Of a stretch of DNA of 64,000 nucleotides, positions 1 through 64,000 are shown in pieces (the first letter of the stretch is position 1; every line of letters starts with the position of its first letter). The DNA is from a virus. The notes under the pieces are model-generated. The model searched no databases and was not told the origin of the DNA. It saw only the letters and a list, made by a program, of their open reading frames with translations. The position numbers and the translations under genes were made by a program. The stretch is taken from IMG/VR virus record IMGVR_UViG_3300037826_000057, positions 1 to 64,000 of that record; one strand, 5' to 3'.

Positions 1-232
1 GCGCCACTTCTTCTGTTCCAGAAACACAATATCCGTCGTAAGAACTTCCTGGGTCTATGCCCAAGCCCATCTCTTGCGTTTCGTCACCAACCTCAACAAG
101 CATCTGAATGTAGAATACACCCTCTTTTGTCCACTTTTTCTCTGCCACGCCATCCTCAAGCATCTTACGACACCTAGCTGGTGTGGTGGGCATTAAAGGT
201 TCACCCTCTTTTGAAATCACCGGTACTCGCAT
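1..232 (-). CDS. iscB: IscB RNA-guided nuclease, N-terminal part (runs off window)
   Basis: The first 77 codons of a protein that continues beyond the window edge. The N-terminus carries the arrangement typical of IscB: VPVISKEGEPLMPTTPARC, a basic RRXRR-type segment with conserved 'PLMPTTPAR', followed at about residue 58 by GIDPGS, the RuvC-I motif whose Asp is catalytic. IscB proteins are omega-RNA-guided DNA nucleases encoded by IS200/IS605-type elements and are the ancestors of Cas9. The bridge helix, HNH and later RuvC motifs lie outside the window, so activity cannot be judged. The start is ATG at 232. A long structured non-coding stretch lies directly upstream, as expected for the guide RNA gene. 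Confidence 0.85.
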   Translation of the reverse strand, partial: MRVPVISKEGEPLMPTTPARCRKMLEDGVAEKKWTKEGVFYIQMLVEVGDETQEMGLGIDPGSSYDGYCVSGTEEVA

Positions 233-475
233 TTATCCTCTTGTCAGATTATTGCTGATAAACAGCCGAGCCTGACTACTCGTATATGTGCCCTCGCCAA
301 TGCGACTGAACGTGATGTCCGGTCTTTACCCGCGCCCCCGACAAGAGAGGACTTACAGAGCCAAAAACTGGGCAAGCATTCTTGGGTGTTACCATTCAGC
401 GCGTAGCCCTTGACTATATCCTTGCGGAAACGGGCTTAGGCTAGTCAACCTTATTGACATCCCTGTCCTGACAAG
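233..475 (-). ncRNA. Probable omega-RNA (HEARO RNA) of the IscB unit
   Basis: About 240 bases without a convincing reading frame separate the IscB start codon from a perfect hairpin. The stretch is clearly richer in G and C than the AT-rich genes on either side and holds several short complementary segments. It reads in the same direction as iscB. This is where HEARO/omega-RNAs lie, with the guide at the 5' end (here the high-coordinate end) and the scaffold running up to the ORF. I infer identity from position and composition; I did not fold it against the known consensus. Exact ends are uncertain. Confidence 0.65.
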
Positions 476-642
476 CTCCCCGCTAAAGCGGGGAGAAGTT
501 GACCATTCCAAATTTTTATACGCCCAACTTCTTTTGGAAAGTGCTCACCCTCTACAAACACTTCTATTCTAGCCACTCGCAAACCTTTATAATCTGGGTT
601 AAGTACCATCTCTTCCGTGGTGGTTATATATTCAATTTCCAT
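451..642 (-). CDS. Small hypothetical protein, 3' end probably replaced by the IscB element
   Basis: A 63-residue product starting at ATG 642, whose A is the last base of the upstream TGA stop (TGATG), implying translational coupling. The first ~47 residues look like ordinary protein (EIEYITTTEEMVLNPDYKG). The remaining codons read through the hairpin and GC-rich non-coding sequence (LLPALAGSLSGQGCQ) and look accidental. This suggests that the original C-terminus was cut off by insertion of the IscB/omega-RNA unit. No family recognised. Confidence 0.5.
   Translation of the reverse strand: MEIEYITTTEEMVLNPDYKGLRVARIEVFVEGEHFPKEVGRIKIWNGQLLPALAGSLSGQGCQ
476..495. repeat. Perfect 8-bp inverted repeat at the outer edge of the IscB unit
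   Basis: CTCCCCGC-TAAA-GCGGGGAG forms a perfect hairpin exactly where the small upstream gene loses its own character and the putative omega-RNA begins. IS200/IS605-family ends carry such subterminal hairpins recognised by the Y1 transposase, so this may be the element's left end. There is no T-run, which argues against a simple terminator. Confidence 0.5.
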
Positions 643-998
643 CAATTTTCATCCCTAATTAGACAATCAAATAACATAGCATAAACTCTCAAATCCAATA
701 CTCTTCCAGAAATGTCTTCAGATAAAGTCTCTTCTCTCCCAGCATAATCAAGCATAGAAAGTAAATGTTTAATAAGATAAACCATTAAAACTATTTTAGG
801 AGTAATTTCAAAATTTACTTCGCGCCCACATTCACACGTTTCAGTCATTGGAATTCCCGCATTAAGAATGTAAGCAACAGTCTTAAAATTCGACAATGTA
901 TCCTCTTCGGAAGCATATTCTCTACCTTTGGTCACTAAAATCTTTAATTCTTTATCAAGATATTCATGTAAAATCTTTTCCCTTTCATCAGCCAGCAT
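642..998 (-). CDS. DUF1599/Nmad1-like small protein
   Basis: 118 residues from ATG 998, preceded by GGAG about 7 bases upstream. The reading frame extends further upstream but without a ribosome site. The pattern KGREYASEEDTLSNFK near residue 25, a conserved K-HLLSMLDYAG helix and the ending SGRVLDLRVYAMLFD resemble the DUF1599 (nucleotide modification associated domain 1) family common in phages, whose molecular role is not settled. It is co-directional with the thymidylate synthase gene. Similarity judged by eye; moderately sure. Confidence 0.55.
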   Translation of the reverse strand: MLADEREKILHEYLDKELKILVTKGREYASEEDTLSNFKTVAYILNAGIPMTETCECGREVNFEITPKIVLMVYLIKHLLSMLDYAGREETLSEDISGRVLDLRVYAMLFDCLIRDEN

Positions 999-999
999 A

Positions 1000-1251
1000 T
1001 TAATTCTCCTTATTAATTTCTGCTTCGTGAGCAACACAAATACCACAATGCGGACAATAGACTTGGGCAATATATCCACATGCCTGTAGATTTTTATCCA
1101 AATCCCCTACATCTGTAGGAATATCTGCTTCAAAATTCCCGTTTTTTAGCTTAACTTCTTGAGAATAAAATTCTAATACAATATTGCATTTTAAAGACTC
1201 CTCACATTCAGGACATTGTGGGTGATAGTGTTTATCTCTGTTTAATTGCAT
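1000..1251 (-). CDS. Small zinc-ribbon protein
   Basis: 83 residues with two Cys pairs, CPEC near residue 13 and CPHC near residue 68, spaced as a split zinc ribbon. It ends 1 base before the start of the DUF1599-like gene, so the two are probably translated together. No family recognised; role unknown. Confidence 0.6.
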   Translation of the reverse strand: MQLNRDKHYHPQCPECEESLKCNIVLEFYSQEVKLKNGNFEADIPTDVGDLDKNLQACGYIAQVYCPHCGICVAHEAEINKEN

Positions 1252-1252
1252 G

Positions 1253-1378
1253 TTAATCTCTTTTATTCTTTAAAAGTTCCGAAAGTAAAATCCAAAATAA
1301 CGCAATAACTAATACAGCAATTATACAAGTATTACCAGTTAACAAAATGAAACCTAGAAGACCCGTAAGAACTTCCAT
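1253..1378 (-). CDS. 41-residue single-span membrane protein
   Basis: A short frame with an AGGAG site 6 bases before ATG 1378. The product is MEVLTGLLGFILL followed by a continuous hydrophobic stretch to about residue 34, then a charged tail (ELLKNKRD). One transmembrane helix with a basic C-terminus is predicted. It fits exactly between its neighbours (stop just before the ATG of the zinc-ribbon gene), which supports it as a real gene. Function unknown. Confidence 0.6.
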   Translation of the reverse strand: MEVLTGLLGFILLTGNTCIIAVLVIALFWILLSELLKNKRD

Positions 1379-1381
1379 TAT

Positions 1382-1600
1382 TTATTCTCCTTTACTTATT
1401 TCAAGTATATTAGCAATACGTTCCAGTGCTTCTGCTATGCGAATTAAATGTACATCTCGGTACGAAGATGAAGATTCAATTTTAAGACCCTCTTTAGGCC
1501 CCTTATCTCCCATCCACACTTTACCATCGCTCTTAAAGACAGAATCTTCATTTTCCTTTACACTGGGTTCAATTATTAATTTACCATCAGGACTTGGCAT
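1382..1600 (-). CDS. Small hypothetical protein
   Basis: 72 residues from ATG 1600, with GGAGG at a suitable distance upstream. The frame is open further but that part lacks a ribosome site and overlaps the upstream gene. The C-terminal third is a helix (HLIRIAEALERIANILEI) of the kind seen in many small phage proteins. No family recognised. Confidence 0.5.
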   Translation of the reverse strand: MPSPDGKLIIEPSVKENEDSVFKSDGKVWMGDKGPKEGLKIESSSSYRDVHLIRIAEALERIANILEISKGE

Positions 1601-1763
1601 TGTTTGTTTTTTCCTCCAATTTCTTTGCACGCTCTATTAAAGCGTCTGCTAGATTATAAAATGCGCACCAGTTATCCTTCTCAGAAATGTCCAATCTAAA
1701 TAATTCTAGAGCAATTTTTCTATAGACTTCTGCTTTGACTATTTCATGTTCTTGTTGGTTCAT
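1587..1763 (-). CDS. 58-residue helical hypothetical protein
   Basis: Starts at ATG 1763 inside the end of the upstream gene (20-base overlap) and ends 14 bases inside the next gene. The product is mostly charged alpha-helix (EIVKAEVYRKIALELFRL... ALIERAKKLEEK). The chain of overlaps 2250-1744, 1763-1587, 1600-1382 is typical of co-translated phage genes. Function unknown. Confidence 0.55.
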   Translation of the reverse strand: MNQQEHEIVKAEVYRKIALELFRLDISEKDNWCAFYNLADALIERAKKLEEKTNNAKS

Positions 1764-2250
1764 CTTCTCTTTCCTTAATGTTTTTAGTGTAATTATCTGA
1801 TGTATAAAGGTGGTCTAAAGTTGCCCGCACTGAAGCAAAAGCATCAATGTAAAAGAACGAAATTTCATGCTGTTCTGCATTTGGATTCTCTCTTTTTTCA
1901 CGCCAATATTTTAATGCATTATTAACATATTTACGAAGAGATTGTTCCCTTGCTTTAACAGTTTCTAATTCTTTACGGCATCGTTCTAATTTTTCCCGCC
2001 AATACGCCCTAGTGCGTTCTTTTGTATCTTTACGAGCTTCCTTTCTGGCTCTATCAATTTCCTTCTTAACTTGGTCCTCACGTAAAAATTGTGAGCAAGT
2101 CTCATACCAGCGTCTAATTACATGTTGATTGAAAATTGGCTTACCCCTACAAATTCCTACATTTCCATTATAATCTTTCAATTCATACCAATGTATACAA
2201 TCAATGCAAAATTTGGATTTTTCTCCGTATCGTTCAGCCAAGATAGTCAT
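1744..2250 (-). CDS. Cys-cluster plus coiled-coil hypothetical protein
   Basis: 168 residues. The N-terminal ~55 residues hold four Cys (FCIDCIHW ... ICRGKP ... ETCSQF), a likely zinc or metal site. Residues ~60-125 are a highly charged coiled coil rich in R, K and E (ARKEARKDTKERTRAYW). The start ATG 2250 has AAGGAG 7 bases upstream. It is the first gene after the promoter at 2378-2406, and its ~120-base leader contains the tRNA-like element. No family recognised. Confidence 0.6.
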   Translation of the reverse strand: MTILAERYGEKSKFCIDCIHWYELKDYNGNVGICRGKPIFNQHVIRRWYETCSQFLREDQVKKEIDRARKEARKDTKERTRAYWREKLERCRKELETVKAREQSLRKYVNNALKYWREKRENPNAEQHEISFFYIDAFASVRATLDHLYTSDNYTKNIKEREDEPTRT

Positions 2251-2293
2251 TATACAACTCCTTACTCTAGCAGATTTTTACATTTAATAGACA

Positions 2294-2365
2294 AGCTTTA
2301 TCCTAGACTTGCACTAGGCTCTCCGGCTTACAAAGCCGGTGCATCGCTATCTATGCTTATAAAGC
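2294..2365 (-). tRNA. tRNA-like cloverleaf, anticodon UGU (Thr-like), in an mRNA leader
   Basis: On the minus strand the stretch folds into a cloverleaf: acceptor GCTTTAT/ATAAAGC (7 bp), D-like stem GCAT/ATGC with 8-base loop, anticodon stem CCGGC/GCCGG with loop TTTGTAA (anticodon UGU, Thr), 4-base variable loop, T stem CCTAG/CTAGG with loop TGCAAGT, then unpaired T. Lengths match a tRNA. It lacks the D-loop GG pair and has TGC instead of TTC in the T loop, and CCA is not encoded. It starts only a few bases after the predicted transcription start. It may be a degenerate tRNA or a mimic used in regulation or RNA processing. Confidence 0.5.
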
Positions 2366-2377
2366 CAATCTATTATC

Positions 2378-2406
2378 ATTATATCACACTCTGTCTGATT
2401 TGTCAA
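2378..2406 (-). promoter_or_regulatory. Sigma-70 type promoter, early family
   Basis: Minus strand TTGACA (2406-2401), 17-base spacer, TATAAT (2383-2378). It is preceded by GTGAACTAAATAC, the same upstream box found at the promoters near 6027 and 7878. It drives the tRNA-like element and the genes below 2250. Confidence 0.85.
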
Positions 2407-2410
2407 GTAT

Positions 2411-3082
2411 TTAGTTCACGATTTCTTCTAGAGGCCATTCCCAATCTTCAAGTGGGCGCTCAAGCATTCCCAGCATTTTTTCTCTGTCGCGCCCATAGAC
2501 ATGAGCTGAATCAATGAATTCTCTGTAAATTCCAATTTCAAAGCCTAAAGTTTCGGATAATTTCTTATGTAAATGTGCAAAAGCAAATACATTACTACCC
2601 CAAGCCTTAAGAGCGTCTCTACTACGCCAATGTGTATGCATATCTAATTTACCTTCACGCAATCTAAGCCAAGCCCTTTGAAAACAAGGTGGATATTCTG
2701 CACCCAAATCTTCATCTGGACGCCACGTAATAAACTGTGCTCGCCGAGTATATGCATTACGCTCCAATTCATATATAGTACCATCTAATTGGTTTTTAAA
2801 CCTATCATGATATGTGTAACTTAATGTATCAGCGTGTATATCCATAGAACCTTCTACAACTTCATCAGCATAATTCATTAAACTGTCTTTAGTATCCCAT
2901 ACGGCCTTTGAAAATATTGGTGGATTCCAGGGATTTTGCACTTCAATACTTGCTACAATATCTAAACTTTTCTTTTCATTTGGTTTATCATAATCAGTTG
3001 GGATTTCTATTCCGTATTCGTGAATAGCCACTAATAAACCTTTGTGTGCCCAAGCAAAATTATCTGCAACAATTTTATACAT
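2411..3082 (-). CDS. thyA: Thymidylate synthase (ThyA-fold, short form)
   Basis: 223 residues, shorter than E. coli ThyA (264) and closer to the short archaeal/phage forms. The catalytic Cys is at about residue 133 in EYPPCFQ. It is followed by HWRSRDALKAWGSNVFAF, matching the RSxD phosphate-binding and dUMP-recognition segment of ThyA, and by DSAHVYG near residue 192, matching the late His/Tyr nucleotide site. The Asn in GSNVF aligns with the dUMP-selecting Asn rather than the Asp of dCMP hydroxymethylases, suggesting dTMP synthesis from dUMP and methylene-tetrahydrofolate. It starts 2 bases after the stop of the preceding gene. Confidence 0.8.
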   Translation of the reverse strand: MYKIVADNFAWAHKGLLVAIHEYGIEIPTDYDKPNEKKSLDIVASIEVQNPWNPPIFSKAVWDTKDSLMNYADEVVEGSMDIHADTLSYTYHDRFKNQLDGTIYELERNAYTRRAQFITWRPDEDLGAEYPPCFQRAWLRLREGKLDMHTHWRSRDALKAWGSNVFAFAHLHKKLSETLGFEIGIYREFIDSAHVYGRDREKMLGMLERPLEDWEWPLEEIVN

Positions 3083-3083
3083 A

Positions 3084-3752
3084 TTATCTCCCTAACAGAT
3101 TATACCGGCGCAGCCTATTCAACAATTCCTTAGAAGCTGCCTTCTCACTGTCTTCCCAAATTTGATAGCAATAAGCTTGTATGCGTTCTTCTGACCAATC
3201 CTTTTTGTCATCTTCCTTATTAACATATGAAATACATCTCGAAATAAATTCCTCTTTTCCTTCGTTCTCTCTTGGCTTCGGCATTTTTTCCTCCTTTAAT
3301 AAACCTTCTATATCCTGTTCGCCTTCTAAAAGGTAATTAACTTTTACAAGACGCAGATAAAAATCTGAATTAAAATATTCTTCCCAACGTATTCTTGTAT
3401 ACGCATCAACTTCTACTATTATATTGTTTCTACGCATCCAATTACAACTACCGTCTACCCAGCTACAACAATCTACAATTAGAAATTTTTCGTATTCTTT
3501 ATATCCTTCCGGCTTTAAATATATAGTTTCACCTATACTTTCCTGATCCCAAAAAGCAACATATCCATCATATTCTTCTAAGTTTGTATTTAATTGTCCC
3601 ATACTTCTTCTATTTCTTATTACTTGCTGCATTACTCCTATATCATATTGTGAAGCTTGTGCTTCTCCAGGGATAATTGGTGCAAACCCTAATGTAAAAA
3701 CAGTAGCAACAAGGTTAAAGAATAGAAAAAGCTTTTTCAGTTGTGTTTCCAG
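3084..3752 (-). CDS. Exported or membrane-anchored protein with CTG start
   Basis: The first ATG in frame (3632) has no ribosome site, but the frame continues upstream to a CTG at 3752 with AGGAGG exactly 6 bases before it. This start adds a textbook signal peptide: charged LETQLKK, hydrophobic LFLFFNLVATVFTLGF, then PGEAQA-S with cleavage predicted after about residue 33. The mature part has clustered Cys (VDCCSWVDGSCNW). Its C-terminus carries MPKPRENEGKEEFISRC ... AYCYQIW, a short module appended to many phage proteins. 222 residues. Function unknown; the signal suggests action at or outside the host membrane. Confidence 0.65.
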   Translation of the reverse strand: METQLKKLFLFFNLVATVFTLGFAPIIPGEAQASQYDIGVMQQVIRNRRSMGQLNTNLEEYDGYVAFWDQESIGETIYLKPEGYKEYEKFLIVDCCSWVDGSCNWMRRNNIIVEVDAYTRIRWEEYFNSDFYLRLVKVNYLLEGEQDIEGLLKEEKMPKPRENEGKEEFISRCISYVNKEDDKKDWSEERIQAYCYQIWEDSEKAASKELLNRLRRYNLLGR

Positions 3753-3915
3753 AAAAGACCTCCTTTGCTTTTAAATATTTATCTAATTCATAATAATCAA
3801 AATGTTTTTGCCCATCTTTCCCCTTTGTCATTGAGACCGCATACCACTTATCTTGGTCAAACGAATATCCAGAATCCGGGTAAGCTAGCATTTTAGCGAC
3901 TATAACTTTTTGCAT
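3715..3915 (-). CDS. 66-residue hypothetical protein
   Basis: Starts with ATG at 3915 (MQKVIVAKMLAYPDSGYSF), 6 bases after the methyltransferase stop, and overlaps the secreted-protein gene by 38 bases, so that gene's ribosome site lies inside this coding region. No recognised family. Confidence 0.5.
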   Translation of the reverse strand: MQKVIVAKMLAYPDSGYSFDQDKWYAVSMTKGKDGQKHFDYYELDKYLKAKEVFSGNTTEKAFSIL

Positions 3916-3921
3916 AATCTC

Positions 3922-4698
3922 CTATTCGATGTGATATTCTACATCATTTAAATTAGCCTGAAGTAATTCTAGCATTTCAGGATTTTTATCAATTCCAATA
4001 CCTACTCTGTTAAGTTCGTTTGCAACTTTAACAACAGTTCCAGAACCTACAAACGGGTCTAAAATAATATCTCCTGGCTCAGAGTACATTTTAATTAGTC
4101 TATATGCAAGTTCTTCTGGAAATTTTGCTAGCTTAGTATCACCAACTTGTTCATTCGTATTTACACAAGGTATCTGCCAAACTCCATCTACCCAATCTCT
4201 CCATTCTTCATATTGCATATCTACTTCCTTGTCTTCCATTGGGCCTAATTTACGCCAAATAAAAATATACTCCCAATTAGGAGAGATACGCATTCGCCCA
4301 GTAAACCTACCGCTATTAGATATATGTCTAGCACCATCCAACATAACACGCTTCTTATCCCAAATTATTCTTCCCCATAGATCACACTGTTCAGAGAAGA
4401 TATCCACGTAATTTGGTACGTATGTAATTTCTAATGAGCGTCCAAAATGCTTATAATTTGCATATCTATCTGCAAAATTAACAGCTACTTTTCCAGAACC
4501 TTCAATTAAATTTAAGCTCTTAGTAAATACATCAGAAATAATATCCCAATAATGTTCTTCACTTTTAATATATTCTTCATAACCTCTTGCTACAAAATAA
4601 GGTGGTGATGTAAATAATAAAGTAATACTATTCTTAAATTCTTCGTTAAGCTCTGGAATAATCTTTCTTGAATCTCCAATATAAATTCTACTTTTCAA
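3922..4698 (-). CDS. DNA methyltransferase, N4-cytosine/N6-adenine beta-type
   Basis: 258 residues. Catalytic motif IV is TSPPY at about residues 30-34; the S-adenosylmethionine-binding motif I, DPFVGSGTV, comes late (about residue 213) followed by IGIDKNPE. The order IV then I is the beta class, and TSPPY is frequent among N4-cytosine enzymes. No restriction gene is adjacent, so this is likely an orphan that shields phage DNA from host restriction. AGGAGG is 6 bases upstream of ATG 4698. Confidence 0.85.
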   Translation of the reverse strand: MKSRIYIGDSRKIIPELNEEFKNSITLLFTSPPYFVARGYEEYIKSEEHYWDIISDVFTKSLNLIEGSGKVAVNFADRYANYKHFGRSLEITYVPNYVDIFSEQCDLWGRIIWDKKRVMLDGARHISNSGRFTGRMRISPNWEYIFIWRKLGPMEDKEVDMQYEEWRDWVDGVWQIPCVNTNEQVGDTKLAKFPEELAYRLIKMYSEPGDIILDPFVGSGTVVKVANELNRVGIGIDKNPEMLELLQANLNDVEYHIE

Positions 4699-4707
4699 AT
4701 TAACCTC

Positions 4708-4944
4708 CTATAGATTTCTATATTCATGCAAAGTTTCAACTAAGCTCTCTGTAAGAAAATCATCATTTCTAGTTACAATGAACGACAATAAACGCTGTAC
4801 ATCTGATTTAAGCAAGGGCACATAAACAATATCATGACTCTCCTCACATTTTTCAGCTGCTTCCATAGCTAATGATTCCTTCTTAGCAGTGTACTCCTTT
4901 CCACATACATCACATGTTACTGTAAAACTTTTCTTCGTAGGCAT
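4708..4944 (-). CDS. Small zinc-finger protein
   Basis: 78 residues from ATG 4944, chosen for its GGAGG site; the frame runs further upstream through low-quality sequence. TCDVCGKEY then EKCEESHD gives a Cys2-Cys-His zinc site. The C-terminal half is helical. Possibly a DNA-binding regulator; unproven. Confidence 0.55.
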   Translation of the reverse strand: MPTKKSFTVTCDVCGKEYTAKKESLAMEAAEKCEESHDIVYVPLLKSDVQRLLSFIVTRNDDFLTESLVETLHEYRNL

Positions 4945-5065
4945 TATCACCTCCATACTAAGTGGGGGAAGGGGGATTAGCGCAACTAGGGGGTTGGGGG
5001 CTTTGCCTTTTATTAAGCAGAAACACAATAGAGAAATCAAAAAAAAATTAAAATTATTGTGTAAC

Positions 5066-5090
5066 ACAAGTCGAGCAAAGCGAGACTTGT
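5066..5090 (-). terminator. Candidate hairpin terminator
   Basis: ACAAGTC and GACTTGT form a 7-bp stem with an inner GC pair. On the minus strand it is followed, after about 18 bases, by a run of nine T. It lies downstream of the winged-helix gene. The distance to the T-run makes this only moderately convincing. Confidence 0.35.
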
Positions 5091-5142
5091 CTTATAGGTA
5101 TTCTTTGTAATAATAAAGTCTCTGTTAAAGTCTCTGTATTAG

Positions 5143-5225
5143 AAATGTAACTCAGTTACATTTCCATTTGTAACTCAGTTACATTTGCCCCCCTTCCATT
5201 TGTAACTCAGTTACATTTGCCCCCC
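5143..5225. repeat. Three tandem palindromes (operator- or iteron-like) and a C tract
   Basis: TGTAACTCAGTTACA occurs three times (centres near 5153, 5176, 5208); the first copy is flanked by a wider perfect palindrome (AAATGTAAC-TCA-GTTACATTT). Copies 2 and 3 belong to a 32-bp direct repeat starting TTCCATTTG and ending in C runs. An 11-base C tract follows (5220-5230). The array lies directly downstream of the winged-helix gene, a natural candidate for the protein that binds it. The non-coding gap 4945-5241 otherwise holds only the hairpin at 5066. Confidence 0.7.
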
Positions 5226-5241
5226 CCCCCACCTCGGCCAT

Positions 5242-5652
5242 TTATTCTAAATTTTCTAAATAATCTGACAGGGCCTGTCTAAAATTGTCTGGAACAATTC
5301 GGATAAAAGTTGCTTTCTTGCCCCTGAAAATAGAAATTTTAACTTCTATAAGCTGCATATCTTCTAATATTTCAACTGCTTTATCAAAGTACCACCTATT
5401 TAAAACTAATTCCTCATACCATTCTTTTCTTGTTTTTGCTATCCAAAAATGCCCATCTTTTACAACCCTTAATCTAGTTTTCTTATTTCCACTGATTGGT
5501 TGCTTGTACCAATAAATCAATTGAGAAAGTAATTTCCCAGCATTAAAATCTTGGCACATATCTACATAACAATATCTAACAAAAATGCCTTCTGATGGAG
5601 CGACTTTATCTAAATTTTGAACTTCTAGTATCTCTTCAATTCTATCCCGCAT
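5242..5652 (-). CDS. Winged-helix DNA-binding protein (replication-initiator/regulator-like)
   Basis: 136 residues. FNAGKLLSQLIYWYKQ, then HFWIAKTRKEWYEELVLNRW and a helix ending EILEDMQLIEVK followed by a beta wing (KISIFRGKKATFIRI) form a complete winged-helix fold. The 'LSQLIYW' pattern is common at the start of phage and plasmid replication-initiator and DnaD-like proteins. The adjacent palindromic repeats could be its binding sites. Whether it is an initiator or a repressor cannot be told from sequence. Confidence 0.6.
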   Translation of the reverse strand: MRDRIEEILEVQNLDKVAPSEGIFVRYCYVDMCQDFNAGKLLSQLIYWYKQPISGNKKTRLRVVKDGHFWIAKTRKEWYEELVLNRWYFDKAVEILEDMQLIEVKISIFRGKKATFIRIVPDNFRQALSDYLENLE

Positions 5653-5690
5653 TATACAGTCCCCCGCTTAAAATATTATTTTATACCTCC

Positions 5691-5912
5691 TTAATCAATA
5701 GCATTATATCTCTTTGTACTTAGATATATCTTTTCGTAGCGTCTAATCACTTGAATATATTTAAGTACACCACAATATACAATTACTTTTAAATCTCCTT
5801 CTACAGTCCAATTTTCATCCTCTTTAGATATAAAGAAGTTTATGCGGTCTTCTAAATCCTGCTTACTTGAGGATTCTAAAATTTTATATTCTACTGTATT
5901 TGTTAAATGCAT
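5691..5912 (-). CDS. DUF1737-like small protein
   Basis: 73 residues. YKILESSSKQDLEDRINFFISKE followed by NWTVEGDLKV matches the beta-alpha-beta layout of DUF1737 (a Y-x-hydrophobic strand, a 'LE..IN..L' helix, then 'GW...G'). It is the first gene downstream of the minus-strand promoter at 5973-6001 and has AGGAGG before ATG 5912. Role unknown. Confidence 0.55.
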   Translation of the reverse strand: MHLTNTVEYKILESSSKQDLEDRINFFISKEDENWTVEGDLKVIVYCGVLKYIQVIRRYEKIYLSTKRYNAID

Positions 5913-5972
5913 TTTTCCTCCTTATAAAATAACACTTATAAATGACGCAGAGCCTTTCCGAGCCTCACGTAA

Positions 5973-6001
5973 AGTATAACACATTCGGCGAGTTTTGTCA
6001 A
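5973..6001 (-). promoter_or_regulatory. Divergent promoter, leftward
   Basis: Minus strand TTGACA (6001-5996), 17-base spacer, TATACT (5978-5973). It faces the rightward promoter 25 bases away. Confidence 0.8.
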
Positions 6002-6026
6002 GTGTTTTAATTCGTGAATTATTTAC

Positions 6027-6056
6027 TTGACAAAACGCCCCACTGTGTGTTATAAT
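6027..6056 (+). promoter_or_regulatory. Divergent promoter, rightward (replication operon)
   Basis: TTGACA (6027-6032), 18-base spacer, TATAAT (6051-6056). The upstream box TTCGTGAATTATTTAC resembles that of the promoters at 2406 and 7878, and the spacer ends in TGTGT as at 7878. Confidence 0.85.
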
Positions 6057-6095
6057 ATAGTTGAGTTTGGACAGGCATAGAAAAGGAGAGTGTGT

Positions 6096-7859
6096 ATGAA
6101 CCAAGAATATGTTTTTTCTCAAGGCGTGTTGGAGAGTGAGGTTATGCCCGACATCGGTGCTTATGATATTTTATTTCTAGACTTAGAAACCAGAGGTCTA
6201 GATGCTAGAAATGATGAAATTCTTTTAATGCAGCTGAGCACCAGAAATAAAAATATTTGGGTATTAGATGTTAGAAAATTAAACCTTAAACCTTTAATTA
6301 CTATGTTATCTGATATTAATCCCCTTATTGTAGCTCACAATGCTAAATTTGATTTAAAGTTTTTAAAGTATAATTATGATTACATGCCCAAAAGAATATA
6401 TTGTACTATGATTGCTAATGCTTTAATCAATAATGGAAGAGGTAAAGCATTTGTATCCCTCAGGGATTTAGTAGAGAAATTTGCTGATGTTCGCTTGAAC
6501 AAGGATGTGCGTGGAACATTTAAATATACTTATGGAGATTTAACACAGGATCAAATAAATTATGCAGCAGAAGATGTCATGTATATGCCGGAAATACTGG
6601 AAGCACAGATAGATACATTAAAAAGAGATAATTTAATAGATGTTTCAAAATTAGAGTTTGATGTACTTCCAGCTGCTATAGATATGGAATTAAATGGCAT
6701 ACTCATAGATCAGGCAAAATGGGAAAAGTTAGCTAAGACGCATAAAAAGAAACTATCTAATTTGGAAATGCGTATTGCCAAGTTGTTGGGCAATGTGGAT
6801 GTACAATCTTCGTTTTTAAATACTCCAAAAATAGGAATAAATCTTAATAGTCCGAAACAAGTAAAAGCAAAATTCAAGGAGATGGGAATTGATATTGAGG
6901 ATACGCGTGAAGATACTTTAAGTAAAATAGACCATCCATTTGCAGAGATGTTATTACAACATAGAGAATTATCTAAACAGGCGAGTACGTATGGTTTAAG
7001 CTTCTTAGATCACGTTGAAGAAGATGGACGTATTCGCTCACGCTATAATCAAATTGGTGCTACTACTGGTAGATGGAGCAGTTCTTCACCAAACCTTCAG
7101 AATATTCCAGCTGAAAAAGAATATCGCAGTTGTTTTATTGCTGAAGACGGGAATCTAATGATAACAGCTGATTTCTCTCAGGTAGAATTAAGAACTGTTG
7201 CAGTAGAAGCAAATGAGCCAGCAATGCTAGAAGAGTACAAAAAGAAAGATGCTGACTTACATACGCTAACAGCTTCACGCATTGAGGGTGTACCATTCGA
7301 TGAAGTTACTCCAGCGCAGAGAAGTATTGCTAAAAGTGTCAACTTCGGAACAGTATATGGAATTTCTAAATATGGACTATATCGTAAATTTAATATACCA
7401 TTGGAAGAGGGTGAAAGATTTATTAACGGATTCTTTGATGTATATCCAAATGTTAATGAATATATGCAACGCCAGGGTAGGAAAGGTATTTCCAAAGGTT
7501 ATAATACAACTAAACTTGGGCGTAGAAAATATTTTAAGCGTCCGCCTATTAATGATTCAGAATATGGGCGAAAAATGAGTAGTATTCGTAGGAGATCAGC
7601 TAATTTCCCGATTCAGGGTGGGGCTGCTGATATTATGAAACAAGCTATTGTTAATGTGTACAATGCTATTAAGCCATACGATGCTAAATTAATTAACACA
7701 GTACACGATGAACTTAGTGTTGAATTTTCAAAAGATCAGACAAGTGAAGTAGTTTCAACAGTTATTGATAATATGATGTTAGCCGGCGAACAAATTATGA
7801 GTGAGGATATGCGATGGAAAGTCGGCTCAAAAGTCGGCAAGTATTGGATGAAAGCGTAA
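6096..7859 (+). CDS. polA: Family A DNA polymerase with 3'-5' exonuclease
   Basis: 587 residues from ATG 6096 (GGAG 7 bases upstream; an in-frame GTG at 6090 is too close to it). The DEDDy proofreading exonuclease is visible: LDLETRG near residue 30, AHNAKFDLKFL near 80, YAAEDV near 158. Polymerase motifs follow: A, ADFSQVELR near 355; B, RSIAKSVNFGTVYG near 408; C, TVHDE near 536. There is no room for a 5' nuclease domain, as usual in phage replicative Pol A enzymes. Motif B keeps the Phe that disfavours dideoxynucleotides. It is the first gene of the rightward operon and the likely replicative polymerase. Confidence 0.95.
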   Translation: MNQEYVFSQGVLESEVMPDIGAYDILFLDLETRGLDARNDEILLMQLSTRNKNIWVLDVRKLNLKPLITMLSDINPLIVAHNAKFDLKFLKYNYDYMPKRIYCTMIANALINNGRGKAFVSLRDLVEKFADVRLNKDVRGTFKYTYGDLTQDQINYAAEDVMYMPEILEAQIDTLKRDNLIDVSKLEFDVLPAAIDMELNGILIDQAKWEKLAKTHKKKLSNLEMRIAKLLGNVDVQSSFLNTPKIGINLNSPKQVKAKFKEMGIDIEDTREDTLSKIDHPFAEMLLQHRELSKQASTYGLSFLDHVEEDGRIRSRYNQIGATTGRWSSSSPNLQNIPAEKEYRSCFIAEDGNLMITADFSQVELRTVAVEANEPAMLEEYKKKDADLHTLTASRIEGVPFDEVTPAQRSIAKSVNFGTVYGISKYGLYRKFNIPLEEGERFINGFFDVYPNVNEYMQRQGRKGISKGYNTTKLGRRKYFKRPPINDSEYGRKMSSIRRRSANFPIQGGAADIMKQAIVNVYNAIKPYDAKLINTVHDELSVEFSKDQTSEVVSTVIDNMMLAGEQIMSEDMRWKVGSKVGKYWMKA

Positions 7860-7877
7860 AATTCGTGAACTAAATAC

Positions 7878-7906
7878 TTGACAAAATGAGTGAGATGTGT
7901 TATAAT
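7878..7906 (+). promoter_or_regulatory. Promoter in front of recA
   Basis: TTGACA (7878-7883), 17-base spacer ending TGTGT, TATAAT (7901-7906), preceded by TTCGTGAACTAAATAC. The expected start point (about 7912-7914) is only a few bases before the recA ATG. Confidence 0.85.
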
Positions 7907-7917
7907 AAGAGTACAGT

Positions 7918-8934
7918 ATGAAAAAACTTAGTGATTTGACATTGAAGAAAATTAAAAAGACTTATGAGGAAGAGTCTTTGTATCTTGTTTCGGAGTTTCC
8001 TAAACAAGAAGTTGAAGTAATTCCAACAGGCGCTTTATTATTGGATGAAGCATTAGGAGTTGGTGGTATTCCAAAAGGCAGAGTAACAGAGATTTATGGC
8101 CCACAGAGTGTTGGAAAAACAACCTTGTGTCAGCATATAGTGGCTAATGCTCAAGCTCAAGGTGACCTTGCTACAATTATTGATGTTGAACATGCTTTAG
8201 ATATTGATTATGCTAGGCGATGTGGAGTTAAATGGGATGAATTATATTTATCTCAACCAAATTTTGCTAAAGAGGCATTAGGTGTTGCTGAAATTCTTAT
8301 AGAAAGTGGAGAAGCTGATTTAATTATTATTGATTCTATAGCTTCTCTTTCACCAGAAAAAGAAAGTGAAGGTGAGTTTGAAGATAAAAATGTAACTGGA
8401 ATGCAACGTGCTAAATTGCTTAATGTATTTTTCCGTAGAGTATTACCGGATTTACAGAAGCACAATGTAGCTTTAGTTTTAACTAATCAGATGCGTGATA
8501 ACACTAATTCCTTTTGGGGTGGATTAGTTACGATGGGAGGTCACGGTGTAAAATATTATTCAAGTGTTAGAATTAAACTTTGGAGAGATTCAACTATTGA
8601 AGATTCGGGACAAGAAATAGGTCAGGTAGTTGAAGCCACTATTAAAAAGAACAGAGTAGCTCCCCCATTTAAGAAAGCTAAATTCTCAATTGTTGGTAGT
8701 GATGGGATTGATAAAGCGGGGGATGTACTTAATACAGCAGTTGAAATTGGTGTTATTCAGAAACGCGCTTCTTACTATAAGTATAAGGGAGATGTACTTG
8801 CGCAAGGCGAAGCTAATACCATAAAACATTTAAAGGAAAATCCAGAACTAGTTAAGGAGCTGGATGCAAAGTGCAGAGACGAGTTGTTTGGAGCAGATAC
8901 AGGAGAAGTAGAAGAGGAGAGTAAAAATGTCTGA
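7918..8934 (+). CDS. recA: RecA recombinase
   Basis: 338 residues. Walker A is GPQSVGKTT at residues 61-69; Walker B is LIIIDSIASL; the L2 region follows near VLTNQMRDN. The C-terminus is acidic (GEVEEESKNV), as in cellular RecA. Role: homologous recombination and probably recombination-dependent phage replication. There is no Shine-Dalgarno sequence before ATG 7918 and the TATAAT box ends only 11 bases upstream, so the transcript from this promoter would be leaderless or nearly so. It overlaps the next gene by 8 bases. Confidence 0.95.
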   Translation: MKKLSDLTLKKIKKTYEEESLYLVSEFPKQEVEVIPTGALLLDEALGVGGIPKGRVTEIYGPQSVGKTTLCQHIVANAQAQGDLATIIDVEHALDIDYARRCGVKWDELYLSQPNFAKEALGVAEILIESGEADLIIIDSIASLSPEKESEGEFEDKNVTGMQRAKLLNVFFRRVLPDLQKHNVALVLTNQMRDNTNSFWGGLVTMGGHGVKYYSSVRIKLWRDSTIEDSGQEIGQVVEATIKKNRVAPPFKKAKFSIVGSDGIDKAGDVLNTAVEIGVIQKRASYYKYKGDVLAQGEANTIKHLKENPELVKELDAKCRDELFGADTGEVEEESKNV

Positions 8935-9202
8935 AGGAGTTAAAATAGAAAGGGTTTTTAATCTAGGAGAATATAAATCTTTACGAGCGGTGTTAAAAGA
9001 TTCTGATTTAACAAGAAGTGAAAAACGCCAAACATTCATTGAGAGAGTGGCAGATGCTCACGAGCTGTTCTTTTTGCACCAGATTATGGAAGCTGACCTG
9101 TACGATAAACCGAGTAAGAAAGAAATTTGGGAAAAGAAACTAGAGAGTCTAGAAGAAACTAGAGAACGTTTTAAAGAAGAATATAAACTAGAGGAGGTAT
9201 AA
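8927..9202 (+). CDS. Small helical hypothetical protein
   Basis: 91 residues, starting within the end of recA and ending 1 base before the SSB-like gene. Its ribosome site (AGGAG) lies within the recA coding sequence. The C-terminal half is charged helix (KKEIWEKKLESLEETRERFK). Coupling between recA and the SSB-like gene suggests a role in recombination or replication, but no family is recognised. Confidence 0.6.
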   Translation: MSEGVKIERVFNLGEYKSLRAVLKDSDLTRSEKRQTFIERVADAHELFFLHQIMEADLYDKPSKKEIWEKKLESLEETRERFKEEYKLEEV

Positions 9203-9203
9203 G

Positions 9204-9962
9204 ATGGGATTTTTTAATGAGGATGATTATAAAGGCAATCGAAAAGAAAATCGTGTTAGTCGTTGGCTAAGTGTTGATGAAGGTGCACCGGTCGTGGTGC
9301 AGGTGCTTGACGAGCATCCCACACACGTTTATACCCACTGGATGGCTGATGGTGAAGGTCGGCGTTTAGGCTTCACTTGTCTAGGCAATGAGAAGTGCCC
9401 AGTTTGTCAGAGAAATAACCGTATCAATTGGGATAGAGATCATGCAGATTATGTTTCTCGTGGTAACCGTTACCGAGTTAATGTGCTAGATTTGACACCG
9501 GTTATTGAGTGCCCTGAGTGTGGTTCTGTTTATTATGAAACTGCTGCACCAGCAACGTGTAATGCTGATGGGTGTGGAGCTAATTTACGAGATATTGATT
9601 CTGAACCTTTGATGGAAGTGCGTATTCTGGAGAAGGGGCCGAGAATTATGCAGCACCTGGATGCTCTAGATAATGATGAACACCCTCTTACTGGAGAGGT
9701 TATGAGTTTGCAAGAGTTTCCTGTCAGGATGTCAGCACGCGGTACTGGGCTTGATAAGGTTACAACAATTAGTCCGCAAATGCCACGTGATATTGATGTG
9801 GAGATGTTTGATAAGTATGACCTAGATGAGGTTGGTTTGACTCTTACCGCTGATGAAATTGAATATGTGATGAATGGTGGTACTTATAGTGATATTTTCT
9901 CAGCTCGTAATGCTGAAGAAGAAGTTGAAGAATCTGTTGAAGATGAAGAGGTGCCGTTCTAA
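9204..9962 (+). CDS. Single-stranded DNA-binding protein with zinc sites
   Basis: 252 residues. The centre has two Cys clusters: CLGNEKCPVC near residue 65, and CPEC ... CNADGC near 105-130. The segment RYRVNVLDLTPV suggests a beta-barrel OB-type core. The C-terminus is acidic and ends EEVPF, closely matching the conserved acidic hydrophobic tip of SSB proteins that recruits replication partners. The layout resembles T4 gp32-like phage SSBs rather than E. coli SSB. It sits between recA and the helicase genes. Confidence 0.75.
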   Translation: MGFFNEDDYKGNRKENRVSRWLSVDEGAPVVVQVLDEHPTHVYTHWMADGEGRRLGFTCLGNEKCPVCQRNNRINWDRDHADYVSRGNRYRVNVLDLTPVIECPECGSVYYETAAPATCNADGCGANLRDIDSEPLMEVRILEKGPRIMQHLDALDNDEHPLTGEVMSLQEFPVRMSARGTGLDKVTTISPQMPRDIDVEMFDKYDLDEVGLTLTADEIEYVMNGGTYSDIFSARNAEEEVEESVEDEEVPF

Positions 9963-9977
9963 GGAGCATTAAATTAA

Positions 9978-10343
9978 ATGCTGGCACAAAAGCTGTATGA
10001 AGAGTTACAATCAGCGGAAAAGAAGTATCTGGTGCTAGCTAAAGTATTCTCTAAGGTCTTTGGGCGCAAGCTAAGAAAGAATGAGTGGGGGTTCCTAAGA
10101 AAAACTATCAATCTTTATGGAGCTGATATAGTTTTTTGGGCAATGTTAAATAGTATGCATATTAAATCTGATGGAACCCCACTCAAGTATGTTTATAAAG
10201 TAGCTTGTAATATGGCCAAAGAAGAGATAGAAAAGGAAAAGAAAGTAAGTACCAACCTTAGGAATATGATACAAGAAGCTAGAAAATTTGAGCGTCCTGA
10301 TTGGGACACCATAATCAGAAAGGAAAAGGATGCCTCTAGTTAA
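9978..10343 (+). CDS. Hypothetical protein, possible helicase-loading accessory
   Basis: 121 basic, helical residues (KLYEELQSAEKKYLVLAKV ... FGRKLRKNEWGFLRKTI). It overlaps the DnaB gene by 14 bases. Phage helicase loaders commonly lie just before dnaB, and the helical basic character fits, but no loader motif or ATPase site is visible. The function is inferred from position only. Confidence 0.55.
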   Translation: MLAQKLYEELQSAEKKYLVLAKVFSKVFGRKLRKNEWGFLRKTINLYGADIVFWAMLNSMHIKSDGTPLKYVYKVACNMAKEEIEKEKKVSTNLRNMIQEARKFERPDWDTIIRKEKDASS

Positions 10344-11631
10344 ACCACATAGAAAAAAATCAGAAAAAGCTATAATTAAATGTTTGTTACAGGATAAAGA
10401 GCTTTATTATACTTATGACAAGCAACCAGCTGCATATATGTTCTTTTTTAGGGAAAATGCAGTTGTATTTGGTGTTATTAAAAATTTAATAGATAAATCT
10501 CAACAACCAGATGAAATTTTAGTGTCTAATACATTAAAGGAAAATGGGCAATTTGAAACTATAGGCGCTGAAGGTTATTTTGATAGTTTAGAAGATACAG
10601 AAGTTTTACTTTCAAATTACCCTGAGTATGTTGATAGTGTATCAGAAAGTTATTTATTGCGTGAAATTATATCTGCTGGCAATAATATAAAAGAAATTGC
10701 ATATAGCGGAGATGTGGATGAAGCATTAGAATTTTTGTATCAAAGTAGTGATAGGATTTTTAAGAAGGCTAGTAGCGAGCGTAGTGATTCTGTAGAAATA
10801 TCTGACCTTTTATCAGAAGAATTTCAGAGTTTGTTGGAGCGTATTCAAAATCCTGGTGAAACGGGTATGAATACTTTATTTGAGGATTATGATTTACTGA
10901 CAGGGGGTTTATACCCTACTGATGAAATTATAATTGCCGCGCGCCCAAGTATGGGTAAGACATCTTTTATGCTAAGATGGATGTTGAATTTAGCTAAGCA
11001 GGAAATACCGTGTGCTTGTTTTTCATATGAGATGTCTAAGTCCCAATTAATTCAACGCCTACTATCAATGCAATCCAGAGTAGAACTTTCTAAGATTAGA
11101 ACTGGAAGAATTGGTGAAGATGAATATGAGATAGTGGCAGAAGCTAATAATTACCTTAGCTCTTTACCAATGTATTTTAGTAATGATGTTACTGCTCCAG
11201 TTACTCAGGTCACAAATGAGGCTAAGCGTTTAGTACGCAAGCACGGGATTCAGGCTATTTTCATTGATTATTTACAATTGATGCCGCATAAAATGCAGTA
11301 TGCAACTCAAGAATTAGGTAGTATAGTGCGCCAACTGAAAAATTTAGCAATGGGTAGTGATATTTCAGTAATTACTTTAAGTCAGTTAAATAGGCGTGTT
11401 GAGCAGCGCCAAGATAAACGCCCGTTGTTATCCGATTTGCGGCAATCTGGAAATATTGAGGAACATGCAGATGTAGTATTGATGTTGTATAGAGAAGAGA
11501 TGTATAATCCTTCTCCACAAAATAAGGGGGATGCTGAACTTTTAATTAGGAAGAATCGTAATGGGCCAACAGGCTCACTTCCACTGATATTCAAATCAGA
11601 AGTAGTTGATTTTCAACCGGTTGAATTTTAA
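10330..11631 (+). CDS. dnaB: Replicative DNA helicase, DnaB family
   Basis: 433 residues. The N-terminal ~150 residues form the helical DnaB-N region; the C-terminal RecA-like domain has Walker A AARPSMGKTSF near residue 205, Walker B IFIDYLQLM near 313, and the H4-like/arginine-finger stretch SQLNRRVEQRQDKRP followed by LRQSGNIEEHADVV. It unwinds duplex DNA at the fork. It starts inside the preceding gene; the promoter at 11653 follows its stop. Confidence 0.93.
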   Translation: MPLVKPHRKKSEKAIIKCLLQDKELYYTYDKQPAAYMFFFRENAVVFGVIKNLIDKSQQPDEILVSNTLKENGQFETIGAEGYFDSLEDTEVLLSNYPEYVDSVSESYLLREIISAGNNIKEIAYSGDVDEALEFLYQSSDRIFKKASSERSDSVEISDLLSEEFQSLLERIQNPGETGMNTLFEDYDLLTGGLYPTDEIIIAARPSMGKTSFMLRWMLNLAKQEIPCACFSYEMSKSQLIQRLLSMQSRVELSKIRTGRIGEDEYEIVAEANNYLSSLPMYFSNDVTAPVTQVTNEAKRLVRKHGIQAIFIDYLQLMPHKMQYATQELGSIVRQLKNLAMGSDISVITLSQLNRRVEQRQDKRPLLSDLRQSGNIEEHADVVLMLYREEMYNPSPQNKGDAELLIRKNRNGPTGSLPLIFKSEVVDFQPVEF

Positions 11632-11652
11632 CCATTAGTATTAAACCGGAAC

Positions 11653-11680
11653 TTGACAAGGTAGTTTTGATGTGTATAAT
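11653..11680 (+). promoter_or_regulatory. Promoter inside the replication block
   Basis: TTGACA (11653-11658), 16-base spacer, TATAAT (11675-11680), in the 66-base gap after dnaB. The next ATG is at 11698, so the leader is about 10 bases. Confidence 0.75.
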
Positions 11681-11697
11681 GGAGGATAGAGAGAAGT

Positions 11698-12132
11698 ATG
11701 GGGAATCGCTCAAGACGCGCAGGCAATCGTTGGGAGAGGGATACAGTGAAGGAGTTAGGCGGGCAGCGTCAGCCAAGTTCTGGAGCTTTTGGAACCCAGC
11801 ATAATGACGCTGCATTACAGGGAGATGTTGTTCTAGAATATCCGTGGCTTTGCAGGCCAATTATCCTAGAGTGTAAATATGGATATGGCTCGGATAAATC
11901 AATGCGAGTACAGAGGGAGTGGCTAGTAAAGATTAGAGAAGAAGCAAGAAATGCAAGGCGCTACCCGGCATTGGCCTTGAAGTTTAGAGATGTTACATAT
12001 GGTGATATTGATAGTGCTAAGATGATTTGTTTTAATTATGATGTCTGGAAGGAAATTGTAAATGAGATTAATTTAATTTACAATGAATATCTAGATTTAA
12101 TTAAAGAAGATTACGAAAGAGAAAACTCATAA
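11698..12132 (+). CDS. PD-(D/E)XK nuclease, Holliday-junction-resolvase-like
   Basis: 144 residues. The basic N-terminus NRSRRAGNRWERDTVKEL with an early Glu, then QGDVVLEYPW and PIILECKYGYG, gives the E ... D ... E-x-K order of the restriction-endonuclease-like fold. Size and layout fit Hjc/phage resolvases that cut branched replication and recombination intermediates. The assignment to resolvases rather than another small nuclease is inference. Confidence 0.65.
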   Translation: MGNRSRRAGNRWERDTVKELGGQRQPSSGAFGTQHNDAALQGDVVLEYPWLCRPIILECKYGYGSDKSMRVQREWLVKIREEARNARRYPALALKFRDVTYGDIDSAKMICFNYDVWKEIVNEINLIYNEYLDLIKEDYERENS

Positions 12133-12147
12133 AGAAAGGAATATATA

Positions 12148-12573
12148 ATGAATGATCTTATTGCTGGTTTTGAAAGTCCGATTGATGAATGGGTAGTTGT
12201 AGCTAGAGAGTTGTACAGGCAAGATAAAGAAGCAACGATGTGGGATTTAACAAAAATAATGTACGAGTATAAGACTGGGTGTGATTTTCCAGAGATCACT
12301 CCTGAAGAGGATATTGTTAATTTACATATACAGGGATATTCAAAGTCAGCGATTGCCAAAGAGTTAGATACGACCACTGGAGAAGTATCAGATATTTTAG
12401 GTAGTATAGGGTTTTCTGGATTCCGCTCTGCTCCAGAATACAGTCCGAAACAAGTTGGGGAGTTTTTCATAGAAGAAAAAGGTTCTGAGCCGGAATTAAG
12501 TAGATATATGCAGGAAAAATGTTTAGATGAATATATGATTTATCTTAAATGGAAGGAAGATAAAAATGCATGA
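12148..12573 (+). CDS. Helix-turn-helix protein
   Basis: 141 residues. Residues ~55-85, IVNLHIQGYSKSAIAKELD followed by TTTGEVSDILGSIGF, form a resolvase/sigma-type helix-turn-helix. The rest is unassigned. Good AAAGGAA site. It may regulate the operon; the target is unknown. Confidence 0.55.
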   Translation: MNDLIAGFESPIDEWVVVARELYRQDKEATMWDLTKIMYEYKTGCDFPEITPEEDIVNLHIQGYSKSAIAKELDTTTGEVSDILGSIGFSGFRSAPEYSPKQVGEFFIEEKGSEPELSRYMQEKCLDEYMIYLKWKEDKNA

Positions 12574-12940
12574 TTTAAAAGATTTAATTCCAGACTTTGA
12601 TGAAATGGAGGAGCTTGCTGCTCTTATGGCAGAAGCTAAGGCTAGAATGATTTACTTGGAATCAGAAATTGAATCATTACAGGCTAAATTTATTCGTCAG
12701 GCTCTTACAAACAGTGATTATTGGCCGAAGAATAAACCACCAACTATGTCATATTGTAATTCAGTAGTTGCCAAAATAGGTAATACAGAAGAACAAGAAG
12801 AGAAATTACGAAAGCTCAGGCTTGATTTGAGTGATGCTGAAGAGACATATAGGCATTTAAAGAAGTTAATAGATTTGCGCCAGGACAAATTAAATCTATA
12901 TAGAACTGAAAGTGCAAATAAAAGAAAGTCATTTATGTAA
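12566..12940 (+). CDS. Coiled-coil hypothetical protein
   Basis: 124 residues, overlapping the preceding gene by 8 bases. Two long charged helices (EELAALMAEAKARMIYLESE and EEKLRKLRLDLSDAEETYRH) flank a short loop with Trp and Pro. It ends 5 bases before the Cas4-like gene. No family recognised. Confidence 0.55.
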   Translation: MHDLKDLIPDFDEMEELAALMAEAKARMIYLESEIESLQAKFIRQALTNSDYWPKNKPPTMSYCNSVVAKIGNTEEQEEKLRKLRLDLSDAEETYRHLKKLIDLRQDKLNLYRTESANKRKSFM

Positions 12941-12945
12941 GGGGT

Positions 12946-13722
12946 ATGATGATATTAATATCGAAATCAATGCTGGAAGATTATGTGGACTGTAAGCGTA
13001 AAGCTTGGTTCCACAAAGAGGGTTATGAAACAGAGGATACAGCTAGTCTTATTCTTGGTAGAAATGTGCATAATATGATTGAAGCAGAAGCTAATGGAGA
13101 GGATAATGTATTAAAAAAGTACAGGGATAAACTAGCTAGGCAATTGGACAACACAGATATAAAGTTTTATCGTGGGCAGTATATTGGTAAACTGCTTAAA
13201 ACTTTAAATAAGTGTTATTATAATTATTTAGCAATTGATGAAAAACTTGCACCTGTTATTGCTTCAGAGGAGCGTTTTTCAATACCTTATGATGATGGTG
13301 TAAAAGTTGTAGGTGTGTTTGACCAATTGCGTGAGGGCAATATAATTATGGAATGGAAGTCTTCACGCAAGAAACCAAAAGAGGTTTACTTGAAGGCTGA
13401 TTTACAGGCAACAGTGTATACCTGGGCTTATATGCAGACACACAAACAAAAGCCCAAGTTTTATTATGTGCATCTGAGGTCTGGTGGGGTGTATGAAGTA
13501 ATAAGAGAAGATTTTTCATTAATGCATAGATTGTTTGAGGAGTATATAAGGGATTTTAGAAATAATGAATGGACAAAACAACGCAGCGCAAGAAAATGCC
13601 AATACTGTTGGTACAATGGGTACTGTTTTGAAGATGGCGAAGGTAGTGAATTGCTCTTTTCAGCAGTGGGAAGCCCTAAAAAACGTAAATCTAAATCATC
13701 CATTGACTTCTTTTCGTATTGA
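12946..13722 (+). CDS. Cas4-like RecB-family nuclease with four-Cys cluster
   Basis: 258 residues. Features of Cas4: Cys at residue 16 (DYVDCKRKAW), GRNVHNMIEAE near 45, an Asp in GVFDQL, the E-x-K pair in IIMEWKSS, the Gln of DLQATVYTWAY, and three further Cys at 218, 221 and 227 (CQYCWYNGYC) that with Cys16 would hold an iron-sulfur cluster. No cas1/cas2 or repeat array is nearby, so it is a stand-alone phage Cas4/RecB nuclease, probably for DNA end processing or recombination. It is co-transcribed with primase and the metallophosphoesterase. Confidence 0.8.
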   Translation: MMILISKSMLEDYVDCKRKAWFHKEGYETEDTASLILGRNVHNMIEAEANGEDNVLKKYRDKLARQLDNTDIKFYRGQYIGKLLKTLNKCYYNYLAIDEKLAPVIASEERFSIPYDDGVKVVGVFDQLREGNIIMEWKSSRKKPKEVYLKADLQATVYTWAYMQTHKQKPKFYYVHLRSGGVYEVIREDFSLMHRLFEEYIRDFRNNEWTKQRSARKCQYCWYNGYCFEDGEGSELLFSAVGSPKKRKSKSSIDFFSY

Positions 13723-13906
13723 TTTAGATATTGCTTTGGAGAAAGTAAATTTAAATTCTGCACAGAGGTTAGCAGTTAAATTAGTTAAACAGGGAAAGGG
13801 TTTAGACTCAAAGAAAATGAATGAACATTATAAGACAGCTTGTATAGCTATAGCTAAGTATTTGGGCGAAGATTATTTTTCTTATTTTAATGACAGAAAT
13901 GTATGA
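13634..13906 (+). CDS. Small hypothetical protein overlapping the Cas4-like gene
   Basis: About 90 residues; the frame opens at 13565 inside the Cas4-like gene and the true start is uncertain (ATG 13565 or 13634, or GTG 13648). Residues after the overlap (RIDLDIALEKVNLNSAQRLAV) are regular helix. It ends with TGA overlapping the next gene's ATG (ATGA). No family recognised. Confidence 0.45.
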   Translation: MAKVVNCSFQQWEALKNVNLNHPLTSFRIDLDIALEKVNLNSAQRLAVKLVKQGKGLDSKKMNEHYKTACIAIAKYLGEDYFSYFNDRNV

Positions 13907-14085
13907 AAATGTGTGAAATTTGTGGAAGCCCTAGTGAAGAGCGTATATGTGATTTGTGTTCTGAGCTTTTAGAGTCTGTGGACCAAAAAACTTTAAATGT
14001 ATTTCTACATTCAATGCGTAAAAAGCGTAGGGATAGACCAAAGAAAGTAGAGAGGGAAATGGAAGATTATGAAGATTTTGCGTAG
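13903..14085 (+). CDS. 60-residue zinc-ribbon protein
   Basis: MKMCEICGSPSEERICDLC gives two CxxC pairs 9 residues apart, a minimal zinc ribbon. It is followed by an acidic/basic helix. Start and stop overlap both neighbours. Function unknown. Confidence 0.55.
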   Translation: MKMCEICGSPSEERICDLCSELLESVDQKTLNVFLHSMRKKRRDRPKKVEREMEDYEDFA

Positions 14086-15871
14086 AGAGTTTTATAATGT
14101 GTCACGCGGGGATGTTTTTTCAATTATTCCGCTTGGAGATGTGCATATAGGCAATGCAGCTTGTGATGAAGAGTTGTTGGACGAAACTATTGCAGAAATT
14201 AAAAATAGACCAAACACTTATTGGGTTGGTCTCGGCGATTATTGCTTATCAGAAGATACTGAAATTTTAACTTCTGAGGGTTGGAAAGGTGTACGGCAAA
14301 TGGTTGAATCTCCTTCTGAAGTTGTGGTATATGATAAGAATAAAAGAGAATGTAAATTAGAGAAAATTAATAAACTTTGGGTTAATCCAGTTAGAGATGA
14401 AACATTAGTGAATTTAAAAAGCGGTCACGTTGATGCTTTAGTTACTAAAAACCATAAAATTCTAACTAATTATTATGATTATAAAGGCGGTTGGAACGCC
14501 TATGAAGATGTAAAGGCTAAAGAATTTTTAGATATAAATAGAGAATTTTCTTGGCGTGTTCCAGTAACGCCAGTCTCTTGGGTTGGTAAAAAGCCAGAAA
14601 TTTCTATAGATTGGGTCAGGTTAAAGGCATGGATTGACACGGAAGGACATGAGGAGCAGCGAGGTAACTACTGTAGAATTGAAATATCTCAGTCAATAGA
14701 GGCTAACCCGAAATTAGTTGAGAGAATAGAAGCTCTTATTGAACGACTTAATTTAACTCCATATGAACATGTTAGGAATTGGGGAATTAAAACCTGGAGG
14801 TTTAATGCTAAAGACACCCAGAGAATTCATGAGCATATAGGGCGCAAAGGGGAGAGGCTTGATTGGTTAATGAATGCACCAGTTGAATACCTTGAAGTTT
14901 ATTTTAACGTGCTTATGGATGGGGACGGAACGTGGTCAAGAAACACTTTCGCTCAGAAAGAAAAACCACTTGTGGATATTTTTCAAGAGCTTTGTTTCAA
15001 ACTAGGATACAGGGCCAAGGTTTCTTTTAATGATAAAATGTGGAAATGTTACTTTGGTAAAAAGAGAGGTAAGCATTCTTTACTTAGAGAAACTAATAGA
15101 GTAAAATATACTGGAATTACCTGGTGTGTTAGCACTGATACTGGATATATAGTTACAAAGAGAAACAATAAGGTTACTATACTAGGAAATTGTGATTATA
15201 TCCAATTAGGGGATTGGCGCAATGACCCGTCTATGCTAGCTGATTGGATAAGTATAAATGATTTGAATGACATTTCACGTGCTGAAACAAATAGATTTAT
15301 TCGCAAAGTTGAACCAATTGCTGATAAATGCTTGGCACTTGTACAGGGCAATCATGAGGAATTAATTAAGCGTAAGTACGAGAGAGATATTTATTCGGAA
15401 ATTGTTACAGGAGTTAAGCGCAAAGCTGGAATGCGCGGCGAAGATCACTTGGGTGTTGGATATTATGGTTGGTTAAGACTTGTGTTTTACAGTGATGACG
15501 GTAATCATACGCGCTCAGCTATTGATATGTGCTTGCACCACGGGTTTGTTGGTGGTAAGTTGTCTGGAGCTAAAGCCCTAAATATGGAGCGATATTTATG
15601 GACACATTCTGCTGATTTAATTCTAATGGGGCATTCACACAATACACTTTCAATGAGGGCTACAGTAGAGGAGCTTGACCATATGGGCAATATACGCTAT
15701 CATGTGCGTAGAGGTGCTTTCACTGGTACATTCCTTAGTACAACTAATGAAGGCGGCTCTTCGACTTACAGCGAGCGTGCTGGGCATTTGCCTACGCCAG
15801 TTGGAACAATTGAAGTTGTGTTGCGCCCAGGGCATTCTAATCCAAATAAACGCGTTAAAGTTATGACTTAA
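14069..15871 (+). CDS. Calcineurin-like metallophosphoesterase interrupted by an intein
   Basis: 600 residues before splicing, 284 after. Extein motifs of the metallophosphoesterase fold: PLGDVHIGN (residues 21-29), GLGDY|CDYI split by the intein, VQGNHEE, LHHGFVGGK and MGHSHN. These supply the Asp, His and Asn ligands of a two-metal site. Family members cleave phosphodiesters or act as SbcD-like nucleases; substrate unknown. It overlaps the zinc-ribbon gene by 17 bases and precedes the primase, which suggests a DNA-processing role. Confidence 0.85.
   Translation: MKILRREFYNVSRGDVFSIIPLGDVHIGNAACDEELLDETIAEIKNRPNTYWVGLGDYCLSEDTEILTSEGWKGVRQMVESPSEVVVYDKNKRECKLEKINKLWVNPVRDETLVNLKSGHVDALVTKNHKILTNYYDYKGGWNAYEDVKAKEFLDINREFSWRVPVTPVSWVGKKPEISIDWVRLKAWIDTEGHEEQRGNYCRIEISQSIEANPKLVERIEALIERLNLTPYEHVRNWGIKTWRFNAKDTQRIHEHIGRKGERLDWLMNAPVEYLEVYFNVLMDGDGTWSRNTFAQKEKPLVDIFQELCFKLGYRAKVSFNDKMWKCYFGKKRGKHSLLRETNRVKYTGITWCVSTDTGYIVTKRNNKVTILGNCDYIQLGDWRNDPSMLADWISINDLNDISRAETNRFIRKVEPIADKCLALVQGNHEELIKRKYERDIYSEIVTGVKRKAGMRGEDHLGVGYYGWLRLVFYSDDGNHTRSAIDMCLHHGFVGGKLSGAKALNMERYLWTHSADLILMGHSHNTLSMRATVEELDHMGNIRYHVRRGAFTGTFLSTTNEGGSSTYSERAGHLPTPVGTIEVVLRPGHSNPNKRVKVMT
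14243..15190 (+). other. Intein with LAGLIDADG homing endonuclease (316 codons)
   Basis: Starts at Cys59 of the host protein (CLSEDTEILTSEGWK, block A), has block B LVTKNHKIL with the T-x-x-H motif, and ends VTKRNNKVTILGN followed by Cys in the C-extein. Two dodecapeptide endonuclease motifs are present, LKAWIDTEG and NVLMDGDGTW, each with its acidic residue. The penultimate residue is Gly where most inteins have His. Insertion is in the metal-binding GD motif of the host enzyme, so splicing should be needed for activity. Confidence 0.9.
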
Positions 15872-15886
15872 TATAAGGAGATAAGT

Positions 15887-16828
15887 ATGCATGTAAACAG
15901 GGTTCCAGTAGAGTATGTGATAAAAAGGAAGTTTGATCTAAAGGAAAGTGGAACTAGGTATTTGCGCGGAATTAAACATGACAGTCTTGTTATTGATAAG
16001 AAGACAAATACTTTTCACTGGAATTCTATTGATTTACACGGAAACGCTCTAACTTGGTTGACAAAAGTAGAAGGATATTCTGTGCGCCAAGCTCTTCAGG
16101 AACTTGAGGAGTATAGTGGAATTCCCTTTACAAAGACTTTTACAAAGTTAGAAGAACCAACACCTATTTACCAAAAATTATTAGATGCATTTTTTAAATT
16201 GGGTAAGTATAATAGAAAATATTGGTATAAAAGAGGTTATACTGATAGTACAATAAATAAGTATAAGTTAGGATATACTGGGAAAGCGTATGTAATTCCA
16301 ATTATAATTGATGGGAAACTGGATAATTTTCAATGTCGTTTAGCAGATAGTAAACGCATGTGGAATTGGTCTAGTAGAAGCCCGTCGCTCTTTGGACTTG
16401 ACCAGGTGGATAGTTCTTATGTATTTTTAACAGAGGGGCCTACAGATGCAATGGCTTTGACACAGTGTGGTCTACCAGCTATTAGCCATAATTCAGGAGC
16501 TGGTGCTTGGGATACTTCTTGGAATTCGCGTATTCTTGATTTTGATTTCATTTATATTTTGTATGATAATGATAAAGCGGGTATACGTGGAAGCAAGAAA
16601 ATTTCCAAGAAATTATTAAGTAGAGGTTATGTATTATTCTGGCCCAGCTTTTTCGCTAACGGTTATGATATAAATAAAGCTATGAATTCTATGGGCGAAT
16701 CTAAAACAAAGGAGTTTATTCAAGAAGTTTTATTGGAATATGCAATACATTCTTCAGATATATCTAATCAAAGTTATGTAAGTGAAGTAAGAAAACAAAT
16801 AGACAGGAAAGTAAGGAGACTATTGTAA
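15887..16828 (+). CDS. dnaG: DnaG-type primase with degenerate zinc domain
   Basis: 313 residues. TOPRIM motifs are clear: VFLTEGPTDAMAL (catalytic Glu) near residue 180 and YILYDNDKAG near 222. The N-terminal ~80 residues align with the CHC2 zinc-binding domain by pattern (FHWNSIDLHGNALTWLTKVEG), but the Cys and His ligands are gone. The C-terminus is short, without an obvious helicase-binding domain. It primes lagging-strand synthesis with the DnaB encoded upstream. AAGGAG lies 7 bases before ATG. Confidence 0.85.
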   Translation: MHVNRVPVEYVIKRKFDLKESGTRYLRGIKHDSLVIDKKTNTFHWNSIDLHGNALTWLTKVEGYSVRQALQELEEYSGIPFTKTFTKLEEPTPIYQKLLDAFFKLGKYNRKYWYKRGYTDSTINKYKLGYTGKAYVIPIIIDGKLDNFQCRLADSKRMWNWSSRSPSLFGLDQVDSSYVFLTEGPTDAMALTQCGLPAISHNSGAGAWDTSWNSRILDFDFIYILYDNDKAGIRGSKKISKKLLSRGYVLFWPSFFANGYDINKAMNSMGESKTKEFIQEVLLEYAIHSSDISNQSYVSEVRKQIDRKVRRLL

Positions 16829-16838
16829 GGAGATTATT

Positions 16839-17207
16839 ATGGAAAAACTAGTTGTTAATACACGCAAGCAAAATATTTTAGTGCAAGCGCCTGAAGAAGA
16901 GATTGAAGATTTAATGCGAGATTGGGCAGAAGCTTATAAACAGTATGCTCTTGCAGATACAGAGGAATTTTTGAGTATTTATCGTGCGCGTTTGGGTTTG
17001 ACTAGTGATGCAGATCAGGAAGAAATAAACGCTGTTCTAGAACAGCGTTTTGGAGCGGATGGTGAAGCGATGCATAAGTTTATGTCAGAAGTTAAGGCTG
17101 AGTATGAGGATTATCGTTTAGAGGAACCGGATTGGGCAGAATGGTTTAATGAACGCGGGTATAGTGCTGAACAGTTAGAGTATGCAGTTTCAGTGCGTGG
17201 AGCTTAA
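16839..17207 (+). CDS. Acidic hypothetical protein
   Basis: 122 residues, strongly acidic and helical (APEEEIEDLMRDWAEAYKQY), preceded by AAGGAG and separated by 10 bases from the primase stop. No family recognised. Confidence 0.55.
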   Translation: MEKLVVNTRKQNILVQAPEEEIEDLMRDWAEAYKQYALADTEEFLSIYRARLGLTSDADQEEINAVLEQRFGADGEAMHKFMSEVKAEYEDYRLEEPDWAEWFNERGYSAEQLEYAVSVRGA

Positions 17208-17228
17208 GGATTTTATAAGGAGGTTATT

Positions 17229-17411
17229 ATGACTTTGAAGGAAGCTTTGGAGCATGTTGAGGGTTTGGAAGTTGTGGAGACGGTTGTGGATGCGGATGGA
17301 TTCGCTATTCTATTTGACGATGGTATTATTATTAATGTTGCTGATAATTCTAAAGTGACCCTGACCACGGGACGCGGTTGGGAAGAGCATTGGAACCAGC
17401 TAACTAGCTAG
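17229..17411 (+). CDS. 60-residue hypothetical protein
   Basis: Preceded by a strong AAGGAGG. Alternating short strands (EVVETVVDADGFAILFDDG) suggest a small beta fold. It is the last gene before the hairpin at 17422. Function unknown. Confidence 0.5.
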   Translation: MTLKEALEHVEGLEVVETVVDADGFAILFDDGIIINVADNSKVTLTTGRGWEEHWNQLTS

Positions 17412-17421
17412 GGGATATATT

Positions 17422-17455
17422 GCTGGGAGGGGTTAATAGCTCCTCCCAGCTTTAT
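17422..17455 (+). terminator. Hairpin terminator or attenuator
   Basis: GCTGGGAGG and CCTCCCAGC form a perfect 9-bp stem with an 11-base loop, followed by TTTATT. Genes continue just downstream with no obvious new promoter, so it may only partly stop transcription. Confidence 0.6.
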
Positions 17456-17456
17456 T

Positions 17457-17651
17457 ATGCGTGTAGATATACAAGATAGGAGCGATACGGAGCGTAGAAT
17501 AGCTGGAGCTTTACGCAATACTATTCATGACCACGGGCCTATAACTAAACGCTATATAGGCTCGGCAGCCAAAAGAATTTATGGACAGTTGTTGTGTTTA
17601 GCTAAGGAACAAGAATGTAGCGAAAAAGGTGTTAAAAATGAAAAGCGTTAA
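17457..17651 (+). CDS. Small hypothetical protein
   Basis: 64 residues (MRVDIQDRSDTERRIAGAL). The ATG lies directly after the hairpin and has no ribosome site, so the start is doubtful. It overlaps the dUTPase start by 14 bases. Function unknown. Confidence 0.4.
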   Translation: MRVDIQDRSDTERRIAGALRNTIHDHGPITKRYIGSAAKRIYGQLLCLAKEQECSEKGVKNEKR

Positions 17652-18087
17652 TATGATTGCGGATAAGATTTTATTTCGTAAGAAAAGACCAGATGCAACT
17701 TTGCCCAGTAGAAAACACGAGCAAGATGCTGGGCTAGATTTACATTCAGTTGAAGAAGTCACATTAAAAAGTGGAGAAAGTAAAATTGTACATACTGGTA
17801 TTGAATTAGCCAAATGTATGCCAGATTTGGTACTATTTATTTGGCCTAAGAGTGGAATGGATGCGAAATATGGTATTACTACTGGGGCCGGTGTCGTGGA
17901 TTCAAATTATCGTGGAGAGATTTTAGTCTTATTAAGGAATGTAAGTGATTCAGATTATATTATTTCTAAAGGTGAACAGGTTGCTCAATTAGTGCCAGTG
18001 TTACAGCCTAGCTTTGAGGCAGCCTGGGGCAAAGAAGTTTCTGCGAGTGAGCGCGGTGCTGATGGCGGTATAGCAAGGTCAGAATAA
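17638..18087 (+). CDS. dut: dUTPase
   Basis: 149 residues from ATG 17638 (AAGG upstream; an in-frame GTG at 17629 is the alternative). All five trimeric dUTPase motifs are visible in order: DAGLDLHS, PKSGMDAKYG, GAGVVDSNYRGEI, KGEQVAQLV and ERGADGGIARSE. Motif 5 is altered from the usual RGxGGFGSTG, with Ile for Phe. It hydrolyses dUTP to dUMP, feeding the phage thymidylate synthase and keeping uracil out of DNA. Confidence 0.92.
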   Translation: MKSVNMIADKILFRKKRPDATLPSRKHEQDAGLDLHSVEEVTLKSGESKIVHTGIELAKCMPDLVLFIWPKSGMDAKYGITTGAGVVDSNYRGEILVLLRNVSDSDYIISKGEQVAQLVPVLQPSFEAAWGKEVSASERGADGGIARSE

Positions 18088-18098
18088 AATTTTCAATT

Positions 18099-18806
18099 AT
18101 GAATGAAATTATTTGTGGAGATTGTTTGAAGTTATTACCTGGTATTCCAGATAGCTCTATAGATTTAATCCTCACAGACCCGCCCTATAATATAAGTAGG
18201 GAAAATAATTTTTCCAGTATGCAGCGTTATAATTCTTATACAGGAATTGATTTTGGCGAATGGGACTATGATTTTGACCAGGTTGGATGGATTCCATTAG
18301 CTGTGAGGAAGTTAAAATCCCCAGCTTCAATAGTTATTTGGAATAGTTGGCAGAACCTTGCAATGATTAGCGATGTGCTAGAAGATAATGCCGTATCTGT
18401 TAAGCGTGTATTAACTTGGAAGAAAAGTAATCCTATGCCAACTAATAGGGACAGGATGTTTGTAAGTTCTTTTGAGTTTGCTGTGTGGGGTACGAAAGGT
18501 ACTGGTTGGACTTTTAATAGAAGGTTTGATAATTATGAAACTGGGTTCTTTGAATACCCAAATAACAATTGCCCAGGGCACCCAACATCTAAACCAGTAG
18601 GCTTATTTAAGGAGATTGTAACTATACTTACAAACTCTGGAGACACTGTATTAGACCCATTTGTTGGTTCTGGTACTACTGGTATAGCTTGTGCTGAATT
18701 AGGCAGAAATTTTATTGGGGTAGATTTTGTGGAAGATTATTGTAATTTAGCTAAGGATAGAATAGTTGAAACAGCTAGAAATCCGAGATTATTTTATAGG
18801 GGTTAG
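18099..18806 (+). CDS. DNA methyltransferase 1 of a tandem pair
   Basis: 235 residues. Catalytic motif LTDPPYNIS near residue 28 and S-adenosylmethionine motif DPFVGSGTTG near 190 followed by FIGVDF. Beta-class order, as in N6-adenine or N4-cytosine enzymes. No target-recognition assignment is possible. The next gene, 6 bases on, is a diverged relative. Confidence 0.88.
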   Translation: MNEIICGDCLKLLPGIPDSSIDLILTDPPYNISRENNFSSMQRYNSYTGIDFGEWDYDFDQVGWIPLAVRKLKSPASIVIWNSWQNLAMISDVLEDNAVSVKRVLTWKKSNPMPTNRDRMFVSSFEFAVWGTKGTGWTFNRRFDNYETGFFEYPNNNCPGHPTSKPVGLFKEIVTILTNSGDTVLDPFVGSGTTGIACAELGRNFIGVDFVEDYCNLAKDRIVETARNPRLFYRG

Positions 18807-18812
18807 TCCATA

Positions 18813-19529
18813 GTGCAGTATAAAATATATAACAATGATTGTCTAAAAGTATTGGATACATTAGAGGAGCAAAGCTTCGATTTAATAGTTGCTGATTATC
18901 CATTTAAATACTCTGATCATGAGTGGGATTATACTGGAGATAGTTTTAAAGAGTTTCTAAAACAGAGCTTAATAAAATTTAAACCTTTGTTAAAATCAAA
19001 AGCTTCTATGTTTCTAATGTTTGGTTTTGATACGGTAGCTTATGCAAAGGTTTTAGCTGATACTATAGGTTACAATTTAATTAACTGGATAATTTGGAAA
19101 TTTGATACTGGTTATCATCCAACTACTAGATTCAAAAGTAGGAGTTATCATATACTTTGGTTAGGATTCTCAAAATGGAATTTTTACGGTGACAGGGTAA
19201 GGATTGCGCATAAGACAAATGACCCTAGAAACAATCCCAAAGGTGCTATTCCGTCAGATGTGTGGAATGATATTACAGAGGTAAAAAAGAATAGTGAAGA
19301 ATATTGTGGGCACACAGGACAGAAACCTATTGAGTTAATGCAGAGATGTGTATTAGCTACAACAAATCCAGGAGATTTGATACTAGACCCATTTATGGGT
19401 ACAGGTACTACAGGTGTAGTCTGTGCTAAGTGGGATAGAGATTTTATTGGAATCGACATTCAAGAAGAATTTTGCGAAGTTGCTGAAGAGCGCATTGAAA
19501 AAGTATTAATGCAGCCTAGACTATTATAG
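18813..19529 (+). CDS. DNA methyltransferase 2 of a tandem pair, unusual motif IV
   Basis: 238 residues starting at GTG 18813. The C-terminal motif DPFMGTGTTG and FIGIDIQEEF are intact, and the layout matches its upstream neighbour. Motif IV reads VADYPFKYS, with Tyr replacing the first Pro of the usual DPPY/F. The acidic first residue and the aromatic last one are kept, so activity is possible but not assured. Confidence 0.8.
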   Translation: MQYKIYNNDCLKVLDTLEEQSFDLIVADYPFKYSDHEWDYTGDSFKEFLKQSLIKFKPLLKSKASMFLMFGFDTVAYAKVLADTIGYNLINWIIWKFDTGYHPTTRFKSRSYHILWLGFSKWNFYGDRVRIAHKTNDPRNNPKGAIPSDVWNDITEVKKNSEEYCGHTGQKPIELMQRCVLATTNPGDLILDPFMGTGTTGVVCAKWDRDFIGIDIQEEFCEVAEERIEKVLMQPRLL

Positions 19530-19537
19530 GAGATATT

Positions 19538-19969
19538 ATGAAAATTAGATATTGTGATACAGAGGAGAATATTGAATTGCACGGCAATACATTTGATGTA
19601 TATAGTGCAGAGCGTGTAGATGTGCGCCCAAATGAAACTATACAAGTTAGAACTGACTATGAGTATTTAGCGTACAAGAAAGATCATGCAGTTTTTAAAA
19701 GTGCTATTAATAAGCAAGTTATGGATATGCATAGTGGTAGAGGATATTCTAAACTTTTAATCCCGATTAAAAATAACACAGATAGCACAAAACATATTTA
19801 TGAGGGTGATCATCTTGGAACTATTCGTTGGGCTAAGTCTATTGAGTTTACTACAGAGGCCCAATTAGTTGAGCCAGATAGCATTGAACAAGATGAAGTT
19901 GAGCAGGATAACACTAAGCAGGATAATGTTGAGCAGGAAAAGGATAATGTTGAGCAAAACAGCGAATAA
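19538..19969 (+). CDS. Degenerate dUTPase-fold protein with acidic repeat tail
   Basis: 143 residues. The order of segments resembles a dUTPase subunit: FDVYSAERVDVRPNETIQV, then IPIKNNTDS and YEGDHLGTIRW (like GdxiaQlv). The catalytic Asp motif (VDSNYRGEI in the true dUTPase) is replaced by MDMHSGRGY, and motif 5 is missing. The last ~35 residues repeat EQD/EQDN units. A non-catalytic partner or regulator is plausible; this is inference. It overlaps the reductase start by 23 bases. Confidence 0.55.
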   Translation: MKIRYCDTEENIELHGNTFDVYSAERVDVRPNETIQVRTDYEYLAYKKDHAVFKSAINKQVMDMHSGRGYSKLLIPIKNNTDSTKHIYEGDHLGTIRWAKSIEFTTEAQLVEPDSIEQDEVEQDNTKQDNVEQEKDNVEQNSE

Positions 19970-21656
19970 AATTTTAGAAAGGAAATATCTAAAAGAAGAC
20001 GAAGATTTTGATGCGCTTTGTGCGCGTGTGGCTATGTGTGTATCTGAGGCTGAGGAAACTAAGGCAGAGCAAGATTATTTCTTTTCTAAGTTTTTTCAGT
20101 TAATGCGTAATAGATGGTTCATGCCAGCTGGACGTATTCTGGCAAACGCTGGGACAGAAAATGGGAATTTATATAATTGTGGCGTATTAGGAATTGAGGA
20201 TAGTAGGGAGAGTATTTTTGATACATTGAAGACTTCCGCTGAAGTTTTTGCGCACGGTGGGGGCTTAGGGATTAATTTCAGTCCGTTAAGGGAATACGGC
20301 GCACCAGTATCTACAGGCGCATACGCTTCTGGCCCAGTATCTTTTATGCATATGTTTGATAGAGCTGCTAGTGTTATGAGCCAGACCAGTCGCAGGGGTG
20401 GGTTTTTAGGGGTTTTAGAACCAGACCATCCTGATATTATAAAGTTTATTACTGCTAAGCAAGATGAAGAATCTTTACCACACTTTAATATTTCTGTGGG
20501 CATTACCGATGATTTTATGCAGGCAGTTAAAGAGGATAAAGAATGGAATCTAATTTCAAGATATGATGGTTCTGTTGTGGAGACATTGCCAGCACGCAAC
20601 CTATTTAATAAAATTGCAGAGTGTGCCTGGAATACTGGTGAGCCAGGGATTCTATTCTTAGATAGAATCAACAGGGATAATTCTACCCCGCATTTGGGCG
20701 AGATAAAAAGTACGAATTTGTGTGGGGAAGAACCCCTCTACCCCTACGAAATGTGCGATTTAGGTAGTATCAATTTAGTAAAGATGTTAAGTGAGTCTGA
20801 TGGTGAATTAGTGCTAGATGAAACCAAGCTAGTACACACTACTACTCTTGCATTACGCTTTTTGGATAATGTACACGATGTTACATCACATATTTTGCCA
20901 GAAGTAAAAGAGGTATCTTTGTGCACACGCAAAACTGGCTTGGGAGTTATGGGATTTGCTGATGTGTTAATGCAGCTGGAGATTCCCTATGATTCACAGG
21001 AAGCTAGAGACTTAGCCAGAATGATTTCAACTACTATAAAGAGTACGGCTTATCAAACATCAGCTTTGTTAGCGGATATTAAATCTCCTTACCCCGCTTA
21101 CGATGAAAATAAAAGTCAAAATATTTGGTATGAAAATCGCGCGGTTACACCAACCAGAAATTCACAGATGATGTCATTGGCTCCAACGGGGAGTATAAGC
21201 TTGGCTAGCGAGGTAAATTCAGGTATCGAACCTTATTTTGCTTTGACGTATACCAAGAATGTAACAGAAGGTGAGCACGAAACCAAATACGTGCTTAAAG
21301 AAACTAAAGCAATGCAGTATATAGAAGATTATCTTCGCAGGAATAATGTAGATAATAGTGAGGAAATTCTTGAGAAGATTGCTGAGGCTGGTACAGCCAA
21401 TGTGGAAGGTGCTCCAGAAGAATTATCCGAGATATTTAAGACTGCTCACGAAATTAGTCCAGAAGACCACGTAAGAATGCAAGCAGCTTGGCAAAAAGAT
21501 GTGGATGGGTCAATTAGTAAGACTATCAATATGCCTAATTCAGCCTCTATAAAGGATGTAGAAAGTGCCCTTATGTTGGCCTATGACCTTGATTTAAAGG
21601 GCCTTACAGTGTACAGAGATGCTTGTAGGAAGAAGCAGATTATGGAAAAGTCTTAG
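19947..21656 (+). CDS. nrdJ: Class II (B12-dependent) ribonucleotide reductase
   Basis: 569 residues from ATG 19947 (AGGAAAAGG upstream). Motifs of the adenosylcobalamin-dependent single-chain enzyme: PAGRILANAGTENGNLYNCG, HGGGLGINFS, NISVGITDDF, and the active-site loop STNLCGEEPLYPYEMCDLGS, then a late SGIEPYFALTY. Its position with dut fits dNTP supply. The chain ends soon after GLTVYRDACRKKQ without the usual C-terminal CxxC redox tail, so it may depend on another reductant route. It works in aerobic or anaerobic hosts that have B12. Confidence 0.88.
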   Translation: MLSKTANKILERKYLKEDEDFDALCARVAMCVSEAEETKAEQDYFFSKFFQLMRNRWFMPAGRILANAGTENGNLYNCGVLGIEDSRESIFDTLKTSAEVFAHGGGLGINFSPLREYGAPVSTGAYASGPVSFMHMFDRAASVMSQTSRRGGFLGVLEPDHPDIIKFITAKQDEESLPHFNISVGITDDFMQAVKEDKEWNLISRYDGSVVETLPARNLFNKIAECAWNTGEPGILFLDRINRDNSTPHLGEIKSTNLCGEEPLYPYEMCDLGSINLVKMLSESDGELVLDETKLVHTTTLALRFLDNVHDVTSHILPEVKEVSLCTRKTGLGVMGFADVLMQLEIPYDSQEARDLARMISTTIKSTAYQTSALLADIKSPYPAYDENKSQNIWYENRAVTPTRNSQMMSLAPTGSISLASEVNSGIEPYFALTYTKNVTEGEHETKYVLKETKAMQYIEDYLRRNNVDNSEEILEKIAEAGTANVEGAPEELSEIFKTAHEISPEDHVRMQAAWQKDVDGSISKTINMPNSASIKDVESALMLAYDLDLKGLTVYRDACRKKQIMEKS

Positions 21657-21686
21657 TTAATATCAAATTTAGAAATTTTTGGTAAA

Positions 21687-21735
21687 GAAAATCCCCGGTT
21701 ACAGGTTTAGGTGGTGCCTGTAGTCGGGGATTTTC
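21687..21735 (+). terminator. Large hairpin at the end of the replication operon
   Basis: GAAAATCCCCG pairs with CGGGGATTTTC, with an inner ACAGG/CCTGT stem. It works in both directions and is followed by TTTTC on the plus strand. Confidence 0.75.
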
Positions 21736-21848
21736 AGGTGGGTCTGAGGTATATATGAGGTGGGGTTGAGGTTATGTGGAGTTTGCCTGAAAAAAATGAA
21801 AATCTGACCAAAGAATATAAGTAACGAACCTAAGAACACATAAAAATA

Positions 21849-21875
21849 AAACCCTAACCGTAACGGTTAGGGTTT
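21849..21875. terminator. Perfect 12-bp hairpin between convergent operons
   Basis: AAACCCTAACCG-TAA-CGGTTAGGGTTT, a perfect palindrome with A/T flanks, immediately downstream of the last leftward gene (21883). Likely the bidirectional stop between the rightward replication block and the leftward amidoligase operon. Confidence 0.75.
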
Positions 21876-21882
21876 AGAGTGT

Positions 21883-22014
21883 TTATTGTTTTAACAATTC
21901 TAATTCTGTTGATATTAATATACCTGCTAGAAGAGCAATTGCTCTTCTGGTATATATTTTATGTAAGTTACCGTGATTTTTAGTTAGCGTTACACCTTCT
22001 ATTTTCCCAAACAT
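21883..22014 (-). CDS. 43-residue hypothetical protein
   Basis: ATG 22014 with GGGGG upstream. The product begins MFGKIEGVTLTKNHGN and ends in a helix (AIALLAGILISTELELLKQ). Its first residues resemble MFGRITKISYGFATN of the gene at 22428, so the two may be diverged copies. Last gene of the leftward operon. Confidence 0.45.
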   Translation of the reverse strand: MFGKIEGVTLTKNHGNLHKIYTRRAIALLAGILISTELELLKQ

Positions 22015-22349
22015 TTATACCCCCCTTTAACTTGTTTAGTTAATTTTAATTTTTCGCAGCATATGGTTCCCTTTGACAAAGACCAGTATCTTGGTAAGTT
22101 TTTGATTATACCATTTTGTAATGAAAAGATGTGTAAAGGTGTCTTAGGTGGTGGTGAAATTTTTTCAGCCTGTGCTTCCCACAACTGAAGATATGCCGTA
22201 TCGTAAGTACACCGATAATAATCTATTGCGTCTTGCAGGTTGGAAAATGCAAAAAGACCATATCCCTTTTCTTTTAACCATTCTGGTGGCTGTACCCATT
22301 CTCCAGGTTTGTATTGTACTTGAGCTGATATTTTGACTGTACTGGACAT
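21999..22349 (-). CDS. C-terminal frame of a probably split gene
   Basis: Starting from ATG 22349 the product MSSTVKISAQVQYKPGEW continues as convincing protein to the stop at 21999 (LKEKGYGLFAFSNLQDAIDY). There is no ribosome site at 22349. The frame is +1 relative to the well-initiated frame at 22428, and the two overlap. Either a +1 frameshift joins them or the gene is broken. See the entry at 22165-22428. Confidence 0.5.
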   Translation of the reverse strand: MSSTVKISAQVQYKPGEWVQPPEWLKEKGYGLFAFSNLQDAIDYYRCTYDTAYLQLWEAQAEKISPPPKTPLHIFSLQNGIIKNLPRYWSLSKGTICCEKLKLTKQVKGGYKCLGK

Positions 22350-22428
22350 CAGGTACCAGTACAATAGAATGTGAAGAACTGCTATTTGTTGCAAACCCGT
22401 AACTAATTTTAGTTATTCTTCCAAACAT
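22165..22428 (-). CDS. Ser-cluster protein, N-terminal frame of a probably split gene
   Basis: ATG 22428 has an excellent AGAGGAGGTAAA site. The first ~27 residues, MFGRITKISYGFATNSSSSH followed by SIVLVPD, match the 'GFxTNSSSS' N-terminal signature seen in many phage proteins of unknown role. After about residue 30 the frame becomes unlike protein (TWRMGTATRMVKRK), whereas the +1 frame then becomes protein-like. The strong initiation signal and abrupt change support a frameshifted or split gene. Confidence 0.5.
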   Translation of the reverse strand: MFGRITKISYGFATNSSSSHSIVLVPDVQYSQNISSSTIQTWRMGTATRMVKRKGIWSFCIFQPARRNRLLSVYLRYGISSVVGSTG

Positions 22429-22703
22429 TTTACCTCCTCTACGACATTATTAGCACACTTTATACATGTAACCGTGCAATCATGTCCACCTTGATTATAT
22501 GCTACAACTACAGCATCGTATATTCTGTAGGTTTTAACTTCATCAGGATATGTTGCAATTGCTTCAACCGTATGGTAATGTTCGCAAGAACTAAAAGCAA
22601 ACCTAGTTACGTAATTAAATACTATTTTGCATTCTTCACCTAACGCTACGTGGTTAGCTTCTATTTCTTGTTCCTTTTGTTTTAGTTGTTTTCCTGTCAG
22701 CAT
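22413..22703 (-). CDS. Hypothetical protein with His/Cys pattern
   Basis: 96 residues; ends within the start of the Ser-cluster gene (16-base overlap). CEHYHTVEAIATYPDEV and HDCTVTCIKC suggest a metal-binding or redox role, but no family is recognised. AGGAGG before ATG. Confidence 0.5.
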   Translation of the reverse strand: MLTGKQLKQKEQEIEANHVALGEECKIVFNYVTRFAFSSCEHYHTVEAIATYPDEVKTYRIYDAVVVAYNQGGHDCTVTCIKCANNVVEEVKCLEE

Positions 22704-22896
22704 TTTTTACCTCCTGTTTAATTTGGTATATGGAGTGGAAAATTCCTTTTACTACTAAATGTGTTTTTCCGATTTCTACCTGTTCACAAGGCGCTATTAC
22801 CCTGAAGTGGTAGTCAGCCAATGTTCTTAGGTCTTCCCAGGTATGCTTACCATTTCTAATTCTTTCCAGCCTATCAAAAATAGTTTTACCAACCAT
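22654..22896 (-). CDS. Hypothetical protein
   Basis: 80 residues, overlapping both neighbours (50 bases with the downstream gene, 11 with the upstream one). Helical start MVGKTIFDRLERIRNGKHTW; basic tail (KNADRKTTKTKGTRNRS). Role unknown. Confidence 0.5.
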   Translation of the reverse strand: MVGKTIFDRLERIRNGKHTWEDLRTLADYHFRVIAPCEQVEIGKTHLVVKGIFHSIYQIKQEVKNADRKTTKTKGTRNRS

Positions 22897-23137
22897 TTAA
22901 CCACACCCTGCACCAGCACTTGGTGCAATAATACTGACCGTTTAGCTCTAATACCATATCTGGAAAGTCTATTTCATACCAGGGAAGGCGTAATACAACT
23001 GGCAAATGTTTTCCAACTGTATGCTCACAACCACGTACTATGTTTGGAAACGTATATATTGCAGAACAATCCTTACAAAAGGTGAAATGTTCTGCAAACC
23101 TGGTTACATTTTCAGAGTTGCAAAATATACAAGACAT
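22886..23137 (-). CDS. Zinc-ribbon hypothetical protein
   Basis: 83 residues with CIFC, CKDC and CTKCWC clusters, one of several small zinc proteins in this operon (compare 25754-26161 and 30929-31183). AAGGAG lies before ATG 23137. Role unknown. Confidence 0.55.
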   Translation of the reverse strand: MSCIFCNSENVTRFAEHFTFCKDCSAIYTFPNIVRGCEHTVGKHLPVVLRLPWYEIDFPDMVLELNGQYYCTKCWCRVWLNGW

Positions 23138-23172
23138 GTTGACTCCTTATAATTCTAATATATTCTATTGGG

Positions 23173-24003
23173 TTAATATAGAATATTTTGAGGGTTCTCT
23201 GCTTTTTCGTGAAATTCTTTTATGTCGTCTGGTAACTTTGTATTTTTTATGAAATCTACAACACCATAGAAGCTACGTCTTTTGCAACTGGTTTTAACTG
23301 TATGTATAAATTCTCCTGGTCTTCGTAGCAACCACTCAAGAGCAGCCCAGAAGAATTCTCGCCCGTAAGAATGAAGGTATGTATTTTCACCTAATGCAGC
23401 ATATAGATTGCTGCATTTTAGTGAATCCTTCCATTGGTATCTTACATTTCTGATTTTATAATGCCCGCCTTTTACCAGGTTGTAATCTAACAACCTCGGT
23501 ATTAAGAGTATCATCGAAGTAATGGGTTCATATTCTAAATACCAGGCATTATTTAGTCGCATTTTACCATACACCTGACCTGAAAATCTCGTTTGAAACC
23601 CCTTTTTCACTTTTGCTTCTTCGGTATCAAGTGAAAAATAGTCAAGAAAGATACGGTTAGGAAACTTTAACGCTTGATATGTTTTCATATTTAATGCTCT
23701 AATTATACGATCAAGTAGTCTGTTATACTTTTTATAAAAGAACATGTTTCTAGGTATTTCAAAATTTAATAATTTTCTAGTTTGTTGCCATGTACCTGAT
23801 TGTCTACGCATTAACCCAATCAGTTCTACATTTGGATTTTCTAGGTAGTTCCAGGTATCCCTAAACACCCTACTTAATTCTTCTCGACAGGTACTAGAGA
23901 AGTATAACGTAGTATTTTCATTGGTTTCAATGATGTGGGAGCAGGGGAAAATTATAGTACCATTTCTTTCTGGGTATTTATCTACTTTTGTGGTCAAGTA
24001 CAT
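23173..24003 (-). CDS. Hypothetical protein, paralogue of the next upstream gene
   Basis: 276 residues, basic and aromatic-rich. Its C-terminal half is clearly related to the product of 24018-24860: YEPITSMILLIPRLL here and YKPITSYLTLLPRL there, followed by NTYLHSYGREFFWAALEWLL versus TTYLNYFGKKNFWGFTEWLM. I recognise no family. The conserved pattern with W/Y/F in helices suggests a structured domain of about 110 residues. It lies in the amidoligase operon. Confidence 0.6.
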   Translation of the reverse strand: MYLTTKVDKYPERNGTIIFPCSHIIETNENTTLYFSSTCREELSRVFRDTWNYLENPNVELIGLMRRQSGTWQQTRKLLNFEIPRNMFFYKKYNRLLDRIIRALNMKTYQALKFPNRIFLDYFSLDTEEAKVKKGFQTRFSGQVYGKMRLNNAWYLEYEPITSMILLIPRLLDYNLVKGGHYKIRNVRYQWKDSLKCSNLYAALGENTYLHSYGREFFWAALEWLLRRPGEFIHTVKTSCKRRSFYGVVDFIKNTKLPDDIKEFHEKAENPQNILY

Positions 24004-24017
24004 ATTATATTACCTCC

Positions 24018-24860
24018 TTAATAAGAGAGTAGGTTGAATGGGTGGTCATCGCTTAGCAACCGCATCCAATCTAAGCAGGTCGATGGTATTTTGCCTTTTT
24101 CTTTGGCCCAACCCATAAAAGATTCTACCCCATCTATTTTGCTTTTGTTTTGAGCTTCTTCTATTCTATCAAGAAGAAGTTTGGGATCGTGCATTAACCA
24201 CTCTGTGAACCCCCAAAAATTCTTCTTACCGAAGTAGTTCAGGTAAGTGGTGCTAGCTAATTTTGAAAACCAATTTGTACAATGGAAATTATAGTTCTTA
24301 TGAAAATAGCGCATTTGCGCTGAAGAGCCATATCTTATTCCTGTATTTACTAATCTGGGAAGTAATGTTAAGTACGACGTAATTGGTTTATACTTTAGAA
24401 ATTGAGATGGTACTTGGATTTCCCCATACCAAGTACCTGTTCTGAGTCTTTTTGTGTGGGATGTAACCCAGGCCCATTTATATACAGGTTCAACTTCCCA
24501 ACCGAATTTATGTGCTTCTAAATTAAATTCATGTTGTTGAGCTAAAAGAGGGGGACATAGGCGCATTTCTGTTAAGGTATAAATAATATGTGAATAAAAT
24601 CTAGAGAACTGGTCTAGTAAAGTCTTGGTTCTTTTTGATTTATTCTCTATAGGGTTACGGTAAGATGGCCCGAAATTGCGTAAAAGACCATATATTTTTA
24701 CATCCTGAGCTGGTAACTGCGATGCCCATTCTTTGAAAGCATAGGAATTAGTTTCCCTACAAGATGCCAAATGGTGCAAAACCCATTTGTCTTTGTAGCG
24801 TGAAAAATACTTGTTATCTCGGTTGAAGTTTGCTTGTGTATAGTTTGTAATTCCTAACAT
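24018..24860 (-). CDS. Hypothetical protein, paralogue of 23173-24003
   Basis: 280 residues from ATG 24860 (GGGGGT 5 bases upstream). The C-terminal half matches its downstream neighbour (see there). The N-terminal halves differ, with weakly similar openings such as YSHIIYTLTEM. The tandem pair probably arose by duplication and then diverged. A strong hairpin sits just upstream of the ribosome site. Function unknown. Confidence 0.6.
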   Translation of the reverse strand: MLGITNYTQANFNRDNKYFSRYKDKWVLHHLASCRETNSYAFKEWASQLPAQDVKIYGLLRNFGPSYRNPIENKSKRTKTLLDQFSRFYSHIIYTLTEMRLCPPLLAQQHEFNLEAHKFGWEVEPVYKWAWVTSHTKRLRTGTWYGEIQVPSQFLKYKPITSYLTLLPRLVNTGIRYGSSAQMRYFHKNYNFHCTNWFSKLASTTYLNYFGKKNFWGFTEWLMHDPKLLLDRIEEAQNKSKIDGVESFMGWAKEKGKIPSTCLDWMRLLSDDHPFNLLSY

Positions 24861-24870
24861 AATGACCCCC

Positions 24871-24910
24871 AATTTGTAAGGGGTGTGAGCGGTTACTCAC
24901 ACCCCAATTT
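24871..24910 (-). terminator. Strong hairpin between operon genes
   Basis: GGGGTGTGAG-CGGTTA-CTCACACCCC, a perfect 10-bp stem extended by AATT/AATT flanks. It lies right before the ribosome site of the next gene, with no T-run before it. It may be a partial terminator or an RNA-processing or stabilising element. Confidence 0.5.
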
Positions 24911-24938
24911 AATTCACCAACTTAATCCACAGGTTAAT

Positions 24939-25757
24939 TCACAAACTCCAGTTTTCCCGCCAGTTACCTTTCGGTCTGGTGGGAATTTCAAACCCAACCA
25001 GTTTGGCAACCATTTGCAAAACCTCTTTGACTTGGTTGGGTTCTCTCGTGACCAAAGTATTGATTAAAACTTCTTGTGGAATATATTCCACAAGAATATC
25101 ATAGGTATCCTCATTGTAGCATTCTTGTGCCAATTTGAATACCAGTTTGGTCGTTTGCGGTGCCCGGTAATATACATTACTTGGAGTTCTGTATTCAACT
25201 CCAAAGGGTTGGCGGCGGTAGATTCCGGGTTTACCATATACTCCAGCGCGTTTTATACCCTCTTCACCAGAGAGGTATGTGTCCAGCAATCCAACTGTAT
25301 AATCTAGAGCTTTAATGGGTTTTTCCTGGAACGGTGCTCCCAGGTGAATATGCCCACCAAAGTATCGGTATGGATGTTGAGACGCATCCATATTACTTGG
25401 GTCTTGGTCGCGTCCCCAAACCGATAGGTCTGGGTCACAACCAAAGATAGCTGCACGCTCATCCACTTCACACCACTCTAGATCAAATGGTGTGCTGGGT
25501 ATCATTTTGATGGGTTTCTCCAGCACATGTTCTAGCTCATGCATATAGCCAAACATTTCTCTTAAATTATTAACCATATTTGCTACTGTTTTTGCCGGTT
25601 GTACGTTCAGTTCCAGTGCGGCACCATCGGGAAAGAAGCGACCACACCCAATAGCTAGGTTGGTCTCCAATTCTGCCTCTTGCATAGCCATTTTAGCTGG
25701 GTAACAGGTTCCATTTTCGACTACTGGAAATTCTGGATCGCATCCTAAGGTAATCAT
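24939..25757 (-). CDS. COOH-NH2 ligase type 2 (phiEco32-like amidoligase)
   Basis: 272 residues. Motifs of the glutamine-synthetase-fold ligase family found in phages: GCDPEFPVV at residues 5-13, PDGAALELNVQP near 44, HPYRYFGGHIHLGAP near 130, and RRQPFGVEYRTPSNVYY near 185. The acidic, Arg and His residues form the metal/ATP site of this fold. Members are predicted to join a carboxyl to an amine with ATP. It lies in an operon with a second amidoligase, an ATP-grasp and an amidotransferase. Confidence 0.8.
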   Translation of the reverse strand: MITLGCDPEFPVVENGTCYPAKMAMQEAELETNLAIGCGRFFPDGAALELNVQPAKTVANMVNNLREMFGYMHELEHVLEKPIKMIPSTPFDLEWCEVDERAAIFGCDPDLSVWGRDQDPSNMDASQHPYRYFGGHIHLGAPFQEKPIKALDYTVGLLDTYLSGEEGIKRAGVYGKPGIYRRQPFGVEYRTPSNVYYRAPQTTKLVFKLAQECYNEDTYDILVEYIPQEVLINTLVTREPNQVKEVLQMVAKLVGFEIPTRPKGNWRENWSL

Positions 25758-26161
25758 GATAGTATTTCCTCCTTATTCTGGTAGATTGGGCATTCGTTTG
25801 TATATTCACAGTACCCACATTCACTCTCCAGGTACCGCCTCTTGTAACTTTCGCAGAAGAGACGGTCAAACTTTCTGCAGTAATTTCCTTCTATCTCCTC
25901 TAGTTTATTACCGCAGTAGCAATATGCTTGCAGATATTGCTTTTGCGGTGGATATTGTATCTCAAACCCGCAGGATGGGCACCTGACTACCGGCTTGGTA
26001 CTGCGTACTGGTTCACTCGCATTTACATTCTGCGACAGGATTTGGGGGGTTACCCCATCATTCGTGACGGTAACTCTAACTTGTCCTGTCACCTCAAGCA
26101 TGATGGTTCCCTGGGCTTTTGAAAACTTGTAACTGCAATTTGGACATGTTACTTCAATCAT
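25754..26161 (-). CDS. Multi-zinc-ribbon protein
   Basis: 135 residues with Cys groups CPNC, CPSC, CYCGNK, then a cluster CRKFDRLFCE ... CGYCEYTNECPIY. Two or three metal sites are likely. The beta-rich middle (IMLEVTGQVRVTV) is unusual. It overlaps the amidoligase start by 4 bases, suggesting coupled translation. Role unknown. Confidence 0.6.
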   Translation of the reverse strand: MIEVTCPNCSYKFSKAQGTIMLEVTGQVRVTVTNDGVTPQILSQNVNASEPVRSTKPVVRCPSCGFEIQYPPQKQYLQAYCYCGNKLEEIEGNYCRKFDRLFCESYKRRYLESECGYCEYTNECPIYQNKEEILS

Positions 26162-26170
26162 GTTACCTCC

Positions 26171-26524
26171 CTATCTAAATGTCTTGTTCTTTTTTGTAGA
26201 AGTCACCCACTCAAGAGAAACTCTCACGTTCAATATGTTTGAATACCTCCTTTCCCACTTGTTTTTTATACGTTCGGATTTCTGACCATTCAAAAACCCC
26301 CTCACTTGGTTTGTTCCGATTGCAGCCCATTTTATTACCCTGAAAGGCTTACATTGATTCCAGGGTTTTGTTTCAAAGATTAGAAAAATTGGTCTTTCCT
26401 GTTTTTCTGCAGCTTTACAAATATAAGGTATCTGAGACATTTTGCTGATACCAGCAGTTAAACTTTGTCCGGTGTTACGGATTTGTGCTCCGAATTGAAT
26501 AAATTTTGTTATATCTATTCCCAT
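26171..26524 (-). CDS. Hypothetical protein
   Basis: 117 basic residues (MGIDITKFIQFGAQIRNTGQ ... RIKNKWERRYSNI). No family recognised. It sits 8 bases after the preceding gene in the operon. Confidence 0.5.
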   Translation of the reverse strand: MGIDITKFIQFGAQIRNTGQSLTAGISKMSQIPYICKAAEKQERPIFLIFETKPWNQCKPFRVIKWAAIGTNQVRGFLNGQKSERIKNKWERRYSNILNVRVSLEWVTSTKKNKTFR

Positions 26525-26532
26525 TTTAACCC

Positions 26533-27198
26533 TTACTCAATTTCAAAGTATTTCTTTATTACGGTTACCCCGTGTGGAGAAAATTTAGCCTTTTTGGCTA
26601 ATTCAAATATATACGGGTCTTTTTGCGACAGCATAATAAGAAATCGTAATTTAATCTCTTTGTCGTTTATATCATTTTCCTTTAACATCCAGGAGTATTC
26701 TGAGACCAACAAGGAAAATAATTGGGGGAAAACTACATCCGATGTGTAACGGATTTCATCCCCTACGAGAAACCCGAAAGGTTGAGAATTTTCCAGGGTT
26801 TGTGTGGCCATTTCTAGAATAGTCTGTTCCAGAGTGTATCTTACTGCTGGCACAGTGGGTATATCGGTATTTTCTGAAACCTCCCAAAGGAGATTATGGT
26901 CATCTCCTTCAATTCCCATTAACTGGCCATCCGTATTAATAGTAATTTTTTTAGGTAATTCTTTAGCAAGGTCTTTTCTACCCTGCATAAATTCCTTTGC
27001 CCAGTTAACTTTCGCATTGGAAGTATAGCATACCTGGTTGGGCCTTTCTGGGTCTAAGATCAAACCTGGGCAGTGGTTTACAAAGCTGGGGTAGAATTCA
27101 TCGTTAAGCTCGTATTCACCGGCTAATACGAAGAGACCGTCTGTGCCGGTGTATTTTCCTTTTTCAGCTCTGGCTGAGTGTAGTTGTCTATAGATCAT
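26533..27198 (-). CDS. Hypothetical protein of the amidoligase operon
   Basis: 221 residues. N-terminal MIYRQLHSARAEKGKYTGTD and an acidic middle; no recognised motif. It overlaps the RuvB-like gene by 4 bases, so the two may work together. Function unknown. Confidence 0.55.
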   Translation of the reverse strand: MIYRQLHSARAEKGKYTGTDGLFVLAGEYELNDEFYPSFVNHCPGLILDPERPNQVCYTSNAKVNWAKEFMQGRKDLAKELPKKITINTDGQLMGIEGDDHNLLWEVSENTDIPTVPAVRYTLEQTILEMATQTLENSQPFGFLVGDEIRYTSDVVFPQLFSLLVSEYSWMLKENDINDKEIKLRFLIMLSQKDPYIFELAKKAKFSPHGVTVIKKYFEIE

Positions 27199-27944
27199 AT
27201 TACCTCCCTACCATTACCTGTGATTTTGACTAACCCAGATTTTTGCAGGAACCTTTCACGCTCTTGCAATTCTCTGGGTGTAACCGATAAGATGTTTGAA
27301 AGTGTCTTCTTACTACAAGCACCGCTCTCTAATGTACTCAGGTACAAACGGTCTAAATTATCTAGACCATTCTCATCTACTTGCAGATACTCCTCCAAGA
27401 TTTTTGCTACATTCCCAGGTGATTCTGGATAATTTTTATAGTCCATAATCGCGGTTACCTCTTCCGCTAATTTCACACCTCTGCGTGGTATACCTTTGCA
27501 CCTGGGGGCGATTATATCGGTTGATGCCTTTTTAAGGTCAGTGTGTACACCGATAATTTGAGATAGTTCTGTTTCAGTGTACCCACCAAGACGAATTTGG
27601 TAGGTACGACTGCGCATTGGTGCTGGTAGTTTTGCACTCATATTAGACACAAATACAAAACTTCGGTCATTCATTAGTGGATAAAACTGTTCAAAATTTC
27701 TTATGGTATGGGCTTCATCTATTACTGTCAGGTGTGCTGACGGTAAATTATTTATGGGTGGCAGTAAGTAAGCATACATTGCTATGCATGCTACCACAAA
27801 TAAAGCTAAAGCAGTTTTACCCATTCCATAATGCCCCTTTAGAAGAATGTTGACCGGATGGTCAAAACTCTTCTCCAGCAACGCCTGCATTCTGGTCTTC
27901 TGCTTTTCCTGCCCAATATAATTACTGGGGGGATTCATACTCAA
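27195..27944 (-). CDS. RuvB-like AAA+ ATPase
   Basis: 249 residues, shorter than RuvB (~335). YIGQEKQKTRMQALLEKS then HPVNILLKGHYGMGKTALA (Walker A near residue 40), LTVIDEAH (Walker B), FVFVSNMS (sensor 1), then CKGIPRRG, LQVDENGLDNLDRLYL and a C-terminal winged helix ending LQKSGLVKITGNGREVI. The order and wording follow RuvB, the Holliday-junction motor. No ruvA lies nearby. It overlaps the ATP-grasp gene by 23 bases, an unexpected partner for a RuvB. Confidence 0.75.
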   Translation of the reverse strand: MSMNPPSNYIGQEKQKTRMQALLEKSFDHPVNILLKGHYGMGKTALALFVVACIAMYAYLLPPINNLPSAHLTVIDEAHTIRNFEQFYPLMNDRSFVFVSNMSAKLPAPMRSRTYQIRLGGYTETELSQIIGVHTDLKKASTDIIAPRCKGIPRRGVKLAEEVTAIMDYKNYPESPGNVAKILEEYLQVDENGLDNLDRLYLSTLESGACSKKTLSNILSVTPRELQERERFLQKSGLVKITGNGREVI

Positions 27945-28710
27945 TTACCCCTTCTGCGTTAAGTTCCTGAAGGTGTTTAGCAAATAAATCTGTATAATAA
28001 GTCACGGTCTTGCTATTTAGAGCTGGCCCCGTGTTTACCTCAAAGACCAAAACCTCACCTTGTCTGTTTCTAGCTATATCTACCCCGCCGTAAATTAAAC
28101 CAAGTGCTTCAACCGCTTTTACAGCGGTCTCTGCGCATTTTGGGTAATATTTTTCTAGGTTCACTCTCTTGTATCCCCACCCGAATTTTGAGGTTCGGAT
28201 TTTTTTATGTGCGTCATCCTCTCTGGGTACTTTTCTAAAGCCCTTTACGGCTTCACCGTTTACCACGTGTACCCTTAGTTCTCTATCGGCCTCAAAAAAG
28301 GACAGGAAATATTTGCACCCGCTTTCTCTTGCTTCAGCAGGTGCTTCTACGATTTTAATATCTGCACCTGCTTTATGGTTGATCCTTCCCCGCCCAACCA
28401 GCGGGTATAAGCTTTCATCTTGAGGTGGAATGTGGTATACCTCTGCAACTGGTATACCATTTTCCCCCATAACTTCGACAGCGCGGTGCCCACGTACTGC
28501 CAATCTAATACTGCTTCTTGGTTGCAAGGCAAAGTCGTTTTGTGCATACGTCGAGCTTCCCCACCGCACCACAACCTTGTTATTTTCTGGTGTCTTGGTA
28601 TACCCAATTCCTAGGTTTCTTGCAATTTGTTTTGCAGTTTTGGACGTTGTGCGGTGATACAACACCTTTAAGTTTCTATTTGTTTGGGGGTAAAATCTAT
28701 TATATATCAT
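27922..28710 (-). CDS. ATP-grasp ligase
   Basis: 262 residues. N-terminal segment VVVRWGSSTYAQND, central YFLSFFEADRELRVHVVNGE, and the C-terminal metal/ATP site YGGVDIARNRQGEVLVFEVN-TGPALN, with Asp, Glu and Asn as expected for ATP-grasp. Such enzymes form an acyl phosphate and join it to an amine or thiol. Its first codon overlaps the amidotransferase stop (ATGA), a sign of close functional pairing. Confidence 0.85.
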   Translation of the reverse strand: MIYNRFYPQTNRNLKVLYHRTTSKTAKQIARNLGIGYTKTPENNKVVVRWGSSTYAQNDFALQPRSSIRLAVRGHRAVEVMGENGIPVAEVYHIPPQDESLYPLVGRGRINHKAGADIKIVEAPAEARESGCKYFLSFFEADRELRVHVVNGEAVKGFRKVPREDDAHKKIRTSKFGWGYKRVNLEKYYPKCAETAVKAVEALGLIYGGVDIARNRQGEVLVFEVNTGPALNSKTVTYYTDLFAKHLQELNAEGVIEYESPQ

Positions 28711-29852
28711 TGCACTACCTCCTCAACTTCTTGTAGCATTTTCTCAAGCTCTTCGACCGTATGAAATACATACGGGTAAAATGTATCATTGGAGGTTATT
28801 GCGTCTACCTCGTATATCGTCAGACCCGAAATTGTTTCAATGCTTTCCGCAATACCCACTTTTTCAGGGGTACGGAATTCTAGCATAATATCTTCTACTT
28901 GTGATAAACCTTCTTTAATTTCTTCGGTGGAGCATTCGGATAATGGTTTCTCCATTACATATTCTGCCCAACCCTCCACCTCTGTCCATGTTAGACCTTT
29001 GAGAAATTCAATAATTATTTCTGCCTTTTCTACCACTTCTGATTTATCATTTTTGGTGTAAGTTGTATACGCTTTTGTTACATTTCTTTTACCCTTCTCC
29101 CTAGGTAAGTCAGCGGTTTCAGTGTGTTCTCCATTTGTGTATTTCTCTACGGTGTTCCAAGTGAGTTTTTCTGGTTCTCCAGTCTCTACTTGGTATCCCC
29201 AAACTTTAGGAAGATTTTCTAGCCAATACCGTAAGTTTTCTAGAGCTTCTTTTGAGGTGTTGACTACGAGCATTTCTCTGTTTTCTGTGGTCACCTTCAT
29301 TTTGTGCAGTGGGTTGGTGCCTCGCACTAAAAAGAGATTATCTTTTTGAATGATTACTAACGCAAAAGAACCCTGCCATTTTTTCGTAACTGTTTTTATA
29401 CTTTCAACAGTTACGGTTTTAGATTCTGAAATCAATGCACGAAGAAAAACCTCAGAATCACATGGTTCGTGCTCGATTTCACTCACCAATTTTTTATACA
29501 CTTCGGAACTCTCATAACCTCTGAAGGTTCCATTATGTGCTAGATATACATCTTCACACATAAAGGGGTGTGCACCGTCTACACCCCCGGTACCTTTTGA
29601 GATTGCTCTTACATGCCCAAGAACGTGGTTTGCATTGTTTAGGTTAGGCATATGTTCTTGAAACAGTTCGGTCTCTAAAGCTTTAGAGGCCGTCTTACCA
29701 GATTTAAAAGAAACAGTAGGTATTGCTACCCCTGTTCCATCAGTATTACCTTGTTGTTCGCCTGTAAGCAACAAGGTTTTCATTAAGAAAGGTTTTAAGC
29801 CTTTCTGGAATTGTTGTTGTGGTTTGTGAACTATTGCGGACAGTCTACACAT
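28707..29852 (-). CDS. Class II glutamine amidotransferase
   Basis: 381 residues. Cys2 is the expected N-terminal nucleophile (MCRLSAIVHKP). Supporting motifs: HVLGHVRAISKG near residue 95, GAHPFMCEDVYLAHNGTFRG near 115, CDSEVFLRAL near 152, LVRGTNPL near 190. These match the Ntn glutaminase domain that releases ammonia from glutamine. The C-terminal ~150 residues are acidic and helical and carry no synthase domain, so a partner must use the ammonia, presumably the ATP-grasp or amidoligases of the operon. Confidence 0.85.
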   Translation of the reverse strand: MCRLSAIVHKPQQQFQKGLKPFLMKTLLLTGEQQGNTDGTGVAIPTVSFKSGKTASKALETELFQEHMPNLNNANHVLGHVRAISKGTGGVDGAHPFMCEDVYLAHNGTFRGYESSEVYKKLVSEIEHEPCDSEVFLRALISESKTVTVESIKTVTKKWQGSFALVIIQKDNLFLVRGTNPLHKMKVTTENREMLVVNTSKEALENLRYWLENLPKVWGYQVETGEPEKLTWNTVEKYTNGEHTETADLPREKGKRNVTKAYTTYTKNDKSEVVEKAEIIIEFLKGLTWTEVEGWAEYVMEKPLSECSTEEIKEGLSQVEDIMLEFRTPEKVGIAESIETISGLTIYEVDAITSNDTFYPYVFHTVEELEKMLQEVEEVVQ

Positions 29853-29863
29853 TAATTACCTCC

Positions 29864-30919
29864 TTAGATTATTGTCAGGTTGGCGTACCCAGGAATGAGT
29901 TGCAAATTTTCCTCTCTGGTAAATTCATCAAACCCAAATGTATTATCCGGGTCTATGATTTCTGGACGTAAACTTTCGGGACAGTTTCTAAACCTGTAGG
30001 TGTGTCCCAGGTGCCCTCTTTGGTGTCCGTGGACACCACGCGGAAACCTCCTTGGCAGTTCCCATAATTCTTGCATTGTGGGTATATATTGTGGGGCAGG
30101 GTCTAACCACTCAATTAATTCATCGAGTGTTAAGTTGTCAGTACCCAGGGGATTTCTGGGTAGTCTTTCGGTACCTTTCTTCCAGAAAGCCGACCGCACC
30201 AACTTTTTACTTAATTCAACCCAAGTAAATAAATACTTGGGGGTAAGCGTAGAATTAAATAAGCGTAGTTCAGTTGTTTCCTGGGTAAAAAGTGATAATA
30301 AGTTTAACCAGACGTACCTGGCTTCGTGGTATCTGGCTCCTGAATAATTCCCTAGCGATTTAGCTAGGTTTTTTGATGATTCTAGATTGTTAATAATCTT
30401 CTCTGCGTCAAACACTTTGCGCAGGTGGCCTTTACGGTCATGCACAACGGGAGGTGAAAGCAATGGCCGGCAATAACCATAGTCTGCTCTTAACTCGCCT
30501 CGGTGCCGACCTACCTCACCACAAGCAAGTCTATAAAAACCTGCTTCTAGGTATAATCCCACTTCCAAGATATTCTTAATTATTTCAGCTGGCAAGTCTC
30601 CGGTATGTACGTGAACGTGAATACCGGTTTGGGCATTCACGCCCTCTCCGGTACTTTTTAGAGCAGACAACAATTGCCTAACTTGGTCTTTCCATCGTTC
30701 GTCATTTTCGGTGTCTAAAATGGGCGAAACAAATTCTCCCCCGCACTTTACCTGTCTGAAGACAGGTTTGCTGGTGCGTAAAGTACCTCCCAGCACATGA
30801 GAGTGTGACCTACATGACCCGTCTTCCACCAAACGCCAGCCAGGCGGTGTAAGGTTGCGTAGGAAGCTTTTAGCAGAGTTCCTTGCTTCAATTTCTATAC
30901 CCACATTCATAATTAACAT
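29864..30919 (-). CDS. Putative amidoligase (Amidoligase_2 type)
   Basis: 351 residues. NVGIEIEA near residue 5, DGSCRSHSH, GGEFVSPILD near 62 and QTGIHVHVHTGD near 98 are the strand motifs of the glutamine-synthetase-like Amidoligase_2 family (E-x-E, E-h-S-P, H-x-H). The C-terminal half is specific to this protein. It is distinct from the type 2 ligase at 24939, so the operon holds two different amidoligases. AAGGAGG precedes ATG 30919 (ATG 30910 is an alternative). Confidence 0.8.
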   Translation of the reverse strand: MLIMNVGIEIEARNSAKSFLRNLTPPGWRLVEDGSCRSHSHVLGGTLRTSKPVFRQVKCGGEFVSPILDTENDERWKDQVRQLLSALKSTGEGVNAQTGIHVHVHTGDLPAEIIKNILEVGLYLEAGFYRLACGEVGRHRGELRADYGYCRPLLSPPVVHDRKGHLRKVFDAEKIINNLESSKNLAKSLGNYSGARYHEARYVWLNLLSLFTQETTELRLFNSTLTPKYLFTWVELSKKLVRSAFWKKGTERLPRNPLGTDNLTLDELIEWLDPAPQYIPTMQELWELPRRFPRGVHGHQRGHLGHTYRFRNCPESLRPEIIDPDNTFGFDEFTREENLQLIPGYANLTII

Positions 30920-30928
30920 AGACCCTCC

Positions 30929-31183
30929 TTAATACTGTATTATCGCTCCATAACATTCTTGACAAATGCGCCCATACTTTGATTGTATGGTTTGTTCAAA
31001 ATCCGTGATCTGCCTGCACATGTTACAGACCACTTTTCCGGTATAGCAGTTATTACATACTGCTACACCATTTGTATTATACATATAGCGCGGGAGCGCC
31101 CATTTCCCGCATACCTTACACTTTTTCATAATCTGCGGGTGTGTAAGGTTTGCATATTCTTCATACTTTGAGGTGTCTATCAT
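30929..31183 (-). CDS. Zinc-ribbon protein, first gene of the leftward operon
   Basis: 84 residues with four CxxC pairs: CKVC, CNNC, CNMC and CQEC, enough for two zinc sites. It is nearest the promoter at 31243. Possibly a regulator or an RNA/DNA-binding adaptor. AAGGAG site present. Confidence 0.6.
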   Translation of the reverse strand: MIDTSKYEEYANLTHPQIMKKCKVCGKWALPRYMYNTNGVAVCNNCYTGKVVCNMCRQITDFEQTIQSKYGRICQECYGAIIQY

Positions 31184-31242
31184 AAAATCACTCCTTGGTT
31201 GTTATTTATGAATTGCCGGCGCGTTTTCTTGCCGACACTCTC

Positions 31243-31271
31243 AGTATAGCGGAGCAAACTTACCGTGTCAA
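31243..31271 (-). promoter_or_regulatory. Promoter of the amidoligase operon
   Basis: Minus strand TTGACA (31271-31266), 17-base spacer, TATACT (31248-31243). The flanks CTGGTTTTCTAAACCCCC and CGGTAAGT are shared with the promoter at 34078. Confidence 0.85.
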
Positions 31272-31380
31272 GGGGGTTTAGAAAACCAGCCCAAATCCGC
31301 GGTTAAATTTTTTGGTAAACTGGTCTGGTAAATAACCATAAATTATCAACCACGATTTTTGTTTGGTCAAAAGATTGCCC

Positions 31381-31409
31381 TTGACACGGTAAATTCGGCG
31401 TGTTATAGT
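31381..31409 (+). promoter_or_regulatory. Promoter of the tRNA/small-gene region
   Basis: TTGACA, 17-base spacer starting CGGTAA and ending GTGT, then TATAGT, followed by AAAGCGTCG exactly as at 34078-34106. Confidence 0.85.
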
Positions 31410-31445
31410 CAAAGCGTCGGCGGGCAAAGCCCGAAATCCGCTTAT

Positions 31446-31523
31446 AGGCCCATAGCTCAGTCTGGTTAGAGCGTCCGGCTCATAACCGGGTGGTCACTGG
31501 TTCAAATCCAGTTGGGCCTACCA
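31446..31523 (+). tRNA. tRNA with CAU anticodon (elongator Met or Ile2)
   Basis: Acceptor AGGCCCA/TGGGCCT (7 bp), D arm GCTC/GAGC with GG in the loop, anticodon stem TCCGG/CCGGG with loop CTCATAA (anticodon CAU), T arm ACTGG/CCAGT with TTCAAAT loop. A73 and CCA are encoded. The paired first base and the anticodon stem are not initiator-like. Whether the C is modified to lysidine (reading AUA) cannot be told. Confidence 0.92.
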
Positions 31524-31543
31524 TTAACTTATAAGGAGGAAAA

Positions 31544-31960
31544 ATGCATTTTATAGCAGAGTTTATGTGTAGTAGTAGTCTTAATTACGTAACCACAATT
31601 TCAACCTCTGAAGTGGGTTGGGAATTGTTTAGCAAATTGCAAAGGGAGTTTCCTGGTTTAAAGATAAAGAATGTACAGGGAACAATACCAGCACACTTTA
31701 AGAACGAGGTTAGTTTTGAGGTTCCGTTAGAATATGTAGCCAGGTGCCATAGATTTACAAATGCAAATATGGTTAAAGTTATGGTGCGAGAAGCAGACCT
31801 GAATAAGTTTGTTGTAGTAGAGCGAGAGGTTCAGGAAGGTAAAACTTTTCCTGGTATGCAGCCTCATGTGTTTACCAAAGTTAGGTATAATCGCAGGATT
31901 GACCAGGAAAAGCTCCTGGCAGCTTGGGAAGCTGCTGGGTACAAGAATTACTTTGTATAA
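31544..31960 (+). CDS. Hypothetical protein
   Basis: 138 residues with a strong AAGGAGG site. MHFIAEFMCSSSLNYVTTIS opens with a small Ser cluster; the rest is mixed alpha/beta (VGWELFSKLQREF). Co-transcribed with the Met-type tRNA. Function unknown. Confidence 0.55.
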   Translation: MHFIAEFMCSSSLNYVTTISTSEVGWELFSKLQREFPGLKIKNVQGTIPAHFKNEVSFEVPLEYVARCHRFTNANMVKVMVREADLNKFVVVEREVQEGKTFPGMQPHVFTKVRYNRRIDQEKLLAAWEAAGYKNYFV

Positions 31961-31969
31961 GGAGGTAAA

Positions 31970-32557
31970 ATGTCCTATTGGTATTTTAATTTGAGTAAGT
32001 TCAACGTTGAATTGCCGGAGCGTTATCAAGAGGCAGGCTTCTCTATTAAGAGAGTTTCACACCACCAATGGTATAACGATACTTTCCTAATAGGGAAGAA
32101 GAATTCAGGTGTTCAAGGGTGCCTGGCTCCGTTCCCAGGCACCTGTGGTACAGGTGTTGCATTCAAGGTTAGGGGGGATAGAAATCAAATTGACGAAGTA
32201 TTGGCGGTAATTGAGTGTGTAGCGGCTCAAATGAAGTTTAGTAGTCTGATGTATTCTACTACACTTCGACCAGCATATTACGATCTTCGCAAGGTGCTTG
32301 AAGAGAGGGGGTATGTAAAAGAAGTATCCCGTCGGAACCGTAGGTATTCGCGCAAAGGTAGACCAGTAGTGTTTTATACAAAGTATGGACTTCACCCCAT
32401 ATACGGAACCACCAGAGAAGAAGAAGCGGAGTACCATCAAACGGGATATAAACAGGAATATTTAAGGATGCATTTAGAGACCGCTCTCGCAGCGGTGCAA
32501 AATGCAGATAAAGAGTTAGCAATCAGTACGTTAGAAAATTTATTAAAGGAGGTATAA
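31970..32557 (+). CDS. Hypothetical protein
   Basis: 195 residues; MSYWYFNLSKFNVELPERY, a basic middle (VSRRNRRYSRKGRPV), and a C-terminal helix of TPR-like look (ALAAVQNADKELAISTLENL). AAGGAGG site. No family recognised. Confidence 0.55.
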   Translation: MSYWYFNLSKFNVELPERYQEAGFSIKRVSHHQWYNDTFLIGKKNSGVQGCLAPFPGTCGTGVAFKVRGDRNQIDEVLAVIECVAAQMKFSSLMYSTTLRPAYYDLRKVLEERGYVKEVSRRNRRYSRKGRPVVFYTKYGLHPIYGTTREEEAEYHQTGYKQEYLRMHLETALAAVQNADKELAISTLENLLKEV

Positions 32558-32558
32558 T

Positions 32559-32978
32559 ATGTCAGTACCGTATACCGTACTAGTTGCACTGGTAATCGTA
32601 AGTAGCGTGTGGGTTGGGATCCCAGTAGTCGAAAACAACTGGGATCACGTCCAAGAGAGAAACCACACCGACGCTTACGAACTTAAGCAAGATTTCCTAA
32701 CCGGGAATCTTTCAGAGTACGAAGTATGGTACTCTTTGAAAAAGGGTACTGTATTAGTACTGGCAAGGACGGATAATGGTTTGTTCTTGGGTGTAATAGT
32801 GAGAATCTTTGAGTTCCGAAATGGTAGCCTGCGTGTACTCGATTCTGATACTGGGTATGTATGCACCGCTATGGTGCACCCGTATGGATATTGGAGGTAC
32901 ATACAGAAGCGAGATTCTTATGCACCAATGATACTGGGTTCGCCAATGTACCACCTACTGTTTAGGTGGTTTGAATAG
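32559..32978 (+). CDS. Membrane-anchored hypothetical protein
   Basis: 139 residues. The first ~25 are a hydrophobic anchor or uncleaved signal (YTVLVALVIVSSVWVGI). The rest is beta-rich (GTVLVLARTDNGLFLGVIV) and presumably faces outward. AAGGAGG overlaps the previous stop region. Confidence 0.55.
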   Translation: MSVPYTVLVALVIVSSVWVGIPVVENNWDHVQERNHTDAYELKQDFLTGNLSEYEVWYSLKKGTVLVLARTDNGLFLGVIVRIFEFRNGSLRVLDSDTGYVCTAMVHPYGYWRYIQKRDSYAPMILGSPMYHLLFRWFE

Positions 32979-32986
32979 TGTGTTGT

Positions 32987-33071
32987 GCCGGTGTGGTGGA
33001 ATCTGGTAGACACCGGGGACTTAAAATCCCCTGATCGCAAGGTCGTGAGGGTTCGACTCCCTCCACCGGCA
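32987..33071 (+). tRNA. tRNA-Leu (UAA)
   Basis: Acceptor GCCGGTG/CACCGGC, anticodon stem GGGGA/TCCCC with loop CTTAAAA (anticodon UAA), long variable arm (TGATCGCAAGGTCGT) typical of Leu, T arm GAGGG/CCCTC with TTCGACT loop. No encoded CCA. Confidence 0.92.
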
Positions 33072-33082
33072 CTTGTTTAAAA

Positions 33083-33156
33083 GCCCTGGTAGCTCAATTG
33101 GATAGAGCACCGGACTTCTAATCCGGTGGTTGCTGGTTCAAATCCAGCCCAGGGTA
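33083..33156 (+). tRNA. tRNA-Arg (UCU)
   Basis: Acceptor GCCCTGG/CCAGGGT (G-U at the first pair), D arm GCTC/GAGC, anticodon stem CCGGA/TCCGG with loop CTTCTAA (anticodon UCU, reading AGA/AGG), T arm GCTGG/CCAGC with TTCAAAT loop. AGA is frequent in the AT-rich phage genes. No encoded CCA. Confidence 0.92.
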
Positions 33157-33187
33157 TCGTAGGATTTTAATAATTAAAGGAGGTATC

Positions 33188-33493
33188 ATGGTCATATTTG
33201 GGCCTAAAAATAAAGAACAACAGGTTTTCCGAGTAGAGCGGGTTCAGCCACCGGAACCGCCAGTACCTGAGGAAGTTGAACGTGAAATAGGTGAGGGTGG
33301 GGTAGGTGAGGGTGTGGTGGGTGAGGGTAGGGCGGGTGAATTTGAACCACCTGAGCGTCAACCTGCTCAATTTGATGGTGCGCCGGAAGTGTCTCTCCGA
33401 GAACCAGACAACCTGGAAAATTGGAGAGAAATAACATTTGGTAGTTTCAATTTCTGGGTGAAAGAAGAGAATGAAGAGGTAGAAAATGAATAA
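33188..33493 (+). CDS. Pro/Gly/Glu-rich hypothetical protein
   Basis: 101 residues. A disordered centre with PPEPPVPEEVE and short repeats of G-E-G-x-V/A (GEGGVGEGVVGEGRAGE). The C-terminus is ordered and acidic. AAAGGAGG site. It overlaps the next gene by 8 bases; the pair could be a soluble tail and a membrane partner. Confidence 0.5.
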   Translation: MVIFGPKNKEQQVFRVERVQPPEPPVPEEVEREIGEGGVGEGVVGEGRAGEFEPPERQPAQFDGAPEVSLREPDNLENWREITFGSFNFWVKEENEEVENE

Positions 33494-33749
33494 AATACTG
33501 TACTTTACGATGTTATGGTTTTTGCTGGGGTTGATACCTAGTGTATCCACCGCATTACACATATATTGTCTCTTGGAATATGAAACCGTGAAAGATATTA
33601 TTACATGGGGTAGACTAATTTTCTTTTTCCTATGCCTACCTTCCAACCTAGTTGTATTATTGACAATTCTCTTATTATTCTTGGTGCAGAGAATTGGAAG
33701 AATTGTCAAAGATGTTGAAAGCTGGTTTAGCCAGCCAATTTTCAAATAA
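33486..33749 (+). CDS. Two-span membrane protein
   Basis: 87 residues with two hydrophobic segments (about residues 4-27 and 43-68: LIFFFLCLPSNLVVLLTILL) and an amphipathic basic tail. Size and topology are compatible with a holin-like or membrane-modifying protein, but it is far from the late genes, so function is left open. Confidence 0.55.
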   Translation: MNKILYFTMLWFLLGLIPSVSTALHIYCLLEYETVKDIITWGRLIFFFLCLPSNLVVLLTILLLFLVQRIGRIVKDVESWFSQPIFK

Positions 33750-33784
33750 TCTGGTAAAAGAATCGCGCAGTTACGCAAAACCCT

Positions 33785-33842
33785 CACCTCATGCAGCATG
33801 TGCTTCATGGCATGTGCATGCATGAGGTGGGAATGTTATAAT
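33785..33842 (+). promoter_or_regulatory. Long hairpin with a TATAAT box
   Basis: CACCTCATGCA and TGCATGAGGTG are perfect 11-base arms with a 23-base loop rich in CATGTGC/GCATG. TATAAT follows at 33837-33842 but no -35 match is at the right distance. It may be the stop for the previous unit or an activator-dependent promoter. The non-coding stretch 33750-34077 also contains TAACGAACC (33868) and an alternating purine-pyrimidine tract (33929-33956). Confidence 0.35.
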
Positions 33843-34077
33843 AAGGTAAAGATATTTAGAGCTTGCGTAACGAACCAAAAAATTTTTACCAGCTCTCCCA
33901 AGCCTGGTAGACTACCTTCTTTTATATAACGCGCATGCGCGCGCATGTGCATGTACAGTATAAGGTAGATTAACTACGGGGTAGGTTAATTAGAAGGTAA
34001 CTTAATCTTGGTTAATACCGAATTTCATTTAGTCACAATCAATCAACCAAGACTTTTAGCTGGTTTTTTAAACCCCC

Positions 34078-34106
34078 TTGACACGGTAAGTCTAGTGTGT
34101 TATAGT
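34078..34106 (+). promoter_or_regulatory. Promoter, middle family
   Basis: TTGACA (34078-34083), CGGTAAGT..., 17-base spacer, TATAGT (34101-34106), then AAAAGCGTCG. It shares core and flanks with the promoters at 31243 and 31381. Confidence 0.85.
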
Positions 34107-34173
34107 AAAAGCGTCGAACAAGGCAGGCCGAGAGGCTAAAAAATTATTTACCAGACCTAAAGGAGGTCACAGA

Positions 34174-34566
34174 ATGAACGTTAAACTAGTTATGAACCAA
34201 GATTCAATTAAAAGCAGCGCGGTAAAGGTAAAAACGCAGACGGTCTTCATCAATGGAGAAGAGAACGAGTTCGCGTCTTTCGTAGATACCGCGTACATCC
34301 CTCATGGGGTGTACGAGGAATTAGAGAAAGACCCTGAGGAATCAGTGGTTTTGACCTTTACCGACGAAGAGCCAGAAGACAACCTTCTTTACCAGGAGAT
34401 GGTCGAAGAGAGGGAAACCAAGAACACCCGAGTTTTGAACCACAACACCATCTATTTAGATGGTGAGGCTCTCTCAAGTCTGGCGGTTGGTATTAGAGGT
34501 ATCTATGTGCAAAAAGACTCTTTCGACAAGGCATTTGATGGTGACCTCTGGTTAGCCATTTCCTAG
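34174..34566 (+). CDS. Acidic hypothetical protein, own transcription unit
   Basis: 130 residues; strand-rich start (MNVKLVMNQDSIKSSAVKVK), acidic middle (KDPEESVVLTFTDEEPED). It lies alone between a strong promoter and a strong terminator, suggesting high expression. AAAGGAGG site. An inhibitor or DNA-mimic role is conceivable from charge but not shown. Confidence 0.55.
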   Translation: MNVKLVMNQDSIKSSAVKVKTQTVFINGEENEFASFVDTAYIPHGVYEELEKDPEESVVLTFTDEEPEDNLLYQEMVEERETKNTRVLNHNTIYLDGEALSSLAVGIRGIYVQKDSFDKAFDGDLWLAIS

Positions 34567-34569
34567 TAG

Positions 34570-34627
34570 TTTAAACCCAAACCCTGGGCACAACCGGGTA
34601 AGTTGTGCCTGGGAGTTTGGGTTTAAG
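34570..34627 (+). terminator. Strong long hairpin terminator
   Basis: TTAAACCCAAAC pairs with GTTTGGGTTTAA, with an inner GGCACAAC/GTTGTGCC stem, then CTTTT. Confidence 0.8.
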
Positions 34628-34654
34628 CTTTTAAGTATGATATGAGGAGGTAAA

Positions 34655-35095
34655 ATGGCTAGAGAACGCGGTAAGGACAACATATTCACAGAGAAAGACC
34701 TGTGTCTGGTGATTCATCGGGCGGAACGCACCGCCTACGTAGTAGGTGGGCGCGGTCAGGCAGAGAAGGTAGTAGACATGCTCGGTAAAGATGAATGTTT
34801 GAAATTCACCTGGAGAGGTGATGAACAATACTTTAAGCCACTGTTATACCGCTCCAGCCGGCGCTTATCTGCGGGTATAAGTTCGGATAACAAAATGGTT
34901 GATTCTGTGGTGATTATGTTCAACGAATCTAAATTTGACATCCGGTTTGTGAAACCGGGTGTACAAGGGGTAGAAAAGAGAATACCTACGACTGGTAAGG
35001 AGGAAGCCTTTCGCGACTTACCAACAGGTGTTTCAGTGAAGGAGTATCTTAAGAAACGATATAACGGTCAGGTAGACGCTTGGCCGGTAGAGTAG
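34655..35095 (+). CDS. Hypothetical protein
   Basis: 146 basic residues (MARERGKDNIFTEKDLCLVI ... PLLYRSSRRLSAGI). AGGAGG site. No family recognised. First of a series of similarly sized genes each with a perfect ribosome site. Confidence 0.55.
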   Translation: MARERGKDNIFTEKDLCLVIHRAERTAYVVGGRGQAEKVVDMLGKDECLKFTWRGDEQYFKPLLYRSSRRLSAGISSDNKMVDSVVIMFNESKFDIRFVKPGVQGVEKRIPTTGKEEAFRDLPTGVSVKEYLKKRYNGQVDAWPVE

Positions 35096-35104
35096 GGAGG
35101 TAGA

Positions 35105-35485
35105 ATGAACCAGGGAAAGAAGTTACGTAAAGCTTTTAAAGTATTGTATCAAGGTAACTGGATTAGAGGTTTGGATGACGGCGAGGACGTCCGGGTCTCG
35201 GTAATGACAATCATTCAAACTTCTTATTTAAGGTCTAACGCGACCCGGAACAAGAAGACCATCGCGGAGGATGTCGCTAACCTGTTATCATTTAGTTGTC
35301 GCGGTCTCTCTTTAGTGGGGGAGATAGAAGTGGAAAGTGATCTTACCCAACGCGAGAAAGGTGTTGGGTATACGGGGAAGACCTACTATGTACGGTTGCG
35401 TACCCGGGGTATGCGCAACTGGGACTTCGGTCGAGTTTTTGCGGTGAGGACACGTTCTAACCTTACGCAGATGACCTGGCTATAG
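35105..35485 (+). CDS. Basic hypothetical protein
   Basis: 126 residues, Arg/Lys-rich (MNQGKKLRKAFKVLYQGNW), with C-terminal strands KTYYVRLRTRGMRNWDFGRV. It could bind nucleic acid; not shown. Confidence 0.55.
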   Translation: MNQGKKLRKAFKVLYQGNWIRGLDDGEDVRVSVMTIIQTSYLRSNATRNKKTIAEDVANLLSFSCRGLSLVGEIEVESDLTQREKGVGYTGKTYYVRLRTRGMRNWDFGRVFAVRTRSNLTQMTWL

Positions 35486-35523
35486 TCTGGGGTAAGTTTC
35501 TCTCTTAACCAAAGGAGGTAGAA

Positions 35524-35976
35524 ATGAACGAGCAAAAATATCTGAGTGACGAAACAATTGACCGTTTGCGTAACCTGCATAATGTCAACCGTCTTGAGGT
35601 TCAAGACTGGGGAGATATTTCCCTAGTCTTGGGGTATGAAATTAAGTCTGACCAGGCTTATGTCGTTAAGATTGATGAAATTGAAGGTGTGTTCGTTTTG
35701 CTGCCTAAAACCTTCTTAGAGGAGTTCAGCCGCAATGATGAAATTGAAGTTTGCGGGTATTACCTCTGGGAGCGGTGGGGTAGTAAACGGTTTATGCTTG
35801 GGCCTAAAGAGCATATGGGTTCAATTAATAAAATAGCACGGTGTCATTCTTGGACAGTCGAACTTGACAAGCACCGTGTTCGCCACAGTACCCGTGATAT
35901 ATCTGAAATCAAGTGCGAAGTTGATACCGCACGTGAGTATGAACGTCGCATTACCGTAAGAATCGAAAAGATTTAA
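35524..35976 (+). CDS. Hypothetical protein
   Basis: 150 residues, beta-rich (ISLVLGYEIKSDQAYVVKID), AAAGGAGG site. No family recognised. Confidence 0.55.
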   Translation: MNEQKYLSDETIDRLRNLHNVNRLEVQDWGDISLVLGYEIKSDQAYVVKIDEIEGVFVLLPKTFLEEFSRNDEIEVCGYYLWERWGSKRFMLGPKEHMGSINKIARCHSWTVELDKHRVRHSTRDISEIKCEVDTAREYERRITVRIEKI

Positions 35977-35995
35977 TATTCTGACTTTAATATTC

Positions 35996-36023
35996 TAACC
36001 CCACTCTTAATCGAGTGGGGTTA
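35996..36023 (+). terminator. Hairpin adjoining a ribosome site
   Basis: TAACCCCACTC-TTAATC-GAGTGGGGTTA, a perfect 11-bp stem ending right before AAGGAGG of the next gene. No T-run, so partial termination, RNA processing or translation control are all possible. Confidence 0.5.
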
Positions 36024-36034
36024 AGGAGGTAGAA

Positions 36035-36415
36035 ATGAATGAGGTAGAACGAGCCAAGAACAAATTTCTCAAGAGGGTAAACAAATACACCGCGGGAATT
36101 TTCGAGTTTGAGAGTTCGGTCCAACTGGCGAGAGCGACAAGAACCCGGTTGGATAAAACTAGGGAAATAACGCATTATGGTGTCACATTGGAGGCTGTCA
36201 AACTTGACGGTAGTACATATGCTTACCGTTGTCTGTGTGACGGTAAACGCACCGGTTGGCAGGTTGACAATGCTCGTTGGTTGCTAGACTTTTTCACCCG
36301 GTGCATTTACAGGGTGGAAGAGGAGAGAAAAACCTTCGACATGGTAGGTTTCCGGAAGGTTCCGGAATGGGAAAATATTCTTGGGATTTCTTACCAGGAT
36401 TTGATTAGCTCTTAG
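36035..36415 (+). CDS. Basic hypothetical protein
   Basis: 126 residues (NEVERAKNKFLKRVNKYTAG ... RATRTRLDKTREITHYG). No family recognised. Confidence 0.55.
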   Translation: MNEVERAKNKFLKRVNKYTAGIFEFESSVQLARATRTRLDKTREITHYGVTLEAVKLDGSTYAYRCLCDGKRTGWQVDNARWLLDFFTRCIYRVEEERKTFDMVGFRKVPEWENILGISYQDLISS

Positions 36416-36430
36416 CAGGGAGGTATAAGG

Positions 36431-37036
36431 ATGAAGAAGGTATGCACGAAGCAGGTCTGTTACTCAGACATTTTGGAATCCCTTTACACCAAGCCGGGTT
36501 CGCCCGGTGAGGAGGTGGGGATTTACTCAGACTTTCTACCTGGAAGTTTGGGTACTCTAATCCTCGGCGAAGAAACCGAGGAAGAGTGGCTTGACCAGCA
36601 CTTTGAAAATACCGTAGCCTGGGAATTGGAGAATGCAGGTTACACCGTGGTAGGTGAAGTTAATGGAAAACCATGGGATGAATTGTTTTACGTAAACGAC
36701 CGGATTGAGGAATCTTTACAAGGGCGCGAGGTTAGAATCAGACGGGTATATGCAAGTGATGGGTTGTATACTCGTCATATTTGGGTGTTTTTGTGGGACA
36801 GTATTGCAAATCGGTGGTTAACCTCTAGACAACTCATTCAACCGGTTGGGCCTTGCTTGGAGTTTTCCACCTCTTCAGAGGTGGAAAAGTATTACGGGTA
36901 TGAAACGGATGGTTGGTGCCCCTGCAACCATTGTCGGATGAAGGAAGACCTGGTAGAATGGACAAGTAATGTATTCTACCAAATTAGTTTTACCCACATT
37001 GAATGGAGTGAAGCAGGTGAAATTAAACCATATTAA
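36431..37036 (+). CDS. Hypothetical protein
   Basis: 201 residues, the largest of this series; an acidic N-terminal part (GEETEEEWLDQHFENTVAW) and a C-terminal Cys/His group (GWCPCNHCRMKED) that may bind zinc. GGGAGG site. Function unknown. Confidence 0.55.
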   Translation: MKKVCTKQVCYSDILESLYTKPGSPGEEVGIYSDFLPGSLGTLILGEETEEEWLDQHFENTVAWELENAGYTVVGEVNGKPWDELFYVNDRIEESLQGREVRIRRVYASDGLYTRHIWVFLWDSIANRWLTSRQLIQPVGPCLEFSTSSEVEKYYGYETDGWCPCNHCRMKEDLVEWTSNVFYQISFTHIEWSEAGEIKPY

Positions 37037-37067
37037 AAATAGTTTAAGGTGAAAATAGGAGGTAAAA

Positions 37068-37418
37068 ATGAAACCAACTTTGGAAGACGTTGCTGGGGGT
37101 ATACTAATATTCTTGATTATTGGTGTACCCTGTATTATTTTTTTAGACGCTTGGATACCAAAACACGGTACTCAGGAAGTAGCGGTTCTCAAAAAGATAG
37201 TAGTACCCAAAGACAATATTGAGTTTAAGGTTGAGGTTGGTGGTGAGTTAAAAACGGTATATTCGTGGTCTCGGTCTAGGTGTGTTTACTTTTTTGAACA
37301 TAGGGGCCGGGTGCTGCGAGTAGTCGCGCCAGACCATTATATAAGAAATAGAATTACCGTAAGCTACAAAATCTCGAAAATATGGGGTGCTTACGAGTAT
37401 AGGTTGGTAATTAAATAA
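37068..37418 (+). CDS. Single-span membrane protein
   Basis: 116 residues; a transmembrane helix at about residues 9-28 (GGILIFLIIGVPCIIFLDAW) and an extracytoplasmic or cytoplasmic beta-rich domain. Last gene before a strong terminator. Confidence 0.55.
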   Translation: MKPTLEDVAGGILIFLIIGVPCIIFLDAWIPKHGTQEVAVLKKIVVPKDNIEFKVEVGGELKTVYSWSRSRCVYFFEHRGRVLRVVAPDHYIRNRITVSYKISKIWGAYEYRLVIK

Positions 37419-37438
37419 ATAGAAGCAGCAGTATCAAT

Positions 37439-37472
37439 AACTCCAGGTATAAAAGCCTGGAGTTTATTTTTT
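37439..37472 (+). terminator. Rho-independent terminator
   Basis: AACTCCAGG-TATAAAAG-CCTGGAGTT followed by TATTTTTT. A classic intrinsic terminator. Confidence 0.9.
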
Positions 37473-37479
37473 GCCGAGT

Positions 37480-38400
37480 GTAAGGTATATAACCAAAGCG
37501 TTATAACCACCAGTAATAATATTTCGGTGTTAAATTGAAAGTATCTCGGTGCTAAAATCTAAAAGTTTCGGTGCTAAAATTCTAATATCTCGGTATTAAA
37601 ATTCTGGTATCCCGGCCCCGAAAAGAGAGTAAAAACCACCTAAAAACCCACCTAATATAGTAATTAAGTTACCAATAACACAGGATAAGATGGTAGTAAG
37701 TAATAGTAAGTATAAAACAGTGGTGGTATAAAGTGGTGGTATAGAAAGGTATGCGGTATAGATAGGTGATTATGGTATAGATATAGAGTGGGGTTATGGT
37801 ATAAGATGGTGGTATAGGATGGGGGTGAAGCGGTCGGTATAGGATGGTGGTTATGGGGTATCAGGTCAACAACCTTACACATACATACCCACAAGTACAT
37901 ACCCACAAGTATGCACCAACACCCCACACCACCATACCAAACTACCTGGTAAGCACATCGCGCAGTTACACGCACACCGAGCCTAGATATTTACCATATT
38001 TATAGTTACTGTGGCACTGGTGGGTGCAACCTTCTTGCTAAAACCTCCTATAGAAACCAGATTCTCCTCTAGCGCAAACCAGATTCTCTGGTAACGCACC
38101 CCTGCGCTTACACGTGTATATACCGGTTGAATACCTACTCCACGTTAGGTGCTAGGTATAAATAAATAGGTGGAAGCGGGTTGGTACTGGGAAATTGGTA
38201 CTAAGGAGTTGGTACTGAGGAGTTGGTACTGGCCTGATAACGAAAATACGTGCGGAGACCAGTATATATCTAAACCAGTATATATGAAGACCAGTATATA
38301 TGAAGACCAGTATATATAGAGACCGTAGTGAGGCCCTACCTACAGAGTAATAACCTAATACAGACATTCTAATCAGGTATATATAATTGTGCATAGATTT
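37480..38400. repeat. Repeat-rich non-coding stretch
   Basis: About 0.9 kb without a credible gene. Families of short imperfect repeats: TCGGTGCTAAAAT (37505-37610), many GGTATAG/GGTATAAGA units (37690-37860), TTGGTACT units (38181-38230), and four ACCAGTATATAT units 16 bases apart (38258, 38274, 38290, 38306). Also GCGCAGTTACACG-like words. Long frames on the minus strand here are byproducts of repeats. Confidence 0.7.
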
Positions 38401-38573
38401 TAATTGTGCATAAGTTGGGATTTTATCTGAGTAATGAACCTACCTCTTTTGGGTAATGAACCTACCCCCTATCCTGGCGATAAGCCTTTTTATATACACG
38501 TGTGCGCATGTGCTAAACTGACGCATGATCCTGGCATGTGTGTTGCCTAACGCCAGTACACTCTCCAGTACAC

Positions 38574-38601
38574 TTGACAATGCGTCAGCATGTGCTATAA
38601 T
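38574..38601 (+). promoter_or_regulatory. Promoter
   Basis: TTGACA (38574-38579), 16-base spacer, TATAAT (38596-38601). Spacer and -35 context (CTTGACAATGC...CATGTGC) match the promoter at 39745. Preceded by TAATGAACC twice (38432, 38454) and an alternating tract (38491-38513). Confidence 0.85.
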
Positions 38602-38607
38602 AACGCT

Positions 38608-38694
38608 ATGTTAAAGAAAAGCCCACTCCGAAGCAGAAACCGGCGGTCTCTTGTCCGCCAAGTAGGAGACCGGGCCAAGATAACCGGGAGGTGA
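38608..38694 (+). CDS. Possible 28-residue leader peptide, leaderless start
   Basis: ATG lies 6 bases after TATAAT, at or beside the transcription start. The product (MLKKSPLRSRNRRSLVRQVG plus 8 residues) is extremely basic. It covers two mutually exclusive hairpins, GGCGG/CCGCC and GGTCTC/GAGACC, in the leader of the 38784 gene. It may be a regulatory leader peptide; equally it may be chance. The rest of the leader (38695-38783) holds GGGG-GAAGT-CCCC before the ribosome site. Confidence 0.3.
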   Translation: MLKKSPLRSRNRRSLVRQVGDRAKITGR

Positions 38695-38783
38695 TGATTA
38701 AAGATGCTACGTTGGTCGTAACACAATTTAGTATTCTAGGGTAAGTTGCGGGGGAAGTCCCCATTTAACAAGGAGAAACCAGA

Positions 38784-38972
38784 GTGAAACTCGTTAATGA
38801 AGGAAAAGAAATTTCAATTTCACAGGTAACCTTAGACTTCATCTACCACTCACTGGTAGTACAGTCCGAGGTAGAAGAAAATTCAATGTTACCCGACGAT
38901 GTTGTTCGTCAGGAAATGTTGGAGGTAGCCGATTTAATTAGGGAAGTCTTAGTTGAGGAGAAACCAAAGTGA
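38784..38972 (+). CDS. Small acidic hypothetical protein
   Basis: 62 residues (MKLVNEGKEISISQVTLDFI), helical acidic C-terminus. AAGGAG upstream. Coupled to the next gene by GTGA overlap. Confidence 0.55.
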   Translation: MKLVNEGKEISISQVTLDFIYHSLVVQSEVEENSMLPDDVVRQEMLEVADLIREVLVEEKPK

Positions 38973-39097
38973 GGATTCACATTCGAATAGAAGAAACCCA
39001 CGCGCAGGAATTGGAAGAAAAAGATAGAAACCGAGCGAGAAGGTTACGCTCAGAAAGAAGAAAGCGTCAAGCGGTTAAGAAAGGAGAAAGTAAATAA
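38969..39097 (+). CDS. 42-residue very basic protein, GTG start
   Basis: GTG overlaps the preceding TGA (GTGA), and its TAA overlaps the next ATG (TAATG). The product is Arg/Lys/Glu-rich helix (EEKDRNRARRLRSERRKRQA). The exact fit between two overlaps supports a real gene; it may bind nucleic acid. Confidence 0.55.
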   Translation: MRIHIRIEETHAQELEEKDRNRARRLRSERRKRQAVKKGESK

Positions 39098-39393
39098 TGT
39101 ATTGCCAAATGTGTAACAAGACCGGTCCCGGTGTAGAAGTGAGAAAAAAGCACCGGCGTGCGCTATGCATTAAATGTGCAATGCAAACACCAAGAAAGGT
39201 AAGTAAACAGGAATTCTTGGAAGTAATGTGGGGTGAGCATCTAAGTGAGGTGCCTTCTCACATTAAACGGGAATTCTATCAGGATTATATGCTTAGCCAG
39301 AATACCCTGGTTAAGTATATCCTGTATTCCTGCTCAGATGTTCATACCGAACAACAAGCATACCGGCGGATTGTAGATAGGATTGAGGTGTAA
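39097..39393 (+). CDS. Zinc-finger hypothetical protein
   Basis: 98 residues. CQMC near residue 3 and CIKC near residue 24 form a zinc ribbon; the rest is helical (FLEVMWGEHLSEVPSHIKR). AAGGAG upstream. Followed by a terminator. Confidence 0.55.
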   Translation: MYCQMCNKTGPGVEVRKKHRRALCIKCAMQTPRKVSKQEFLEVMWGEHLSEVPSHIKREFYQDYMLSQNTLVKYILYSCSDVHTEQQAYRRIVDRIEV

Positions 39394-39429
39394 CCGTAAA
39401 AATTTTTCGCGGTTACACGTAGGAATTAG

Positions 39430-39466
39430 AGGGTAAGTAGTTAATTCTACTTGCCCTTTTTTATTT
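39430..39466 (+). terminator. Rho-independent terminator
   Basis: AGGGTAAGTAG-TTAATT-CTACTTGCCCT (one U-G pair) followed by TTTTTATTTT. Confidence 0.85.
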
Positions 39467-39499
39467 TGCCGACCGGAAAAGCCTAATAACGAACCTAGT

Positions 39500-39670
39500 A
39501 CTTACTCTGGTATAATCCTGCTTTAGTATAATCCTGCTCTGGTGTAACTCTTCTTGGTATAACTCTTCTTGATATAATCTTACTCTGGTGTAATTCTTCT
39601 CGGTATAACTCTTTTTGGTATAATAATACTGTTAGTATAATAATATTACTAGTATAATAATGCTATTAAC
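39500..39670. repeat. Array of -10-like TATAAT units, 15-16 bp period
   Basis: Roughly ten imperfect units carrying TATAAT, TATAAC or TGTAAT begin near 39511, 39527, 39543, 39558, 39573, 39589, 39604, 39619, 39635 and 39653. They are mostly preceded by TGG/TAG and separated by CCTGCTTT/CTCTTCTT spacers. No gene. Flanked by TAACGAACC (39487) and TAATGAACC (39675). Confidence 0.7.
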
Positions 39671-39744
39671 ATAATAATGAACCTTACATGCGCGTGCGCG
39701 TGTGCTTGTAATATAGGATGGACAATCGACTATTTGACGCCAGC

Positions 39745-39772
39745 TTGACAATGCCACAGAACATGCTATAAT
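39745..39772 (+). promoter_or_regulatory. Promoter
   Basis: TTGACA, 16-base spacer, TATAAT, matching the promoter at 38574 in core and in the words AATGC and CATG. An alternating purine-pyrimidine tract (39685-39705) lies 40 bases upstream. Confidence 0.85.
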
Positions 39773-39823
39773 AGGCTTGCGTTAAGGAAAGATTTAGTAA
39801 GAAGAATTAACCAGGAGGTTAGC

Positions 39824-40033
39824 ATGATTCGGTCAGATGTTCATACAACCGGTAGCATAGAGCACAACGAAATCATTCTCACGCGCGGTATGGATTGTTA
39901 TGCCGCACTCACAACCTCCCGGGAATATAACCGGGAGATGCAAATGTACCATCGGCATTTCATTCTTCTGGTTGAGGGATATGACGACGACATTCCTCAA
40001 CCAGATTGGAATGCTGATTACCAGGGGGTATAA
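39824..40033 (+). CDS. Small hypothetical protein
   Basis: 69 residues (MIRSDVHTTGSIEHNEIILT), CCAGGAGG site, His- and Tyr-rich middle (YNREMQMYHRHFILL). Function unknown. Confidence 0.5.
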   Translation: MIRSDVHTTGSIEHNEIILTRGMDCYAALTTSREYNREMQMYHRHFILLVEGYDDDIPQPDWNADYQGV

Positions 40034-40034
40034 G

Positions 40035-40256
40035 ATGCAGGTCAAGATTGAGATAAACGGATACGGGCCTCTGGTCAATGATCTGGCCGAGGTATTAAAG
40101 CGGGACTTACAAAAGTCCATAGAAACGTATTATACGGTCAGGAAAGAATTCGATGAATACCTCGCGCAAGAATGCGCAGAGGTTAGTATTGAAAGCACGG
40201 TAAGACTGAATGACGGTCTTACTGGTGCTCAGGCAAATATCGAGATAGTTGAGTAG
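40035..40256 (+). CDS. Small hypothetical protein
   Basis: 73 residues from ATG 40035, with GGGGGT at the end of the previous gene; longer starts in frame lack a ribosome site. Mixed strand/helix (MQVKIEINGYGPLVNDLAEV). Unknown. Confidence 0.5.
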   Translation: MQVKIEINGYGPLVNDLAEVLKRDLQKSIETYYTVRKEFDEYLAQECAEVSIESTVRLNDGLTGAQANIEIVE

Positions 40257-40265
40257 GGAGGTATA

Positions 40266-40535
40266 ATGTACAAGTTGTTCAAGCTTACACAGGAAAAGAT
40301 TTTCCAGGTTGAAGACCGCAAGGTTAAGATGTATATAAGTAAGAACCGTGAGACGGTTAAGGTAACGTTAACGGATATGCAAGGCCGGGTACTTGCTACC
40401 CGGCACTTCTCCAGGGGTTGGCGACCTCGGCATTGGAACCTGACCACCTGTAAGGGCGGTTGGGATGCTGAGTTGAGTTATACCGTGGGGCGTGGAGCAG
40501 GGATCCACCGGTCAAGTATGTTTTTAGATTTGTAG
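40266..40535 (+). CDS. Basic hypothetical protein
   Basis: 89 residues; strand-rich (KMYISKNRETVKVTLTDMQG), basic C-terminal loop (HFSRGWRPRHWN). GGGAGG site. Last gene before a terminator. Confidence 0.5.
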   Translation: MYKLFKLTQEKIFQVEDRKVKMYISKNRETVKVTLTDMQGRVLATRHFSRGWRPRHWNLTTCKGGWDAELSYTVGRGAGIHRSSMFLDL

Positions 40536-40552
40536 GTAGGAGGTAAAAAATC

Positions 40553-40582
40553 GAGAGGGTGAAATTCCCTCTCTTTTATTTT
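40553..40582 (+). terminator. Rho-independent terminator
   Basis: GAGAGGG-TGAAATT-CCCTCTC followed by TTTTATTTT. An unused AGGAGG lies just before it (40540), perhaps a relic of a lost gene. Confidence 0.85.
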
Positions 40583-41700
40583 ACCCCTGCTAGTGAATAT
40601 ATAACGAACCTAGCACCAAATACCCTCTCCAAAATATTCTATGGTAAGAGGTTCTATGGTAAGAGGTTCTGTGGTAAAAGTTCCCCGCGCTTACATATTA
40701 CAACCTCTCTGGTAATTAGCTTCTCCAGCAGCTAGCTTTTCTGGTAAATACTTCCCCGCGTTACACGTAACCCATATTCTGGTTAGTAGTTAAACTTACA
40801 ATTTATTTTTCAATCTTGTGACAATTTCTTAAAATTTCAGAAATAGCGGTAAAAGTCAGAAATAGCGGTAAAGGCTTTGCGCGGTTACACTCAGGCTTGA
40901 GCTGGTAACGCACCGCCTGGTTAACACATTGCCGCAAGAAATCTTGCTACAACAGAATCCGCTTGCAATATTAATTGTAGCAAAAAAATATAACAAAGTA
41001 TCATTATAATGCAATAACAAAAAGACACCACAAAGTATAACTATATTGTAACATTAATTACAGTAAAGAAATTTTGTAAAATATAATTGTATTACAATAT
41101 GGTGTGTAGTACAATTAAATATACATTACTGATATATTATACGATAAAATATGTATGAAAGTAAGTATGTAATGAACCAGAAAATTGCCAAAAGAATTGT
41201 ATCAAATAAACACCGCAAAACACAATTATACTGTAATTAATATTACAGTAAAGAAATATAACAAAGTATCATTATACTGTAATCTGGTTTGTAGTACAAT
41301 TAAATATATATCTTCTGATATACTATGCGATTAAATATGTATACAATTAAATATTATATAATCAGATATATAATACAATTAAATATGTATGCAATTAAAT
41401 ATATATAACGAACCGGGGAATTGCCAAGGGAATTGCAATCATAAGATACACTGGCAATTGATACACTGGCAATTGATACACTGGCATGTATATATAAGGA
41501 GGGATACAATTATAGGGGGATTGTAAGATAAACTTGTAAAAGCTTTTAGAATGCATGAAATGTTATGCACTTGCAAAAAAGCATTGCATTGCTAAGCATA
41601 AAATAGCTTGAAATCGCCTGAAATCGCCTTAAAAGTGTAGCTTTTGCAAAATATCATTGCAAAAGTTAGCAATTTTAGGGAATTTGGGAATATCCGACGG
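40583..41700. repeat. Long AT-rich non-coding stretch with several repeat families
   Basis: About 1.1 kb without a credible gene. Contents: GGTAAGAGGTTCT units (40640-40675), GAAATAGCGGTAAA twice (40841-40872), two related ~230-base AT-rich blocks (about 40960-41178 and 41190-41414). The blocks share TATAACAAAGTATCATTATA, TTACAGTAAAGAAAT and GTAGTACAATTAAATATA, each closing with TAATGAACC or TAACGAACC. There are six or more copies of AATTAAATAT. Possible replication origin or regulatory array. Confidence 0.65.
41445..41488 (+). repeat. 15-bp tandem repeat
   Basis: GATACACTGGCAATT twice in perfect tandem, then GATACACTGGCATG. Iteron-like. It lies just after the AT-rich blocks and before an unused AAGGAGG at 41497. 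Confidence 0.8.
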
Positions 41701-41726
41701 TTTTAACATTACTGCGTATTTTACGC

Positions 41727-41754
41727 TTGCGATATTCTACTATCCCGCTATAAT
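41727..41754 (+). promoter_or_regulatory. Candidate promoter
   Basis: TTGCGA, 16-base spacer, TATAAT, upstream of the small GC-richer gene group. The -35 is imperfect. Confidence 0.5.
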
Positions 41755-41783
41755 TGTAAGCGTTCTTTAATAATTAAATAGCT

Positions 41784-41975
41784 TTGGACTTATTCAACGC
41801 GCGGGCGTATGTGGCGCTAGCACTTTTACGAAACGGGTTCCGTAGCCCGACGCACAAGCTCATAGTTGCGCACAATGAGCGAGCGAGAGCAGCTTCAACG
41901 ATTTACGACGGCTCCACATGTGACGCGCGGATTGTCCAGGCGCGTTTGTTTGGATTTTCTAGCTTATGGGAGTAG
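41784..41975 (+). CDS. Doubtful 63-residue frame, possibly structured RNA instead
   Basis: TTG-started frame (MDLFNARAYVALALLRNGFR) without a ribosome site, ending one base before the next ATG. The stretch is much richer in G and C than its surroundings and rich in short complementary words. A second frame is also open. It could equally be a non-coding RNA or leader. Confidence 0.25.
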   Translation: MDLFNARAYVALALLRNGFRSPTHKLIVAHNERARAASTIYDGSTCDARIVQARLFGFSSLWE

Positions 41976-41976
41976 A

Positions 41977-42123
41977 ATGATGAAATGCCGTAACTGTGGC
42001 AAAACATACTCGAAACATGAACGTGATGAAATGCTGGCGTATATGTTTGTCGGCGCGCCGGATGAGGATTACATAGTCCTTATTGAGGGATTGTGTATAG
42101 ACTGTTGGCCGGAATACTATTAA
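41977..42123 (+). CDS. 48-residue zinc-ribbon protein
   Basis: ATG 41977 with GGGAG 5 bases upstream. MMKCRNCGKTYSKHERDEML then GLCIDCW forms a CxxC-CxxC zinc ribbon. Unknown role. Confidence 0.6.
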   Translation: MMKCRNCGKTYSKHERDEMLAYMFVGAPDEDYIVLIEGLCIDCWPEYY

Positions 42124-42133
42124 GGGGGATAAG

Positions 42134-42331
42134 ATGAAAAAGATTAAACGTATCTTAATTGTGATAGTGTTGGCTTTGCCCTTAATCCTCTCCGCCGTAG
42201 CTTGCGATGACGAGGACGGCGACGGGGATGTAAGTATCGGACGGGAAGCATGCGTAGCGGCATGCTCCCTCCAGTACGAACGCGGCAGCGAAAGCTGGCA
42301 TAGTTGCACTTCATTATGCCCAGCTGATTAA
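42134..42331 (+). CDS. Small secreted lipoprotein
   Basis: 65 residues. Basic start MKKIKR, hydrophobic ILIVIVLALPLILSA, then AVAC: a lipobox-like sequence with Cys24 as the lipid-carrying residue. The mature part is Asp/Gly-rich (DDEDGDGDVS) with four more Cys (CVAACSL ... CTSLC), probably two disulfides. Small phage lipoproteins often block superinfection; that role is inference. Good ribosome site. Confidence 0.7.
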   Translation: MKKIKRILIVIVLALPLILSAVACDDEDGDGDVSIGREACVAACSLQYERGSESWHSCTSLCPAD

Positions 42332-42372
42332 TCTTAACGATAGATCAAATAAGAATAGTAAAGGAAAAGACA

Positions 42373-43236
42373 ATGACAATCCAGATGGAAAAGCTCGAGA
42401 GTCTGTTAGCTAAAGAACACATTAACGCTCTGGATGTAATCGGAGCGTTAGACTACTGCCTCAATGCCAAGGCAGTAGAATTTGAAATACTCAATAACTC
42501 CAGAAAAGCCTGGGGCAAGCCGATAAGAAGCACGCCGACAAGGCTTGCCCAAAAAGGCACGCTATACAGCAAGGACGGGGAAGTAGTGCAAGCTTCCCCA
42601 AGCAGCACTAAAGGCGCAACTAGCACTTTTAAGAGTGCAAGGAAAGATAACGGAAAAGAGTATGCGGCTATCCTCTTGGATTCACTATTGCCAAATGAAA
42701 GCAGCAAGTTAGCTGCTATGTTGGCAATAGTCGATGATGTAGACTTCACAAAAGTCCTTGGAAAAGAAGCGGGGCAAGCAGCTGAAAAGCTGGCAAAGGC
42801 AACAGTAGAATTGTTCTTTTGTCAAGTGGAAGTAAACAACGAACGCTTGCCCAGCAAAGTATCACGAAAATCCCAAGCTATGGGCGATTCCGACGCCCAA
42901 GCTGAAGCCGACGAGAGCTCGCTCACTCCGGCGCAACGCGCCGCCAATCGTATAGCGCGATTGAAGGGCAACGAGCTGCCCTATAGCGAGAGCGAACAAG
43001 CCGACGAACAAGCCGACGAACAAGCTGGCGAACAAGCCGATTTCAATGCCGATGAACTCGACGAACTCACTGACGTGAAGTATATCGGAACGTCAACGGC
43101 AGAAAAGCTGTTATCGCACGGCTGGACGCTGGATCAAATTAACGTCCAGTATAAGCTGCATGGCGAGCTTCCGCCGGAAGTACAAGAAATTGTATCCGCT
43201 AAGGCGGCAGACAATCTTAAAAAAGAAATTGAATAG
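42373..43236 (+). CDS. Hypothetical protein with acidic repeat and HhH-like C-terminus
   Basis: 287 residues. N-terminal helical part, a middle with VEFEILNNSRKAWGKP, a low-complexity acidic repeat (EQADEQADEQAGEQAD), and a C-terminal TDVKYIGTSTAEKLLSHGW resembling a helix-hairpin-helix DNA-binding element. Codon use is richer in G and C than neighbours, hinting at separate acquisition. It ends at a strong terminator. Function unknown. Confidence 0.6.
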   Translation: MTIQMEKLESLLAKEHINALDVIGALDYCLNAKAVEFEILNNSRKAWGKPIRSTPTRLAQKGTLYSKDGEVVQASPSSTKGATSTFKSARKDNGKEYAAILLDSLLPNESSKLAAMLAIVDDVDFTKVLGKEAGQAAEKLAKATVELFFCQVEVNNERLPSKVSRKSQAMGDSDAQAEADESSLTPAQRAANRIARLKGNELPYSESEQADEQADEQAGEQADFNADELDELTDVKYIGTSTAEKLLSHGWTLDQINVQYKLHGELPPEVQEIVSAKAADNLKKEIE

Positions 43237-43240
43237 CATA

Positions 43241-43278
43241 AAATATGGGCAAGTGTAAAAGCTTGCCCATATTTTTTT
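43241..43278 (+). terminator. Strong rho-independent terminator
   Basis: AAATATGGGCAAG-TGTAAAAG-CTTGCCCATATTT with a run of seven T. Ends the rightward region; the leftward late genes converge on this point. Confidence 0.92.
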
Positions 43279-43279
43279 G

Positions 43280-43765
43280 TGGCAATAAACTAAATAAGCA
43301 TTATAATAATCTAATATATAATAAGATAGATTATTATAATAAGATAGATAGATACAACGGATATATTATAAAATACTAACATATTATAAAATATCTAGGT
43401 ATTTTTTAATGCGTGCATATTTTTTAATACTGCGGTATTTTTTAATATGAGGGTATTTTATAATACTGTGATATTTTTTAATACTGCGGTATTTTTTAAT
43501 ATCACGGTCTATTTTATTTTGTAGATAAACTTGCAATCCCCCCTATTGACCGTAAAAAAAGCCTACCGTGCTGTGGCGCCGGCCCCATGTGAACCCCTTA
43601 CACGCCACAACCAAAAATCCCAAAGTTCATGCCAATCCCAAAGTTGGTAACCGCAGAGTGGGTAGGATCATAAAGTTGGTAGGATCACAAAGTAGGTAAC
43701 CGTAAAATTGGTAACTATATTGGTGTATATTATATATCAGTGTATATTATATTGGTATTTGTATA
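43280..43765. repeat. AT-rich repeat stretch between convergent operons
   Basis: No gene. About six copies of a TATTTTTTAATA unit with spacers CTGCGG/TGAGGG at 17-20 bp period (43398-43505), then GTTGGTAGGATCA-like and TGTATATTATAT units. Probably intergenic filler or a recognition array. Confidence 0.6.
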
Positions 43766-44035
43766 TTAATACCTTTTATAACTTATTCTTATCTCTAGTT
43801 CTGTGCTGTTATCTAGGGCTGTGTTTACTTCTTCTATTTTATCTAGTATTTCTTGCAGCATTTTATCACGGGTTTTTCTACTTTGGTTTATTTTTTCTTC
43901 GGTCTCTCTTATTGTTCTGCGTGCGCTGCTAGCTCTTCTGGTGTCTGCTTTCAATAGTTCCTCCCAGCTTATATTTTCCTTACCTAATTTTTCCTCATTT
44001 AATCCCGCCTTACTTGATTTTGCCCTATCGCACAT
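43766..44035 (-). CDS. Coiled-coil hypothetical protein
   Basis: 89 residues from ATG 44035 (AGGAGG 8 bases upstream; an in-frame GTG at 44044 is too close). Long charged helix (EEKINQSRKTRDKMLQEILD). Last gene of the late operon. Unknown. Confidence 0.5.
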   Translation of the reverse strand: MCDRAKSSKAGLNEEKLGKENISWEELLKADTRRASSARRTIRETEEKINQSRKTRDKMLQEILDKIEEVNTALDNSTELEIRISYKRY

Positions 44036-44051
44036 CGGACACACCTCCTTA

Positions 44052-44363
44052 TTAGGTACCTACTTCCTTGTAGGTACCTAATTGTTCCAGTATTTTGTTT
44101 AATACTGAATTTAATTCTTGGCTGAGTTTTAGGTATTTTTTGGTTTGTTCGTTCTCGTGCTCGGCCAGCTCTCTTAGTAGTTCTACTTCTCTATCCCTTG
44201 CCTGAATTATTACATCTCTGACGGATTTAGATAGTTCTTGTTTGCATTTTAGAACCTTTCTATACTCACGCCAGAGGTATATTACAGCCCATCCCAAACC
44301 AATAACCATAATACCCAAAGGCCCGTATCCAAGCAATATACTCTCTAATGTTAATTCTTGCAA
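44052..44363 (-). CDS. Holin-like membrane/coiled-coil protein, TTG start
   Basis: 103 residues starting at TTG 44363 with AGGAGG 8 bases upstream. One transmembrane helix at residues ~9-30 (LLGYGPLGIMVIGLGWAVIY) followed by a long charged coiled coil. Position at the end of the tail genes and the topology fit small phage lysis or holin-associated proteins, but no endolysin is visible nearby. Confidence 0.5.
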   Translation of the reverse strand: MQELTLESILLGYGPLGIMVIGLGWAVIYLWREYRKVLKCKQELSKSVRDVIIQARDREVELLRELAEHENEQTKKYLKLSQELNSVLNKILEQLGTYKEVGT

Positions 44364-44379
44364 ACTTATAACCTCCTGG

Positions 44380-44530
44380 ACTTATAAATTTTTTTTCAAT
44401 TATAAAAAATTTACACTTAGAGATTTTTACACTTATAGATTTTTACACTTATAAGTTTTTAGATTTACAATCTAGCAAATTTGTTATTTTGTAAATTTAT
44501 AATCTTGTAAATTTATAATCTTGTAAATTT
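44380..44530. repeat. Short tandem repeats in a late-gene gap
   Basis: AGATTTTTACACTTAT occurs about three times (44415-44460), followed by about four copies of a 16-bp CTTGTAAATTTATAAT unit (44483-44530). No gene. Confidence 0.7.
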
Positions 44531-44544
44531 ATAACCTGTTAAAT

Positions 44545-44907
44545 TTATGCCTTAACTTCTATAATCTTATCTAATAGCTGCCAGTCCTGAATACTAAATT
44601 CACCAGAAATATTCTCTAAATCTATTTCCGGGGGTGTAAAGTCTATATCTACTTCCTGTGCTAAAAGCTCTGAAAATTCTTGAGCAAACTTTCTAGCTTC
44701 TACACTATCAGCTTTAATACTTATACCCTTAGTAGTTTTTGTAGCGTATTTTTTAATTAGTTTTTCACGCTCTTTTTCTATAATTTCAATTTCATCAAAA
44801 ATAACCTGAAGTTCTTTATTTAATTTATAACTTTGTACTGCGCTCATATTTGCCTGTACTAACTTACCTAATGCTTGCCTTGCATTCCAAATGTCTAATA
44901 ATTGCAT
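44545..44907 (-). CDS. DUF1617-like tail-region protein
   Basis: 120 residues, helical. LGKLVQANMSAVQSYKLNKE ... IEKEREKLIKKYA resembles the small DUF1617-type proteins found after tail fibres in Gram-positive siphophages. Role unknown. AGGAGG before ATG. Confidence 0.5.
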   Translation of the reverse strand: MQLLDIWNARQALGKLVQANMSAVQSYKLNKELQVIFDEIEIIEKEREKLIKKYATKTTKGISIKADSVEARKFAQEFSELLAQEVDIDFTPPEIDLENISGEFSIQDWQLLDKIIEVKA

Positions 44908-44950
44908 TTTATTATCCTCCTTTGTTAAATTCTACCTTACTAATTTACTG

Positions 44951-47479
44951 TTACTGCCACATTACCCACACATTAACATATACTGTGTCTGTGCCACTCG
45001 TTTGGTCAATTGTAAGTTTGCCTGTGGAGTAAAGCGTTAAGTTAACCTGATTAGTTCCATCATTAAATATAGAAGATGTATCAGAACCAGAGCTTGGAGT
45101 GTCCAGAGCTAGCTCAGCGTTACTAGTGTTGCTCGATCTGTCGGTAGCAACAAAAAATGCATTAAGTCCATATTGCACATCATTACTCCCATCAGGAATA
45201 ATAGTAGTTTCCCCGCCTCCACTGACACTGCCTTCCCAGTAAAGGAACCCGCCGAAATCTTTGTAACCGTGCATAAGCCCTAATGGGTCAGTAGGCCCGA
45301 TGCCGATGTTACCATCGTGATTAATAGTCAAATATTCAGTAGGCCCACCACCCGTACCATTTTCTCGTGCATATAAACCAAACTTAAATCCCTCATTCCC
45401 ATTCGACCAATTCTCAGTAGCCTTAGCAACAAAGAATTTTCTAGGACTATCCCATTCCGTTCCGTCATAACCTTGTAAGGCGAAGTTTAAAATCTCATCC
45501 CCATCTTGAATGGCAGCCGGAGAGCCTAGAGTGCCCCTTGCTCTTTTTGCAATAAATCTAGGAATACTAACAAATGTATCGCCAGCGGTGGCTACTGTGA
45601 AGTCTAAAAGCCCTGAACTGCTATCTTCTCTTCTTAATGTAGCAACTTTATTATCACTTGTCACAACATCTAATTTCGCCCCCATCACCGCAATATCCCC
45701 AGCCGCATCAAACACAATTCGCTCATCGCTGGCACCAATGCCGATCCAAGCAGCATCTTGCATTTGAATATTATTTATACCGGTTATATTATCACTATCG
45801 TCTATAGAGATTCCACAATCTTGTAATGTATCAGTACCATCCCATCTAGCTATTGTATTATCTGTACCAAGCCCAGTTAAGTCCGTACCCCCGCCCCCAG
45901 CTCCAAGATCAGTCCAAGAACCGCCAGAATCTTTAAATTCTATATTTCCAGCATTATCTCTTAAACCATACCCCATAGAACCTTCAGTGGCACCCCAATT
46001 AATATAGGAATTAGTTGATAATTCTACATGATCAGTAAATATACACCGATCATCAAATGTTATATCTGGTGTATCACCACCGCCAGCACCAGGCGCAAAT
46101 CCAGCACTTATAGTACAATCAGAAATTGTAATGCCTTCTAAATCACCGCCAGCAAAAAAGTCTCCGAGAACAGCTAAATCAGTATGTGGATTTGTGGTTT
46201 TGATACCTAAACGCTTATCTGTAGTGTCCCAGTATAAGTTAGAATTATCTTCTGATAGTTCACCATCATCACTAGCAAATAATACTGAACCAGAAGTAAA
46301 TATATCTATTTCCCTATCAGTATCTACAAAGATACTACCTTCGGCTGCGTGGCTGCGCACAACCCAGCCTACGCGCATAGCAAAATTTGGGTGTGTTGGT
46401 TTTACATTTGTTAGTTCTCCAGGTGTAGTTGCACTTATGTATAACGTATCACCCGCAGACCAAGAAGAAGTATCTAGTTCTCTAACACGCCCATAGGTTG
46501 TTGCATACCCAACTGCATTATTATTAATAGTATTTTGGGTAACTACAGCAATCCCGCGCAAGGTGGATAAAGCATCTGCTTGTGCTAATTGTACTTGTGG
46601 GTTATCTCCAGTAGAACCAGAAACATATACAACATCACCATTATTTAGTGTAGAACCTTCTGCATTCTTAACCCTTATCAAGTTTTCATTTCCGATATTT
46701 AAAGTAATATCTTCATTATCATTATAGTAGGAAAGAGTATTACTCTCTGCAGAATAAAATAACCTGGCCTCTTGCCAATCCGGGTTAGGGTTTTGTGGTG
46801 TAAAATCAAGATAGTTTACAGCTCCACTAATGGTAGTACCGCCAGCACTTGTTAGACCGCCTAAAAATGGGCGTATATCTTTCTCAATGTATGCGCCCCA
46901 GTTCTCTGTATCCCAACCAATACCAGAAGCAGAAGGCGTTAATTGTAAGGTGCAAACCGGCAAACTCCCAGATGGTACAGAAGGTGCCTCTGGACTTACA
47001 GATTCAGTGCCAGTTTTAATATTTACCGTTCCACCAGATGTAAGATAAACCAGGTCTTTGCGGTTATTTGTACTGGGGGCAGAGATTGTACTGGTAATAG
47101 CACCATCAAATTCTAACCTTTCTGTATCAGAATAATGCCACACACCAGAAGCAACGTGTATAGACATATCTCTAGGTGTATTTGGGGTGGGTTCAAACCA
47201 TCTGGCAACTTTTTGCCAGTAGCGTATTCTATTTAAGTTATCAACCAGAGAAGAATGCCCTGAAGTAATAGGTGTTTGTGCTTCTGTAGTATCATAAGTC
47301 ACCAAGCGTTGATTAAGCTGGCCAATAACACCTCTCCAGGGTAACCCAGACCCACCAGCTGGGCCTTCATCGCCACCAAATACTAGCTTTCCACCCTGTA
47401 TAGCACCTAAAGTCTCTTCTCTTGTACGCGCTTCTATAAAATCTACTAATGTTTCACTAAATCTTCTAGTTTTGCTCAT
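44951..47479 (-). CDS. Tail fibre / receptor-binding protein
   Basis: 842 residues. Gly/Ser/Thr/Asn-rich beta structure; repeated NLYWDTTDKRLGI, TINHDGNIGIG and TDLTGLGTDN patterns typical of trimeric fibres. The segment NAEGSTLNNGDVVYVSGSTG is found in many fibre proteins. The N-terminus (KTRRFSETLVDFIEARTREE) probably attaches to the tail tip. Last large gene of the tail module; host recognition is the likely role. Confidence 0.75.
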   Translation of the reverse strand: MSKTRRFSETLVDFIEARTREETLGAIQGGKLVFGGDEGPAGGSGLPWRGVIGQLNQRLVTYDTTEAQTPITSGHSSLVDNLNRIRYWQKVARWFEPTPNTPRDMSIHVASGVWHYSDTERLEFDGAITSTISAPSTNNRKDLVYLTSGGTVNIKTGTESVSPEAPSVPSGSLPVCTLQLTPSASGIGWDTENWGAYIEKDIRPFLGGLTSAGGTTISGAVNYLDFTPQNPNPDWQEARLFYSAESNTLSYYNDNEDITLNIGNENLIRVKNAEGSTLNNGDVVYVSGSTGDNPQVQLAQADALSTLRGIAVVTQNTINNNAVGYATTYGRVRELDTSSWSAGDTLYISATTPGELTNVKPTHPNFAMRVGWVVRSHAAEGSIFVDTDREIDIFTSGSVLFASDDGELSEDNSNLYWDTTDKRLGIKTTNPHTDLAVLGDFFAGGDLEGITISDCTISAGFAPGAGGGDTPDITFDDRCIFTDHVELSTNSYINWGATEGSMGYGLRDNAGNIEFKDSGGSWTDLGAGGGGTDLTGLGTDNTIARWDGTDTLQDCGISIDDSDNITGINNIQMQDAAWIGIGASDERIVFDAAGDIAVMGAKLDVVTSDNKVATLRREDSSSGLLDFTVATAGDTFVSIPRFIAKRARGTLGSPAAIQDGDEILNFALQGYDGTEWDSPRKFFVAKATENWSNGNEGFKFGLYARENGTGGGPTEYLTINHDGNIGIGPTDPLGLMHGYKDFGGFLYWEGSVSGGGETTIIPDGSNDVQYGLNAFFVATDRSSNTSNAELALDTPSSGSDTSSIFNDGTNQVNLTLYSTGKLTIDQTSGTDTVYVNVWVMWQ

Positions 47480-47494
47480 AAATCATACCTCTAG

Positions 47495-49174
47495 TTAAGT
47501 TGTTTCACTTTCCACATAATCTGCACCTTCTATTTCCGTAATTTGAACATCGCTTGGTATACCATCACACCTATGTTCATAATTTTGTAGGTCATCTGTA
47601 AATTGAATCGCGCAAGACTGCCCTGTATTAGCACCAATAAATGTACCCGCCTCATTTAATGATGCTCCCATTGCACGATATATACACTTACTAGGCCAAG
47701 GTGTAGTTGATTCCCTTGTTATAGAATCTGCACTACCTGGTGCTGTGTAGAATGCACCTTGCCCACCATTAACAGTTACAAACTGTGTACCACTTCCAGA
47801 AGCTAAAAGTGGTGGAGTTTTTAAATCCGTAATGACAGAACCAGATGGTAAATTGGGTAAAACTGTTTGTGCATTTGGCCACCCACTATATAATACACAT
47901 TGTTTATAAGGCCCCAAAGTACCATATAAATAGACTTTACCTTGCATCTCCGCGTGAGGGTAAATATACCCAGAACCAGGAGCAACAAACCCTATACCAG
48001 AAGCTAGTGTATTTGCTTCTACTTCTAACATTATAGGTGATGTAGCTGGATATACACTACCTGTGACATATAGCTGAGTTCCAGCTCTGTCTAACCCCCT
48101 TGGTTTCACAGGAAAATCTAAATCTGGATTGCGTTTCCAAACACTAAGCCAATCTGTCCCGTCATTATCTGAATAACTTACTATCACAAATGTACCGTGA
48201 AATGTTATACACCCTGCTTTATCATTAATAGTATTAATATCATCACGCGATATGGTACCATCCATATCTGTATCACGGTAAACATTTACACTAGTACCGT
48301 CTTCATCGACAATAAACCTTTTACCATCAAAATCTACTCCAAAAGGTGCTTGGGCAATACGTGGTTTATCTACAAATGTACTTACACCGTAAGGTGTATA
48401 ATCCGCTTCTTCAAATTGATTCTTTGTATAAGCTAAATCTCCATTTGAATCCCGCGTCCAAAATTTATGGTCACAACCCCAGGCCGGTGCTAAAAAACTA
48501 CCATAAGGTGCCGTATCTTTTATTTCCCAATTTGAAAGCCCAAATCTAATATAGTCATCTTCGTTTATACTAAATTCATATCGTGAAAAACTAGCTAATT
48601 GACTTTCAGAGAATGGTCTCACACTACAAACGTAACCAAATTTTGGTATAAATTCCTGACGCCATGAGTTTCCACCATCAAAGGAAACCCATACGCCATA
48701 GTAGTCCTCATAACTTAACGTTTGATACAAAACACCATTATATGAATTTAAATCTCTAATTTTCCATTCATCTGGGTGACTGTCTGAGACTTCATTATGC
48801 GAATCAAATAATAGAGTTGGTTGTCCATCTTCCTCTCTTATTCTATAAATTTGAGCAGCTACATAAGTTGTTCTATCATAACCATCAATCTCTTCCCATT
48901 GTACGTTGACTGCCGTCAAAATATGTGCATTACAAAAGGTCATTTGACTATATGGTCTAACAGTCACAAATTCTTCATCAAAATCATCATAATGATCTGT
49001 GGTATATTCCTGTACTCTAATTTCTGTTAGGTTTTTACTAAACATATTAAATTTATAAAAATATTGTATGCCAGAATGAATATAAATACTACCAGTACTA
49101 TCATCTGGAGCAATCCGAATTCTATCTAACAGCACCGGGGCTTCAAAACGCGTTATTTCTGTATAAGTAGCCAT
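47495..49174 (-). CDS. Tail-tip protein with beta-propeller (BNR-like) repeats
   Basis: 559 residues. Contains Asp-box/BNR-type words such as YGVWVSFDGGNSW and long runs of strands, and an EF-hand-like loop DTDMDGTISRDD near residue 305 that could bind calcium. Starts exactly at the stop of the hub gene upstream. Probably a side fibre or tip protein that binds sugars; specificity unknown. Confidence 0.6.
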   Translation of the reverse strand: MATYTEITRFEAPVLLDRIRIAPDDSTGSIYIHSGIQYFYKFNMFSKNLTEIRVQEYTTDHYDDFDEEFVTVRPYSQMTFCNAHILTAVNVQWEEIDGYDRTTYVAAQIYRIREEDGQPTLLFDSHNEVSDSHPDEWKIRDLNSYNGVLYQTLSYEDYYGVWVSFDGGNSWRQEFIPKFGYVCSVRPFSESQLASFSRYEFSINEDDYIRFGLSNWEIKDTAPYGSFLAPAWGCDHKFWTRDSNGDLAYTKNQFEEADYTPYGVSTFVDKPRIAQAPFGVDFDGKRFIVDEDGTSVNVYRDTDMDGTISRDDINTINDKAGCITFHGTFVIVSYSDNDGTDWLSVWKRNPDLDFPVKPRGLDRAGTQLYVTGSVYPATSPIMLEVEANTLASGIGFVAPGSGYIYPHAEMQGKVYLYGTLGPYKQCVLYSGWPNAQTVLPNLPSGSVITDLKTPPLLASGSGTQFVTVNGGQGAFYTAPGSADSITRESTTPWPSKCIYRAMGASLNEAGTFIGANTGQSCAIQFTDDLQNYEHRCDGIPSDVQITEIEGADYVESETT

Positions 49175-50529
49175 TACAATACCTTCTTGTTAGTCCAAGT
49201 CAAACCTTTATCCGTTGACTTGTATATCCAAATTCCATGAAAGTTAACATCCCCTGCTAAACAATATACATAACCATCAGGATCAACCACAACACCGGGC
49301 CAATATAAATCTGATTCCACTACACCTGCATCTTGGTCAGATGGTGTACCCATAGTTTGTTTTTCCCAAGAATCTCCACTATCCATTGTCGAATATATTC
49401 CACCCTCACAAGCTGCCCATACCTCTTTATCATCTGGTACAGCAATATCATAAACCTTAGTATTATTTAAAGCTGTTTGTGCCCACGTCGTTCCGTCTGT
49501 TGTCTTATATACACCTTTACCCCAAGTTCCAGCATATAATGGTGATAAAGGTTCGGGGGGTACATGTTCCCTGTCCCAGCCCCAAAATCTTCCAAATTTT
49601 TCATCTAAAGTAAGTTCTACTGTATATCCGCTATCTGAATTATAAGTTGAAGTAAGACCTGTTATTAAGCAATCAGACCTGCTATATCCAGAAGTTGGTT
49701 CGTACACATCTACAGTTTGTGCAATTTTATAATCAGGATTGCCCTGCATCTCTATAATTTTTACATCCAGGGGTTTAGAAAAATGTTCAACCATATCTTC
49801 CGCTATATCTTCAGCTAGAGCGGGGTTATGTATTTGTCCCGTACCAGCTGCTGCAGTACGCACTTCTCCCGGTAATAAATAACTATTACTTTTATATTCT
49901 TCAACTGCAAAACCATTACCAAATACTACAACTCTATTTCTTAAAGTAGAATCACTAAATTTTCTTTCAAAACTAATAAAATTTCTAAGTGTATGGTCAG
50001 GTGTTTGCTTGCGGTACACCTCATGGATATTAACAGAACCATCATGATTAGCAAATACTTGATAAGGTGTCATCTCTAAAGTAGTTGTTATTGCTTGCCA
50101 AGCATTTACCCGTGACCATCCATATCCAGGATAAACTTTGGTTTCAGTATAAATATTTGTATCTACATTTGAAATTCCACTTTTATTTAAAAATTTTGTA
50201 ATCCATGCAACTGTGTTTTCCCCATCAGAAGTGTAATTATCTGTTAACCAGTAATCGTCTGTGCGAATAAGAACATCACTACAAATTAATGTGGAATCAA
50301 CCGGCATGCGCTTTTTAACACGCTCTTGGGTATAACCTGTAAATACTAGTGTCCCACACTCATAAAATTCTACATCTTGATAGGGTTCAATAGTAATTGG
50401 TAAGTCTGGTGCCATCTGTAATTCTAATTCAGCGATAGGATTTATCAGACTATGCTTGCGACTACTTGAGACCACATAGTCTGATAAATCGTTTCCATCA
50501 ACTTTTAATGTAATAGTAGGATTTCGCAT
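49174..50529 (-). CDS. Tail hub protein fused to a propeller-like extension
   Basis: 451 residues. The N-terminal ~330 residues are a gp27/gp44-like hub: strand-rich start with DGNDLSDYVVSSSRKHS, VFTGYTQERV, and TLRNRVVVFGNGFAVEEY, shared with the adjacent gene (NLRNRVVVFGKDGIKAEA). The C-terminus adds BNR-like repeats (WGKGVYKTTDGTTWAQ, GGIYSTMDSGDSWEK, IYKSTDKGLTW). Hub duplication plus decoration suggests a composite tail tip. Confidence 0.7.
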   Translation of the reverse strand: MRNPTITLKVDGNDLSDYVVSSSRKHSLINPIAELELQMAPDLPITIEPYQDVEFYECGTLVFTGYTQERVKKRMPVDSTLICSDVLIRTDDYWLTDNYTSDGENTVAWITKFLNKSGISNVDTNIYTETKVYPGYGWSRVNAWQAITTTLEMTPYQVFANHDGSVNIHEVYRKQTPDHTLRNFISFERKFSDSTLRNRVVVFGNGFAVEEYKSNSYLLPGEVRTAAAGTGQIHNPALAEDIAEDMVEHFSKPLDVKIIEMQGNPDYKIAQTVDVYEPTSGYSRSDCLITGLTSTYNSDSGYTVELTLDEKFGRFWGWDREHVPPEPLSPLYAGTWGKGVYKTTDGTTWAQTALNNTKVYDIAVPDDKEVWAACEGGIYSTMDSGDSWEKQTMGTPSDQDAGVVESDLYWPGVVVDPDGYVYCLAGDVNFHGIWIYKSTDKGLTWTNKKVL

Positions 50530-50556
50530 TATTTAACTCGTATTCCTTAACTTGCG

Positions 50557-51555
50557 TTATTTAACCAAGTCCATAGACATTGAATATCCTTCTTCAGCAG
50601 AAAGTCGATGATTTATTGCATAAACAAACCATAAATCATTATTACCAGTATAACTTTCATTCACTAAAACTGTATCTCTAACTCTAATATTTGGGTCGCC
50701 TTCTGCATCAATACGCATAAACTCTGTTAGTCTGTTATATAAATTTAAATTATAACTAGCTGCATCATCTGCCATAGATTGCTGGTCAATTAACTCGCTA
50801 GACACTATAGCGGTTTTATAGAAAGTGCTTGGTGTATTTGGTAAATATGGGCTGGAAGTTTTCGCTTCAGCTTTTATTCCATCTTTTCCAAACACAACTA
50901 CCCTATTTCTTAAGTTATCAGTATTATAACCATAATCAACCAATATAATATTACCGGAATCTCCAGTAGTAAATTCATGCGCATCTGAAGTTTTACCCTC
51001 AGCAGGTTCTGGTAAAACCCTAGAAAAATAAACAACATCATCCTCTGCATAACAATTATAAGCTAAAATATGGCAAATAGTTCTAATTGCATCCCAAGTT
51101 GACATTAAATTAAATTCTGCTGGCCCCTGTACACCAAAAGTGTAATTACTAGTATCCAAGTCAAAACTAGCGTAAGCATCAATTTGAGCTTCACTTAAGA
51201 GGTCAGAAATTAAATTTTCTGCTTGAATATTGCGCCTACTCCAGGGATTTTCAATATTAGGTGAAACCAACCAATGCTCAGTTGCTAGTTTCATTACATC
51301 TCTTCCACTTATTTCATAAGTTCCCGGCAAGCGTGTATATACAATTTCATCGACAAACCCAGAAAAGATTGTAGTATGGTTATTATCAAATCCCATATCT
51401 ATGGTAATTTCATCGTTTAATGTGACATCTTTAGTATCCTCTACTGTAATAGTGCACCTTGAACAAGTTTGCTTATGTCCCTCTTGCACCTCTACCTCAA
51501 GTATGTCCAAAGACTGTGCACCAATTGTCACATCAGCATACAAATCACGAATCAT
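50557..51555 (-). CDS. Tail hub protein (paralogue of the next gene)
   Basis: 332 residues without the propeller. ITIDMGFDNNHTTIFSGFVD, then SGRDVMKLATEHWL, NLRNRVVVFGKDG and DTVLVNESYTG follow the layout of phage hub/late-control (gpD-like) proteins. Overlaps the preceding small gene by 11 bases. Confidence 0.7.
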   Translation of the reverse strand: MIRDLYADVTIGAQSLDILEVEVQEGHKQTCSRCTITVEDTKDVTLNDEITIDMGFDNNHTTIFSGFVDEIVYTRLPGTYEISGRDVMKLATEHWLVSPNIENPWSRRNIQAENLISDLLSEAQIDAYASFDLDTSNYTFGVQGPAEFNLMSTWDAIRTICHILAYNCYAEDDVVYFSRVLPEPAEGKTSDAHEFTTGDSGNIILVDYGYNTDNLRNRVVVFGKDGIKAEAKTSSPYLPNTPSTFYKTAIVSSELIDQQSMADDAASYNLNLYNRLTEFMRIDAEGDPNIRVRDTVLVNESYTGNNDLWFVYAINHRLSAEEGYSMSMDLVK

Positions 51556-51889
51556 CTTTTGTAATCTCCATTGTTACTCTATATACCGGTGTATTCCTAC
51601 TAATATCCTGTAAACGCTCCGCTTCAAAGTTATGTATATAAATATCACCTTGCGCTCCCTGGTCAGAAGTTAAAGAAATACCAGAAGCATTGTTAATAAT
51701 AGGTAAAATTCTTGAGGAATACCCACTAAAAACTACAAATGTAATATCGCGTTTATAACTTTTTCTTCCAGCGTCATGAATAATAGTCTTATTAGAATCT
51801 AATATATCTATTTCACTACTTCTACGCTCTACCTTCCAACCAGTGTCCTGTTCAACATAAATTCTTTCTCCATTAAGATACCAAGCCAT
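51545..51889 (-). CDS. Small tail protein after the tape measure
   Basis: 114 residues, all-beta (MAWYLNGERIYVEQDTGWKV ... YKRDITFVVFSGYSSRI). Position between tape measure and hubs, plus size, suggests a distal-tail or LysM-less adaptor protein. No sequence motif proves it. Confidence 0.55.
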   Translation of the reverse strand: MAWYLNGERIYVEQDTGWKVERRSSEIDILDSNKTIIHDAGRKSYKRDITFVVFSGYSSRILPIINNASGISLTSDQGAQGDIYIHNFEAERLQDISRNTPVYRVTMEITKDDS

Positions 51890-51936
51890 ATCTACCTCCT
51901 AATATTATTGTCGCCCGCCATTAGTATTTCCTAATA

Positions 51937-54900
51937 TTACCGTGTGCCGGTTCTATTACCATCTGAGCGCAGAGTGGAAATTAACGCTCTCTCCAATACG
52001 CGCTTAACATATGTAGCAATAACTCTACCATCAAGTGTAACCGTATTCTGTATTGTAAAATTACCTTGCATATCTGGTATGTCAACTTTTACCTGTTGAG
52101 GTTGTTGTGGTGCGGGACTATGCAATGCCTTCTTTCCACCTTGCTCAGGCCCCATTATATATTGCTGCCATAAAGCAGTAATTTTATTTAAGGCTTCAGT
52201 AAAACCAGTAGCCCCACCTTCACTCTTTTTCAAATCTTCTTCAACATCCGGCGGTGTCCAAGCACCTGGCTGGAATATATTTTCCCAGCCTCCTCCTGGT
52301 GTTACTTTCATTGCATCATCAACCATATAATCTGGGCGTTGTGGTTGTGCCGATGTATCACCAGGATGCCAATATTGTTCGCGCATCCAATCAGGTTCTT
52401 CTTTTCTAGGTTGAGGTATATTCTCATGCCTAGAACCTGCCTGCATTTTATCTATACCTTCGCTTACATAATCACCTAAATTAGCCAAATTTTGAATATC
52501 TGATTCAACTAAGAATTGCCCAAGCGGGTTTTCAGATTGCATCCCTGTAAATACTTCTTCCCAGGGGTCTTCAAACTTATCAATCAAAGTTAATGCTCCC
52601 TGGCGATCCCAATCTTGGGCTGGTGGTGGGGTATAACCTTGTTCTCTAAGTACAGCAATAATTTCTTGCAACCTAGCAGCTTGTGTTTGCGATATACCCA
52701 GACTTTCTGCTAGCTGTTGTGTGGTCATTTCTGTATTTTGTGCTGTTTGCTCAGTTGGTGGTTGTAGTGCTTGCAATTCAGGTAATTCTGGATACCCACC
52801 GCCCTCACCTTCTTGATAGAACATTGAAGTAAGTGGTACCCAGAATCTTGAACCAGATGGAATATTCCACATACCTTCTAATTGCTTTTCTTCAGTTTCC
52901 TTTATGTCCTGCAATGTGAAAAGCATTGCCTGGTTTGTAGAATACAATCTTTGTAAAGTATTATTCTCACCTAATAATAAGTTGAATTGCTCACCTTCTT
53001 CTTGTAAGTATTGTTGAGGCGATTGCCCACGCAAGCGTGATAGATATTCAACCCAATATCTATTTCTACGTGCAATTTCACCCATTTTACTGGGGTCAAC
53101 ATCTTGCAAGCGTTTAACATTAAATGCATCTTCTTGCGAACTCTTTAAATCTTTAAACTCAGTTTTAGCAGCGTCAACAAACTGTTTCATTACATCTTCA
53201 ACCCATTGGAAATTTTCACCAGCAAGTGCAGCCCATTTTTCAATATCCTCAAACGCACTATCTGGTATACCAAGTTCTTCTGCAAATTGTGTTTGAAGTT
53301 CGCGTGCTTTAGCCAGAACTTGGTCAAATTCTTTTTGGGTCAATTCACTAAAATCAGAATATCCCGGAATACCACCAAATTGTGCTTGCTGTGTTTCCTG
53401 ACGCAATCTATCTAGAATAGGCTTAAATTCTTCTACAGCCAAAGCCCGCTGTTGTTCTAGTCTGCGTTGCTCTGCTGCTAATGCTGCTCTTTTTTCAGCA
53501 TTTTCTACTTCTTTTAATTGTTTGCGTAAATCTTCTAAACGCGCATCATATTGTGCAATTGCTAATGCCTGGTCAGTAATAAATTGCACATTCTCATCTG
53601 ACCAGTCTGCCATTTCTGTACCTATTTGTGTATAAGTAGAAGCTGCATCTTGAATAACACTATTATTGGCTTCTGCTGACCTTGTGTATGCATCCCAAAT
53701 AGGTAACATTTGATTTACCAGGGAAGTCATACGCTCTATTTTATTGTTATAGGCACTTGCACTTTCAATTTCCCCAGACGCGAATTCAAAAGGCATCTCT
53801 TCACGCTCTTCTTCAAAAGCTGACATCAAGCCGGGTTCAAATTGTTGTTGATAGCCTAAATATCTTTTTTGGGTTTTAGAAGCACCAAAACCAAAATCAA
53901 TCTCTTGACCCTCTAATTCAGTAATTTCCTTATTTAATTCCCTAATAACTTCTTGCATCTCTTCTACTTGGGCAATTTCTGGTGGAGCAATACCTAAAAT
54001 TTTACGTGCAAATTTACCACCAAAGCCAACACTACTAAGTGTTGACATAACAGTCATAAGCTTACCCAGACCACCTTCTATGTCACCAAGATTTTGTTGA
54101 TATTCTTCAAGATTTTCACTGTTCCAAGAAACAAGTCTACCAACACGCACCCAATTCTTAGCAAAACCAAGTAATCCGCCCCCGCCTGGTTTGGTTACTT
54201 CCTCAAACCTTTGTTTTAATTCTGCTCTTCTAGCAACAAGCTCTTCACGCGAAGCTCCAGAAATATCTTTCTGAAGCAGGTCTTGTAACTCACCGCTTTT
54301 TTGCACATAACCAACAAATGCTTCTGCAATAGCTGCACCAACCAATGAACCACCAGGCCCACCAACAAGCCCACCAAGAATGGCACCAACGACACTACCG
54401 CCAAATCTACCTGCAGCTTGGTCTAAATCTTCACGCCCCATAGCAGCTTTCGCTAAATGTGTAGCACCTACTGCTAATCCTGGGCCAGCCATATTCAAGG
54501 TCTTCAAACCAATATATTTAGCACGCTCACCTAAAGACATACTAACTTGATTTGAATATTGGCGCTTTTTAGATAAATTAGCCAATGCACCCGCACCAAT
54601 AGTACCACTACCAAAACCCAGGCGCTGAGGGATAGCAAACTCCCTACCTAACGCCCAAGCACTACCAACTCCTGCTAATGCGGTAGCTGTTGGCCCAAGT
54701 ACATCAATAAGGTTATTTAAAGCATCAACTAATGCTGTTACAGAATCAACTGCATCAGTAAGAAAATCAATAAATCCACCCTCATTACCTAAAGTTTGTC
54801 CTAAGGATTTAAAGCTGTTATTTAATTCTTTTAAGGCCTGGCGAAGTGTATCAGTCTTTTTACCTAAAGCTTCCTGAGCATCGCCCTGAGCATTTGTACT

Positions 54901-56694
54901 TGTTTGCATTAACTGCATTGAACGGTCATAGCTTCGAATGAAAGCCTCAATCTGGGCTTTGCGCCGAGAACCGCCCAAAGCACTTGCTATTTTACCAAGT
55001 TCGCGTTCATCAATAATGCCTGTTTGGAAGCGCGTATATATTTCTTCAAGAATCTCTGGTAACTCGCGCATACCACCATCAATAACATCTTCTACAGCAA
55101 TACCAAATTCCGAAAGCGCCTTTCTTGCTTTTGGTTGTCTAATTGTTGCAAATAAAGAACGCAATGAATTAGCACTTTGCTGCGCAGACAGGTTTGTTGT
55201 TTCCGCCATTGTGGCAATATAAGCTGTCAGCTCGTCAACATTAACCCCAGCACCAGCTGCAGCAGCTGATGTTGTAGCAAAGCCCTTACCCAAAGCTTCT
55301 AAACTAACCTGAGCCTCTTTGCTTACAGCAACCCATCTATCAAGTAATTGTTCACCTTCTAGTAATTCATCACCAGTAGATGTTAAACTAGAACCCAACT
55401 GTCTCAAAGAGCTTGTTAAAATATCTGTAGATTCGGTCATATCCAACTCTGCTAACCTGGCAAGCTTTGTCGCATCCTCAAAAATCTGCATGCCAGCAGC
55501 AAATCTATCCATACCTTCTACAGTACCACCAATCTGTAAAGCTTTATTGACAGCATCCATAGAATCTGTTACATCTACACCAACCTCACGTGCAACAGTA
55601 GCTATATTATCAAAATATGAATTGATAACTTCTGATGAAGTACCTGTAGTAATGGCAAGGTCTGCCATTTCATCTTCTAGATTTATCATTGTATCTAGAA
55701 GTTCTTGGGCTTTACTAAATGCACCGAATACAATACCTACAGAAATACCCCACTGAGCAACCTTGGCTATATTCCGAGTAATCATGTCATCAAATGCTCG
55801 GAACCTGGTTGAAGTATCACCTAAGGCTCTTCCAAACCTATCAAAATGGAAAGTAGCAGTAGAAACTGCTTCCCCAGCTTGTCCAGACCTAAAGGAGAAC
55901 CTGGTTACACCATTGACTGCATCGGTACTAGCACTTTGTAAATGCTCCATACTGAGGCCCATTTCATTAATTCTTTGCTTAAATTGTTCTAAGCGTCTTG
56001 GCCCCAATTTGGTTTCCAGTACATCTCTAGCCGAAGTTTGTGGGAGTTCTTCAAAATCTTTTGAGGAAGCTCTATATCGTGCTTGCTCTTTGCGTAAGTA
56101 CGTTATACCTTCAGCAGTTTCTTTAATTACATCTGCCTGGATATTCCAAGCTTTGTTAACAGCATCAAGCTTTGGTTTTAAATTAGCTAGACTAACATCC
56201 ATGCCCTTATATTTAGCTTGCATGTCTGAAAGAGCTAATTCTAAGCTTGTTCTTAAATCAAGAGCACCACCACCCTTAAATAAGTCTTGGAATTGTCTGC
56301 GTGAACCGGATACCTGTACACCTAAATCCTTTGGGATAATATTTTGTACATTTGTAATATCCTTGAAAAATCCAGAGCCTCTAAATCCCTGACTAAACTG
56401 CGTTGGAGCCTGAGCCTTTATCTGTTGGAAAGATTTGCGTATGGTATAACCCATGCGCTTAGCAGCTGTACTGACACCCTCAAACTTAGATAGTAATCTA
56501 TCTAGTTCTTCAATGTCATCTGCTCCTGTGTAAAGGCTTCTAGCCCTTTTACGCTCCAACTCATTTAAGGTATCATTTAACTTTTTGGCGTCCTTTTGTA
56601 AATTCTTAATGGACGTGCCAGACTGTTGAGCACTTTGAGCTATTTTTATAAGTTGTTGTGCGTAACTCTTTACCTGTTGTATGTCATTCGCCAT
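51937..56694 (-). CDS. Tape measure protein (TP901 type)
   Basis: 1585 residues. The TP901-like core is visible at about residues 310-550 (DEMADLAITTGTSSEVINSY, VGVDVTDSMDAVNKAL, GKGFATTSAAAAGAGVNVDE). Hydrophobic and Gly-rich segments follow (VGAILGGLVGGPGGSLVGAA), then long coiled coil (ARLEDLRKQLKEVENAEKRA). By the usual ~0.15 nm per residue the tail would be about 240 nm. Preceded by the frameshifted chaperone pair as in other siphophages. Confidence 0.92.
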   Translation of the reverse strand: MANDIQQVKSYAQQLIKIAQSAQQSGTSIKNLQKDAKKLNDTLNELERKRARSLYTGADDIEELDRLLSKFEGVSTAAKRMGYTIRKSFQQIKAQAPTQFSQGFRGSGFFKDITNVQNIIPKDLGVQVSGSRRQFQDLFKGGGALDLRTSLELALSDMQAKYKGMDVSLANLKPKLDAVNKAWNIQADVIKETAEGITYLRKEQARYRASSKDFEELPQTSARDVLETKLGPRRLEQFKQRINEMGLSMEHLQSASTDAVNGVTRFSFRSGQAGEAVSTATFHFDRFGRALGDTSTRFRAFDDMITRNIAKVAQWGISVGIVFGAFSKAQELLDTMINLEDEMADLAITTGTSSEVINSYFDNIATVAREVGVDVTDSMDAVNKALQIGGTVEGMDRFAAGMQIFEDATKLARLAELDMTESTDILTSSLRQLGSSLTSTGDELLEGEQLLDRWVAVSKEAQVSLEALGKGFATTSAAAAGAGVNVDELTAYIATMAETTNLSAQQSANSLRSLFATIRQPKARKALSEFGIAVEDVIDGGMRELPEILEEIYTRFQTGIIDERELGKIASALGGSRRKAQIEAFIRSYDRSMQLMQTSTNAQGDAQEALGKKTDTLRQALKELNNSFKSLGQTLGNEGGFIDFLTDAVDSVTALVDALNNLIDVLGPTATALAGVGSAWALGREFAIPQRLGFGSGTIGAGALANLSKKRQYSNQVSMSLGERAKYIGLKTLNMAGPGLAVGATHLAKAAMGREDLDQAAGRFGGSVVGAILGGLVGGPGGSLVGAAIAEAFVGYVQKSGELQDLLQKDISGASREELVARRAELKQRFEEVTKPGGGGLLGFAKNWVRVGRLVSWNSENLEEYQQNLGDIEGGLGKLMTVMSTLSSVGFGGKFARKILGIAPPEIAQVEEMQEVIRELNKEITELEGQEIDFGFGASKTQKRYLGYQQQFEPGLMSAFEEEREEMPFEFASGEIESASAYNNKIERMTSLVNQMLPIWDAYTRSAEANNSVIQDAASTYTQIGTEMADWSDENVQFITDQALAIAQYDARLEDLRKQLKEVENAEKRAALAAEQRRLEQQRALAVEEFKPILDRLRQETQQAQFGGIPGYSDFSELTQKEFDQVLAKARELQTQFAEELGIPDSAFEDIEKWAALAGENFQWVEDVMKQFVDAAKTEFKDLKSSQEDAFNVKRLQDVDPSKMGEIARRNRYWVEYLSRLRGQSPQQYLQEEGEQFNLLLGENNTLQRLYSTNQAMLFTLQDIKETEEKQLEGMWNIPSGSRFWVPLTSMFYQEGEGGGYPELPELQALQPPTEQTAQNTEMTTQQLAESLGISQTQAARLQEIIAVLREQGYTPPPAQDWDRQGALTLIDKFEDPWEEVFTGMQSENPLGQFLVESDIQNLANLGDYVSEGIDKMQAGSRHENIPQPRKEEPDWMREQYWHPGDTSAQPQRPDYMVDDAMKVTPGGGWENIFQPGAWTPPDVEEDLKKSEGGATGFTEALNKITALWQQYIMGPEQGGKKALHSPAPQQPQQVKVDIPDMQGNFTIQNTVTLDGRVIATYVKRVLERALISTLRSDGNRTGTR

Positions 56695-56697
56695 ATA

Positions 56698-56985
56698 CTA
56701 ACCCTCTATATCGTTTGGGTCTATAATAAATTCAAATTCGTTTTCCTTTTTGTCGTCAAATACTCTATCAAACCAATCATCCAATTTGTCTGGAAATAGC
56801 CAAATACTTCTCGGTGGGCGCTTATCTTCTGGTAACTGCATAAAAGAATCTATTTGCATTTGCTTGCGGCAACAAAATGAAATAGTATGAGGATATGATT
56901 TAACGTCTTTTAAATCTTCATGAATACTCAATCCTAAATTTTTAGCGATAAGCCAGGAATTTCTAAACTCATCGCTTACAGCTAT
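56698..56985 (-). CDS. Tail assembly chaperone, T part (-1 frameshift extension)
   Basis: Open frame without its own good start, continuous in the -1 frame with the chaperone gene upstream. Reading from the A-run gives IAVSDEFRNSWLIAKNLG then LSIHEDLKDVKSY to the stop at 56698, 95 residues with no break. It corresponds to the T domain of lambda gpG-T-like fusions, which binds the tape measure. The fusion would total 331 residues. Confidence 0.8.
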   Translation of the reverse strand: MAVSDEFRNSWLIAKNLGLSIHEDLKDVKSYPHTISFCCRKQMQIDSFMQLPEDKRPPRSIWLFPDKLDDWFDRVFDDKKENEFEFIIDPNDIEG

Positions 56986-57692
56986 TTTTTTAATTCGCTC
57001 CCATCAAGTTCAAGGTCAATATACCCATTAACAACCTGTTGTTTTAAATGCGAAGCTGCGTTATCAAATGCTTCAAAAGAGCTAAAAGCTTTTTGTGTCA
57101 TTTGTTCATCTTTAAATGTACCTAAATAAGTCTGCCAAAGATTAAACACTTCTAGCATTTCAGCGCGGCAAAGAGAATCAATAACCGAGCTTTCAAATAC
57201 TTCGGTTAAAGTATCTTTATGCAAGCCCTTTAATTCCTTTTTACGCTGTTCAATCAACTTATTTAATTCTTGCATTACAGCTTCTTCTACACGCTTATCA
57301 TACGTATCTAACTCTTCCTGGTAGGCTTCCTGAGCCTCTAGAGATGCGTTAGAATCGGGTTTAGACGGGTAGGTAGGTAGTTGGGCTTGGTTGCGTGCTC
57401 TCTGCCTTAAATCGGCAACCTCAGCAATTACAATAGCATTCTTTAATTCCTCATTAGAGAATTCCTCATAGTCAGGTAGCATTGTTTCATGCTCGATTGT
57501 ATTTTGCTTTTTTAATTTCTTACGTAAGCGTTTACTTGCTCGCAATGCTTCGCGCCTAGCTTTTTCTAAATCAGCATCACCAATAACCCTTTGATATAAG
57601 ATAACTGGTTCGTCATCAATTTTTACCACTTCACCATCTTCATCCTTAATCGTTAGTACCTTGTCCCACTTAAACAAATTTTCCAAATTCAT
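56982..57692 (-). CDS. Tail assembly chaperone, G part
   Basis: 236 residues from ATG 57692 (AGGAGG 6 bases upstream; earlier in-frame starts fall in the terminator). Charged helical protein (KARREALRASKRLRKKLKKQ). Ends E-L-K-K-stop on an A AAA AAA slippery heptamer (56991-56985). Lies between major tail protein and tape measure, the conserved place for the gpG/gpGT pair that loads tail tube subunits. Confidence 0.85.
   Translation of the reverse strand: MNLENLFKWDKVLTIKDEDGEVVKIDDEPVILYQRVIGDADLEKARREALRASKRLRKKLKKQNTIEHETMLPDYEEFSNEELKNAIVIAEVADLRQRARNQAQLPTYPSKPDSNASLEAQEAYQEELDTYDKRVEEAVMQELNKLIEQRKKELKGLHKDTLTEVFESSVIDSLCRAEMLEVFNLWQTYLGTFKDEQMTQKAFSSFEAFDNAASHLKQQVVNGYIDLELDGSELKK
56985..56991 (-). 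promoter_or_regulatory. Programmed -1 frameshift site (A AAA AAA)
   Basis: Seven A on the minus strand in the correct phase (TTA AAA AAA TAG); slipping back one base opens the downstream frame through to 56698. TAG directly after the site would add a pause. Confidence 0.8.
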
Positions 57693-57712
57693 TCCTATCC
57701 TCCTACCTAAAA

Positions 57713-57755
57713 TAAAAACAGGGAGCATCCACCTTTTATAAGATAGATGCTCCCT
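57713..57755 (-). terminator. Terminator after the major tail gene
   Basis: On the minus strand AGGGAGCATC ... GATGCTCCCT (perfect 10 bp) followed by GTTTTTATTTT. It lies between the major tail gene and the chaperone gene, probably lowering downstream expression. Confidence 0.85.
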
Positions 57756-57820
57756 TTAAATATACTTCTCCTTATATGAGCATTACAGCTTTATATTAAA
57801 TTGTTATTGCATTGAGGTTA

Positions 57821-59029
57821 TTACATTGAGCCAGAATATACTGTTAAATTACCATCAACAGATTTGAACCCAAAGGTCTGTGTAACATTTTCTCCAACAT
57901 TGGATGTATGCCCCTCAGATGTAATCTGAATTTCATCAATATACAATGTTTTCAAAACTGTACCAGAACCATCTCCACATCTATCAACCTGCGGGTCTTG
58001 GATTTCAATTTTCAGGTCAATGCCTGAAGCTGTAAATTCGCAGCTCCTAAATTCTGTCACACCGGAAGGAGTGAGTTCGCCTGTCGTGAATAGAGCAATA
58101 AGCTCTGTATCAGTATCAAGCACCTCAATATCCCCGGTGACCTCAGGAGTCTGTACGGTCGTACCAACAACACTCTTTGTGCCCATTTCTTTAACAACTG
58201 TGTTAGGGAATGTTCCACGAATGGATACAGACTGCACCCTCTCAATATCATTTGAAGAAATGGTTACCGGAATATCCTTTCCATACACAGCAGCTGGCAT
58301 AGTATCATCACTGACATTCGACCAGTTATTTCCAGCCGGGTCAGCGTGGTAAACTACAACTAGCATTGTATTAACGGTGTCAGCAAACGAAAGACTATCA
58401 CCGCTTACACTATACTCCCCGGAACTTGGATTGGAATCAACCTCGTCCAGATATGTACCGTCGAGAATAACACTAATGCAGTAATTTCCGCTCTTAAGCT
58501 CTGTTGGAGTTTCCGTTAGAGTGACTGGGCTTGAACTAGCAGCTGTACTATCAAAAGTATCCACTAGAACATCGTACTTAAACCAGGTCTTCTCATTGCC
58601 GGAAACGGTGTACTCCTCTGTAGCTTCACCATCTACCGAATAAGAAAATGTAAAATCTGTAACCTGGGCCTTTTTAACATGTACACTCTTAACATAATCA
58701 GATATATCTTTGTCCTTGACTACACCAATAAGATCAACCTCACCTAAGTTGGTGATGTCAACACCACCAGCCGGGTAATTAGAAGGGTCTGTACCAGTTA
58801 GTGCGGAATACAACTTTACACCAACATCCATAGCCTGAAACGTCGCAGTCACTTCTGGAATATCAGTAACAGAACCAGCCTTATTGGGATTGCCAAGCTC
58901 ATTAATATCTGTGTTAGGAAAATCAACAGGCATATCTAAGCGTTGAATGCGGGCTGCAAGGTAGTCTTCAAACGACCCAACAACCTTCAATGCCATGTGC
59001 TGATAAGGAATTGAAACTCGTCTTGGCAT
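57821..59029 (-). CDS. Major tail protein (tail tube)
   Basis: 402 residues, beta-rich, Thr/Ser/Asp-rich, few Lys-rich helices. Position directly before a strong terminator and the chaperone pair is diagnostic. Residues ~160-240 (KSGNYCISVILDGTYLDEVD ... EYSVSGDSLSF) look like an inserted surface domain. A third of the protein (PVTISSNDIERVQSVSI to the end) resembles tube-forming strands. Confidence 0.75.
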   Translation of the reverse strand: MPRRVSIPYQHMALKVVGSFEDYLAARIQRLDMPVDFPNTDINELGNPNKAGSVTDIPEVTATFQAMDVGVKLYSALTGTDPSNYPAGGVDITNLGEVDLIGVVKDKDISDYVKSVHVKKAQVTDFTFSYSVDGEATEEYTVSGNEKTWFKYDVLVDTFDSTAASSSPVTLTETPTELKSGNYCISVILDGTYLDEVDSNPSSGEYSVSGDSLSFADTVNTMLVVVYHADPAGNNWSNVSDDTMPAAVYGKDIPVTISSNDIERVQSVSIRGTFPNTVVKEMGTKSVVGTTVQTPEVTGDIEVLDTDTELIALFTTGELTPSGVTEFRSCEFTASGIDLKIEIQDPQVDRCGDGSGTVLKTLYIDEIQITSEGHTSNVGENVTQTFGFKSVDGNLTVYSGSM

Positions 59030-59041
59030 TATCTGTTCCTC

Positions 59042-59476
59042 CTATTCAAAATATGTGAAGAAGGTTATTCGACTTCTCCAATAAAATTTATCTACAAGTT
59101 CGTCAAAGACATGCACGGGTTTAAGTTTTCTTTTCTGAACTTCTAAAATACCTATTTGAGAGGGAGAGGTATTAGGCGGAAAACCTTCATCATAATCATA
59201 TACTGGAATACCGCATTCAAGCTCAGAATAAATATCATAAGCTAAGTTATTGCGCTGTGCTTTATTTTCAGCAAACACATCAATACGCCACAAGCGCGTA
59301 TCTAACTCACAACCGCCCATTTCAAATGGTGTAGCCTCAATATCCAATTCCGTAATAGATACCGTAGGCAAAACCAAATCTGTTTGCGGAAACCCATCCT
59401 CCACATTTACAGAATCAGGTACTAAATCCTGCAACCAGTAGTATATTGAAATCTCCTCTTTACGAAGTTGTTGCAT
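59042..59476 (-). CDS. Tail terminator-like protein
   Basis: 144 residues: helix, then strands LVLPTVSITELDIEATPFEM, LWRIDVFAENKAQRNNLAYD (the strand-helix seen in tail terminator/gpU-like folds). Directly upstream of the major tail gene, the usual place. Confidence 0.6.
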   Translation of the reverse strand: MQQLRKEEISIYYWLQDLVPDSVNVEDGFPQTDLVLPTVSITELDIEATPFEMGGCELDTRLWRIDVFAENKAQRNNLAYDIYSELECGIPVYDYDEGFPPNTSPSQIGILEVQKRKLKPVHVFDELVDKFYWRSRITFFTYFE

Positions 59477-59494
59477 TAAAACCTCCGAAAATTA

Positions 59495-60361
59495 CTACAT
59501 GCCGCCAAAAATATCGCCTGTTGGTAAACGCTCTCCAACCCCTATTTTCGGGCCAAAACGCCCATCAATAACTAACTGATACCAAACAGTACCAGCTTGC
59601 TCGTGGCGTTGAACGGCATATTGCTTTCCACCTGACGTACCGATAGCGGTACGACCGACACCAACTTTTACAACTCTGTCTTTTCTTTGTTGTTGGTCAA
59701 ATGCATATTGTAAATCAGAGCGCATTTGTTGTGTAGCATCTTGTAAACTGTCAGCAATAATTCCAGGTGCTTGGGCGCGTGTATTTTCTACAAACGGATA
59801 ACCTTGAAAGGTTGGATAAGCACCCTGGCCCATATTACCCTCTTCAATTAGATACCAGTAAGGAGCTTGTTCTCCCCAATAATCCAGACGCCTTCTAATT
59901 ACCTCTTCATAAGACGGTAAATCTTCAAACCATTTTGCGTATTTATAACTCGCTGTACCTTCTCTAGAAGGCTTATAAATACCGTATGTCCAAGCAAATA
60001 ACCTTTCAGAATGTGACTTCATTGCGGTCTTAGGCCCCCAAGCTGCTCTCTGACCTTCAATCAATTCTGTAGGCCCGCCAAGAAGACTTTCATTAACCAC
60101 GCGAAAATCCCTTAAATTCATAGATACCCAGACATGCCCAGGCTTTTTTAGATTTTCTATTAATCGCTCCTTAAGTGGGGGGTAGTTGAATTCCGTTACT
60201 ATAGTACAAGCATTATTAGCTTGTCTTATTAACTCATTTTGAATTCTTATTTCGGCAGTATCTTTAGCATTGCGCTTAACTAATCTTTCTAAATCAAGGC
60301 CATAAAACTGTTTGCCGAAACCCTCCCACTTATGGAGCAAATTACGTAATTCTCTAAACAT
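59495..60361 (-). CDS. Putative tail-completion / neck protein
   Basis: 288 residues. Shares only position with HK97-gp10-like tail-completion proteins. The C-terminus (GGKQYAVQRHEQAGTVWYQL) suggests a small beta domain. Overlaps the next gene's stop by 1 base. Function from position. Confidence 0.5.
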   Translation of the reverse strand: MFRELRNLLHKWEGFGKQFYGLDLERLVKRNAKDTAEIRIQNELIRQANNACTIVTEFNYPPLKERLIENLKKPGHVWVSMNLRDFRVVNESLLGGPTELIEGQRAAWGPKTAMKSHSERLFAWTYGIYKPSREGTASYKYAKWFEDLPSYEEVIRRRLDYWGEQAPYWYLIEEGNMGQGAYPTFQGYPFVENTRAQAPGIIADSLQDATQQMRSDLQYAFDQQQRKDRVVKVGVGRTAIGTSGGKQYAVQRHEQAGTVWYQLVIDGRFGPKIGVGERLPTGDIFGGM

Positions 60362-60603
60362 TAACGCTTATCCACTAAACCCTCAATATCATCTGCAAGC
60401 AGTAATCTAGCCGCTGAACGCACATAATCATTATAAGAATCTAGAATATATTTGCGAACCTGAGCAAATTCTTCACTGTCTTCGTTCATTACATCCTCCA
60501 CTTTTGAAAGTAGGATAGCTAGGTGCCGCTGCTTGCGTCTAGAAAGTGTGGAAATAATTCCTAATACATCCAATCCATTGATTTCGTATGTGTGAACTGC
60601 CAT
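60361..60603 (-). CDS. Small hypothetical protein of the neck region
   Basis: 80 helical residues (LGIISTLSRRKQRHLAILLS). GGAGG site. Unknown. Confidence 0.5.
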   Translation of the reverse strand: MAVHTYEINGLDVLGIISTLSRRKQRHLAILLSKVEDVMNEDSEEFAQVRKYILDSYNDYVRSAARLLLADDIEGLVDKR

Positions 60604-60633
60604 AATTTCCTCCCTGGCATTAACCTTTATTCT

Positions 60634-61074
60634 CTAACCTTTATCTTCCAATAATGTTACCGTTATCCTATTTGGTTCCGGTACACCTTTGATTGCATAA
60701 TTTTTCATATACATTTCCTTTGCGTCCACCTCATAATGGTGTGAATTCCGAACAGCAGTAAGATTGTACCCACTCAAACCTACCGTAGCTTGGCAATCAC
60801 CTTCATGCACTTTCCCGCCCTCAGACCAAAGGGGCTGTTCTGAAGAAAACCACCTAACGTGTGCTAATACGGGATAAGCAGAAATAGTATTTATCCAATA
60901 ATTACCATCACAAGTTTCACAAAAAGGGTCTGTTGAAAGATTAGTAGTTGGGTCTAGTGAGCATTGAGAACACGCCTCACCACTTACCTCAACATAAATA
61001 GTAATCTCTCTACCAATAGTATTTCTAATTTCATCTATTGTTTCTTTTGTATTTGAAGGAAATGTTATATTCAT
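60634..61074 (-). CDS. Connector-region protein with Cys4 site
   Basis: 146 residues. ACSQCSLDPTTNLSTDPFCE followed by TCDG gives CxxC-x12-CxxC, a zinc site often seen in small head-tail connector proteins of phages of Gram-positive bacteria. Overlaps the glycosyltransferase stop by 4 bases. Confidence 0.55.
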   Translation of the reverse strand: MNITFPSNTKETIDEIRNTIGREITIYVEVSGEACSQCSLDPTTNLSTDPFCETCDGNYWINTISAYPVLAHVRWFSSEQPLWSEGGKVHEGDCQATVGLSGYNLTAVRNSHHYEVDAKEMYMKNYAIKGVPEPNRITVTLLEDKG

Positions 61075-63539
61075 ATCACTCGTTTAAAAATCTTATCCCA
61101 TTGCTTGCCAATTTCAGACCACTTAAACTTATCCCGGGTAACAAAATTATAAATTTTGTCGGCATATTTTTGGCGCGTAGTATCATCATACATAACTTGC
61201 AGAGATTTTGCTACCGCATCTGGCGAAACAACCTTACCCTCAGTTAGAATGTCAGGATAAGTATAATTGTATGAAATAGGAATCTTATACATCACATCAT
61301 CTGGGTATATTGTCTTATAGGCAGAACTATTAGGTACAATTTGTGCCCTATGGCACGCTGCTTGTTCCATAGAAGTATTATGAAGAATCACACCATTACC
61401 TACAAAGCTGTGAGAATCTCTGACAGAAATATCCATAACTTCCTGACGTCCTAATTTTTCTATATCTCTAACTTGTGTGAAAATATAATTTTCTGTATGA
61501 ACATAATATTGTCGTCTAGCTCTAGAGGATTCTCTAAGAGGTACCTCAATAAGTTTCCTAAACAACTTCTCCTCAAAACCGCCAACTGTTACTTTATATT
61601 GTGGGAAATTACCAGCCTCTCGTTGTGGGTATGTGTTGAAAGTTGCAAATATGTGATTAGTCCTCAAAATATAGAGAATTTGCCAAGCCAGTTGTTTTGA
61701 TACAGTGGTAACAGACCAAGAACCGTTACTAGATTTATGTCCGTCGCCCTTGAAATATCCCCTCAAAAGTGGTCCTAGGCTTGTCGCTGACTTCCAAAGG
61801 AGATTATGTAGCCTCTTATTGTTTGCCCCACTCCCACATAAAGCGGTTAAAAAATCTCCTAAAATGGAAGAGCAACAATCTAGAGCACTACGATTGCCTG
61901 TTTCTTTTCTATAGGCGGTTGCATATACATTAAATGCTTTTCTCAAATAGACTTTAAATCTTTTAGCTACTTGTAGTTCATTCCCGTGAAGTGAGAGTTC
62001 TACTTTATTATAACTATAAGAACCTTCTGCTAGATACCAACCTAAAAACTCTAAAAAGTCAGAGTCAATTTTAATAAACCTATTAACTCTATTTGGTTGG
62101 GGGAGTTCAAAGTCTTCCCCGTATTTGGTTAGTATTTCTTTAGCTACTAAATTAGACTCTGTGCTTTCATCCGCGGGAATAAATTCACCACTAATTATTT
62201 TCCTAGCATTTTCAATAACCTTTTTCGTAGTATTAAACTCTTTCATTAATGAAGATATAGAAAACTTACGGTTTAGCCCGGAATAGCCGTGTTTATTCCA
62301 AATATGCTTAGAATCGTAATCAATAGTATCTCCACTAACAAACTCTGCCAAGTCCAAATATTCCGGCAACGGCTCTTTCCAATCTGGTATTGGCACTCCT
62401 ATAAAGTCACCTACCGTTATTTCAGATAATGGAAGCCATTTAGTGTCTTTTTCTGAGTAGTCGGTATTGCTAGGTTGTCCCATGTATTTAATTGTTAAGA
62501 AAGGGTGCTGTTTAGTAACTACAACGTCCGGAATGCCTCTACCGGATACAGAATAAGCAGTATCAACTCTACCAATCTTATCCAAAACATCATAGAACTT
62601 ACCATTATGAGAGAGAACTCTATCCCCAATTGACAAGTCTTCCATTTTTACACTTCCAGAGTCAGTCAAGATTTCTGTGCTTGGGTCAACACATAGCCCC
62701 CAACCTTCACCCATTGAGGTATTGAGGCCGACATCAGCAGCATTATAGATATAATTCAATCTTTCATCACTTACATAAGAGTCTGGGCCTAATTCGAGTG
62801 ATGTAAGTAGCAACCGCTTCTCAATACCATAACGCTTACACAAACGAATAACTGACCAACCCATATCTTTTTCACCCATATGACAATATAGCTTCACATT
62901 GTCTGGTTTACCTTCTGCAAACTTAGCAAAGCCCTTAATTGTAAGGTCAATGCGTTTACGCGGTTGATTGCGATTCGCATTTAAAACCACAAAATCTCCT
63001 GGAAAGACACCATTTAAATAAGCCCTAGCCTCTGTCATATTCATTGGAAAGAAAGTTTCTGTGTCAAGGCCGTGTGGCACAATACCAATATCTGCTTTTG
63101 GAAAATAGTCAGTAATTGCACTCTTTCCAAATTCTGTATAAGCATATGGGTGTGATAATTCAACCAAACGTTCAACCCACTCCCTATCTAAAGGTTTGGC
63201 ATCTACCGGAAAATAAGTAACAATTGGCTTATCAATCTCACGCAACCTAAACAAATACTTATATAAAACCCAGGTATCATTTAAGATGAAAATAAAATCT
63301 GGGTCAACATTATTAACCAAGCTGTCTAAACGCCCAAACCCATATAGGTCACCCCCAAGCATCGCGGGGTACATTTTGTGATCTGCGGGGTATGGGTCAC
63401 CTTTGTAATTAATAGCTAAGTGATGAATATCATAATCATCCGGCAAATTATCAATAATACTATGCACCACCCTAGCAAAACCTGTAGCAACTCCACCATC
63501 ACCAATAAAAAGCCCTGTAATCCTTCCCTTATTATCCAT
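61071..63539 (-). CDS. Family 4-type glycosyltransferase interrupted by an intein
   Basis: 822 residues before splicing, 383 after (282 + 101). N-terminal GLFIGDGGVATGFARVVHSI, then PHGLDTETFFP, VLNANRNQPRKRIDL (linker and donor domain), and VGLNTSMGEGWGL|TSMEQAACHR, the conserved E-x7-E donor-sugar motif split by the intein. This is a GT-B retaining glycosyltransferase that uses a nucleotide sugar. It lies among head-tail genes and beside a sulfotransferase, so it may decorate capsid or tail. Confidence 0.85.
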   Translation of the reverse strand: MDNKGRITGLFIGDGGVATGFARVVHSIIDNLPDDYDIHHLAINYKGDPYPADHKMYPAMLGGDLYGFGRLDSLVNNVDPDFIFILNDTWVLYKYLFRLREIDKPIVTYFPVDAKPLDREWVERLVELSHPYAYTEFGKSAITDYFPKADIGIVPHGLDTETFFPMNMTEARAYLNGVFPGDFVVLNANRNQPRKRIDLTIKGFAKFAEGKPDNVKLYCHMGEKDMGWSVIRLCKRYGIEKRLLLTSLELGPDSYVSDERLNYIYNAADVGLNTSMGEGWGLCVDPSTEILTDSGSVKMEDLSIGDRVLSHNGKFYDVLDKIGRVDTAYSVSGRGIPDVVVTKQHPFLTIKYMGQPSNTDYSEKDTKWLPLSEITVGDFIGVPIPDWKEPLPEYLDLAEFVSGDTIDYDSKHIWNKHGYSGLNRKFSISSLMKEFNTTKKVIENARKIISGEFIPADESTESNLVAKEILTKYGEDFELPQPNRVNRFIKIDSDFLEFLGWYLAEGSYSYNKVELSLHGNELQVAKRFKVYLRKAFNVYATAYRKETGNRSALDCCSSILGDFLTALCGSGANNKRLHNLLWKSATSLGPLLRGYFKGDGHKSSNGSWSVTTVSKQLAWQILYILRTNHIFATFNTYPQREAGNFPQYKVTVGGFEEKLFRKLIEVPLRESSRARRQYYVHTENYIFTQVRDIEKLGRQEVMDISVRDSHSFVGNGVILHNTSMEQAACHRAQIVPNSSAYKTIYPDDVMYKIPISYNYTYPDILTEGKVVSPDAVAKSLQVMYDDTTRQKYADKIYNFVTRDKFKWSEIGKQWDKIFKRVI
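61377..62693 (-). other. Intein with LAGLIDADG homing endonuclease (439 codons)
   Basis: Begins at Cys283 (CVDPSTEILTDSG, block A), block B VVTKQHPFLT, endonuclease motifs FLGWYLAEGS and LRGYFKGDGH, and ends DSHSFVGNGVILHN before a Thr. Penultimate His and terminal Asn are present, and Thr is the +1 nucleophile. All splicing blocks are intact. Inserted in the donor-site motif GEGWGL/TSMEQA of the host enzyme. Confidence 0.93.
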
Positions 63540-63558
63540 TGTTTTTCTCCTTTAATAA

Positions 63559-64000
63559 TTACTTTTCACCAAGTAATTTTTGCCAATAAGCGTGTTGAAA
63601 GTCAGCTGTCTGATTTAAGAGTCTTGGATTGAACCAATTAATCCAATCCCCTATAATACCTTTTCTGCGCCAACGGTCATTACGCTTTTCCTCACCAGGT
63701 TTTCTACCTGATTTGTTTTTAAAAGAATGCTTTTCACAAATATGCTCGATTCTTCTATCTGTAACCTTAATACCTAAGAAGTCAGAAATTTCCCGTACTT
63801 GCTTCTGAATATCCTGCTTCATCCATTCATAAGAAGTCCAAATATATCCTGAATTTGTATGCCTTTTCTCTCCACCAGAATATGTACTAGCTCCTTTTTG
63901 CATCATATCAAGCATGCGCTTAGTATTATCTACGAATGCCTGGTTTTCTATAGTGCTTAAAATCGCTTCCTGGTCTGAGTTAAAATTCTGAGGCTTACCA
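63559..64000 (-). CDS. Sulfotransferase domain protein (partial, runs off window)
   Basis: C-terminal 146 codons, open to the window edge. QVREISDFLGIKVTDRRIEH, then HSFKNKSGRKPGEEKR and DRWRRKGIIGDWINWF match the C-terminal PAPS-binding part of sulfotransferases (helix with FLG, then the RKG..GDW loop). The N-terminal 5'-phosphosulfate loop is outside the window. It lies next to the glycosyltransferase. Confidence 0.65.
   Translation of the reverse strand, partial: GKPQNFNSDQEAILSTIENQAFVDNTKRMLDMMQKGASTYSGGEKRHTNSGYIWTSYEWMKQDIQKQVREISDFLGIKVTDRRIEHICEKHSFKNKSGRKPGEEKRNDRWRRKGIIGDWINWFNPRLLNQTADFQHAYWQKLLGEK

Follow-up and report, generated by a model that had tools for sequence, protein, structure and literature searches.

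The 'peptidoglycan modification cassette' is conserved in phages RIO-1, phiEco32, 7-11, PA11, tf, MR299-2, LUZ24, PaP3 and CW02, and the relevant section of the report that names it, which attributes the cassette to Iyer 2009 and Hardies 2013, hypothesises that it changes the host surface against superinfection (PMC5498523). For phiEco32, the same idea of a wall target has been put forward in a passage that gives Iyer 2009 as its source (PMC10580990). In the phiEco32-like phage SU10, a glutamine amidotransferase (GATase), an ATP-grasp protein and a YtfP-like protein were seen by proteomics and are listed among the early gene products (PMC4281155). The cassette occurs in hundreds of phages, and in the literature that we found its function has so far only been guessed; no product or phenotype traced to cassette genes was found in the literature consulted.

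Relatives of the PF14395 ligase are present in 309 phage records; in IMG/VR, at least 512 stretches contain one. This ligase, Amidoligase_2 (PF12224), an ATP-grasp ligase and a class II glutamine amidotransferase (GATase II) occur together in Pseudomonas phages PA11 and tf (where tf_25 is annotated as BtrG-like), Escherichia phages EK010 and Bas94, Rhizobium phage N3_13 and Klebsiella phage Klyazma, and also in Vibrio phages, Pantoea phage TacPo2, an oyster-associated phage and Planctomycetes phage ZRK32. Neighbourhoods were compared in the 80 best IMG/VR loci of PF14395 ligase relatives. An earlier note on the present DNA had named unlinked genes in relatives as an outcome that would refute its reading of a peptide-modifying system; all four enzymes were found in 40 of the 41 loci in this sample that have enough flanking sequence. 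Their usual order is C26-GATase-ligase-X-amidoligase-ATP-grasp-primase. Class I GATase/C26 is present in 67 of the 80 loci, a gamma-glutamyl cyclotransferase in 17 and a primase in 51, and the majority of relatives have the cassette close to a primase or helicase. A gamma-glutamyl-cleaving partner (GGCT or C26) is common, not universal. Pairwise divergence is correlated between the enzymes (r 0.42–0.82 over 82 sets). The four enzymes are co-inherited in many phages.

The window analysed here, a stretch of 64,000 nucleotides, comprises bases 1–64000 of a 77,053-bp virus record. The portal protein, encoded in the record outside the window, has Bacillus Slash-like phages and Microcystis phage MaeS as its nearest relatives at 22–27% identity, which indicates that the virus is probably an isolated tailed phage. 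Its host is possibly Gram-positive, as suggested by the Slash-like portal and by strong ribosome-binding sites; sites of the AGGAGG type precede many of the operon genes. The minus-strand genes from 31183 to 21883 appear to form a single transcription unit, judging from the distances between genes, from overlaps of stop and start at several junctions, and from the promoter-like site and terminator-like hairpin that bound it (Table 1). The GATase stop and the ATP-grasp start share an ATGA at 28707–28710, the genes for the ATPase and the 221-aa protein overlap at 27195–27198, and those for the 135-aa zinc-ribbon protein and the PF14395 ligase overlap at 25754–25757. Both the leftward operon and the ATP-grasp/GATase II overlap described in the earlier note are thus borne out.

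Table 1. Features of the amidoligase operon, in order of transcription; positions are those of the window.
Feature	Position	Strand	Remarks
Promoter-like site TTGACA-17-TATACT	31243..31271	-	Upstream of operon; 11/12 matches in a consensus scan whose overall richness is no greater than in shuffles
84-aa zinc-ribbon-like protein, first gene	30929..31183	-	CxxC pairs
Amidoligase_2 (PF12224), GS-fold carboxylate-amine ligase	29864..30919	-	Pfam E 3.7e-19
Class II glutamine amidotransferase, N-terminal Cys, NTN hydrolase	28707..29852	-	Pfam GATase_6 E 4.5e-8
RimK-type ATP-grasp ligase	27922..28710	-	Pfam E 2.2e-7; PHROG 2599 E 3.3e-24
RuvB-like AAA+ ATPase, shortened, 249 aa	27195..27944	-	NCBIfam PRK00080 E 7.2e-18; PDB RuvB 1in4 E 7.2e-10
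221-aa protein	26533..27198	-	No family match (Pfam, PHROG); no homologue in other cassettes
135-aa zinc-ribbon-like protein	25754..26161	-	CxxC motifs; weak Zn_ribbon_4
COOH-NH2 ligase (PF14395), second GS-fold amidoligase	24939..25757	-	Pfam E 9.4e-12; PHROG 3815 E 1.2e-32
Paralogue pair, member 1, 284 aa	24018..24872	-	No Pfam or PHROG match
Paralogue pair, member 2, 276 aa	23173..24003	-	No Pfam or PHROG match
83-aa zinc-ribbon-like protein	22886..23137	-	CxxC motifs; weak Zn_Ribbon_TF
80-aa protein	22654..22896	-	ORF
96-aa protein, doubtful zinc-binding motif	22413..22703	-	ORF
Frame-broken TNSSS-x-H-S family gene	21999..22428	-	First frame 22165-22428 with YGFATNSSSSHSIVL; +1 frame 21999-22394
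Last small ORF, 43 aa, MFGKIEGVTLTKN...	21883..22014	-	Ribosome-binding site present
Terminator-like hairpin, T-rich tail	21849..21875	-	Operon end

The core of this operon is very probably the known phage amidoligase cassette of the LUZ24, PA11 and phiEco32 type. As in LUZ24, PaP3, PA11, tf, phiEco32, RIO-1 and PSA-HP1, the two amidoligases, the ATP-grasp ligase and GATase II are clustered on one strand, and Pfam confirmed that the two amidoligases belong to the glutamine-synthetase (GS) fold families proposed from the raw sequence. Each enzyme was compared with 77–85 cassette sequences, and the catalytic residues of all four are largely kept. The window Amidoligase_2 retains 11 of 11 invariant cassette residues (G7, E9, E11, S35, E62, H101, H103, R144, Y202, E217 and R219). 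In the GATase, Cys2 is present by sequence and H80, R82, the HNG at 106–108 and D132-S133 are kept; the ATP-grasp ligase keeps E144, R146, K160, D211, E224 and N226 and has a glycine at the position of the 98%-conserved K74. When the COOH-NH2 ligase is aligned with nine cassette members, 22 columns are invariant. By these residues, all four enzymes look active.

The window copy is a very divergent, rearranged and largely intact member of the cassette family. Among 82 sets it ranks first or second in isolation for every enzyme, a rank that holds within a sample whose members were picked for their resemblance to the PF14395 alignment, and its enzymes reach 23–30% identity to cassette members at best. 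A single-protein search returned no close IMG/VR relatives of the ATP-grasp and PF14395 ligases. The gene order, AL2-GAT-ATP-grasp-(ATPase, 221-aa protein, zinc ribbon)-PF14395, is new among the loci examined. Unlike the described cassettes, the window copy does not lie beside a primase and has in addition the ATPase, the paralogue pair and the zinc ribbons, and it belongs to a phage with the portal relationships given above. Neither GGCT, class I GATase/C26 nor protein X was found in the window or the remaining record. What this copy has kept are the four ligase and amidase enzymes with their catalytic residues; the gamma-glutamyl-cleaving enzymes, protein X and the neighbours are replaceable, and the list of what a reconstitution needs is thereby narrowed.

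The earlier note had described the gene combination as unusual. Two amidoligases with an ATP-grasp ligase and GATase II turn out to be standard cassette content, and it is the RuvB-like ATPase, the paralogue pair and the zinc ribbons, all of them local additions to the cassette, that are unusual. The assignment of the ATPase itself held up in profile searches (Table 1). Like the RuvB Holliday-junction helicase it has an N-terminal P-loop region and a C-terminal winged helix, and its ends match RuvB; it differs in its length of 249 aa, in an AAA core that is shorter by about 50 residues between Walker A and the sensor region, and in its location in an amidoligase operon. Relatives of it occur in records of gut phages and Listeria phages that carry no annotation. 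The paralogue pair proved real (24% identity, E 6e-16). Four zinc ribbons had been listed, of which the three at 30929–31183, 25754–26161 and 22886–23137 are clear from their CxxC motifs and the fourth, at 22413–22703, is doubtful. For the ATPase, the paralogue pair and the 221-aa protein, none of the other cassettes compared has a homologue; membership of the pathway is therefore unsupported for the ATPase and the pair. BLAST, profile and profile-profile comparisons were negative for the idea that the pair or the 221-aa protein corresponds to the cassette neighbours of about 290–400 aa or to protein X. An AlphaFold model from the pair was uninformative (pLDDT 32), and defence-system models gave no match to the operon proteins tested. 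Zinc ribbons similar to those of the window precede Amidoligase_2 in one reading frame in contig L217 (19152–19898), where they are in frame with the apparent N-terminal half of a split Amidoligase_2 and GATase II adjoins. Within the first 200 residues, none of 83 cassette-set amidoligases has as many as three CxxC motifs.

Amide-forming chemistry is a likely function of the core. The earlier note's reading of the operon as an amide-bond system is sound, given that both amidoligases are confirmed, that the four enzymes are linked in nearly all well-flanked relatives and that their divergence is correlated. In the proposed pathway, GATase II would hydrolyse glutamine and hand on ammonia or a gamma-glutamyl group, thereby supplying one of the GS-fold ligases; the ATP-grasp ligase and the second GS-fold ligase would then use ATP to form further amide or isopeptide bonds on a soluble substrate in the cytosol. 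No hydrophobic stretch of transmembrane strength was found in any of the four enzymes. The cyclotransferase and C26 peptidase partners in other phages suggest that gamma-glutamyl intermediates may be made and then removed. For butirosin, gamma-glutamyl protection involves the ATP-grasp enzyme BtrJ and the cyclotransferase BtrG. Many cassettes likewise pair an ATP-grasp enzyme with a gamma-glutamyl cyclotransferase, a likeness that we take only as a lead, whereas the window has no cyclotransferase and has two GS-fold ligases. The substrate would be a host envelope precursor, namely the peptide side chain of peptidoglycan or of a similar wall polymer, and this precursor would be altered in infection, perhaps against superinfection. 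We tentatively favour the combined reading of a divergent cassette member acting most likely on a host envelope precursor, similar wall polymers included; a wall target taken on its own is possible but somewhat doubtful. If the host is Gram-positive, the wall hypothesis becomes testable in a second kind of envelope.

Observations bearing on the target fall on both sides. The occurrence of the four enzymes in the named cassette phages and the family assignments support the envelope explanation; on the other side, the small protein X that most cassettes include is absent from the window, as are the gamma-glutamyl-cleaving enzymes, and the primase/helicase neighbourhood in most relatives would also suit a DNA-related role. 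The main rival to a wall target is accordingly of that kind: an amino acid or amide would be attached to a DNA base and protect the phage DNA, with help from the ATPase and the zinc ribbons. The frequent primase in the best IMG/VR loci and the RuvB-like ATPase in the window operon are in line with such a hypermodification, as is the finding that cassette-bearing Gordonclarkvirinae resist restriction while, in the section of the paper concerned, no known modification pathway is assigned to them (PMC11990801). Bas94 belongs to the same collection and carries the cassette, as does EK010, placed in Gordonclarkvirinae by its record. The authors of that study, however, in the same section point to other genes, those for a dCTP deaminase and a nucleotidyltransferase (PMC11990801), no recognisable base-activating enzyme was seen in the operon, and the ATPase is absent from other cassettes, so that we consider DNA hypermodification rather unlikely.

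A role in metabolism, in which the cassette would make or recycle a small gamma-glutamyl metabolite and its members would be auxiliary metabolic genes for nitrogen or amino-acid metabolism, has been suggested for ZRK32, one of the phages with all four enzymes; the corresponding part of that report describes a growth effect that is not traced to the cassette genes by deletion (PMC10945688). The gamma-glutamyl enzymes beside many cassettes would fit this role, but the window has no gamma-glutamyl-cleaving enzymes, and two GS-fold ligases with an ATP-grasp ligase are more than simple assimilation needs; we regard a metabolic role as unlikely. The RimK/MptN-type similarity of the ATP-grasp ligase raises the further prospect that a host protein is the target and receives amino acids from it and the ligases, in the way that ribosomal protein S6 does from RimK. 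Its NCBIfam matches lie far under the family cut-offs, however (34 bits versus 350 for MptN), and modification of a host protein alone would leave the two GS-fold ligases unexplained, which makes this possibility quite improbable.

The earlier note had also proposed the Ser-cluster protein near the end of the operon as a substrate. Its ORF at 22428, which starts MFGRITKISYGFATNSSSSHSIVL, appears to cover no more than the 5' part (22165–22428) of a frame-broken gene, with the break at about 22300–22345: in the +1 frame family-like sequence continues, with somewhat better codon usage, and a mutation, a programmed shift and a sequencing error would each be compatible with these data. The protein matches the N-terminal motif F-[EA]-T-N-S-S-S/T-x-H of a phage family whose genes elsewhere accompany one for a radical SAM enzyme, and it shares YGFATNSSSSHSIVL near its N-terminus with a radical-SAM-fused homologue in L105. 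Compared with tag proteins that have a radical SAM partner (LMM01 gp130/gp128 and Arash gp146c), the window copy is short and frame-broken, and no radical SAM gene was found in the 77-kb record by a profile search of the window and the remainder or by the weaker family search. That whole-genome family search missed PF14395 in the window's own record, although hmmscan detects it; its negatives are therefore weak, including those for radical SAM in this record and for amidoligase, GATase_6 and PF14395 in 50 tag-family records, and direct profile searches were added where possible.

As a ribosomally made tag or precursor acting as substrate of the amidoligase operon, the Ser-cluster protein would have in its favour its place in the same operon, its family motif, and contig L217, in which three tag genes, a radical SAM gene, GATase II and the split zinc-ribbon Amidoligase_2 lie on one strand within about 6.5 kb. 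The window gene is broken, though, and among the 50 tag-family records the family search found Amidoligase_2 in 3, GATase_6 in 1 and PF14395 in 2, counts in which divergent members can be missed, while a tag gene occurs in none of 80 cassette loci. Co-occurrence thus fails to support the proposal in either direction, the relatives going with radical SAM and not with amidoligases, and we judge it very improbable. The same low probability applies to a wider version, an undescribed phage system in which FETNSSSTHS tag proteins are processed by radical SAM and in which, here, the radical SAM enzyme has been lost and the amidoligase/ATP-grasp/GATase set acts instead. A link between tag and amidoligase is possible but weak, and the window gene is best read as a probable relic of a separate phage protein family.

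Of the leads from this analysis that family is the most novel, but its tie to the operon is loose; together with its radical SAM partner it looks undescribed and is directly testable. A literature search for the motif found no paper, and the tag proteins tested had no Pfam, NCBIfam or PADLOC model, their PHROG match being a family of unknown function. The motif YGFATNSSS-x-HS is located near the start of radical-SAM-fused proteins in Salmonella phage Arash and in all 6 matching IMG/VR contigs. A wider motif, GVFETNSSSTHS, was found in 70 IMG/VR stretches and in 18 stretches of bacterial genomes, mostly Clostridia, Acholeplasma and other gut MAGs. After removal of redundancy and with at least 2 kb of flank on each side, 26 of 27 tag loci have a radical SAM gene fused or on the same strand within 2 kb. 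Two or more tag genes are present in 40 of 75 loci, often two or three in tandem. All 140 unique tag proteins have the F, T, N, H and first two serines of the motif, which is usually located 7–10 residues from the likely start. The tag may be a site of modification. A 98-residue member gave a confident structure model (pLDDT 89), and a fold search with it at E ≤ 0.001 matched nothing in PDB or BFVD. At the other end of the tag proteins, the C-termini YKGN and GYDG recur.

A family of small phage proteins with an N-terminal FETNSSS-x-HS motif, here termed tag proteins, is apparently undescribed. Members are encoded in IMG/VR and genome contigs L019–L125, where their genes are frequently arranged in tandem, and in the window (ORF start 22428); YKGN and GYDG recur as their C-termini. 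At 26 of 27 loci, counting only non-redundant, well-flanked ones, a radical SAM protein of ~300 aa adjoins the tag protein or is fused to it.

The only clear neighbourhood combining the tag/radical SAM and amidoligase systems lies on contig L217, where a single strand carries three tag genes, a radical SAM gene, a GATase II gene and a zinc-ribbon Amidoligase_2 gene, the last split by a frame break. On contig L037, 0.7 kb separates two tag genes from a same-strand gene for a RimK-type ATP-grasp (E 3.9e-32); radical SAM is absent from this contig piece.

In other cassettes, one or two proteins of ~290–400 aa are encoded on, or close to, the upstream flank of the PF14395 ligase. The majority cannot be aligned with each other; several display, near the N-terminus, Cys, then an aromatic residue or Cys, then Gly/Ala. 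They are possibly a fast-evolving cassette component.

Within the operon, a perfect 10-bp hairpin (GGGGTGTGAG...CTCACACCCC), scored terminator-like for the plus strand only, separates the PF14395 ligase from the paralogue pair and may be an RNA regulatory element. The widest intergenic gap holds an ORF without family assignment that may be a gene, and tRNA genes sit just past the operon's promoter-like site. Judged by eye, several long ORFs, for a calcineurin-like phosphoesterase, glycosyltransferase and terminase, seem broken up by intein or homing-endonuclease sequence.

Positions of features in the window and compared contigs
Feature	Position	Remark
Hairpin	window 24880-24905	
ORF, possible gene	window 26171-26524	117 aa
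tRNA genes (3)	window 31446-31523, 32987-33156	Met, Leu, Arg; plus strand
Combined neighbourhood	L217:13482-19898	
ATP-grasp and tag genes	L037:569-1981	
Upstream proteins	L131:4172-5985; L002:579-2755; L135:5809-7987; L134:7120-7992; L003:1491-2405; L133:3878-4762	~290-400 aa
Interrupted-looking ORFs	window 14069-15871, 61071-63539; L216:5895-6554; L216:10060-12798
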